The notes beneath the pieces were generated by a model. It saw only the letters and a list, made by a program, of their open reading frames with translations, had not been told where the DNA came from and searched no databases. Of a stretch of DNA of 64,000 bases, positions 1 to 64,000 are shown in pieces. The DNA is from Cucumis sativus (Eukaryota; Streptophyta; Magnoliopsida; Cucurbitales; Cucurbitaceae), in the NCBI RefSeq assembly GCF_000004075.3, contig NC_026656.2:18982607-19046606 (forward strand), in the 5' to 3' direction. Both the position numbers and the translations under genes were made by a program. Each line of letters begins with the position of its first letter. Within the stretch, counting starts at the first letter, position 1.

Positions 1-81
1 CCCGAAGACCTGGAAGAACACGCAGAAATGACACGTTTCCACCCCGAACCTACTACAAGTAGTGCCGCAGTGTATTCTTAA
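1..81 (+). CDS. 3' end of a gene that starts outside the window (unidentified)
   Basis: Frame 1 is open from the first base to a TAA at 79-81 and would encode a 26-residue C-terminal tail rich in Glu, Thr and Ser, ending in AAVYS. Base composition is clearly richer in G+C than the AT-rich DNA that follows, and the next 350 bases look like a 3' untranslated region, with T-rich stretches and no long ORF. I do not recognise the family from so short a tail. It could also be untranslated sequence that is open by chance. Confidence 0.4.
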   Translation, partial: PEDLEEHAEMTRFHPEPTTSSAAVYS

Positions 82-3000
82 CGATAAATCTTGTTATCAA
101 TCCAGCTTAGAAGCTTTGGATTGTGATGATGGTGACAAACGTCGAGTTCCTTCCTACATCAAATAGCTCGTTAATCATCTAGTAACTTCGTTCCATTGCC
201 CCTCCCTGCCCTCGTCGCACTGGGGAAGAATGGTGGTCATGTAATAATGAAAAATGTTGAAACAAAGCATGCATTAGAGGGCTTTTTTTTTCTACTATAA
301 GCATGTTTGTCTGTTTGGTATTCCAGAAACCTTTGTTTGGCTGTTCTTGTTTGTTCTTGTAAATAGTTTGGTTTGGATTATGGAACCTGTTTCTCTTTTT
401 AAATTAGAATGTTTCTTAGATCCTATTTTACTTGCAATGTTGAATTTCTAATCTCCCCAATGTTACCAATCCTGATCTATCACAATTGGGGGGAGCTTAA
501 TGCAATCAACATAGGTAGTTTAAAATTTTGGTTCAAGTTACATTCTATCTAACAAGATGGGGTTTGTAGGTAGGTAATTAGTCCCCATTGGTGTTTTTTC
601 TCTCTTTTCATTAGAAAGAACAACTCAATTGATTTCTTTTTCCCAAGTAGGTTTTGGATTGAAATATAAAATACATCAATGACATAGAATGAAAAAAGAA
701 AATGGAAGTTGAAAAACTTATTATTAAAACATTCACTTTTAAGAAAAGAATTAATTTGGTATACCATTTTTGGAAGGAAAAAATTGCACTTAAGAGTTTC
801 ATTTTTCTGAAAATGGGGCAATTAAACATCATGCCTCTTTAACATGTTGAGACTTTATGTATTTAGAATAATGAAGTTTACTACAAAATAACATAATCAA
901 TTTAGAGAATGGAAGGGAAAAAGAAATAAAATGACCAAAAAGGTGGTTTTTCTAAAAGAAATTTATGAAACCATCATTGTAGTGTTGACATCTTCAAGCA
1001 TTCTTGTGGCTGTTATTGTTGAAGAAGAAACTTAGGATCTGTGTGTGTTAGAATCATAGTGGACTCCAAGGGCTTCACCACTAAAATGCATCCAAGTTGC
1101 TATAAGAAATATGATATTCCCCATGGCAATTATAATACCCTCTCATTTCAACCTTCCAAAAGATTGTATTTTGGAGGTGAACGAAAAAGATTGCTCCATT
1201 CGACACATACCTAATCTCAATCCACAAAAAGATTCTCCTCACCTTCACATGCCACTGATAGTATATATCTATATATATTTTGAAGAAGAATGTCACTTTC
1301 AAAACAACATCACAATAACACACCAGCCTAGTACTTGCCATAGGTACTTTGAATTAGGGTCAAAACAATATAAACTTTCGCGACATGGAACAAGACCTAA
1401 TTCAAATCACGGAGCCAACAAAGAAACTATTGAGAATATAATATAAGTTACAAGCAATGAAGGAAGTCGAGACAAACAAATTGCTTTGCTCTCTCGTCAT
1501 TGATGATCGAACATATTTCACACCTATCGATTTTGTACATAATAATGACGTAAAATTTTCCATTTTATCCTTACATTTTGATTCCGACTTCTCATATATC
1601 TTAAATTGTCCTCTATAATTGTCCTCTCTCTATATCTATAAAGAATGCACACTAACATTTTGGAAGTATGGATTGTTTCCCACCAAGAGAACTCCATTGG
1701 AAATGATGAAGTGAGATGAAAATTAGAGAGAGACGACAAAGAAGTTTGTGGTTTCTTTTTCCTCTTCATGAAGGCCTTCAAAAGGACAATGGCACCATTG
1801 ACTATGATACAGTTTTGCTATGACACCACATTTACTATCAGTCACAATGAATCTAAACTTTGAAAGGACTAACAAATGGAGATATCCAAATGATCAATTA
1901 CATTCAAATATAAATCTCAAATAATAATATCATTCTGCCCTTCTTTATTCACTTAATTAAGTTCTCCAAATCTCAACTCAAATCATACTTCTTGCTTTTT
2001 TTCATTAACAAATTACAATAACTCTACCAACCCAACAAAATTTAACACACACCAACTATCTCGTTTTTTCTTTTCCTAAGGTACGTTTATCTTATTTTTC
2101 ATCAAAATTAAAACCTTACATTAATGTCAAAATAAGAATAGTAAATCAATTGAAATAATTTTTTTACAATTAACACACAAGAAATAGGTTAATTATTAAA
2201 AGAAAAGAAAAGTAATATGTAATTAGTAAAATTAGAAAAGGAAGCATCTAAATTTCTAAGGTACTAAAGACCTAAGTGTTAGGTGTAAAAAAAAGGTCAA
2301 AATTAAAACAAACAAACAAACCGACCTAATCAATGGCTATTTAAGTATTTATTGCTACAAAATGGCATCTACATCTAGGGCTGTTTTTTCTCTTATTTTT
2401 AATTAACTAACACGTTTACACGTATATAAGTATATATCGACCACGAACAAAAACATTATAAATTCAAATCTCTACCTATCATTTAATTTTTAACTTAAAA
2501 TGTACGTAGTTATCGTGTTGACATAACATCAAAACGTATGGAGAGGTCTACTAATCTATATAACAAGACGTTTTCGAATGCGATTAAAAAGTTTGGTTCG
2601 AGAACTACATAGCTAGATACCGTAACGAAATTTATGTAAAGGTTTGTAAGAGAGATATTGTATAATCCCACTTCCACTCGCATACATGGACATTTATTAG
2701 TGATTCTCAAAAGGGTCATTTGATTCAACATTGGTTGTGTGTGCCTTGAAATCTTACACTTATTTAATGACTGACATTTTCTTTTCTTCTTTTGGAAGAT
2801 CCAAACAACTTGGCTCCATTATTATTCATAAGAATGGAGAGAGAGAGAGATCAGAGAGGAAGAAGGAAAAGCCCTAAAAATGGACCACTTCATTCATATA
2901 TCTCAAATGAGACATATCATACAAATTTTGTAATAATGTATACTTTTAACCTACCCCTCTTCAATAATTTACATCTTTGCTTTGCTTTCTTTAGACCAAA

Positions 3001-3398
3001 CCCCATTCCATTTCTTTATCAACTCTAGTTTTAAGGAAACACTCTTATAGTTACACTTTATACCCCTTTTTAATCCAATCTATTGTATCTTTTTTTAGAG
3101 CGTGTCGGTCGTTTATATGATTTCGACTTAACTTTGTAACATATAAATAGTTTTAAGTTTTCAATTCTGTAAAATTTGATTAAGAAATGATCTATTATAG
3201 ATTATTGTTTTTCTAATTTTATTAATATTGTATTTAGGATTGAAGTAGAAGCATAGTTTTTAACACAGTATATGATAAGAACTAGATGCCTAGGATGGGA
3301 AAGTTACAATATAAAACCAAACCCTAAAATATGCAACTTGCATAAAAGGTGAAACTGATGAATCAAACAACCCCAAGTGGGTTTAATTTTGTAAACAT

Positions 3399-3423
3399 AT
3401 ATATACACACACACACACACACA
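3399..3423. repeat. TA/AC dinucleotide microsatellite
   Basis: A short TA run passes directly into about ten AC units. Confidence 0.9.
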
Positions 3424-5181
3424 GAAGAAAAAAAGTGCATCAACTTGTACTTATCAATATATGCAATTTGCCAATTGCCAACATTAGTTACCCTAAAGTA
3501 AATAGTATTTTAGGTGAAAATACTAGTGGTTCACGTTGCACTCTGCTCTTTCACATTGTTCAATGATGGTAACTTTTTCGTTTGTATAACAGTATTTTCT
3601 ATTATCTTAGTTAAGGAGTATACTGTTTCATTCCAAAGTATTTTTAGGTAAAAAGAAAATTATGAAAGAGACGTTGAAGTATTTGTCAAACTCAAACTTT
3701 TACAGCTAAAAATTTGATCTCTTTGGCTCTTAAGGGACCATCTCATTAATATATCTTTAGAGCTTCCTTTTTGGCTAAAATTTTGAGGTTACAATGTCGT
3801 TTTTTATGTGTCCCCACTTAATTTCCCTTTTCCCCTTTTCATAATCTCTTTTTAGTCTCACATTCCTTCATTCGTATGGTTTTCTTTTGATTATTTACGA
3901 ACCTCTTTATCACTGATACATATCATGACATGTATCAATTGAACTATACTCACTTTAGCAAGAATAATAATCATATGTATAATAAAGAACAACAAGAAAA
4001 ATGTGTATTGATTATCGTTGAAATATGTCCATTTTATGAACAAATTGTAATTAAAGGTGTAATATTGTTTGAATTATGGGATATTAAACTACCCATCAAA
4101 CCCTATTTCCTCCACATCTCAACTAGGCATGAGATTCATTAAAAGAGTTTAGAAGAAAAATGATGAGAAAGCTTGAAATTGTGGGTATGCAGTTTGGTCT
4201 GTGATTTCAAAGCAAATTTTCATCTATTTGTATTAGTTAAAAAGTACAATAATTTAAGTCATACAACATCATCATCATCATTTATTGCCCACTATATTAG
4301 TACCAATTTTATTTTATAATCTAAAATATAAATGTAAGAGAGTAATTAATTAAGGATTTGAAATATTAAATTAACTAATTATCTTTTAAGTCATGTGAAA
4401 TTAATACTAGATTATATATATATATATAAAATTAAAATGGTAGGTTTGTTTTGTAAAAAAAAAAGAGTAAGGCAAGTTGGTAAAAATGGGAGTGAGGTTG
4501 AATTAATTTTTGTTTGAATCCAAGAGTACAAAAGCGTCATTATAAGTATATGAAGATGGAGAGTAAGATTCTCCGCCCCACAAAATCCCTTAATTCATTT
4601 CCTTTTTTCTTTCTCTTTTAGGGTCTCTTCAACTAATTTCACTATTCTCTTTTTACCCTTTATAGCAACCTCCCTCTTGTTTTCATTTTCACTAAATTAA
4701 TAACAAAATTTTCATTCTTACATGTTAAAATTTTGAAAATTGTTAACTATTTTAATCAAGTTATATATATATATATAGTCTTTATTCGCAATAAACTTGT
4801 ATCATTATTATTTGGAAGGTTACGAACCACAATTCAAAACTCCTACTATTTGTCTAAAGAGATTTATTATTGTTAATAACTATTTAACTATCTTATAATA
4901 TTGTTTTTTAGCTCAATAATGATGAAGGGTAAGTAATGAAAGGGTGAATGTTATATTAGGTAAGAAACTAATGAGCTTTATTTATTATTGTTATTATTTG
5001 AATTAAAAGATGGGTTGAAAATTAGGATTTAGAAAGTAATTAAAAGTATAGAAAATGAAAAGACACAAATACCCTTTCATTGGATTATTATGTAAAGTGG
5101 GACAGCTGTGCAAAATGGTAACTTTTGACCCTTTTTCCAATTTAAATATAACAAACAACTTATATTAATAAAAACAAAATA

Positions 5182-5184
<3 letters not shown>

Positions 5185-5223
<39 letters not shown>
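5185..5223. repeat. TA dinucleotide microsatellite
   Basis: Uninterrupted TA repeat of about 19 units in intergenic AT-rich DNA, likely length-variable between accessions. Confidence 0.95.
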
Positions 5224-5227
<4 letters not shown>

Positions 5228-7878
5228 TTTCTCTATAGTATTAAATTTACTAGCCAATAATATATAATAACACACAAATAAAAATATAGCAATAAATAAT
5301 AAACATATTGTTTAAAAATATATATTATTTACTAATTTCTATATATATGAATAATTTTTAAATAAACCTTTAAAAAAAATATTTGCAAATATGATAAAAT
5401 ATCACAATTAATTTGTAATGTACCACAGTAGACTAAGATAGACTGCTGAATATATACATGTGTATCTATCATGGTGCAAGTAAACATATAGATGATAATC
5501 TATCTTGATCTAGTGCCATATTTTTATTGACATATTTGTCGACATCCATATTTAAATTTTTTTAATATTATTCTTTTATTAAAAACTTAGATGTTTCTTA
5601 AATTGAAAACTAAATAATAATTTTTTTTGAAAAATTGCATCAAATGACAAAAACAATTAGAAAAAAAAATTCATAGTACATATTTTTACATATTGCGAAT
5701 ATGACAAAATTAATGATATCGTGGCTATCAAACAGTAATCAAATGGTTATCTATTTTTAAATTTGCTACTTTTGCAATTTAGAAAATAAGTGACATGAAT
5801 CGTGTTATAATAAATTAAAATATTTATAAGATATAACAAAATTTTGAATTCTATAAAAAACAGTCTTCTATCACTACAATATATCAATAATAAAATTTGT
5901 TTTTCACTATATGTTGTAAGTATTTTGTAAAATTTGTTATCTTTCAAAATCTATTCCTAAAAATTGTTTGCACATGAAATATTAATCTTTTTTTTTTTTG
6001 TTAAAACCAAAAGAAAAAGAAAAGAAGAAGAAAGAAAGAAATGGAGAGTGGGATTTGTTTGAATAATGTGTATGAATGTTTTCCAAGTTGTATACGTCTC
6101 TCTTGTCTAATTGTTTCCACCAAACTTCAATGTCATTCTCTCTTTTCTATCTCTCTCATGTCTTCATCCATCTCTTCTAAACCTAAACCTCCATTCTCTT
6201 TAGTCTCTATTCATATTTTCACCATTCTCATCTTCTATTCGTATTATCTTCACAATCAAATTTCCTAATAATCTCTTTCTCATTATTATATAGATTTTGT
6301 TACATGCCCCATACATTGACACCTGTCCCTTCTCTCTCTCTCTCTTTTTAAATCTTATACATCATACATACATTTATAATGATAATTAATCAAAGTAGTG
6401 GTTAGATTGACCATTTGATACATTTTGTTACTTTGTATATACACACACCAAAGTAATACAAAAATAAAATATATATATCTTCACTAATCATGTCCATTCA
6501 ATGTATATTAAGTATATAAAAATAAGACTACGAAAGAATGAACAATAATTTAATTTATGGACCAATATGTTGTGAACAAAACATATGGATGGGTCCATGA
6601 ATATTTATATGGTTCTAGCTAGAGCATGGACTTCATTGGCAAGATGGTAGGTACAAGGTTTTGCACCTATTAATATAATTAATGTGTTGAGTTGTGATCA
6701 TTAAATTAAAATACTCGTTTGAGATTAAAATAAATCTTCAAATTTTCTAAAATAATAAACCTTTTATAATTGAGTATACGAGGGGGCCTAAATTGACAAG
6801 ATTGCATGCTCTATAGTCTCTATAAAAAACAAACGACATAGAGTATGTCTTTTAAAGTTTGAATAATATTGCAAATTACAGAGTGTTACACGTGCACATT
6901 GCGAAAATCATTTTAGACATTTTAAAGCCATTTGGAGGTTGCCACAACGTAAAGTTATACAATAGGTGTAAAAAGTAAACAATTGAATAGTTTACGTCTA
7001 CAAATATTAGATCGAACTATTTGCAAATAATGAGCTTAAAAGTCTACCTAAATATAAGTTCACAATTCTCAAAATACTCATTCTTCAATAACTTCTTATT
7101 CATTGTGACTGTTACGACAAAGTTACTTTTATTATCTATAGAAGAGTTTTGGTTCATATTATTACGTGGATAAATTGATATTAAAAAAGACTTATTTTTT
7201 AAAACAATTTTATAGACTATTTGAATACTTTTGCCTTCTTTTATTTTTATTTTTAAATAATATGTGTGTAGAATGGACGAATACAAACTTAGAACGCTTT
7301 GATCAAAACAACACATATTAATGCATCTTTGTATATATTAAGATGGAATATATTGAAGTTACATAATCATTTGTCACACAAAAATTAGGAAAACAAAACT
7401 TATATAAAACCTTCGAATTATAATTTATATTATTTTGAAAATCCACTAATTTATAAACACAATTATCTTTTTGGGGAAAGTATGAAAGTGAGACCTAATA
7501 ATTGATTTACACCAAATTTAGAACCTAATGAACAATCAATTTTGGAAAACAAAATAGAATTGAAACATATATATGGTAAATATGGTATTTATTTTTAGAA
7601 GAAGTAACCTTATTTTGTATTAAATTTGTATGATGATTTGCATTTTTAAAAATGAAAAATAGTGGGTGGTGTGGAAAGTAGATAAAAGTTGGAGGGTTAT
7701 AAAAATTAGGATTTTATTCAATTAGAAGAAAAGAAAAGAAGAAAAAAATTGGTGTGTCCCGCCGAAGCCAATTGAGTTGAAGGAGATTCCTATGCCCTTT
7801 TTCTTCTCTCACTTTTCTTTTCTATTTTCTTCCTAAATTTTCTCGCATTTTCCAATCATTTTCCTTCGTTTTCTCTTC

Positions 7879-7885
7879 TATAAAT
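7879..7885 (+). promoter_or_regulatory. TATA box of the bZIP gene
   Basis: TATAAAT lies about 165 bases upstream of the conserved uORF start. It is followed at the expected distance by a pyrimidine-rich tract of CTC and TTCTCC repeats (about 7910-8000), typical of plant leaders. Transcription would start near 7905-7915, giving a leader of roughly 440 bases that contains all three uORFs. Confidence 0.55.
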
Positions 7886-8009
7886 TCACCCTTTCCCCAC
7901 TTTCTCCAACCTCCTCCTCCTTCTCCTTCTCCTTCTCCTTATCTCTTCTCCGCCGCTCTCTCTCTCGCCCCCGTCCTACTTCTGCCCTTTCATTACCCCT
8001 TCCTTTTAG

Positions 8010-8063
8010 ATGCTCAATTTCTTGCTATTGATGTTTCAGCTTCATGTCTCCTATTCTCAGTGA
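8010..8063 (+). promoter_or_regulatory. uORF1 in the bZIP leader (17 codons)
   Basis: ATG at 8010 opens a 17-codon reading frame that ends at TGA 8061-8063. It overlaps the start of the conserved sucrose-control uORF (8044) in another frame, so ribosomes that initiate here terminate past the next uORF start and would tend to bypass it. The start context is weak (T at -3). Leaders of Arabidopsis group S1 bZIP genes are known to carry several small uORFs around the conserved one. The peptide itself shows no conserved feature I recognise. Confidence 0.6.
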
Positions 8064-8169
8064 AATTCTCCTTTCCGGTTTTATGATCAATTCCTCTCTA
8101 CGCCGCCGCACTCATCTCGTTCAATCTTTCTCTGTTGTCTTCCTCTACTGGTTCTACGTTTTCTCATGA
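8044..8169 (+). CDS. Conserved sucrose-control uORF (SC-peptide) of a group S1 bZIP mRNA
   Basis: ATG 8044 to TGA 8167-8169 encodes 41 residues, beginning MSPILSEILLSGF and ending VVFLYWFYVFS, with a central LRRRTHLVQSFS. From memory this matches the conserved-peptide uORF of Arabidopsis bZIP11/ATB2 and its relatives almost residue for residue. In that family the nascent peptide stalls ribosomes when sucrose is high and so represses translation of the downstream bZIP (sucrose-induced repression of translation). A second in-frame Met is at codon 14, and both starts have weak context (T at -3), consistent with leaky scanning. The stop codon lies 181 bases before the main ATG. No intron is needed. 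Identification is strong; sugar control in this species is inferred from the family. Confidence 0.96.
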   Translation: MSPILSEILLSGFMINSSLRRRTHLVQSFSVVFLYWFYVFS

Positions 8170-8192
8170 ACTTCCTTCATTCTTCTCCCTAA
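8166..8192 (+). promoter_or_regulatory. uORF3 overlapping the SC-uORF stop (8 codons)
   Basis: ATG 8166-8168 overlaps the last sense codon and stop of the conserved uORF (TCATGA arrangement) and encodes 8 residues before TAA 8190-8192. A ribosome finishing the SC peptide sits directly on this start, so it could add to control of reinitiation at the main ORF. That role is inference; the overlap is seen in the sequence. Confidence 0.5.
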
Positions 8193-8350
8193 GATCGATC
8201 ACACCAGATCCATTCATTTCTATCCTTATAATCATCCTTTCCATTTAGGTTTTTCTCTTTCGATCGACTATAAGATTAGATCATCTATATATATAATCTG
8301 TAATCGCTGTTTCTAAGTTTTAATTAATTGTTATCATCTTCATCATCTCT

Positions 8351-8848
8351 ATGGATTCTGCAAGCGGAAATAATTCCTCGGGTTCTATTAGGCTTCAAAA
8401 CTCTGGTTCCGAGGAGGATTTGCAGGTTTTGATGGATCAGAGGAAACGGAAAAGAATGCAATCGAATCGCGAATCAGCGAGACGATCTCGGATGAGGAAG
8501 CAACAGCATCTTGATGAATTGATGGCGCAAGTGACACAATTAAAGAAAGATAACGCTCAGATTCTTTCAAATATCAACATTACATCGCAGCTTTTTATGA
8601 ATGTCGAGGCTGAGAACTCGATTCTGAAAGCTCAAATGGCAGAACTCACGCAGAGATTGCAATCGCTCGAGGAGATCGCTAATTGCATCAACACCGGCGG
8701 CAACAATGATGGCGGATTTGGAGAAACGGAGGAGGAGAAAGCATTTCAGATTCAAACTATTGTGGCCGCCGATAGCTTCATGAACTCAATGAATTTCTTG
8801 TATGTCAACCAGCCAATCATGGCCACCGCTGATATCTTCCATTATTGA
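8351..8848 (+). CDS. Group S1 bZIP transcription factor (bZIP11/bZIP44 type), 165 aa
   Basis: Single-exon gene. The basic region around residues 31-50 (RKRKRMQSNRESARRSRMRK) carries the plant N-x7-R signature (Asn39, Arg47). A leucine zipper follows with heptad positions Leu57, Leu64, Ile71, Thr78, Val85, Leu92, Leu99 and Leu106. The C-terminus (NQPIMATAD) matches the tail seen in S1 factors. These proteins bind ACGT-core and related elements, prefer to heterodimerise with group C bZIPs, and reprogramme amino-acid and sugar metabolism under low energy. The ATG at 8351 is the first in frame after the leader and the length fits the family (about 150-175 aa). The gene lies 181 bases downstream of its sucrose-control uORF, which is the main regulatory feature visible. 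I cannot decide between bZIP2, 11 and 44 orthology from sequence memory alone. Confidence 0.96.
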   Translation: MDSASGNNSSGSIRLQNSGSEEDLQVLMDQRKRKRMQSNRESARRSRMRKQQHLDELMAQVTQLKKDNAQILSNINITSQLFMNVEAENSILKAQMAELTQRLQSLEEIANCINTGGNNDGGFGETEEEKAFQIQTIVAADSFMNSMNFLYVNQPIMATADIFHY

Positions 8849-10029
8849 GTAGTATTGAAGCTTTAATTTCTTGATCTGATCTATTTGTTAGAAAAATGTG
8901 AGTCCATGTTTCTGGTGATTTCCATTGCAAACAAGAACACAAGATCACAAGAACTAGAAATGGCCGAGAGGGGGCCTTAGTTGAAATTATTTTTGTAAGA
9001 GGGGGGTGGGGCATTTGTGCAAATCTCTCATCATCAAACTTAACACATTCCTCTTTTAATTAATATTGTTTATGGATCTAACCCCATATTTACAAATTCT
9101 TAATTCTCTCCTTCATTGATTTTATTTCTAAAATAATTGGACATTGATACCTTTTTGTCATATATATATATAGATATCTATTTAAGAACTTACCAAACCC
9201 TTTTTTACCTTTTGATGAAGATATTTCATATTTCCATATTTAAAAAATGTCAAGCTTTCAACTAAACAAGTTATATATTCATGAGCTGTCAAACAATTAG
9301 ATCAATGAAATATTAATTCAATATCATTTACTCCTAAGTATTCCTAAGTATTGCTTTTGTTTATAAAGTGTGGTAATTCATATAGTCATAGAATTATATA
9401 TAAAGAAAAATTCAAAGGAGGTGGGGGGAATATGATATTAATTTAGTTTGTACTTTTTGATTTGAGAAGGGATATAGAAGTGCTTTTGGTTGGTTATTGA
9501 GGGCTTTTTGATAAATGATTGGTCAACAATATTACTTGGGTTATTTGGATAATTGGCCCTAAATTTTGAAGAAAGGGACGTGTGGCTTCCCACTCAAATC
9601 AATATGCATATGGTTGCTTATGGTTGGGGTTCAAATATCCCTTTTTTTTCTTCTTTCTATTCCCAACCACTTCTCTATCTTCACATTCAATTCCATTTCT
9701 TTTCTTTATCACATTTGAAAAAAAAAAATCACTTTTATTTTGGGTTAATTTGACCTACTTTAATGATTAAACATATAGATTTGATAATCACATGTTGAAA
9801 ATCGAGGCATGTATGATGATTTATAATGAAAATTGAAAAACTAGTGATAGTTTCTTGAAGTATGATATGATATAACAATGTATGTTAGGATTTTTAGTCT
9901 TTCAACCCATGAAAAATCTTGTTATTACTTTTATTTTAGTTTATTGTGTTAAGAGGGAAGATTTAGTCGGCCTTTAATTGACCTTTTGATTGGTGATTTA
10001 TAAAATATTATCATTTTTTCTAATGAAGT

Positions 10030-10283
10030 GTTACAAAAGAAATCCTTCTTTGATTTGATAATTGAATTCTTAACAAGGTTGATATCTTGATTGTAATAAA
10101 ATGTCAAGATCCATAGAATACATTCCATAGAGCTTATATATTACTATAGTTTAATTGTTACAAAAGAAATCCTTCGTTGATTTGATAATTGAATTCTTAA
10201 CAAGGTTGATATCCTGATTGTAATAAAATGTCAAGATCCATAGAATACATTCCATAGAGCTTATATATTACTATAGTTTAATT
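10030..10283 (+). repeat. Tandem duplication, two 127-bp units
   Basis: Units at 10030-10156 and 10157-10283 start at GTTACAAAAG and end at AGTTTAATT. By eye they differ at only two positions (T/G near the start, T/C in the middle). Such high identity indicates a recent local duplication. No ORF or terminal inverted repeat is associated with it. Confidence 0.95.
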
Positions 10284-11850
10284 TCTACTTTATATGTTTA
10301 GAAGAATACGTGGTTGTAATTAAGTTAGACTTTTTTCTTTCTTCAAAATTAAATGAGGTGAAGATATCAAATCTCAAACCTCGAAATGTGTAGAATTTAT
10401 AATAATAATATTTATAATAGTGTGTTATTTTTTTTTATCGATATAAGTATCTGTAACATATATTTTTTTTATATAAACAAACCTAATTCAACTCATATAT
10501 ATATATATATATTATATTAACTGAGTTTAAAATAAGTACTCTTTTTTTTGTTGTAATAATACAAAATGCAAAACTATTTCAATGTTCTTTGAATTAATGT
10601 CGTTTGTTAAAACCTACCAATATATATTCTTTATATAACACAAATGATGATGATTATTATTATATGTTGACAAATTTTGATGAGATGATTAATTAATTGT
10701 TTAAAGTCTCGTAAATTATGGAAGATTTGGAACCCTGAGTATAATAAAGATGAAATATCATGTGAAGTGATGCTAAAATAAAAGTGTTTGTTTCTTAATT
10801 ATTGGATGAACAACAACTCAATAATAGTTGTATTATACAAACAAATCTAGAGACAATCTTCTTTTCTTGACCCAAAAGAATGCCAAAAACGAAAGAGTGA
10901 GGTTAAATAAAAGTTCAAGTATGATTGATCTTTAAGAACAAAAATTAATTCACAATTCTTGAATTGTTTGGATACCGTAAACCACTCGACCATCCAAACA
11001 CTTTTTATATTGAATTGCTTTATATGATCGATCGAATTTCATATATAAATATATAAAATTGAAAAACAAATTATAAAAGAACAGTCAACATCTCCTCAAG
11101 TATCAATTTAAATCTTATCAAGCTACCTTTCACAAAATCACACTTCACAACGTTACACTATGGTCGTTCATGACTACTTTCCATATTCCACTACATCTTT
11201 AATAGAGAGAGTTAAAAAGGAAAGGAGAGGCAAGTGGAGAGATAAGAAGCCTTATGTGTTTGATACTCAGTTTGTGGCTTCTTAGTGCAATTAAGGGTCA
11301 GTACTTTTTTCTCTTTTACAAAAATTCTTATTTAAATAATAATGTTAATAATAATTAAAAATAAAAATAAAAAAAGCTGATTTTTTTCTAACTCCCATGA
11401 ACTAAAAATGTGGGTCCCCCTCTCTCCAATTTTTTTTATAGAAAAAGTAAAAATGTTAATTAATTTACTTAATGTTTTATTTTATACTATGCTTTTTTTT
11501 TTTTTTTTAAATTTGATTTTTAACTTTTTCCAATTTGACTTCACATTGGTTGATGTAATGTTATATATAGACAAAAGAAATTTCTTATGCAACTATTTAT
11601 TTATTATTTACTTAAGACTTCAATAATCTACTTTAATGTTTTGTCTTTTTAATCTTCGTTTTAGTATTTAACTACTCTTTTTTATTCTAAAAATAATAAT
11701 TTGTTTGATTCCTTTGTATTCATCTTTTAAGGAATCAAAATGGTCATTTTTTTATAAAAATGAACTAAAATTGATTAAAGTTTAGATATTACATTGATTA
11801 AAATTCAAAAGTTGAGGTTAGATATATTTTTTTATTATCAAAATATTAAT

Positions 11851-11855
11851 AAAAA
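11851..11855 (-). terminator. RNA polymerase III terminator of tRNA-Leu
   Basis: Five A residues on the plus strand give a T5 run two bases after the tRNA 3' end on the minus strand, the usual Pol III termination signal. Confidence 0.75.
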
Positions 11856-11857
11856 GT

Positions 11858-11941
11858 TGTCAGAAGTGGGATTTGAACCCACGCCCTCTCTCGAAGACCA
11901 GAACTTGAGTCTGGCGCCTTAGACCACTCGGCCATCCTGAC
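11858..11941 (-). tRNA. tRNA-Leu(CAA): tRNA-Leu, anticodon CAA
   Basis: Class II tRNA of 84 nt on the minus strand. The acceptor stem GTCAGGA pairs with TTCTGAC, with discriminator A at 11858. The D arm matches the A box (TGGCCGAGTGG). The anticodon stem CCAGA/TCTGG encloses the loop CTCAAGT, giving anticodon CAA. A long variable arm is present, and the T arm GTGGG-TTCAAAT-CCCAC holds the B box. There is no intron and CCA is not encoded, as expected for a nuclear gene. It does not match the plastid tRNA-Leu(CAA) sequence as I remember it. Confidence 0.96.
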
Positions 11942-12279
11942 AATTTTGAAATGAGAAAATGATTCATTTAATACAATATATATGATTTGAAAATTGAGTT
12001 AAAACAAACTAAATTTTATGAGTTAAAAGTTGATCATGAATTCACCTAAAGTAATTTAAATCAACTCAAAATTAATATCATTTATTTAATTTCATGTCTA
12101 TTTTAGATCATTTGTCCTAAAGAAAACAAAACGACCAAGTAAATCCAAGCATAACTCAATTGTTATTGCTAAAAGCATTAATAATCATCCTAAAGTTCGA
12201 GTATTCAATCTTTTGCGCACAATTTTTAACACAAAAAGGTTCATTTATCATCTACAAATATGAAGGTCTCCCACTCCCT
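11942..12279. other. Spacer between tRNA and the epimerase-like gene
   Basis: AT-rich sequence holding the upstream flank of the tRNA and probably the 3' UTR of the minus-strand gene that ends at 12280. Nothing else is recognisable. Confidence 0.6.
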
Positions 12280-15163
12280 TCACAATGGTTCCTCGTCTCC
12301 CATTTGGTCAAGTATGCTTTGCAATCCTGATTTATAAGTGGGATACACAAGACTCACTCCCAGCTCTCTTTTCATACGTGCATTACACACTCTTTTATCA
12401 CCCCTTCCACGCCCATTGGTGATATCGCTTTCCTCTACCACCTTCGACAATGTGTCGAATTTCCCAGGCCACTTTTTCTCGACCAAATCTCGAGCATATG
12501 AGAAAACTTCTTCCCTTGGAGCTGGATCGTCATCAACTATGTTGTAAAATCTCCTGCGAAAGAACTTCTAGTATTGAAATCTTGGTTTATTTACCAGTTT
12601 TGATTTTGTTACTCCCTCATTCTAACTACATGATGCTTTTATTGATTTAATGTTATGTTACCTGGAAGAAGGCCTTTGAATGCAGGCTTTAAGAGCTTGG
12701 CAGATGTCCTGAACATGAACTCGGGATGTGAATTGTCTACGTGCTCTACGTTGTTGACGCTCGGATAAGGATCTCTGCTTGATTATTGTGTCAATAGCAC
12801 TGTGATTGAACCAATGTCTTTGAGAGAAAAAAAAAAAATCACTTGTATAACGAGAAAACATTTTGTTCAGACATGGACCATGATGGAGATCACAAGTACA
12901 GAAATGGTAGAGACATGAAGTTGAATGCAGTGAATGACAAAGAAGAACGGAACCTTGAAAAAAGCTTGAATTCTAACAAATATATTAAGAGAAAGGAAGT
13001 CACAACCTTCTACCTGGTCCATAGATACCTCCAAGGCGAAATACTTGAGTTGAGAGGCCAAGATCATTACCCAAATTTATCCATCTCTCCTCTGCTTCAA
13101 TTCTCAACTTGCCTGACTGACTTAAGGGGTTCGTCGGGTTACTACCATAAGAGTAATTTACTTATTTAATATCGAAATCAATAAAATATATGGTGATGAA
13201 AATCATGTCTGAGTAGATTGCCAAAATCACTTACTCTTCATCTACCCAAGCACCTCCATAATCTCCATAAACACCTGTCACGAAGAAGAAACTGGGATCA
13301 TAATCAATAATGGAAATATGCAATTACTGTGGACAAAGGTCTAGTGGGAAAATGTGCCAAAACAGATGTGCACTAAAGGAAGAAGGTACGGGATCCCTTG
13401 AAATCACAAATGCTGTACTTGTTGCATCCATGGCATAGCAGCCACTGGAAACTTAATACATCCTGCAGCCAAGGACCACGTATCGATAATATAAATAAAA
13501 TAAACAGGGACCATAAGCAGGACTTCCAACTGCAAAAGTAAGGGCTCTACTCATATCTAGGGTTTATATCCTCCTAAAATGCTTCTGAGAGAGATAGAGA
13601 GGCAAATGCGGGCAGAGAGTGAGATCAAAACAAAATATGAAAGCCTCTCTTGTTCTCTATCTGTATCCATAATGTAAAGTGATTTCAAATTTCGAAGGTA
13701 AGAGTACTTTGGCAATTTTATGTAAGGTAGAGTTCACTTTTTTGAGGGCAATGGTGATTAAAAACATTTCTAACATGCTTGCTAGACCTATGGTGTACGG
13801 CTGTTTTATTTTAAAATGCATGTATAACAACAGGAAATGCTGTCCTATTAACACTGAAGCAAACACATACTTGTCGATGACAAATAGCAAAGCCATCGAA
13901 GATCTCCACCCTGTAAAGTAGTCCTTAATAGCTTTTCATGATGGAGGAGCTGCAAAGTCAATGCAGGACAGCAAGAAAATTCCATAAGATTACCCAAATT
14001 AATAAATCTTTGATGCAGGACAATGTTACAACAGTTTATTTCAATTAATCTAGGGCATTTCAGATTACACAAGCTGTGAAAGCCCCTTTAATAGCATAAA
14101 AAAGCTCAGCTGAAACAACAAATTTAATCCCAACAAAAATTTCTAACACTGTCCTGCATTAGTATTCAAATTTCAAAATAGAACTGATAAATAATATAGC
14201 ATACAGGATCGCCAACATCCACATCTGGTGGAATAGAAATGAGAAGGTGAGTATGATACTTCATTGCTTTTAGAGTGTCCTGTCTACAAAACAAGCACAG
14301 CAATTAAGCAATGGAAATAGCACATTATAATTATATCAACTTCCAAATACTCAATTGGTTTTGAGTAGACCACTCTAAGAACATCACAGCAGAAACATAA
14401 CTATAGAATACATAATTTTCTCACTGTCTATTTCACATGTGTAAGAAACACTATGATTCAGATATCGGCCAGGAGCTTACAGCCAAGCTCATAGGGTTCA
14501 TAGGGTATGGAGTGAACTTTGACCGTAACATCATCCGAACAAGCATCACGAATTTCGGTTTCAATTTTGTTTATATTAGTACTCTCATCTCACGAACTAT
14601 AATATATACTTTGATATCAATGAAATAGAATGTAAGTGTTAGCACAAATTTAACTTTCACGATCTCTCAAAGAAACTCAAACAGAAACTTACACTGGATC
14701 ATTTGCATCAAAAACATAAACATCAAAACCCCTTCCCTCCAATTGCATCTTCTGCCCAAGGTTTCTACAAGTCCCAGAAACAGCCCTAATGATCAACCCC
14801 CACGTCATTAATTTCACACCCACAACTCTTAAAGCTAAATCTAAAATGTCAACAAATAATTCGAATCCGAAAGATATTAAAGGCTAAATATCTATCTAAT
14901 TTGCATAAAGAACTGTAGCGATTTTACCATCCTGAGTACTTCAATTCTTGCGCAAAGAACTGTCCGACGAAACCCATCCCTAGAATAAACATACGATTCT
15001 GGATTTTCAGTGGCGATGGTTTTGATTCTGGATTTGAACTGTTCATCACCGCTCGGCAGTGAAAAAGCAAGGAAGAAGATTTGGGTGTAAGGAAAGCATG
15101 ATTCTCAGAACTTTGGGTGGGTTTCAGAGATATTGCTGGATGATTCCAACACAATGCATCCAT
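12280..15163 (-). CDS. NAD(P)-binding Rossmann-fold, epimerase-like protein, 344 aa, 8 exons
   Basis: Exons on the minus strand: 15163-14928, 14785-14693, 14283-14205, 13910-13871, 13274-13235, 13141-13007, 12799-12662, 12553-12280. All borders are GT-AG and phases agree, giving 344 residues. The N-terminal 50 or so residues are Ser/Pro/Thr-rich and look like a plastid transit peptide. A dinucleotide-binding motif GMGFVG is at 62-67, followed by a beta-alpha-beta Rossmann core, an SSTSVYGDYGG segment in the catalytic region and FRLGGIYGPGR further on. The canonical Tyr-x3-Lys of extended SDRs is not obvious, as in atypical YeeZ-like SDR proteins, so the reaction is unknown. An upstream in-frame TTG would add ten residues, but the ATG at 15163 is preferred. 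Exons 4 and 5 are only 40 nt each. It is divergently arranged with the TLC gene at 15847. From memory the closest Arabidopsis relative is At1g19690. Confidence 0.9.
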
Positions 15164-15846
15164 TTCATAGTGATGAGCTACAAAACTGCACAAGTGATTC
15201 TCAGCTTCCTTACTCTTAATTTTTCCAATTTGAACAAACTTTAGAATTCAAAATGATATTTTTAACCTTAAAAAAATATTAAAATGAGTGCAAAATTGAA
15301 CTCTAAAAATATTTAATTTTATAATGGAAAGTGCGTATCAATTACTTCTAAATCAAACCCATTTGAAAAGGAAACACATTGCATATAATGATAACTAAAA
15401 GGATCATAAATATGAAATAAATGCAGTAGTTGTTTGCTATAAGTTGTACTAACAAAAAAGTTAATATCATATTAGCTAACAACCATCCTCTTCACTCTAT
15501 CGAAAAGGTTTTTATTGCCTATAATTTAATGAAACTTATGATAATAAAATCGATTCTTATAAACTAAATTTGGATTTTGGTAAAAAGGTAAAATCTTGAA
15601 AACTAAAGAACCTAACATGGGAGTAAATAAATGTTTTCCCATTAGTATTATACAAACCAACAAAATGAGAACCACAAAAATCAACTTTTGAATTAAATGA
15701 AAGAAAAGAAAAGGACGGTTTTATTTCAGAAGAAGCTCCACAATTGACTCACAACTACCTACTCCCATCTTTCCACAAGACTCGGCTTCTTCTTCTACAA
15801 AATATATATATAAAGAAAAAAAAAGGTCTGCTTTGTTGGAGCTGCC
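15164..15846. promoter_or_regulatory. Divergent promoter region between the epimerase-like and TLC genes
   Basis: A 683-base AT-rich interval holds the 5' flanks of both genes. A TATATATA motif at 15803-15810 lies about 40 bases before the TLC start codon. That is too close for a long leader, so the true TATA element may lie elsewhere. No other element is clear. Confidence 0.5.
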
Positions 15847-17765
15847 ATGGAAGTTTCAGAGAGTCGAGATCCGGATGTTATAAACGTCATGGTTTATGGT
15901 GTAATATCATGGACATTGGGTTTCATTTTGTTAAGAAAAGCAGTGTTTCCAAATCGATCTTTTGAGTTTTGCAATCGCCTCATCTCAACAATCCATGCTT
16001 TTTTAGCTGTCACATTGGCTTCCATCTCTGTTCAAAATTGGCGATGTCCCATTTGTCCTCTTGCTTCTAAATCTTCATCTTTTCAGGTTACTCCACTCTC
16101 TTTATTTCATCTTCTTGTTAATAATCTTGTATGATCCTCAAGCATTTTGGATCTTCCAGGTAAGATCAGAAATGGTTGTAGTGGTTTTGAGTGATTAAAG
16201 TCAGGTTTAAAAGTGATTTTTTTCAAATATACACTGAAATTCAAACCCTTGAAGTTAGCTGATTTGTTGTTTGAGATCTCTGATATTAAGAGGATTGTGA
16301 GTTGTTAATAAGATTCTTAGAATTAAATATGGATATGAAGTGGGTTCTTTTGCTCTTTTTTAACCTATTGAATGGTGGTTGGAATGATAATGTGTTAGAC
16401 AGATGCAAACATTGAGTGTGAGCTGTTCATATTTGATATATGATATGGTGTGTTGCCATTTTGACAAGAAAGTGAGTTTGGACAATACCATCCATCACTT
16501 GGTTAGCATTGTTGGAATTGCAGCCGGCCTTGCTTATCAAAAGGTAAACCCTCTCTTTCTTTCTTTTTTTGCCGTTTTGTTCTTCAATTGATTCTCGACT
16601 TTCACATATAAATATCTTGTCCACTGAACTATGCTCAAATTCTTCTTTCTCAACTTCTTAAAAATTGTTTTAATATTGTAGAAGTTAGTAATTTGAATGA
16701 TGCTGGATGGTGTAATTGTTGGAGGAGAATAATTGTTTTTATTTCACCTAACTAGACAACAATTGATTTATATAATTGATGATTAATAGTGTGAATATTT
16801 AGAATTATTTTGTCACTAGTATTTTACTCAATTAATTAGAAATAATTTTGAGTATATATATGTATATATAGTGTGGGTCAGAGATGGTAGCAGCATTGTG
16901 GATAACAGAGATCTCAAGCCCCTTTCTCCATTTAAGGGAAATTCTCAAAGAAATTGGTTACAAAGGCACTGACCTTAATCTGGCTGCTGATGTAAGTCAC
17001 TCTTTACTTAACATAAGTTTTATTTGTTGTTTATAAAGAGTTAAAGAACAAAAAGTCAATCGACTATCAAATGATTTCGCTGATTATCAAACAATGTGAT
17101 GACAGATTGGATTTGCTGTGATATTCTCATTTGCAAGAATGGTTGGAGGGCCTTATCTCACTTACGTGACTCTATTTGCCAATGTCCCTTTCCTTATTAA
17201 GGTATTTGTTTCAATTAATAAAATGTCAACGTCAATAGTTATTAAGATAAAAAGTATAAACAAAATTGAATAATGAAGTAATGAAGTAATGTAGTAATGT
17301 AGTATCTAGCATTACGGAATCGATGGGATGGCATAATAAACCCTATCAAACAAAAATCAATGGATCAAAATATGATATGAATGTGACAAATTATAGAGCA
17401 AGACGTGTAGGTGAATAAAATTAATCTCACTTTATGAAAGCGGTATATTAAAGTCATTTCAAGACTAATTTTCCAATTTATCCAACAATCAACTCCCAAC
17501 GATTTATCTTTCATGTCATGTAATCATATTATTAAATAAACACAACAATATAAGTTACAAATCTATAATATTGAATGAAACGTTGAAATGGTTACTCCAT
17601 AATCGAGGACTTTAAGCAACCATCACTGACCGATTACTTCCTGTACTAATTTTTCTTCAGGCCATGGCGTTGGGATTGCAGCTTGTCAGTGCCTACTGGT
17701 TTTACAAGATCGTGAGAATGATCAGATTCAAACTAAACAACAGATCTACATTGAAGAAGAGTTAA
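15847..17765 (+). CDS. TLC-domain multipass membrane protein (TMEM56/TLCD4-like), 233 aa, 5 exons
   Basis: Exons: 15847-16086, 16403-16543, 16872-16991, 17106-17201, 17661-17765. All are phase 0 with GT-AG borders, giving 233 residues. About six hydrophobic segments can be seen: near 14-32, 45-62, 81-98, 110-126, the IGFAVIFSFARMVGG region and the final FLIKAMALGLQLVSAYWFY stretch. Motifs typical of the TRAM-LAG1-CLN8 family are present: SYLIYDMVCC, then DNTIHHLVSIVG with paired histidines, and EMVAALWITEISSPFLHLRE. TLC proteins reside in ER or other endomembranes and are linked to lipid synthesis or sensing; the precise function of this plant subgroup is unknown. The ATG at 15847 has good context (GCCATGG). 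Confidence 0.92.
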
Positions 17766-18255
17766 ATCTTAGACAATGAGTGTAAAAAAGATAGAATTCT
17801 AGCACTTTTATAATTCATCGAATACCATTTGTATCTTTGAAACCATGACATTCCAAACAAAAAAAGAGCATGAACTTTGAAATGAGGTGTGTATTCGCAG
17901 ATGATTATGTTCAAGTAAATCATTAAATGAAAATCACAATGAACGATTTCATCTTCAGCTTTATATCTTTTCGATGTGAGTACATTAACAAGAAAAGTTA
18001 AGGCAGTGTGAAGAACAATCTATTTTAAGCCCACAAGCACAAGGGAAAAAATAAGAAAAGGAAGAATGGCTAGATTTTCATGAATGTTAATCATCTGTGA
18101 TCAGTCAGATACAAAAAGTTCCTATAGTTCTAAGAAAAACACCAGTGATACCAGGAAAAGCTCAATTTTGCATGAATCCCAAGAGTGCATCGTTTCCCTA
18201 GGAAGGAAAATGTTATGCTTGCAAAGATTTTGGCTATCAGACTACATTACATCTC
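17766..18255. other. Convergent 3' flanks of the TLC gene and first RPT4 copy
   Basis: Short interval between convergent genes that must hold both 3' UTRs. The part next to RPT4 (about 18000-18255) resembles the corresponding part next to the second RPT4 copy (about 22910-23160), so the duplication extends beyond the coding sequence. Confidence 0.65.
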
Positions 18256-21732
<3,477 letters not shown>

Positions 21733-21873
21733 TCTTGGTGGTCGGAGGTGGAAGTTCCGATGGATTAGTCAGAGAAAGCTTGGGAAGCAAGAAGCTTTAG
21801 ATGCTCTCTCTTTCTGCAAAAATAATTTTCCTTCTTCCCCAAATTTATGGCGTACTTTTTATAACCAATCGTG

Positions 21874-21945
21874 ATACGACGCCGTTTATTTGTACTATGT
21901 TTTGATCTCACCAGATTTGCTTTAACCATACGACGCCGTTTATTT
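21874..21945. promoter_or_regulatory. Repeated 18-bp element upstream of RPT4 copy 1
   Basis: ATACGACGCCGTTTATTT occurs at 21874-21891 and again, identical, at 21928-21945, 54 bases apart and about 140-210 bases upstream of the RPT4 start codon. The GC-rich core ACGACGCCGTTT stands out in AT-rich surroundings and could be a transcription-factor site. Its function is unknown. Confidence 0.45.
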
Positions 21946-22048
21946 ATAATTTTATGAAAACATTTACATATCTATTATTTATAATATAAGAGATGGTTGA
22001 AATATTGATTCATTGTCGATATTGAATTGATGAACATTTCAATTAAAA

Positions 22049-22124
22049 TCTAATACTATAGTAAAAGACAAAATATAATAGTTGAATCTAATACTATAGT
22101 AATAGACAAAATATAATAGTTGTA
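22049..22124 (+). repeat. 38-bp tandem duplication
   Basis: Units at 22049-22086 and 22087-22124 begin TCTAATACTATAGTAA and differ by two or three bases. Confidence 0.85.
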
Positions 22125-23160
22125 TATTTATTTATTGTACAACCTATTTTAGTTTAGAAAATAATAAACATCGAAGAGGTAATTACATCAAGTATTATAA
22201 TTAGAGTCGGAGTCCTTTGGTTTAGAACCGATAAAATTACTTTTTATACTTAAAATCATTCACACACATTTTAATTAATTATTTAATTTTAAACTTTTAT
22301 TCATAAATTTCAAATAAGATAAGTATAAATTAAAGAGTAATCATAATGGATAATAATTTTTGAAATAATTATGAAGTATGTAACAATATTTTCATAATGG
22401 ATGATTTATCTAATATTTGCAACATAATCTATTATGATAGATTTTTTTTTTTTCATATTTTACTATATTTATATATATTTAAAAATATTGCTCTATATTT
22501 AATCATTTTAAATCTATATTTAATCATTTTGAATCTAATTGTTATATTTGCTATTATTCCGGAATAAAAACTATGAATGGTATATTATGCAGATATTTAT
22601 GTGATCTTTGTCACCAATACAGAATATTTAGTAAGCATCTCCATTTAACTATAATGAAATAAAATTGGGGAAGGGAAACTGTGAGAAAATTGGGGAAGTG
22701 GTTTGGACTTATTTCAAAAGAAAAATAAAATAAAGGAAGATGAAGATTCATGTTGTATCAAGTTTTGATCAAACCATGTAAGGTCCAGAGAGCAGCGATG
22801 TTACAAATAAAAAACAATCAGAAACTATTCCATCAACCGTATATTCTGCCGCCGATATCGTGTTTTGGTAAATAATAATCACAGTGGACAAAATTCATCT
22901 CTCGGCTTGGAAAAAGAAAATAAGATAACAACAAGAATAGCCACATTTTCATGAATAATATTCATTATCTCCCATCTATGATCTCAAATACAAGCAAGTT
23001 CCTATTGTTCTAACATCTAAAAGATAAGCAGTGATACCAGCAAAAAGCTCAGTTTTGGCCTGCCTGCAACGAAAGAAAGACCGCAATGTCTCGCCAGGAA
23101 GGGAAGGGAAGCTTTGTGCTTGGAAGAGTTGTTTGGCCAGTAAGAGTAAAACACATGACT

Positions 23161-26531
<3,371 letters not shown>

Positions 26532-27022
26532 TTCTGATGTCGCAGTCGTGGTTCGAGCTCGGAGTGGGAATCGGATTTATGTAAGTAAGCTTGAAGAGCA
26601 AGAAGCCCTAAATTAGTAAATTCCAACTCATATTTCTTCCTTTCCCCTTTGTTCTTTTTTTAAAAAAAAATTTACAAGAGTTTTGAAGGTTAATTAATAA
26701 CAATAATTTTTACTAACCCTTACACTATGATAATTTAGAGACAGATTAATATAGAAAAATATATTTTTTCATAAAGCAAATTTTTAAAAATACAATTTTG
26801 AAAGAATTCCAAAAATTATTTTGATTACTCAAAAAACATAAAATAACTTTTCTTTTAAATTAAAATCTTAAAAATGTATAATATTTAATCATTTAAAATA
26901 AAAATTGTTGATGATATAAAAGTTTTATTTATAAATGTAAAATTAGATATTAAAATAATATATAAGTTTATTTCATTTCTTCCTTTTTCATTTTCAATTT
27001 GGGAGGCGGCAGTGGGAAGCTA
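26532..27022. promoter_or_regulatory. Divergent promoter region between RPT4 copy 2 and the methyltransferase gene
   Basis: A 491-base interval between two divergent start codons. It is AT-rich in the centre. No TATA box or other element can be assigned with confidence to either side. Confidence 0.5.
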
Positions 27023-30000
27023 ATGTTGGCGCGACGAATTCCTTCAGTGGCAGTTTATCTCCCGCAAGCTCTCCCATGGCGTCGTCGACCTCCTCACAGT
27101 TACTCTATCAACTACGGGACGGCGCTTGAATTTCATTCCTTGCTCGCTTTTTGCCCCAAAACTCTTTTAGTTTCTCTTTGTTCTGCTTCCCAGTTAACCT
27201 ATGAAGCTGTAGAACCAATTCATGCGGAAGAATCCTCGAAGCGCGTAAGATTACCAATTAATTCCATCCTTACAGCTGTTTCTGTGAGAGTATTGTTAAA
27301 TTGGATAGAACCCAGAGCTTAGGCTATTTTATATGCATTATTTTTTAACTATTTCTTTTGTGGGGCTTGAAAGTCAGCACGAACCCAGTAAGTGATTAGC
27401 TGAGAAAACGACATACATGGTTACATAGAGCACAAGACTGAACCCCTAACGCTTGAAGAGAATCGTGTATATAATCCTTTTATATATTTTTGAACAGTTG
27501 TCTTGTTTTCTACTGGATCATAATTTTAGTTTTAACAAATTTGTTAGTCTAAAATGAAACTTGGTACTGAATTCCATTCATTTTTCATGGTTTAGGATGC
27601 TTTGTTTTTTTTAACTTTGATGGGCATTCTTGTTTTTCGTTCTTCGTGATTGCAGGGATCCTTGAAACCTGGGTTGTATCTGGTTGGCACGCCAATTGGC
27701 AATCTTGAAGATATCACCCTACGGTATGATAGTTCATAAAGAGCACGGTTGTTATTATCTTTTCTTTTCAGCATAAATATACACCGAAAGCTTGACACTC
27801 ACCACTGGCAATTTGCTCTCTTTTTTTTCAATGTGTATATATGTAAAATCATAATTTGGAAATAAGAAATAAGAAGAGTCATTCATGGAGTGTGATGTTA
27901 AGTTCTTAAGTTTCAGGATCTTCTCCTTTCTATTGATTCATTATTGATGGTGTTGTTCAGTTATTTTGAATAAATCTGCCTATTTATCACCATAAAATTC
28001 TATTATACAGTGCTCTACGTGTCTTAAAATCAGCACACGTCATTCTTTCAGAGGATACAAGACACTCAGGAAAGTTGCTTCAGCATTTCAGCATTAAAAC
28101 CCCTCTTGTGAGTTTGTTGTGGCATTTATTTGCTAGCATTTTAGTTTTCTTTTCCTTCTTCATTTGTTACGATGAAGACTTTTAGGTTTCACTTTCAGCT
28201 GAGTTTTCACAAATTCAACGAGTCTCAAAGAGAGCAAACAGTGTTGAAGAGATTAAAACAGGGTGAGATTGTTGCCCTAATTAGTGATGCAGGGACACCA
28301 GGGATTAGTGACCCTGGTACTGAGTTGGTGAGCATGCTCTACAATTTTAAATTTAATTATTTCATTATGGTTCTATTAAGCATCTATCATTTTTATAATC
28401 TACCTTTATTGGGTTCATTTTCGATGTGCTTTTGTAGATTGACCATTAGCATTTCATAAAAATTTAGGACTCCATAGCATTTGAACCTTTGACTTCTTGG
28501 TTGAAGGCCCTTAACTATTCTATTTCTTTTTTTTTACTTTTTCTTTCTTTTATTTTTTCTTCTTTTTTTTTTTTTTGCAAAGATATGCCTTCAACTAATT
28601 GGGATGTGATAAAGTTTGGAATTATGAAACGGTGGGATTAATGTAATTGTACCTCGTGAATACAGGTTAGGTTATGTGTCAATGAAAATATACCAGTTGT
28701 TCCTGTTCCCGGGCCCTCTGCTGTTGTTGCTGCAATTTCTGCCTCTGGCTTGTCAACTGATGAATTTACATTTGGTAAATTTTGTACTGGTACTTATAGT
28801 TGTGCTTTGACTGTGAGGGTATCTTTATTTGAGTTTTTTTTGCCCATGGCTACTTTTAGGCTCACTACAATTTGTGATTATGCATAATGTGCAGTTGGAT
28901 TTCTTCCTAAGCATGCTGCGTCTAGAAGAGAGAGGCTGATGGTTTCAGCAAATGAGGAGGCAACTCAAATATTTTATGTTCCTCCACACAAACTCAAGCA
29001 GTTTCTCGAGGAAACTTCACAATTATTTGGTGAATCAAGGTACTTCGTAGATGTCCAGCTACTGTGCTAATGTTTCTCTCACAGTAATTTATCGATATAG
29101 TCCCACTTCCACTATCTGCTTCATTCTATATAATGCATTAACCAATGACAGATTTGGAACCTTTGAGGGAATTGATTGTATGAAGATGCTTCATTCACCA
29201 TGATCATCTTAGTTAGATCATTTTATTTCATTTATGTTCAAGTTGTGTTAGGAAAAGATTGTGATGTATTTGGCTTGTTCTAGTGTTTGGAGATGATAAA
29301 TAAGCTCACTAATTCTGCAGTTAAGCTTGCCATGCATTATCCTGGTATGCTTTACAAGGATTTGTAATTTGTAGTACATTGTATAACTTAGAAGCTGGTG
29401 TGTTTCTTTCAGTGACTGTGGGTATTGGTTGTATTTTATTGTTAATGTGCTTCTTGTTACATGTGTGGCTATTTGGAAATGATTCTAAAATTGTTAAAAG
29501 TCACTTTATCAGGTCAAAATCATATCCTGCCAATATTGATAAACCTATGATTATACTACATATCAAACATAAATGATTATACTACATATCAAACATAAAT
29601 GGTTATACTACATATCATATATGAAATCATGTTTAAAAATGTAAAATCAAACACTAAATTGATTTTGAATGATGAAAGAAAGTTCAAAAATGATTGTAAC
29701 AATTTCAAAATTTCTACCAAACATGCTAATAATTGAAACTCTTATTGTGATCCAAATTGCTTTAGTGGAGTAGCAGACTCATCTTTTGTTAGCCGGCTTG
29801 TGCCCAACTTGGTGAATATTTTTGTTTCCAATACTGTTTTGCAGGCGATGTGTTATAGCTCGTGAAATGACCAAGATACATGAGGAGGTAACTTTCTTCC
29901 TCACACTGTTTTTTGCTATCCTTAGTTGGTAGGGCTCCCAATATTTAGGCTTACTAGAGAGTGGCGAGCACAATCTTGCATCCAACCAAATTTTTGTCCG

Positions 30001-32191
30001 TACACTGTTATTCTGCTAATTACCTTGTATGATGCCATTCTACGATTTCTTCTGTTCTTTGTCAAGTTCCTTCTTGTTGCACATCCAATTATGCGTTTAT
30101 GAGTTTTAGCATCAAAATAATAGCATGAGTAAATAAAAAGTTACCTCAGTACAGTAACATAAGAACTAGAAGCATGCAGGATTTCGGCAACTTGTCCATT
30201 TTAAGTTGGACACTCCAACACTTGTTGGATACATATCATACACTTTTCAGCACAATTAAAAGAGGTGTATTAGATCCTAAGGGAGTGTTTGGAGCGGTTA
30301 GTTGATTGTTATAGATCGTGTAATTTGTGGGTTATAATAGTCCATGTTTGGAGTGTAAACTATTTTAGTCTGAGTAAGAAATAGTAAACATTGTAACAAA
30401 GGGGGAAATAGAACCAGAGAGGATAAGTAGAAAATAGTCTATAACAAAGAGGGCTTTGAAATAATAATATTGTAGTAAATTGTAGGTTATAATAGTTGGA
30501 AACACCAATTATTGTAATTGGAGCCTCAAACATTGAAACTCATTTTCTAAGCATATATATCCATAAACTTATTGCTATTTCCGTTTGGTATAAAAATTAT
30601 ATATATTTGTAAAAATTCATATTTTATTAAACATGTCCTAATCGCATTTGTTTTAGATTTGTAAAAAATAATGTTTCATTGTGTATATCCATATTCATGC
30701 TCCTTCAGTAACAAGGTAGGACTGAAATGGCTGCTAAACAGATAGATGCAGTAACTACTAACTAGATATTATGGATCAGGCTGCTCAACACAAATGTGAT
30801 TGGTTGCAACTATTATTCAGAAACATTTTAGTCATCCTGAAAGCAAGAAAAAATACTTCGAATTTTCATTTTCTATCATTCTTGTGAAATATAATTGTCA
30901 CTCATTTTCTTGTGGAGGCTTTGATTTTTGATTTTTTGATTTTTGATTTTTGATTTTGTTATTATTATTGTTGTTTTTTTTTTTTTTTTTTTACGAAAGG
31001 ATATCATACTTGCATTAAGAGAATGAGCATGAAAATGACAGCAACAAGAGTAAAAAAAGAAGAAAAAGTAACAACAATGGATCATAAAGTAAACAAAAAT
31101 ATAGAAAAGAACTCCGTATAAATGAACTATAATGCTCTCTCAACTATAATTAATATCTTGAAAGAAAATCCATTTAAGCTTTTGGAGAGGGAGCACTAAG
31201 AGAAACATTCAACAATCTAAAAGACCTCAAGCAAACTGTTTCAAAGCATTTGACACACACAAGAGCTCCCTCTTTGATATCGTGCATAGCCTACAAAAGT
31301 GAGGGCATAATAGTGTTAATTCATGTTTGAATACTGTAATTTATAGCAATGCAACTTCAAGGGTTTCCAATGATAGATTTCACAATGTTGACTTGACGTG
31401 TCATTTAGTAATAAGTGTGCTGATTGCAACAGTTTTGGCGGGGTACCCTGGCTGAAGCTAAAGAATTCTTTTCGCTGAACCAAACCAAGGGTGAAATTAC
31501 ACTGCTGATTGAAGGAAAGCTATGTCCTGAAGTTGAAACTCCATCAGAATCACAGTTGGAAAAGGAGTTGGAAGAATTGATCTCCACTGGGCATAGGCTT
31601 TCAATGGTAATGGCTTGAATTGGACTATAGGATAAAGACAATTTTATGAATAGAATGCATTTTCATAGGCTTGGTATCATTCTCTCATTACTGGACAAAG
31701 AGTAGTGTCTTGGTCTGAAGTTTCAGGTTTCTTCTAGTTTAGTCTCCAAACATTTGAATAATAACTATTTAGCCCTGACTGATATTTGACAATCAATACA
31801 TGGATGACATGACTTCAAAGTGGATCTAGATGCGTTTTGTATCATTTCATAGTGGTGGGGTTTATTGAAGGTATATAAATTGGTTGAGGGTCGGTATTGA
31901 GGGGCAGATATTAGGTAGTAGCGAACAAAATGATTATTTTGTTAAAATTCAAAAATTAAATAGTAAATTTGAAAGTTCAGGAAAGAAAATAGAATAGATC
32001 TTTAGAATTTTAGAGATGATAACAAGCCTTCAACCATAAAAATAGTCCTTGAAATCTGACAAAACCTTACTTTCATGAAGGCTGTCAAATTGGTTGCTAG
32101 CAAAACATCAACCAGTAGGAAAACTGTCTATTCAATTGCATTGCGAAGATTCGGGAATCAACTTGGAGTGGAGAACGATTCTTGTAAATAA
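27023..32191 (+). CDS. rsmI: RsmI-type 16S rRNA 2'-O-ribose methyltransferase (tetrapyrrole methylase fold), 365 aa, 9 exons
   Basis: Exons: 27023-27244, 27656-27723, 28011-28107, 28199-28327, 28666-28774, 28895-29039, 29845-29887, 31433-31606, 32081-32191. They join to 365 residues. Residues 1-74 are basic with many Arg and Ser and look like an organelle transit peptide. The catalytic part follows bacterial RsmI: LVGTPIGNLEDITLRA (from about 83), SEDTRHSGKLL, LISDAGTPGISDPG (156-169), VPVPGPSAVVAAISASGL and FYVPPHKL. In bacteria RsmI 2'-O-methylates C1402 of 16S rRNA using S-adenosylmethionine; here the likely substrate is plastid or mitochondrial small-subunit rRNA. An in-frame TTG at 26999 exists, but the ATG at 27023 is the first AUG. 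Intron 7 is large (1545 bases) and holds repeats. The gene converges on the cytokinin dehydrogenase gene. Confidence 0.92.
30286..30545. repeat. Possible degenerate MITE in intron 7 of the methyltransferase gene
   Basis: The segment starts GGGAGTGTTTGGAGCGG, repeats GGTTATAATAGT twice about 160 bases apart and ends near GGAGCCTCAAACATT. The motif composition (GTGTTTGGAG, TATAATAGT, CTCAAACA) resembles non-autonomous plant elements. Terminal inverted repeats are poor and I found no clear target-site duplication, so this is only a suggestion. Confidence 0.3.
30918..30987. repeat. TTTTTGA minisatellite and poly-T tract
   Basis: About five tandem copies of a TTTTTGA-like 7-mer are followed by a long T run, inside intron 7 of the methyltransferase gene. 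Confidence 0.85.
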
Positions 32192-33573
32192 TGACCGTCT
32201 GTAACGTACTTGCCAGAGGAGTAAGTTGTTACTTGCTTATATTCATCTCTTTTTTTTTGCAAATGACTACTTTGTATCAACTTTTCGGGTTATCTTATGA
32301 AGAACAAGTTGCCTTTCCATATACTTTTTAACAGCTGTTTCTTTTGTCTAAATCTTTTCATTAGATATTATTGGGGTCTGGGAAAATGATGTATGATTTG
32401 TGCTAGGATGGGAGCTATATAAGAAGCATAGATACCTGTGACACGTCAACTTTTTTTGGAAAAAAAATTAGGGATGGACACAGCTAGGACACATTTAACA
32501 AAATATATATTTTTCAAAACATTTTATAATATAAGGAAATTCAAGCTTTATGAAAATGAGTTTGATATATTTTGCTCTTAAATTTACTATTTTTGTCCCA
32601 TGTTACCATTTTTGTTTCTTTATTAAGTGTTCAATACATGTGTTACTTAACTCTGTATAACTAGTTTTTAACATACATCCATTCTACTAACAAATGTCAT
32701 GCATGTTCAATAAATGTCAAAGTGTTGGAGTGTCAACATGTGATGGACGTGGACACATTAACCAAACTAAAATGTCAGGTTTCATATATGATTTTCTACA
32801 ATCTCGTTTGAGATTTTGAATGTACCATTTTGCTACAATTAACTCTCTTTGTACTCCATATTGAATGGCTGGTAGTTTGCATTTTAAGTTCGATTTTTAG
32901 GAGTTTTCCAGACTGACTACTCAGGATAAGTAATAAAAAACAAATATGTAAATATGTAAGATTTTACATCATCAAATATGTATGTAGGAGAGATTTTAAA
33001 TCTCCATCTCTGGCTTTGCTTTCTAGTTGAATTGAAAAATGATCCTTGCACAAGTTATTGATTGAAGAGAATTTGAAACAAGAGGCTTGTTTATTACATA
33101 AGCAGGTGAGGGAATGCGTTACTTTTTAACTTGCATCAATAAAAATGTAATAAAGGGATAAAACAGTGAAATTTTGTAGATTATGAAAGGTAGACTTAGA
33201 AGTTAGAACTGAACCCATCATCAAACGGATGATGATCAAAAGCCAGAGGCAAAGCAATTGGACGGTCGAAAATCAGCTTCAGCTGGTACATTATTTGTGC
33301 AGCATTTTGAATCATTTGATCATGGAGGACCCCATCTCAATGTTGCTGGAAATCCACCGTCCTTTTCTGGTCCTCGGCAAAACAATTCTGAGCTGTGTTG
33401 CACTGTAAAAGAAAAAGAAAAAAAAAGAGCCCTCTTTTCAAGAACATGTTGATTCTCTGCTCTTTTCTACTTCATTATATACAACAAAATATTCCTTTCC
33501 TAATTCATTACAGTATATGTGCATACTGCTGCCATTTTTGTTGCTTTCTCTTATATCACTCAGGTGTCGTCAA
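32192..33573. other. Convergent spacer between methyltransferase and cytokinin dehydrogenase genes
   Basis: The interval holds both 3' UTRs. AT-rich over most of its length, but 33216-33452 on the plus strand is open, less AT-rich and coding-like (see findings). I cannot assign it to either gene. Confidence 0.6.
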
Positions 33574-38084
<4,511 letters not shown>

Positions 38085-38243
38085 TGTTGAATTATAAATG
38101 AAAAATTTTACGGTGGTGGCGGTGTTGTATGGGAAGGGAACAGAGACGAGAATTAAAAACAAAAACAAAAACGAAATGTTGAAAAATAGCAGAGATATGG
38201 GAGTGTGTGTGTGTGTTCTTTGAAGGGTAACGTAAGACTAAGT

Positions 38244-38260
38244 ATTATATATATATATAT
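38244..38260 (-). promoter_or_regulatory. CKX5: Candidate TATA region of the CKX gene
   Basis: A TATA-rich run about 160 bases upstream of the start codon on the minus strand. The spacing fits a leader of roughly 130 bases, but the sequence is simple and could be a microsatellite. Confidence 0.4.
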
Positions 38261-39522
38261 TGGAGCTCTTGAGATTTTTTGTACGCAAAAACATGCACTT
38301 TAAACAGATTCTGCTTTCCTTTTTTTTCTTTTATGCTTTTTATGTAGTTTTTATTTTCTTGGAGAAGGGAAAACTAACATAAAAAGATCAACTTTAATTT
38401 TTGTTTTTCCTTTAAGAAAAAACACTTTTGTTTCTCTCTATAAGTAACCCATGTAAACAAAATCTCAACTTTTCATAAACAGAGAAGAAGGTTGACAAGT
38501 GACTTTCATGGTGTTTGTGTCAAGAAATTGAATCCTTTTGTTTTGAGAATTGTTTGATTTTTGGAATTTACGATTAAAAATTAAAAGTTATAAAGTTGAT
38601 ACTCAAACAGTGAATAATTCACTATTACACCATATTTCTAACTCCTTAGTAATATCAAGACCTTAATTATATCGTTATTATTTTGGTTGTGAAGGGTGTA
38701 GACTATCATGTGTGCATACACGTGGACCAATTCGTTTTATTTTAGGGAGGAAATTTTCCATTAACAAATAAGATGAAATTATCTTCTCTAATTCTTCACT
38801 CTCCAAACACGTTTTTCCTTTATAAGATACATAAAATAATATTTTTCCAACCTATTTGGATCAGAGTGAAAATGTAAAAATAAATTTATATTATGTACTT
38901 TTTAGATCATATCTAAATTTTAAAATCTACGTTTGTTTTAAGCTATCATTTTGTTTAGAAAAATCAAATAAACATACTTCACATTAATATAAAGATTAAT
39001 TTTACTATTTAAAACTCTAATATTATAAAAATCATCTCTAATCTTTACAACAAATTTATTTAGAAAAAATATCTAATGTAAAAAATTGAATTGTCAAGTT
39101 CTTTATTTGAAGTACAATTTCAATATATAGTTCAACCAATTAAAAACATTCAAAACAAAGTTAGGTGTTAGAAATTTATTGCAAAATAGAGATTCCATGG
39201 AATAAACAAAAAAAGCTAGCTTTAGGCCTTCAAGTAGTTAATTAATTAATTATATCTATATTTCTTTACAATTGATTGAACTTTCAATAGTTAATTATAA
39301 TGTAAATTCTTTAAAAAAAAAAAAAAACACGATAAGTTTATTTAACTATTTCATAAAACGTTGAAATGAAAATAATAATTTAATAAAAACAACATATGTT
39401 TTCATTAGAAAGTATAAAAGGAAAACATTAGACTAAACATCTAAATTATTTATAAAAATAAGGTAAAAGTTTAATTAATTAAGTTAGAGTTTGATGAAAG
39501 GAGCGATGGACACGTTGGTTTT

Positions 39523-39549
39523 CACGTGCAAGGATGAGGGAGACACGTG
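39523..39549. promoter_or_regulatory. Two G-box (CACGTG) elements
   Basis: CACGTG at 39523-39528 and again at 39544-39549 (the latter as ACACGTGT, ABRE-like), 21 bases apart in a G+C-richer patch 1.4 kb upstream of the CKX start codon. Such pairs are typical binding sites for bZIP and bHLH factors. Which gene they serve is unknown. Confidence 0.4.
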
Positions 39550-42500
39550 TGAGGTTGAGGAAACTGTGTAAAGAGGAAGATGAAAGGAGGGCTGCTCCGG
39601 GCCCCACTTTTGGATACGGAGGATCTCCGTTGGGACACGAGCATGGGTTCCTATCCCCTGTGAACGCACTACACCCCATTCACTTTCAACTTCCAATCAC
39701 ATTTCGATACGTTACTTACTATTTCACCTCCCCATTTTCGTAATATTCTTAACCAACAAGGGTCATAAAGCTCCATCCATCCTTACATTAGGTCCCTATT
39801 CTACTTGGATGCTAACACAGAATCTAACCCTTAGATTGCAATATATAGGGGGCTTTGTATATATTATTATATAATATAGGCTATATTTATTTAGTTAATT
39901 AATAAGTTAAAGAAAGAAAGAGAATGTAATGTAATGTAATGTGTTAGAAATGTGAAATTTTAGGTAATAATATGAGGGTTGATGACAAGTAGGGGTCTTT
40001 ATTGGAGGGGGCCTATAATGTCCAGAAAGAAAATGATTGGCCAATAAATGAATGCTATGTTTTAATTCTCTCTATATCGTATAATTATCAAACTTTGTTG
40101 GACCACCAATAATTTCTCTCCACGTACTTTTCCTTTTCTCCCTACGTGTCATCCTTTCCTTTCGAATTATTTACTTTCTTCGTCCATTTTTTTTTACCCT
40201 TTGGCCGTTCCTCTTCGTGGGTGAATATTAATTAATAATACGTACACACATGTGATTCATATAATCATATACCTTTTCCTTTCCTTTGTATTATTGCTAT
40301 ATATATACAACCTTCCTTTCCTATTTTATTTTGGCTTCTTCTTCTTTACTTTCAAACAAACTTTTCTTTTTTTCCTTTTTTTTTCTTAATCAGTTGTTTG
40401 CAAGGACACTGTATATGATGTGTGTTCTCTTTCTATTCGTTTACTTGAAGAACAGATGTTTACGTGAATCGGTATTTGAAGTCATCGTGTCATAAAGTTA
40501 TACGGTTGATTTTAATTATACTCATGAATATTTAAAGGTTTAATGTAAGTTTAGGGTTTAACTTTTGTAATTGCATGAAAATTGTGTATATATCCGTGTG
40601 AACAAATTTACGTGTGCAAATGAAGTAAAAGTATGTAGGTGCAAATATGTGAAATTATTGTATCTATTCATTGTTTTCTTTCTTTCAACTCTATGACATC
40701 AATTTTTTTTGTTGTTTAGCTTGTGATTTTTTTTAGCTAACCGTAACTCCCAAATTTATGTATTGCATGTGCTTTTCGATTTAAATTATTTATTTTAGTA
40801 TCATGTAATGATGCATGCATTTGTCTATTCATCCGCGAATTTAATTAAACAAAGCATTTATAGGTTGTTTAATATTTAATTGAAGTTAATTAACCTCATA
40901 ATTTATAATCATCTTTTATATTTCTTTTCATGAGTGTTATGGGTTGATCTCAATTTGAACCAAATATTGGTTTGGACTACTTCACAAGTTCTTATAATAA
41001 TTATATTAAATAAACATATACTATATATCATTATCTCAATTTTAACACACACTAGTTTTATAGAACAAATTTGTTACCAACGTTTTTTCATCAAAATAAC
41101 ATATTTTAAAATGTATATATTTATTCTAGACATACAAATTAAAAATTGGGAGTGTATTTGGACATAAAATTTAACTTTTAGTTAATTTTAAATTAAAGGA
41201 ATTATAAGATATTTTAAAATGTTAACAAATTATAGAACGACGAAACTATACAAACCCAAAAGTTTAAAGAATCAAATTTACAATTTTTATGAACGAATAT
41301 GAAAATTAAGAATTGGCCACATACTAAATGCCATGATTTGAGGGTTGAGGAAAATGTAACACATTTGAATGCCAAACTTTATGTTTGGGTTTTACATTAC
41401 ACAAACAATTAAAAAAGGACTTGTGTGTGTGTGTTTGAGACAAACCTTACATGGGAAAATGCATACAAGTTTTTCAATTCACATTATAAAAATCAAAAGT
41501 TATTTTATTTATGATATATATATATAGAAATGGTGTCTCTTTTCAGTCTTTTCAGACAGCAATTCCCAATCAAACTCAGATTTTTCTCTCTTATTTTTCC
41601 CATCAAACAAGATCTACATTACACACACACAAAGAGAATCTGTCCTTTCTTTTTTCTTTTCATTTTTAAGAACACATATTGCATTAAATATATTATTTGC
41701 TTGGAACAAAAAAAAGGAGGATCTCCAAGATTTGGTTGAAGAGATGGAAAAGAGAGAGAGGATTGGTTGATTGTTGGTGTTTGTATTTTTATTGGACAAA
41801 AATATAAAAGAAAAGTTCCAAGTTTTACCTTTTATTCTTTAACCTAGGTGATCAACTAGTCAACTTTTCTTTTAAATAATAATAAATAAATAAAATCATT
41901 ATTGACTTATTTAAAATTTTGAAATTTGAGTAAATAATGCCTAATTTAATGCAGACCAAAATTGTGTATTTTATAAGTTAATCTCTCCATTACTTCTATG
42001 TTCTTTTCACTTGTAACATTTGGGTAAAAAGAAAGTTTCAATGAGCCAACAACTTGTAAGCAATCTTATATAAAAGAAAAAGAAGTTGATTGTGGGAACA
42101 TTATTTGTTAAACATATGGTAATTTTAATTGATTCATTGATACCATGTTGAAAATTAATTTCGAATGAAAGAGTAAAAATTGTAGCTTTTACCAAAACGA
42201 GGATTAGAAAAGTTGTAGAAAAAAAGTGAAAACGGGTATGTTATTTGTAAGAAGAATTGACAAAAGAGGAGACATAATATGATGAAGGCAAATAATTGTT
42301 GGAATTTGCAAAAGAAAGAGAGATATATGTTGCATTCTCCTCGTTCCTCTAAATAAACATTTAACATAATTTTATAATATGGTACTTTGCTTTGTTATGG
42401 TAATAAATTACTAATTAAGCATGCATATTAAAGCTATATCTACTAATTAATTGTTTTAATACCCAATTAATTTACTTTCCTAACAATATTTCATTCACTG

Positions 42501-44694
42501 GTTTTAGTTTATTTCTTTACACTTTAGAGAGAACCCCAATTAGATTTTTCTATTAATGGTGTCTTGCCTAACTTAATTATGAATTATTTCTACTAAAATT
42601 CCTTCTCCATTGATCTTTATAGTCTACACTTTAATTTGTTGCTTAATTACCTCTTTTTGTTGTGCATTTCTACTTAAAATTCCCATCTATCTTAAGGTTG
42701 GGTTTTGATACAACTTTTAGAATAATGCAAAGTTATCTTTTAAATATTTAACTAAATCATTATTCTTTCTATGTTTAATATATGTCTCACTCTAGACAAA
42801 TAATAATAATAATAATAATTCTATGATAGCCAATAACAAAACCAAAGGAATCTTTTTGTAAAAGAAAAAAAAAAAAAGGAACAGAACAAAATCTCTTAAG
42901 GTTAAACATATATATTTAAAAACAAAACATTTTATCATATAATTTAACATGCTAAATTGGTAAATCATTTTGAAAAAGAATAAAAAAAAGATGTGTTAAT
43001 ATTTTTCTGGTTTAATTAACAAATTTGAAACTTGCATGTATTAAGCATCAAATCATGAGGTTAATTAAAAGAAGTAAAAGTATACATGTGAGAAGAAGTG
43101 AAATATATTGTTGGAAAGAGTTAAAGTGCCCAGGTGTCAGTTTCTTATATATATTTAATTCTAAAGATCATTCATATCCATTCTTTAATTATTCTAAATG
43201 TGTGTGTGAGGGAATATATGTGTGTATATATGTATATGATATGCTTTTTAGGGTCCCTAAAATATAATACATGTTTCAATATATATTTACAATTACTTTA
43301 AATATGCAGTTTGTGGACACATATACTTTTTATTTCTTTATTGGCATCAGCTTATCCAATCAATTCAAACCTTTGGAGACACATTATTACTTATTTTAAA
43401 TTTCAATTGTAATTTATTCAACCATTATTTGACTTCATTATTATTTCATATAATTGTTATATAATAAAATTCGAACACTTCAATATATATAATGTTATTA
43501 TTCCAAACCAATTACCAAAGAAGATTGAGGCGAATAAGCACTTCTTGGAAAATGGGCAAACATAATTTTCCAATATTGACCACTTGAATTGTATATAGAA
43601 TTTGTGACATAATTTTATTATATTAAGCCTTTAAATGGAATAAAATAAAGTATGCATGCATGCATGCATTAAAGTAAGTTAATTAGCTTTGTGAAGTGTG
43701 TGTTCTCCAATCAACATTTATTTACTATTTCTACTTTAGTTTCATTATATTTTTTTAAAATGTGAATGTAAATTTTCTCTATAAAAAAAATCCTAAATCC
43801 TAAATTCATATTATTATTATTATCACCTCCAAATTTCAATGGGAAAAGGACGTAATCAAAACTAAAAAACACAATGTCAAATGTCAAATAATCGTGTTTA
43901 ATTAGGTTAAGAAAGTTGAAAGGAAAATAAAAATGAAATAAAGTTTCAAATACTCGTTGGTAATAGTTTAATAAAGTGTTCGTTTAAAGACTCAAATTAT
44001 CTCTAACTTCGATCTTGATATAACAATATATTTTAAGAGCACAATTATTATATATTTGAATTAAATTACATTATTGCTATGTTTACAACCATCATCAATC
44101 CAACCCAGATTATTATTTTAAAAGCTATAGTTAAAACTGTATGGAAAAGTTTTCACAAATATATGGAAAAGTGGGATTTGGCCATTTCTCTGTCATGAAA
44201 TATTTTAGATAGAAAATTGAAGAATCTGCAGAATGTGATGATATTTCATGTGATATGAAGAAAAAAGAAAAGGGAAAAGGGGTTTTATTCCCTTTCACTT
44301 TCTCACAGTTCAAATCTTTTTCTATTTTAGTTAAAGGTTAAAAAGTAAAACACAACCACATAACACACAAACATCTTTTTAACCTAAAAAGTTCATTTCT
44401 CTCTCTCTCTCTTAAATTAAAAAGCAACAGGAGAGAAAGAAAGAGATAGGAAGAAAAAAACTCACATGGGTTTAGGCTTTAGGGTTTGATTCTCAAGTAG
44501 TTTTCTTTAAGTATTTTCCAAGAGACAGAATCCATGGGCTCTGTCTGTTTTCAATTTTGATTTTATTTACACACATCACATTTACTCAATGATTTGATAT
44601 GAAAGATTGCTTACCTATGCGTTACATAATCTTAGTTGTAGGGTTCTTCTTAAAATTTGTAAATTTGATCTTGAAATCTAATCGAGATCGGTCG

Positions 44695-44764
44695 ATATAT
44701 CATGCTCAATCTAATTATGGTTGTAATTGATATGTCATGCTCAATCTAATTATGGTTATAAATT
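44695..44764 (+). repeat. 35-bp tandem duplication
   Basis: Units at 44695-44729 and 44730-44764 share CATGCTCAATCTAATTATGG and differ at a few positions outside it. Confidence 0.9.
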
Positions 44765-47700
44765 ACAAGACTTACTATCTTTATCAATACCATATCCCTA
44801 TATGTAGTTCGAGCATGTAACTTTTAAAAAACTGTAAAATATATCAAAATCTATGTATAATAATTAAAATACAAACTCTAAAAATAGAATATATATAAAC
44901 TTTGTTATATTTATATATAAAAAAGATTCATTCTATCGTATTATTTTGAATCTTTTCACTGAGAACTTAGCTTTAAACATGGAGGAAAAAAAAAGGAAAG
45001 TTGAAAAAGAAAGGGTTTAGGGTTTGAATTTTGGTTTTTACAGCTCACTTCTCATTTGTTATCATTATCCTTTCATTTGTTTTTCTGATCAATGATTCAG
45101 CTTTATTTTTTTCTTTTAAAAAAGAAAATTTTGTCAATACATCATAGAGTTAATTAGGGTTAATTAGATTCTGTGATCAGCTTTTTCTCTTTCCTTTTCC
45201 CCTTTTTCTCTTTTGGTAAATAACATTTGATTGTCTGTGTTAAGTCAGTTTCTTTCTTTTACTTAAAAAAAGTTATATTCTCTCTCTCTCTCTCTCTAGA
45301 ATTTATTAATAACAACAAGATTTGGAGTTGTATTGTTTGAACATGGTTTCTATTACTCCTACATGTATTTAATTAATCTCAATAACTTTTAACAGTAACA
45401 GTTTCAGATATATTCTTCAAACTGTACTGCTTTGTTAATTAATGTATAAATAATATTAAGTTTGTTCTATTATCTGTTCATATATATATATATTTTGGCT
45501 CAGTCTAACAGCATAATACAAAATTAAAAAGAATAAATAACGAATTGTCATATGTGACAAAGTATGTTTAGAGAATTAAATGGGATGCACTTATCATATT
45601 TTTAATTAATATCTGTCATTGAAAGAAGGTTGGGTTGGATATGTGATCAATATTCTTCATGTTTATTATTTAATTTGAACTCACACACTTATGTTTGTTA
45701 ATTGATACCCATCAGTGTCAATATAAACTTAAAAGCTTAACCAAATTAATCATCCAAGTCTAAATTTAATTACATTCAAATAGAAATGACCATAAATATT
45801 TATATCAACTTTTTGTCAGACATGAGCACCAAAAACTTCATTGAGATTACGATTATGATGATAGAATGAACAATTACTTAAATAACTATTTTTTCTAATT
45901 ATATACTTTCTCATACTTTGTTCATGAGAACTTTAATTTATTATAAAAAAATACCAATACTTGAAAAAGAAGGTTTCAAAAGCTACTTTTACTTCGAAAT
46001 TTTTGGTTTAGATTTTTGAAACCATTTTAAAAAAATAAACAATAATGCAGAAATGAATAAATCGATATAATGTTATAAACTTAATTAAAAGAAAATATAA
46101 CACTTAAGTAGTTATCAAAGGGAACTTATTTCTCGTGGTAATAATGTATATATGGTGGTCAAATCAAATAAAAGCTATTTAATATTCGAAAAAAATGTGG
46201 GTAAGGTGCAATGGATATGCAAAGTTAGAAAAATGAAGAAAGATGAACTAAGATTATGCTATTAAATTACAAAGCTATATCATCCACTTGAAGAGACTAT
46301 GACCCCTATCTACATTCATTTCACTTTGAAGTTTGATCATTATGAAAACTCATTTCCTTTCTTGATAAACAAACACTCAACTACTATAGGAATCCAAGAT
46401 GTATAGATTTCCTTATATATATATATATATTTGTATGCATTCGTCAAATAAGATAAGATTCATATTATTATCGTCTAGATTCATACCATATCAATTTATT
46501 TTGTTTATTGTCTAAGTTCATATCATGTTGATTTTTCTTTTTAGTTGAATTCAATCTCAAATTTACTAAATTTATCGTTTACTCATAAATGAAAAAAAAT
46601 CGTGATGAATTTTGGTAGTGTTTATTATGTCGGAGAGTATTGAAAAAAATATTTGAATATGTGAGGACAATTTTACATTGTTGGATATAAATGATTGTGC
46701 GAATATTAGTTTTTTTTTTTTTAAATCTTGACGATGGTTGTTATCCTTTAAAATATTGTAACTATAATGAATGAGAGCTACAATTTCATTATATATATAC
46801 ACACACAGTTTTTTGTTCTTGGATAATGTTGCTTTAGCACTAGATCATTGTATCATATGAGGAACAATTATTTAGGAAAGAACCTAGAAGTAACACCAAC
46901 CTTTCTAAATAATGATTGTTTCTCATGATTTGGATTTTGGAAGGAATAACAAAAGATTAATACTACTGATCGTTAGTACAAATCACATTCCAAAATCAGT
47001 TTGATTCAATATTCTTCTAATATAATACATATATAATAATATATATCATATGACATATCCTTTTGTTAATCAATTTCGTTGATATTGATTTAGTTTAAAT
47101 TGAAAGTTGTAGAGATGAAAAGACAATGTTTGTTCATTACAAAACAAAACTTGAATGTTTGATACCCTTTCTTTAAAATTGATAGTTTTGTAACTTTGAT
47201 TATCAACATTTTTTATCCTATTTTTCTTCTGATTTTGTCACACCGAAACGTTATTAGTATTCGTGTGCTTCAGTTTGTGCACAACCCATTGAACCCTGCT
47301 TTCCAAAGGCCCATTATCATTTGAGGAATTTTGGCCCACGACCACTTTCATAGGCCCAAATTAATTATTCTTTTGTAGCCAAATTTATAAATGTAACCTA
47401 ACAAAATCTATCGACTAATCAAAATTTATAAATATAACAAAATCTATCTGCGATCTGCGTAGACGATTGTTGATAATTAGACATCTATTAATGATATAAT
47501 AATAGTAGAGTTATACTAGCAGTCCAACAAGTCTTAGAAAGCTAACGGAGTTTATATATATACATATATATATATGCAAATATTTTTCATTTTGTTTTAA
47601 TTTCTCTTACCATTTTTTACCTATCAAAGTTCGTTTATACGTCACATAAGTGTCTAGGTTGGCTCTCTCTTTTCTACTCCTTTTGTCAAGGGATTGATAT

Positions 47701-48223
47701 ATATAGATAGAAAGATTGGATTGCTAATACATATACTTGTTTGATATCTAAGTTTAATTTAGCTTATATTTTGATTAAAGAAATGATATTCTAAAAATTG
47801 CTAATACACACACCTCATTACAACATAATATCATATCACAATATTACACATAATCATCACACCTCCACAAATAACTTTTGACCTATTTGGAATGATTTTT
47901 TAATACACTTGAAAAGTCACTCAATATACTTTATCACATTTCACAAACAGTATCAACTCGTTTGGGAAGGTTTAATCAACATATGAAAAGGATAAGAGGA
48001 TGGAGGATGTATAGAATGATCAAACTAAGTGATGTTTGGAAGAGAGGGAATATGAAATATCATATCCAGAAATAATATGATAAGCGTCATTGATTAGGCC
48101 AAACATTCTTTCCCATGCAAATGGAAGACAAGGAAAAGTTGAAAGAATCTCACTTTTCCAGAATTGATTATTAACGGAATCATATTGCTCCATCCCCAGC
48201 TTTATTAGTTCTTCAGTTTCATA

Positions 48224-50701
48224 TCAGAACAGTTTGAAAAAGGACGACCTAGTTGCCCTTTGGCTTCCTAGCCAGTGTTGCATGTGAACTCCGATGGCGT
48301 CCAAATACAAGCTGCTCCTCCCATGGAAGCCAACTACTTTGCCCTCTGTCGTTGTTGACGTGAAAAACGACCCTACCTCCTCCCCAAATGGACCGAACTT
48401 CCCCCTGCTTGTGTGAAATGTAAGCGACTTTACAGCTTGTTGTCTCTCATCTTTACCGATGTAACCGTAATATCCTGATATACATGTTAACACTTCATGT
48501 GGATAATCCAATTTTACCTGTAAACATAGCCAGAATAAATTTTAGTTGATTGTGGACGTACTATATATTGACAGGTAAAAGAAACTGTTGAAGGTGTTGA
48601 ATTTATCGGTACCCGATGTATGGTTGTTCCACTGTTTCCTCCATGCCTAACTGACCAAACTGATTGTTTGTTTCGATCGTATTCAATTTGAATTGAACAA
48701 AAAGCTTCAAGAGACCGTGTCAAGTATATCTGTTTAATGCCAGAAAATACTCCATCATCCCATGGTTTACCGCCATCTCCACCCCATGGTCCAGGTCCAC
48801 AGGGTGCTGGTTCTTTTACTACACCACGAGCCATCTATGAAACATATAATCAATCCATAAGCCTTTCATGACCATACTTATATTAGCTTCCTCTGTTTTT
48901 TCAGTTGCTAGAAACATCTAAAATGATTAGCAGAATACCTCTTCAAGTGCTCCTTTTGAAGGTGCTAGTTTCATAGTCCAAGGGGCATTACTATTTTCAA
49001 GAAGTGGTGGAGCAGCAGGAATAATATCCCTGGAGGGAGGACGAGACAGCGGGGTCACCTTTCCTTCAACTATGTGCACACCAAGAGCATCTAGGAACAA
49101 ACCTTTCCTCCCATGAAATCCAACAATCTTCCCCTCCTTGACATTGGTACTAAAGGGGGTTCCTTGTGCCTCTCCAAATGGTCCGTACTTCGCTTTTGTA
49201 GTATGAAATGTGAGTGACTTGATAACATTAGGTCCCATGTACATGACAGGCCCATAGTGTCCAGTTACATGAGTCAAGATTTCATATGGATAATCAAAGA
49301 TAACCTGCAAAATCACCGTTATGAGTTATGATAAAGAGTGATGAAAGAGAGTCATAACTGAAAGGTGAAACTGCATGCCTTCCAATCCAAAATATGCAGG
49401 AAATTCTTTCACCTTGTCATATTTGAATCCTCCCGTTCCACCTGCCCGTGCTCCCCATATAGATTCTTCATCGCAAGCATATAGAACTCTTATGTATACA
49501 ATTCCAACATTGCGCGACACATTAATTTGTCTAATACCAGAGTAACATCCATCATCAAATACTGTTCCGCCCGAGCCGCCCCAAGGTCCACATGGTACCA
49601 CATTTTCAACTTTAGACGGTCCCTTCTTAACAGGCCTCTGAGATGACCATCACCAACCATTATTTGAGTCCAATTTTCAAGTCAAAAAGGCATAAACAAA
49701 AAAAATGTTTAATCCCACCTTAATTGTGGATTCATCATCACTTGATTCTGAGCTTGAGGAACTAGATACTTGTTTTGAGATAGTAGTTGGAAGAGGTGTT
49801 TTGAATTCATCCTTCTGCCTGACAGCAAGAACAATATCATAATTTTGACCAACACTTCCTTGTATAATTGAATACCCTTCATTTTCAGTCTTACTAGCAA
49901 GATGGTCCCGTGATTGAATCATTGCTTTAGATGGTGATTGTATAGCCATAGGCTTTAGATAAACTCCAATGGCATCCAGGTACAATCCACTCCTGCCATG
50001 GAACCCTACAATCTTGCCCTCAGTCGTTGGAAAAGAGAAAATTGTTCCTTGTTCGACCCCGTAAGGTCCATACTTCTTTTTGTTGCTCATAAAAGTTAGG
50101 GATCGAACAAACACTTTGTCAAATGACACAAAGCTACCATAGTGTCCACGGATCATAGTCAAGTACTCATCCGGAAAATCAAGCTTCACCTGTAAACCAA
50201 AAATGAAAACTTATTAGTTAGTACACAGAGACTCTTGTATTCTTCATCAATGATCAAACTAAAACCAACTTCAAACTGTCATTTAAGTATCATGTGGAAA
50301 TCTAAGTTTCATTTAAAAGAAGTATAGGACTAAAGATGTTTCAAAATTATTGAGCAAACAATCAATGATCCAACAAAGTATGAAGCTACCGTGTCTGTTT
50401 TAGTGCCACCATTTCCTCCATGTCTATCTGACCAAATTGAACTTCCCTTCACATCATATTGAATCTTAATGGAGTCGATACCAGCTCCATGGCAAATTAT
50501 CAACTGCCTGATAGTCGAATAAACTCCATCATCCCAATTATTTCCAGCTGGTCCCCCAAAAGGACCAGCCATGATTGGCTTGATTTTTCGAGAATCATCA
50601 AAACTCTGTGTGAGAAAAAACAAACTTCTAACTAGTTGTAGAGAATAGAAAACAAGTGAATGCAATCAAATAATACAAAGCAAATGAATAGCACCTACCA
50701 T
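48224..50701 (-). CDS. JAL3: Jacalin-related lectin with three jacalin domains (JAL3-like), 598 aa, 7 coding exons
   Basis: Minus-strand coding exons: 50701-50699 (ATG only), 50605-50390, 50189-49719, 49637-49413, 49304-48939, 48834-48613, 48517-48224, joining to 598 residues. Three beta-prism jacalin domains lie at about 13-152, 240-383 and 440-590. Each starts with a GPxGGxxGxxWDDG-like strand (the second has VFDDG) and ends in GFHGRxxLYLDxIG. The carbohydrate-binding GxxxD motif is intact in domain 1 (Gly141, Asp145) and domain 2 (Gly373, Asp377), but in domain 3 Gly is replaced by Ser570. A Ser-rich acidic linker precedes domain 2. No signal peptide is seen, so a nucleocytoplasmic mannose-type lectin is likely. 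Each domain is split by an intron at the same place. The intron after the ATG is supported by a good donor (GTAGGT) and by MSFDD reading in frame. Confidence 0.93.
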
Positions 50702-51887
50702 TCTTGTTACGGAAACAAAAGACTAGAAAAGTGAGAAGAGCAACAATTTACTTGAACTTCAATGCCTGAGCGCAATCGTAGTGTGCAAAGCAGACTGAGG
50801 AATTTATTTGAGCAAAAAAGGGGTGGAGTACAGAATCAAGGTTTCAAAAGCTTTTTCAAATGATGGGAGGAGATAGATTCCAGTTTTCACTAAGGAGGGG
50901 AAAGATTTAGTAGACAAGAATCTGATCCCTGGATAGAATAGAAAAATGAAATCTAATTTTTTTTTTAAAGAAAAAAATAGTGGCGTTTCCCAATGGATTC
51001 TAATCTGTTTGGTAGCATTATTATTCTCTCATCTCCATGAATCACTTCGTTTTCAATTAAAATATGGTGAGTTCTCTTATTTTTCTATGTATGCCACCCT
51101 AACTAGAGTCCCACCAGCTAATTGTTCTGCATATTCCACCTAATTAGCAAATAATGACGACGAGAGTTTAATCTAGTGAAATTTAAAATTTTGTACTCAA
51201 TAGTGACTTATACATGGATGAATTCCCACCCCATCTGTATCTCAGTTTTTTCTCTACATATCAACCCCTTCCCGAGGCCTTCCCCACTCTCTGAGGAGCG
51301 CATATTACTCTACATCCTTTAATCTTGTTCAGATGTACAAGCTTTCTTAATATGTGGGTAACCGTCACTTTCTAGATTCATGTCCAACTGGTATGGTGCC
51401 TCGAAACATGGTAATAACGCAAATCATGAAGAACTAGATCAACCAAGGAGATTTCTCCATAACTTCATCAAAATGCTAAGGGGTATAGTATCAAGGTTCA
51501 TTTCAACCTAAATTTGTCATGTCATTACGCACTTGCAAGAAACAGTAAGCTATGCACCCAAACAAGCATGCAATGTCTATATGCTCCACTAACCACCGTT
51601 AAGAATCTATACGAATTACATTAATAAATAAATAAAATTATGAGTACCACAAATAAATATTAAAACTTAATAGGTTCCAATCAAATTTATACGGTTACCT
51701 ATAAATAGATCACACACCTGTCGAAGTGTATTGAACAATTTATTCTCAGCCAAACTCTACAGGAATCAGTCTAAACAATCTTCAGAAATGCTCATTCCTT
51801 GAGATTTAATTTCATCTGTTCAATCAACTACCCTTTTCCATTAACGGGAATCTGATACTAAGAACAACTTCCACATAGTGTTAAAGG
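50702..51887. other. Promoter and leader of the lectin gene, 3' flank of the PPR gene
   Basis: The first hundred or so bases are probably the leader exon of the lectin gene, since its start codon sits at the end of that exon. The rest is AT-rich spacer. No further gene is visible. Confidence 0.55.
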
Positions 51888-54560
51888 CTACCAATAATCC
51901 CCACAAGAACAGTGACCGTTTTTGAAATGGTGCAAGCATTTCGAGTCGCTTAAATATATTTCACATTCATAAGCCGCTGAGATATACTTGGCCATCTGAT
52001 GACAGTCCACGCACATTCTTAAGTTTTTCACAATCTTTATACTTTTACGTGTGTGAGATGAGCCAATAAGGCCAAAAGCAAATGCAAATTTTTCACAGTG
52101 GAACCCACCAATTTTTTCTTCTTTCTCTTCTTCTTCAATAGAGAGCTGATGGTGATTATTAAATTTCTTTACTTTCCCTTCAATGCTCTTTATCCAAGTA
52201 TTTAGAACGTCAAGTTTAGACTGGTCGCCTGTGACAAATAAATGGACTTTATTCCTGACTTCAACCCAGCACTGTGCTGTACATTTCTTCATCGCACTCT
52301 CTTTTCCAAGCTTTCTCACTTTTAGGGTTTGTTCAAATTTCCCATATAAAGCATATGCCTGCACTAATAAACGGTATATCACATGATTATCAGGCTCCAA
52401 TTCGTGGAGGCGCTTGGCTGCTAGAACTGCCAAGTTTAAGTTTCCATGAAATCTGCAGGCCGTAAGTAAGCTGGTCCAGATAGAGACATCGGGTTCTATA
52501 GGCATATCTTCGATGAACTCTATTGCATCTGCAAGCCTCCCAGAACGTCCATAGAGATCTACCATAGCCAAATAATGATCTAAAGTTGGTAGAATTTGAT
52601 GTTCTTCAGTGATGCTAGAAAAAACATGTCTTCCCTTGTCTACCATTCCGGCAATGCCATAGGCATGAATAATACTAGCCAAAGTACCTCGGTTTGGCCT
52701 AATTCCGAGATTTCTCATCTGATCAAACAATTGAAATGCAGAATCTGAACAACCATGTAAAATATATCCTGCAATAATTGAATTCCAGGTGATAATATCT
52801 TTGGATGACATGCCATTAAAGACAGTTCTTGAATATTTAATGTTCCCTGACTTGGCGTAAGTGTCTACAAGTGAGTTTGCAACAGCTAGCTCAGATTCCA
52901 GGTTTCTGCGCAACACACAACCATGGATTTCTTTTATCTTTTTCTCTGCCATTACATTTGCACAAGCTGGTAAAATGCTCAAGATGGTCACTGAATTAGG
53001 ACTAAAATTAAGAGACTGCATTTGTCGAAATATTGCTAGAGCTTTGTTCTTTTCACCAAGCTGATGGTACCCAGCAATCAGAGAATTCCAGGATGCTGTA
53101 TTCCGCTTAACCCCCCCATCTTTTTCCATTATTTGAAAGAGGTCCATAGCTTGATCCTCATCTCCATTCTGTATGCATCCTGATATCATCGCATTCCATG
53201 TAACAACATTAGGCATGACAGTTGATTCCCTTAATCTCATAAAAAGTTCGTATGCTTTTCCACCATATCCAGCCTGACAATATCCTCCAATCATCGAGTT
53301 CCATGTATAAACATCTTTTTCTAAGATCGTGTCAAATACATGGCGAGCAGCTTCCAATTTTCCACATTTAGAATACATATCAATAAGTGAATTCCCAACC
53401 AATGTTTCACGCGCAATTCCCATTTTAATTGCAAAACAATGTATTTCTAGTCCATTTTGCAGTGATTTTAAGGAAGCACAGGCTGAGGTTGCACTTGCAA
53501 TAGTTATAGTATTTGGTTCAACCCCTGCAAGAATCATCTTCTTGAAGAAATCCAATGCCTGACTAATCCTGCTGCTTTGAGAAAAACCTGAAATCATTGA
53601 GGTCCAAGTATAGACATCAGGCGCTAAACCCACACTCTCCATCTTCTTCTTCAAGTCTATAACAAGATCACAATCCCCCAACTGGCTATAACTAGCAATC
53701 ATTATGTTATAAGTAACCAAACCCGGTTTGAATCCTTGATTGCTCATCGTGTCAAGCAATCTCCTAGCTTCATCACCATTTCCCTTCTGGCAATAACCAG
53801 CGATCATAACATTCCAAGAGACCCCATCTCTTTCGTCCATGTTCCCAAAGAACTTCCTAGCTAGACTCAACTTCCCACATTTGACAAATGCCGTCAAAAT
53901 AGAATTGCTCAGACGCATATAACAACTCAACCCACATCGAATAACGAGAGAATGTATCAACTTCACAGTTTCAAGATCCTCGCAATTCCCACAAGCCTGT
54001 AGTATTTTTGGGAAAAGAAAGGCATCAGGCAGCACCCCATCTCCCATCATCAAAAAGAAAAGTTCAACTACTTCTTTCCATCTCTGCTCTCTCGAATATG
54101 CCCCTATCATTGCCGACCAAGTATACAAATTTCTCTCCTGCATTCCATCAAACACCTTGCGTGCATCCTTAAGACACCCACATTTCGCATACATACTTAC
54201 TAGCTTCGTCTCAACAAATGGGTTTACCCGATGGACTAAACCCATACGAACATGAAGCTCACGACCCAGTTCAATGGAACCCACATCTATGCAAGTTTGA
54301 AGCAAATTGATATACGTGTTGGTGCTTAACTTAGACCCACGTTTAGAAATCGAATCGATGGCTGTTATGGCTTCACGGAGTAGCCCATTGCTGCAAAGGT
54401 AACTCAAATGGTCATCATTGAACTTAGAAGTAAGTTTGTAGGTGAAAAATATAGAAGTTTTAATTGGTTTTGAAGAGAATTTAAGGGGTCTGGGTTTGAT
54501 AACGGAAGCAGGGCCAGAAATTGGAGGGTTCGTTTGGCAAGGAATTGCCAGTTTCTCCAT
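51888..54560 (-). CDS. PLS-class pentatricopeptide repeat protein with DYW domain, 890 aa, intronless
   Basis: Uninterrupted ORF ending in HCSCGDYW and TAG. Tandem PPR motifs of P, L and S type run through most of the protein; examples are YTWSAMIGAYSREQRWKEVV, VSWNVMIAGYCQKGNGDEA and TYNIMIASYSQLGD. E-type motifs and a C-terminal DYW deaminase-like domain follow: HxE at 821-823 (HCE) and CxxC at 850-853 (CVDC), so the zinc-site residues are complete. The PG box, usually PGCSWIEV, reads TAQCWVEV here and is divergent. Such proteins bind organellar RNA and direct C-to-U editing. The N-terminus looks like an organelle targeting peptide. A GTG at 54593 extends the frame, but ATG 54560 is the first AUG. 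The likely Arabidopsis counterpart is At1g19720 (from memory). Confidence 0.96.
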   Translation of the reverse strand: MEKLAIPCQTNPPISGPASVIKPRPLKFSSKPIKTSIFFTYKLTSKFNDDHLSYLCSNGLLREAITAIDSISKRGSKLSTNTYINLLQTCIDVGSIELGRELHVRMGLVHRVNPFVETKLVSMYAKCGCLKDARKVFDGMQERNLYTWSAMIGAYSREQRWKEVVELFFLMMGDGVLPDAFLFPKILQACGNCEDLETVKLIHSLVIRCGLSCYMRLSNSILTAFVKCGKLSLARKFFGNMDERDGVSWNVMIAGYCQKGNGDEARRLLDTMSNQGFKPGLVTYNIMIASYSQLGDCDLVIDLKKKMESVGLAPDVYTWTSMISGFSQSSRISQALDFFKKMILAGVEPNTITIASATSACASLKSLQNGLEIHCFAIKMGIARETLVGNSLIDMYSKCGKLEAARHVFDTILEKDVYTWNSMIGGYCQAGYGGKAYELFMRLRESTVMPNVVTWNAMISGCIQNGDEDQAMDLFQIMEKDGGVKRNTASWNSLIAGYHQLGEKNKALAIFRQMQSLNFSPNSVTILSILPACANVMAEKKIKEIHGCVLRRNLESELAVANSLVDTYAKSGNIKYSRTVFNGMSSKDIITWNSIIAGYILHGCSDSAFQLFDQMRNLGIRPNRGTLASIIHAYGIAGMVDKGRHVFSSITEEHQILPTLDHYLAMVDLYGRSGRLADAIEFIEDMPIEPDVSIWTSLLTACRFHGNLNLAVLAAKRLHELEPDNHVIYRLLVQAYALYGKFEQTLKVRKLGKESAMKKCTAQCWVEVRNKVHLFVTGDQSKLDVLNTWIKSIEGKVKKFNNHHQLSIEEEEKEEKIGGFHCEKFAFAFGLIGSSHTRKSIKIVKNLRMCVDCHQMAKYISAAYECEIYLSDSKCLHHFKNGHCSCGDYW

Positions 54561-56379
54561 TGTTAATGGTAGTATAGATTTGTTCTTCTTCACCCCTTTG
54601 GAAAGTTGTTTGATTTACACATTTGTTTTCATTAAAATTATGAACAGAAGATCAGAAGATCAGAAGATGGCGCAAGTTGTGGACGTGGCGCCTTCTCCAT
54701 TGGCTCTACTGGATGGGGTTATCACATACTCTTTCTACTTTCTAACATTTTCCCACTTTTGTTTAACATTGATTTTTACTTTTAACAATCAAAGTCAGAC
54801 CTTTTTCGTTAATGAAGACAAAAATATACTAAACTATACACTATACTCATCTAAAACAATTTCCATCTTAGCCTTTGGCTTCAACCTTATAATTTTTTTT
54901 TTTTACATTCTCATTAAAAGCTTATAAAAAAAAAAACAATTAATACCATCTATGCACATTGGTCATTCCACTGACAAATATAAAAATTTAAGATATGCTT
55001 GAAAAAATAGTAAAATAATAAAATTTATCATAACACGAACCATGTTACTTTTTCTAAATTGCAAAAATAGAAAATTTAAAAGTAAACTAATTATCTTTTA
55101 TAAATGTTTTTGTCAATTTTTTAAAATTTAATGTTTATGACAATAATTATAAAATAATTTAAATGAAATAGTTGGATTGCAAATTAAATTTGGAAAATCT
55201 TAATTTAATCCTAATACTCGAATTTATAAAGCAAAATGATTAATGTGTTTAGATAAAAATTTGACTTTTTATTGTTTTACTAAAAATATATATAGCAATT
55301 TGGCCATTTAAAATAACTTTTTTATAAATTTTATTTATTAATTAGTTTTAAATTTTTTAAAAGAAATTAATTTTATTTGTAAATTATTATTTTTCGACAA
55401 TATAAATAAATATATATATGAACATGCTTTATTGGAAAAATTACTCATAAGTCAGTGTCTTTTTAATTTCTTAAGATTGTATATGAAATTATGAACCTGT
55501 TGACTCAATCGACAAATCTCCAAAAGTTTCATGATTTGAATTTATTTACTATTAGTATTACTATTCAAATAAAAAAGAGATTCAAACATCTTTCAACGTT
55601 GCTTTCAAAGATCCGGTTCAGCATCTTGCCCACTACAGAAAAGGAAGTTGAGTGAACCAAAACCTCACACCAAAAGGTTGAAATTCTTTCTTTAGAAAAA
55701 TTACCATCTTTTTCTTCAGAAGTGATTCTCCAAACACGTCTCTTTTTATAATAAATAAATAAACGAAATTTGTGGGTTGCACACCTAATAAAAATTAAAC
55801 AATGTCATGCGCTAAAGAAACAAATTTAAAAGATTAGGCGTCACACCTAGTCATTGGTTTTTACAAATACATTGAAAATCCCACCCCACATTTCACACGG
55901 CCATGCATATACTCACATATATTCCCTTTGGCCTTTGCTAAGAAACAAAACAAACATTAACATTCAAATATTTGAAGACATTCGCTAAACTATTAGAGAG
56001 ACGTAAATTTCAATTCTAAGCCAATGATACAAAACTCAAAGTCTCTCCCAGCCCTATAGACACAGAATAAAATCGAAAGTTACTGTACACAAAACAGTAG
56101 AGCAGATTGCTGATAGAATGTGCAGATCCATGCAACTTCATAGTTCAACAAAGTCCTTGCCCCATTTATTATTCCATGATGAAACCTGCAAATTCTATGG
56201 TATAACAAGCACGAAAGATATATTGAGAGTTGCACATATTATCCAAACTTCTTTAAATGGAAACCAAGAACAGTAAATATCTTCAAACTCATTGTTATGC
56301 CATTCATAAGAAGAACAAACTAGAAACCAGAATCAACATTACACCATACTGATAATAATAAGAATAAGGGTACGTTCCT
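54561..56379. other. PPR promoter region and 3' flank of thioredoxin gene 1
   Basis: AT-rich spacer, especially 54880-55560. The last 250 bases probably form the 3' UTR of the thioredoxin gene and share short stretches (for example CAGAATCA...CACCAT...AATAATAAGA) with the 3' flank of the second thioredoxin gene. Confidence 0.6.
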
Positions 56380-57303
56380 CTAAGCAGTAGAAGTAGCAGC
56401 AGCTGTTGTTGAAGTTTTAAGCTCTTCTATTTTCTTCAACAGTGCCGCTCTATCAGCACCAACAATCTTGTGAACTGTTTCTCCTCCTTTCACGAAGACA
56501 AACGTCGGCATTGCAGTAATCTTCCACTCGCTAGCGATAGCCTACAGAGAGAAACAGAATCCATTGTTTAGGGAAGGAAAAGAGGAATCAAAACAAAAAG
56601 AAAACACGAATCTCTCTTGAGACTACTGCAACATTATCTTGTACGAGAACGATTGAAATTTTGATATAATCAAAAAGGTTAAATATGTTTACATTCAATT
56701 CATCGACGTCCACTTTAATGAACATAACACCGGAATGATTCTTAGCCAATTCGGAGAAATATGGAGCAATTGTACGGCATGGGCCGCACCAGGAAGCAGT
56801 AAAATCCACCACAACCTATCAAGAAAAAACTCTAGAAACATTAAGAACAAAGAAATGAACAGAAACAGTAATACAGAATCACTGAGAGTTCGCTTAACGC
56901 AAAATAGCACAATCAAGGTTCGAGTTAATTAACAAAAAGCGTAACAGAGAAGGATTGAGAAATCATAAGGAATACAAATCGATCAAAAGACTCATCAATT
57001 TCAACACAAGACCATTCAATCTAGATAAATCGAATATATAAACTAGCATAAGAGATCAGAAACCCTAGCGAATCCATCACGACTTATATACCAAGACAAT
57101 GAAAACAATCACCTAAGAGGAAAAAGGAAGAACAGGACGTAAAATTCGAAAATTCTACGGGAATCAATTGAGACGATAATGTAGAAAATGAAGTGAAAGA
57201 TCAAAAGAAATTATACCAATTTTCCAGATTCCTTAGCTTTAGCCAATAGAGCTTCCCATTCAGATTGCTTATGGCATGCAATAACTTGACCTTCTTCACC
57301 CAT
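56380..57303 (-). CDS. TRXH: Thioredoxin h with WCGPC active site, 123 aa, 3 exons
   Basis: Minus-strand exons: 57303-57217, 56815-56693, 56541-56380, joining to 123 residues. The thioredoxin fold is clear: [13 protein letters not shown] with redox cysteines 39 and 42, KVDVDEL strand, cis-Pro82 in AMPTF, and GA-containing C-terminal helix. No targeting peptide is seen, so it is a cytosolic h-type thioredoxin, reduced by NADPH-thioredoxin reductase, which reduces target disulfides. The Ala/Thr-rich tail is unusual only in composition. The two-intron structure, with introns after codons 29 and 70, is identical to that of the second thioredoxin gene, 3.1 kb upstream on the same strand. The ATG at 57303 gives the usual h-type length. 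Confidence 0.97.
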
Positions 57304-57390
57304 TCGTTTGAACGCAAATAGCTTTTCTTCTAATATACTATTCTCCGTATCAAAAACTGCAACAATGCTGAGAGACGATGCGATGGGATG

Positions 57391-57400
57391 TTATTTATAG
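57391..57400 (-). promoter_or_regulatory. TATA box of thioredoxin gene 1
   Basis: CTATAAATAA on the minus strand, about 90 bases upstream of the start codon. Confidence 0.6.
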
Positions 57401-59440
57401 TCAGGGTGGGCTCCGGTTCTTCCATTTTTACCAAATTACCCACTCTTCCATCGTTTTACTACCATAATGCCATCGAATTGAAAAATTAGGGCTTCATGCC
57501 TACATTTTCGGGAACTACTTTCTTAGCTTTTAGTTTTTGATATTTTGGTTTAATTTCGTATTAAAGCTTTCGAGTACTGTTTCAATTTGATTTTTCAAAT
57601 TTATTGTTTACTTTTTAAGATTTTGCTATATTTTGTAATTAATTTTAATATTTTTTAATTTTTTAATTGTTCATTTAAAATAATTATGAAATTTTTTAAT
57701 GGAGATAGCAAATATTAAAATGTAATTAGATATAATTCTTTTCAATTAATTAATAGGTTAGATGATCTGAGTATTTAATAAAATAATTAATATTTAAAAT
57801 GTAAATCATGATAAATAGAAATTAAGGTGAAACAAAACTCAAAATTTAAAGGTAAAAAGTTAACATTTAGAAACTATGAATTATATCTAAACGTATAACA
57901 TTTTAAAAATTAATGACGGTAATTAATAGAAATTAGACTCAAATCTTAGGACCTGTTTTATAATTTAATATATCTTCTCGTTTAATACTGTTTTGTTCTT
58001 CCTTTTAAGTTTAGCTTAATTTTAATTTAGATCTATTATACAATAAAAAATATCAATATGGTTCCAACTTCCTTAATAATTTTTTCATTAGGTTATCACG
58101 ATGCCAATAATTAGGATAGAATGGAATAATTTAAGGCTAATATAAAGGACTAATATTGAACTTTTTGAGTTTTTGGTTAGAAAGAAATTTTAAATTTTGG
58201 AAAGTGTCTAACCTATCTCTAGACTTTCAAATTTGTGTAATGTTCAATGGTTTTCTAAAGATTCATAATAAATCTACGAATTTTAAAAATGCTCAATCTA
58301 TTAGACATAAAAAGGTGAAAAATCAAGAACATAAAAATTAGATAATTGAAGATTCCAAAAAATTCCAGAAATATTTTTGCTCACAAGGGATGTGCTGTTG
58401 TATAAAATTGAAAGTTTAAGTTATTAAACCATTTTGTTTAAGAAGTTAGCATTTAAACTTGAAATTATTTTATTTAAAGTTGGTATTTATTTTGTTCATA
58501 AAACTAATATGAAAAAAGAAAAGAAAAACGCCTGTTCGGGTTTGTTCTAACAAATGGTTAATGCAAACAATTTTAGTCATTTACTTTCTCAATCCTAAAA
58601 CACTAAACTTCATGATAATTAAAAATATCGTGTGAAATGGTTGAGGGATAGACAATGAGGCAATAGAATATATAACAACGTATAATTTCAAGTTGGATTG
58701 GATCAAATTTACCAAAATAAATTATGAACCTGATTACCAAACCAAAATTCAATTTTATCATAATTTTTAATCCAAGTTTGGGTTGAGTAGGACGATTTGA
58801 TCAGGTTATCAAATTTTTTAAACACCCCTACATTTTAGTTAGGTTAAATACTTGGAATGAACAAGGAGGAAGATAAATATTTAAAAGATCAATACTTGAA
58901 TAAATTTTCTTTCTTAAGTTGGATTTGATTCACACATTTACTATAAATTGATATGATTATTAACCTCTCTTATTATGAATTAAAAATATTTTATACGGTG
59001 AAACTTTTAAATTATATCACTTTTCTATTTGTATCAATCACTCAAAAGGAAAGGTGAAGGACAAACGCTTATAAAGTATTTGAGAGCACTAAGCCCTAAA
59101 TATGATTTAAGATTGAAACTGATAAATTGAGTGGATCGATCAACATCGATCGAACCAACTACAGTTGAATACTGTTATAAGTGTATGATGAAAATTTAAA
59201 CTTAACTTAGACAGTTGAAAATTACAACGAAGACAATGATATTTACGTCTAAATAATTCAAACACCATCTTGTTGGACCAAAGCTAACTCATTTTGAAAA
59301 CGTGAGAAAGTAAAATATTTCTTTTAGAGCTCTAAAACCAAATCTCAACCAAGAAAAATACACATTTCGATCCGTTATTTAAAAGTAGTGATTAAACATA
59401 ACCTTTATTATATCTATCTAAGTATAGTCCAATCATATAT

Positions 59441-60224
59441 AACATGGTAATAAAATAATAACTCAGTACTAATAAAACAATTTTTGTATGGTATAACAAG
59501 CTTTTAATTGGATAACTAATGAACTATTATGGACATTCCATATAGCCAAGGCCACACCAATTCTTTTTTCATTATTTAATATAACATTCAACATCTTTTA
59601 GAAAAATCTTAAATTCAGTATGTAATAAAATAAAATAAAATAATTCTGGCAAGAATATTGAATCATAAAAGTGAAAGGAAAAGAGCCATAATGTATGGAT
59701 ACAAAAGATGCTTAGGAATAAATTATTCCATTACCCCCACCCTCAAACTTTATCTTTTTTCCTAATTACTTTTATGTTTATTCCAACGGATGGAAACTAT
59801 GAGTGTACATGAATCAGTCGAGCTTTAACAAGATATGGTAACAATATAGAACAAAAGTCCTATATGTATAAATAACAATAAAAATTCAAGTTGAATTGGA
59901 TCAACTCAAACATAAAGCAATCTAACTATCAAACCAACTCAAAGTTGAGGCCAAACTGTTGGGTTTGATAGTTAGCATTATTTAGATGGTCAACCACCCC
60001 GATGCAAACATCTATATGTTCTTCCATTTGACAAGTCCGTCAAAATTTTAGATTATATCTAACTTTGATTAAGCATAACACATCACTGACAACCAAACAC
60101 AAAACATGAGAATTTCAAGCAACCATAAAACTTACAAGTCTTACATCTTTCTGAAGACTTCCCAAAGCCAAGGGAGACTGCTTTTTTGGATGTTCCTTCT
60201 CTTTCTTCTATCAACACAAAAGAA
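59441..60224 (+). repeat. Segmental duplication, copy 1 (3' flank of thioredoxin gene 2)
   Basis: Begins AACATGGTAATAAAATAATAA and ends CAACACAAAAGAA. Long stretches are near identical to 63121-64000, for example around GGAAAAGAGCCATAATGTAT (59677) and CTTACAAGTCTTACATCTTT (60131). Offset is about 3680 bases at the start and 3750 at the end, so copy 2 has gained some 70 bases. Confidence 0.9.
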
Positions 60225-60440
60225 AGCATCTATAAACTTTCAACCCACTACTTAATTCAAAAGCTCAAACAGCTAATTTATATATTAAATCTTATTGTAT
60301 ATTTATTATTCTACAAACGTTTATTAAACAAGTACACATCTCAGACATATTGTCATGAAATCCATGAAAAAACTCGAAATCAGAATCATCAACAATGCAC
60401 CATAATAATAAGAGGCAAAATGAGCTTCCGAGCTGACCAT

Positions 60441-61398
60441 TTATGCCTTAGGAGTTGATGGAACTGGACCGCACAACTCAGATACCAACTGTATCAGCCT
60501 ATCTTTTTCAGCACCGACGATCTTGTGAGAGCTAACTTCCACCTCATCTCTCACGAAAGCAAAGGTCGGCATTGCTTCAACGTCGAACCTCGCAGCAATT
60601 GCCTGCAAAGACAAAGGGGCCATTGTTTGAGAGAGAGAGAAAAGATCAAATCAACAAACCAGTTCCATTCCACTGTATCAAGAGGGCATAATACGATAGT
60701 TTGGGAAAAGTTGAAAATGGGATAAATTTCTTTACTTGAACTTCATCAACGTCCACTTTCAGGAAAATGGCATGGTGGTTCTTCTTAGCCAAGTCTGCGA
60801 ATATTGGAGCTATGAAGCGGCATGGTGGACACCAAGAAGCAGTAAAATCCACCACAATCTACCAAACAAAATTCTAGAAACATCAGCAGGAACAACAGAG
60901 CTGAAACTATCTATAACAAGGTGAAGTATTCCAAAGACTTGTTCTAAAAAGACAGGAAACGAGTAACAGAGAAAAATTGAAGAGAACGATAAATCAAAAC
61001 ATTCGACTATTCGTCCTATTAGCAATTTCAACACTCCAAATGGAATATATAACTAGTCAAACTTGAAGAACTTAAACGAATAACTAGACACAATCAAACA
61101 TAGATATCATAAACCCCTAACGACGAATCAATCGCGAGTTTTCCCAAATTACCGAACAGAAGAAACTCTAACAATAACCAAAAATGCAACAGAAATTGTT
61201 AAGATATGAAAGATGTTCCAATATACCTAAGCATCAAATCCAAAATTCCACCGAAATCACATACGAAAATGTATCGAACGGAAGTAGAAAGGGAGAGTGC
61301 GAAAATCATACCACTTTACTCATTTCCTTTCCTATGCGTACTTGCGCGTCGAATTCCTCAACGCTGTGAATTGCAATCACTTCCCCTTCTTTAGCCAT
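60441..61398 (-). CDS. TRXH: Thioredoxin h with WCPPC active site, 123 aa, 3 exons
   Basis: Minus-strand exons: 61398-61312, 60858-60736, 60602-60441, joining to 123 residues. [13 protein letters not shown] carries redox cysteines 39 and 42 with Pro in place of the usual Gly40; cis-Pro82 lies in AMPTF and a KVDVDEV strand is present. Arabidopsis h3, h4 and h5 have the same WCPPC site, so this gene belongs to that type. It is expected to be cytosolic, as no transit peptide is visible. Exon lengths (87, 123 and 162 nt) are exactly those of the neighbouring thioredoxin gene, so the two are tandem paralogues that have diverged considerably. A TATA-like ATAAAT lies at about 61486-61491 on the minus strand with a CCAAT-type motif just upstream. 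Confidence 0.97.
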
Positions 61399-64000
61399 TG
61401 ATTCTAACAAGAATCTGTGTCCTTCTGCAAAAGTTTACGCTGCGTTTGAAAAGGAATCGATAAAGAGAGACGAGGAGGGGGGAGGATTTATGTAGACCAA
61501 TCAAAGAGGAATACACTTGGGGTGGCCGTGTGGACAGAATTGTCTATACGTGAGAGCATACGGCAAAAATGTGAATGCAAATTATTTAAGTTTTTTTTTG
61601 GGTAAAAATTAATTTAAATATACTTGAATAATTATTAAACATTCTAATTTATTTCAAAATAACTTGTTTTTTCTAAAATTAAATATTTAAAAATATATTT
61701 CAAACATGTTTTAATACAGTTTAAACTATATGTTATTTTCAAATACACCAAAATAAAAATATAATAAAGTATCATTGTTAATGTCCTAATAGATATATCT
61801 TATTCTATTACAATATATCACAAATAGTTTGTGATATTTTAATATATCTATAAATATTTTTCAAAGTCTTATCATTTAAAATAGTAATAAGATCGTTAAA
61901 TTTAGTATTATTAAAATCACTTTACTAAAAATATAAAATAAAACACAATCATGGAATTCAAATCTGAAGATTTTTCTATAAGGACAAATGTAATGATAGA
62001 CATGAAAAATAGGCAGAATTATCATAGTTTATTAGCCGTTATCAACAATTTTAAATGATATTTTACCATATTTATAAATATATTAGTCATTTACTAAAAT
62101 TACATTTAACTTCACACAGTAATTAACATTGAAAGTGTTTGATTTCTTTTGTCCATTTTCTTAGAAATTTTCAATAAAAAAAAAAAGAAAAAACTAAATT
62201 TTATAGGCCACTAGTAGATATATTCTTGGGATGAGGTTTTCATTTATTGATGTCAAATGGGAATATCTATTAAATAATAATTTTAAAACAAAACTAATAT
62301 TTAAATGCCACTAATTATATCCATTGCACCTCTTGCTTTTAAACAATAATTGAAGATTGGAAGATGGAATATTCTATTTCATTTGTGCATTTTAATTTAT
62401 TTTGGTCAATATATTTTTAAATATTTATTTTGATTGTTATATTTTTATGTTGAGTTAGTTTAATCAATATATTTTGAAAGTGTAAATTTTGGATATTGTA
62501 TTTTTAATTTTAGTTTATTTTGATCTTCGATTTGAAAGAAAAAATTTGTCTTATAAAATGAAGGTAATTGTTTTGCATGCAAAGTAATCATTATTATACA
62601 AGCAAGTTTAGAAGAACATTAATCAATAGTTTTCCTTTCAAAGAACTTCCAAGTGCTTTCCTACCTGCTTTTTAGATTTTAAAGCTACTTTTATTTGTTC
62701 ACTAAAGTCTTTTTTTCTCAAGAAAAAATAACACTTTTATCACTATAAAAGCAATCGATAATGATTTTTAAAAAAACTTTTTAAAAGCGCTTTTTATAAA
62801 ATTATTTTTAAGCCCCTTGGAAAATCAATCTAAATATGCTATAAGAGCATCCTATAGAGAAGTTTTTTGACTTTTTCTAATAACAATAAGTTTGCAAAAG
62901 TGCTTTAAAAAGCAAGAACAAATACCTTCAATATTTATAGAATAAAAGAGCATCAATCTATATTAGAGCATTTGGGACAGCAAATAAATGAATCAAAATT
63001 TACTCCATGGATCATAATCAGTCCATAATATTAAAGATATAATCTAATACAACTTTAGGAACCTGAAAGGTGACAAGCTAATCAAAAGTCTGAAGAAAAT
63101 AACGAACCATAATATGATAAAACATGGTAATGAAATAATAACTTGGTACTTTTGAATAACAATTTTTTTACTACATAAGAAGTTCTTAATTGGATAACTA
63201 ATGAACTATTATGGACATTCCTATAGCTAAGGCCACATCAAATTTTTATCATTTTTTAATATACGTTCAACATCTTTTAGACAAATCTTAAATTCAATAG
63301 GTAATAAAATAAATAGAAAATAAAAACTTCTTGCAAGAATATTGAATCGTAAAAGTGAAAGGAAAAGAGCTATAATGTATGGATACAAAAGATGCTTAGG
63401 AATAATTTATTCCATTACCCCACCATCAAACTTTATCTTTTTTTCTAATTACTTTTATCTTTATTCCAAGAGAACGGAAAGTACGGGTGTACATGGTAAC
63501 AATATAGAACAAAAGTCATACATGTATAAATAATAATAGAAATTCAAGATGAATTGGATCAACTCAAAACATAAAGCAATTTAACTAAAAAACACATAAA
63601 ATTCAAGTCAAACTAACTCAAAAGTGTAACTCTAATGCAACCCAAACTGTTGGGTTGGGTAGTCAGCAGTGTTTAGATGGTCCATCGGACCACCTTGATG
63701 CAGACGCCTATTTGCGCTTTTCCTCCTCTCTCTCATCCTATTTTCTCATACCGAAGGACCCCTAAATCTTGACCAGAAAACGACTAGTCCTCCAAAATTT
63801 TAGATCTAATCTAACCTGATTAAGCATAACACATCACGTACGATCAAACACAAAACATGAGAATTTCAGGCAACCATAAATCTTACAAGTCTTACATCTT
63901 TCCGAAGACTTCCCAAAGCCAAGGGTAAGAAGAGAAAGAAAAGCAAAAGTAGAGTGTTTTTTTAGATGTTCTTTCTCTTTCTTCTATCAACACAAAAGAA
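61399..64000. other. Upstream flank of thioredoxin gene 2, spacer, and start of a repeated segment
   Basis: The first 150 bases are the promoter of thioredoxin gene 2. Bases 61580-62600 are very AT-rich with nothing recognisable. Bases 62640-62920 contain several AGTGCTTT/AAAGCACTT-like motifs and could be a degenerate MITE. From 63121 to the window edge lies copy 2 of the segmental duplication. Confidence 0.6.
63121..64000 (+). repeat. Segmental duplication, copy 2 (cut by the window edge)
   Basis: Matches 59441-60224 over its whole length apart from indels; see that entry. The window stops inside the match. In copy 1 the sequence continues into the 3' end of a thioredoxin gene about 220 bases further on. 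Confidence 0.9.

Follow-up and report, generated by a model that had tools for sequence, protein, structure and literature searches.

Evidence for a sucrose-control uORF ahead of an S1-type bZIP gene in cucumber

The window analyzed here, a 64,000-nucleotide stretch of Cucumis sativus DNA, contains a small bZIP gene preceded by a short open reading frame. Does this frame encode the sucrose-control (SC) peptide, and would it make synthesis of the bZIP protein depend on sucrose? A sequence-only reading had claimed a 41-codon uORF at 8044-8169 and a bZIP starting at 8351. Translation bore out both, with the uORF intact from ATG to TGA, and set the end of the bZIP ORF at 8848, giving three features:

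8044..8169, plus strand: SC uORF (uORF2a), intact, 41 codons plus TGA
8083..8169, plus strand: internal in-frame start, uORF2b-like, 28 aa, conserved C-terminal core
8351..8848, plus strand: main ORF, S1-type bZIP transcription factor of 165 aa, single frame without intron

The peptide translated from 8044-8169 is MSPILSEILLSGFMINSSLRRRTHLVQSFSVVFLYWFYVFS, followed by the TGA stop, and a spacer of 181 nt separates this stop from the bZIP ATG. A nascent chain of 41 aa would not be expected to adopt a meaningful free fold. The protein encoded at 8351 matches Pfam bZIP_1 (PF00170) with 42.5 bits (E 7.1e-11), and bZIP_2 also passes the cut-off; a search of the PDB with it (E up to 0.01) returned 0 matches. 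Group S bZIPs are usually intronless and, as expected of an S1 member, the protein is small, comes from a single exon, and carries a bZIP domain.

The SC peptide of AtbZIP11 has 42 residues, and the one in the window has 41. Ser29, Ser31, Leu35, and Tyr39 of the AtbZIP11 peptide are thought to be essential, and the position of its stop is described as invariable among angiosperms (PMC4960570; this and all other papers are cited from excerpts). The window peptide carries the corresponding residues at a constant offset, as Ser28, Ser30, Leu34, and Tyr38. Across 726 ATG-to-stop frames of 20-100 aa (both strands of the window, nested starts included), S, S, L, and Y occur at the required C-terminal distances only in the 8044 ORF, which was scored twice via its internal ATG.

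Searching the C. sativus assembly (226.6 Mb, 88 contigs) with the SC peptide gave at least six significant matches including the window copy, with E from 2.5e-20 to 5.4e-4. At least five lie outside the window (E 2.4e-18 to 5.4e-4):

C4:3641658: SC copy, 90% identity to the window peptide
C6:27549060: SC copy, 83% identity to the window peptide
C3:37154225: SC copy, 80% identity to the window peptide
C2:12484431: SC copy, 71% identity to the window peptide
C4:694789: SC copy, 67% identity over 27 residues to the window peptide

The reversed peptide found no match in the same genome, a weak control in that an empty answer alone shows little. The sequence-only reading had named a lack of conservation in related species as one of two refuters; instead, the peptide is conserved within this genome in at least six copies. 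All six listed copies lie upstream of bZIP genes, with 125-213 nt from the SC stop to the bZIP ATG. Each ends in TGA and keeps the four essential residues at the same distance from the stop, in line with an invariable stop position; in AtbZIP11 itself this distance is presumably the same. The C2:12484431 copy is 42 aa long, and its essential residues fall exactly at 29, 31, 35, and 39. The C4:694789 copy, which precedes a gene that we take to be bZIP53-like, has a uORF of only 28 aa, equivalent to the form starting at 8083. An internal ATG accompanies the long form in two of the six copies (window and C2:12484431) and is missing from three.

The selection and identity comparisons were made between paralogues of this one genome. 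For the four 41-aa copies (6 pairs; the other two copies were excluded from full-length dN/dS by their differing length), dN is 0.06-0.14, whereas dS is 0.59-2.45 in five pairs and saturated in one; dN/dS is ~0.06-0.16 in those 5/6 pairs. When the last 15 codons are compared across the six copies, every one of the 15 pairs has pN below pS. Nucleotide identity (6 pairs) reaches 72-87% within the uORF but falls to 43-58% over the 120 nt preceding it and to 38-50% in the stretch up to the bZIP. With dN far below dS and flanks far less identical than the frame itself, the SC uORF sequence is kept for its peptide.

We next consider which bZIP genes carry the uORF. The bZIP search of the genome gave 17 match rows; two of them fall in separate exons of a single gene and were counted together. 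Outside its own locus, the 8351 protein has its best four matches in SC-bearing genes. The remaining SC-bearing gene, on C6, ranks lower and is split over two exons; in this gene (L024, coding start 2812), a gap at ~2986-3725 is an apparent intron of ~740 nt with GT/AG ends inside the leucine zipper. When the SC peptide was run by tblastn against the 17 bZIP loci (match plus 1.5 kb on each side), strong matches (E < 1e-6) appeared only in the six SC genes. The C6 locus has a second, weak match on the opposite strand (E 0.011). Among the other bZIP genes found with a usable frame, seven show chance-level SC matches only (E ≥0.1 in 3-kb loci), and one contains a relic; tblastn matches in L012, L015, and L020 are likewise at chance level (E 0.1-0.4). 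In a midpoint-rooted tree of 14 bZIP proteins, the seven SC or relic genes stand apart from the seven others with weak support (67/92); L022, whose frame breaks inside the bZIP domain, and L023, with no frame of 90 aa, were left out. Among the genes examined, the SC uORF is restricted to one bZIP subgroup.

The relic lies on C7, ahead of a bZIP gene that we presume to be bZIP53-like (L016, coding 1519-1908). At 1336-1389 of this locus there is a degraded SC-like stretch with no in-frame ATG before it and a shifted stop, in which the Leu34 and Tyr38 positions are changed (ungapped alignment, by eye). Its alignment score against the C4:694789 copy was reached by 0/1000 shuffles, and that against the window copy by 2/1000; tblastn of the SC peptide against the locus gave a weak match (E 0.011-0.029). 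The relic fell below threshold in both whole-genome peptide searches, one of which recovered just 4/6 copies. Further, the L016 bZIP is sister to the C4:694789 gene with support 100/99 in the tree of 14 proteins. The L016 gene may have escaped sucrose repression. S1 bZIPs without the uORF are already known: five of ten poplar S1 bZIPs have uORFs in the excerpt of PMC11120861.

Taken together, it is very probable that 8044-8169 is the SC uORF of an S1 bZIP and that, at high sucrose, a stall at its stop lowers bZIP synthesis. The identification as a sucrose-control (homology group 1) uORF of an S1-type bZIP, which the sequence-only reading had proposed, is well supported at the level of sequence: the uORF has the right position and peptide, keeps the residues reported as essential, is under purifying selection, and is confined to one bZIP subgroup among the genes examined. 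By analogy with the family, the uORF would be present in the mRNA, stall ribosomes, respond to sucrose, and act as a repressor. Scanning ribosomes would start at 8044 or at the internal 8083, and the last ~28 residues would occupy the exit tunnel as TGA enters the A site. At high sucrose the nascent peptide would halt the ribosome at the stop codon, and the stalled ribosome would bar later scanning subunits, leaving the bZIP at 8351 poorly synthesized. At low sucrose, normal termination followed by leaky scanning, or reinitiation over the 181-nt spacer, would allow the bZIP to be made. The expectation of a stall, raised in the sequence-only reading, holds for an SC-family uORF, but its placement near codons 35-41 needs correcting: Yamashita 2017, by its title, reportedly places the stall at the stop codon, so we expect it at 8167-8169. 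For other conserved-peptide uORFs, PMC9305500 reports degradome ends ~16 and 46 nt ahead of the stop. Sucrose-dependent ribosome stalling on the SC uORF is the family mechanism given in excerpts of PMC8795868 and PMC6165531. Judging from the C4:694789 copy, which has only 28 aa, the peptide may work through its C-terminal 28 residues; this agrees with a passage of PMC1896003 that attributes the repression of AtbZIP11 by sucrose to uORF2b.

A conserved SC-type uORF could also repress constitutively or answer a signal other than sucrose. The response to sucrose is ascribed to this gene by analogy with its family, and the copies do differ outside the four essential residues (His replaces Tyr35 in the C3 copy, and Asn replaces Val39 in one C4 copy), so that the response could differ between genes. 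Nevertheless, the four residues reported as essential are all present, and PMC4960570 describes sucrose repression even with gymnosperm uORFs that lack two of these, which makes a different signal or none very improbable here. Repression by sucrose has been measured with reporters for Arabidopsis, tobacco, and two gymnosperm leaders (excerpts of PMC4960570 and PMC3310857).

For the sucrose-stall reading to apply, the uORF should lie within the mRNA leader. The upstream region contains three further features:

7879..7885, plus strand: TATA-box-like TATAAAT, 165 nt before the SC uORF
8010..8063, plus strand: uORF1, 17 aa, with a second in-frame ATG at 8031; overlaps the SC uORF start in a different frame
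8166..8192, plus strand: uORF3, 8 aa; its ATG overlaps the SC stop as ATGA

Transcription starts ~30 nt downstream of a TATA box, and a start is predicted at that distance from the TATAAAT at 7879. Shuffling the 300 nt ahead of the window uORF produces a TATAWAW match 3.8% of the time. Such matches stand at -151 to -165 in 4/6 copies; the two remaining copies have theirs at -219 and -292. For three of the six, the match is weak evidence, as the shuffle rate there is 16-19%. The 120 nt before the window uORF are 82% pyrimidine. Given the TATAAAT and this pyrimidine-rich stretch, the uORF most likely lies within the mRNA leader. Removal of the uORF by splicing seems unlikely, as 7905-8044 has only two GT dinucleotides (7973 and 8033), and by eye neither resembles a good donor.

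Counted from 7879, the leader has five upstream ATGs, at 8010, 8031, 8044, 8083, and 8166. The context at 8044 is TTCATGT; on the scale of PMC3020687 (excerpt), 8010, 8044, and 8083 are weak and the bZIP start is moderate. The weak upstream contexts would permit leaky scanning to the bZIP at low sucrose. In all six copies a short ATG frame begins 17-40 nt before the SC uORF. It ends at an out-of-frame TGA within the Leu-Ser-Glu codons in four copies, in an ATGA overlap with the SC start in one, and before the SC start in one.

Some or most transcripts might instead start between the uORF and the bZIP, skipping the uORF. A TATATATA run at 8286-8296, between the SC uORF and the bZIP, could possibly be a second promoter giving uORF-free transcripts, and similar runs occur in two of the five other copies (C3 and C4:694789). 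Such runs are, however, unsurprising in AT-rich DNA: a match like that in the window arises in 23% of its shuffles, the rate across the three spacers concerned is 16-34%, and 3/6 leaders have no such run. Moreover, the TATAAAT and pyrimidine-rich leader lie upstream of the uORF, and a start located solely downstream of it would not account for the selection on the peptide; we consider this explanation extremely improbable. Finally, ORFs of comparable short length are common in the window, but we give negligible probability to the idea that the 8044 frame arose by chance or belongs to a larger protein-coding exon. It was rejected on the conservation pattern (genome matches, reversed control, selection, and residue scan): the peptide is under selection, 6/6 copies have a start, stop at the same position, and lie before bZIPs, and the peptide has no Pfam or PDB match. 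In those searches the SC peptide gave no match in Pfam and 0 matches in the PDB at E up to 10. A tblastn search of 72,556 plasmid records, taken to E 1, was likewise empty, as expected of a plant feature.

The SC uORF of the window is read as one that would stall ribosomes in response to sucrose, and it is an ordinary member of a known system, HG1 or SC peptide. The finding is correct but ordinary, since the HG1 family has already been described. The group is HG1 of Hayden and Jorgensen (excerpts of PMC2075485 and PMC3426882), and PMC4960570 places the origin of the SC uORF in the seed-plant ancestor. Like the SC uORF of AtbZIP11/ATB2 (uORF2, HG1), the cucumber uORF stands before an S1 bZIP, has the essential residues in register, and belongs to a leader with several uORFs, weak upstream starts, and an in-frame internal start (2a/2b); in both, the SC uORF overlaps what follows. 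Unlike AtbZIP11, the essential residues are at 28, 30, 34, and 38, and one short uORF follows the SC uORF rather than two. The AtbZIP11 leader has four uORFs, with weak uAUG1 and uAUG2a, in the passages of PMC3020687. The layout also resembles that of tobacco tbz17, which shares a three-uORF leader with the SC uORF second and for which sucrose repression was shown by reporter (excerpt of PMC3310857). There, however, the three uORFs occupy three frames, whereas uORF1 and uORF3 share one frame here. A figure in PMC8795868 is said there to sum up the S1 bZIP uORFs of several crops, cucumber included. A literature text search with stretches of the SC peptide and one guessed variant found no paper printing them. 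AdoMetDC (HG3) and phosphoethanolamine N-methyltransferase (HG13) have other metabolite-responsive conserved-peptide uORFs, in different genes and with different signals; to our knowledge, their peptides are unrelated to the SC peptide. S1 bZIPs form heterodimers with group C bZIPs. Sugar and amino-acid metabolism is under the control of S1 bZIPs, and strawberries with an edited SC uORF had more fruit sugar, according to the part of the review PMC8795868 cited here. Knowing the six intact SC uORFs and the relic could guide uORF editing in cucumber, but the mechanism has been worked out elsewhere.

The nucleotides around the SC stop (8164-8172 in the window) show a pattern of their own. The last serine codon is TCA in 5/6 copies versus 2/34 other serine codons (Fisher p = 0.00018, uncorrected for the copies' common descent). 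The stop context is TGAAC in 5/6 copies, with AC plus T or A after the TGA in five. Each of the three bases after TGA agrees in 5/6 copies, whereas only one more column among the next 37 does. An ATGA overlap at the SC stop occurs in 5/6 copies and opens a mini-uORF of 2-15 codons. The sixth copy (C6, TCGTGA) has no ATGA; there, an overlapping frame of 10 aa begins at an ATG 11 nt earlier. Because the C6 copy keeps AC without the overlap, it may be the stop context, and not uORF3, that is constrained; the C2:12484431 copy shows the reverse, with the ATGA overlap retained and the AC lost.

These observations raise the tentative idea, which we rate as improbable on six related sequences, that the stall-site nucleotides are themselves part of the switch and that stop-start coupling adds a further layer to sucrose sensing. 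Ribosomes that stall or are released slowly would pass to the mini-uORF, or termination would be tuned by the TGA-A-C context. In AtbZIP11 an overlap with later uORFs is already known, with uORF2b overlapping uORF3 and uORF4 (excerpt of PMC1896003); what is new is how tightly the two are coupled at the stop. Were this correct, TCATGAAC at the SC stop would be kept in seed plants beyond codon-usage expectation. The conserved stop context would be a small, testable addition to the known system.

Elsewhere in the window, a 127-nt tandem duplication (10026-10279, 98% identical) lies downstream of the bZIP gene. Rfam over the whole window gave nothing but one tRNA; a tRNA-Leu with anticodon CAA is at 11856-11942 on the minus strand. 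Also on the minus strand are exons resembling a cytokinin dehydrogenase gene at 33574-38237 (Pfam FAD_binding_4 and Cytokin-bind) and a single 907-aa frame at 51888-54614 that encodes a PPR protein with an E motif and a DYW deaminase domain. Jacalin-like lectin frames cluster, by eye, at 48224-50665 on the same strand, and Pfam Jacalin was confirmed for 49680-50210, the only one scanned.
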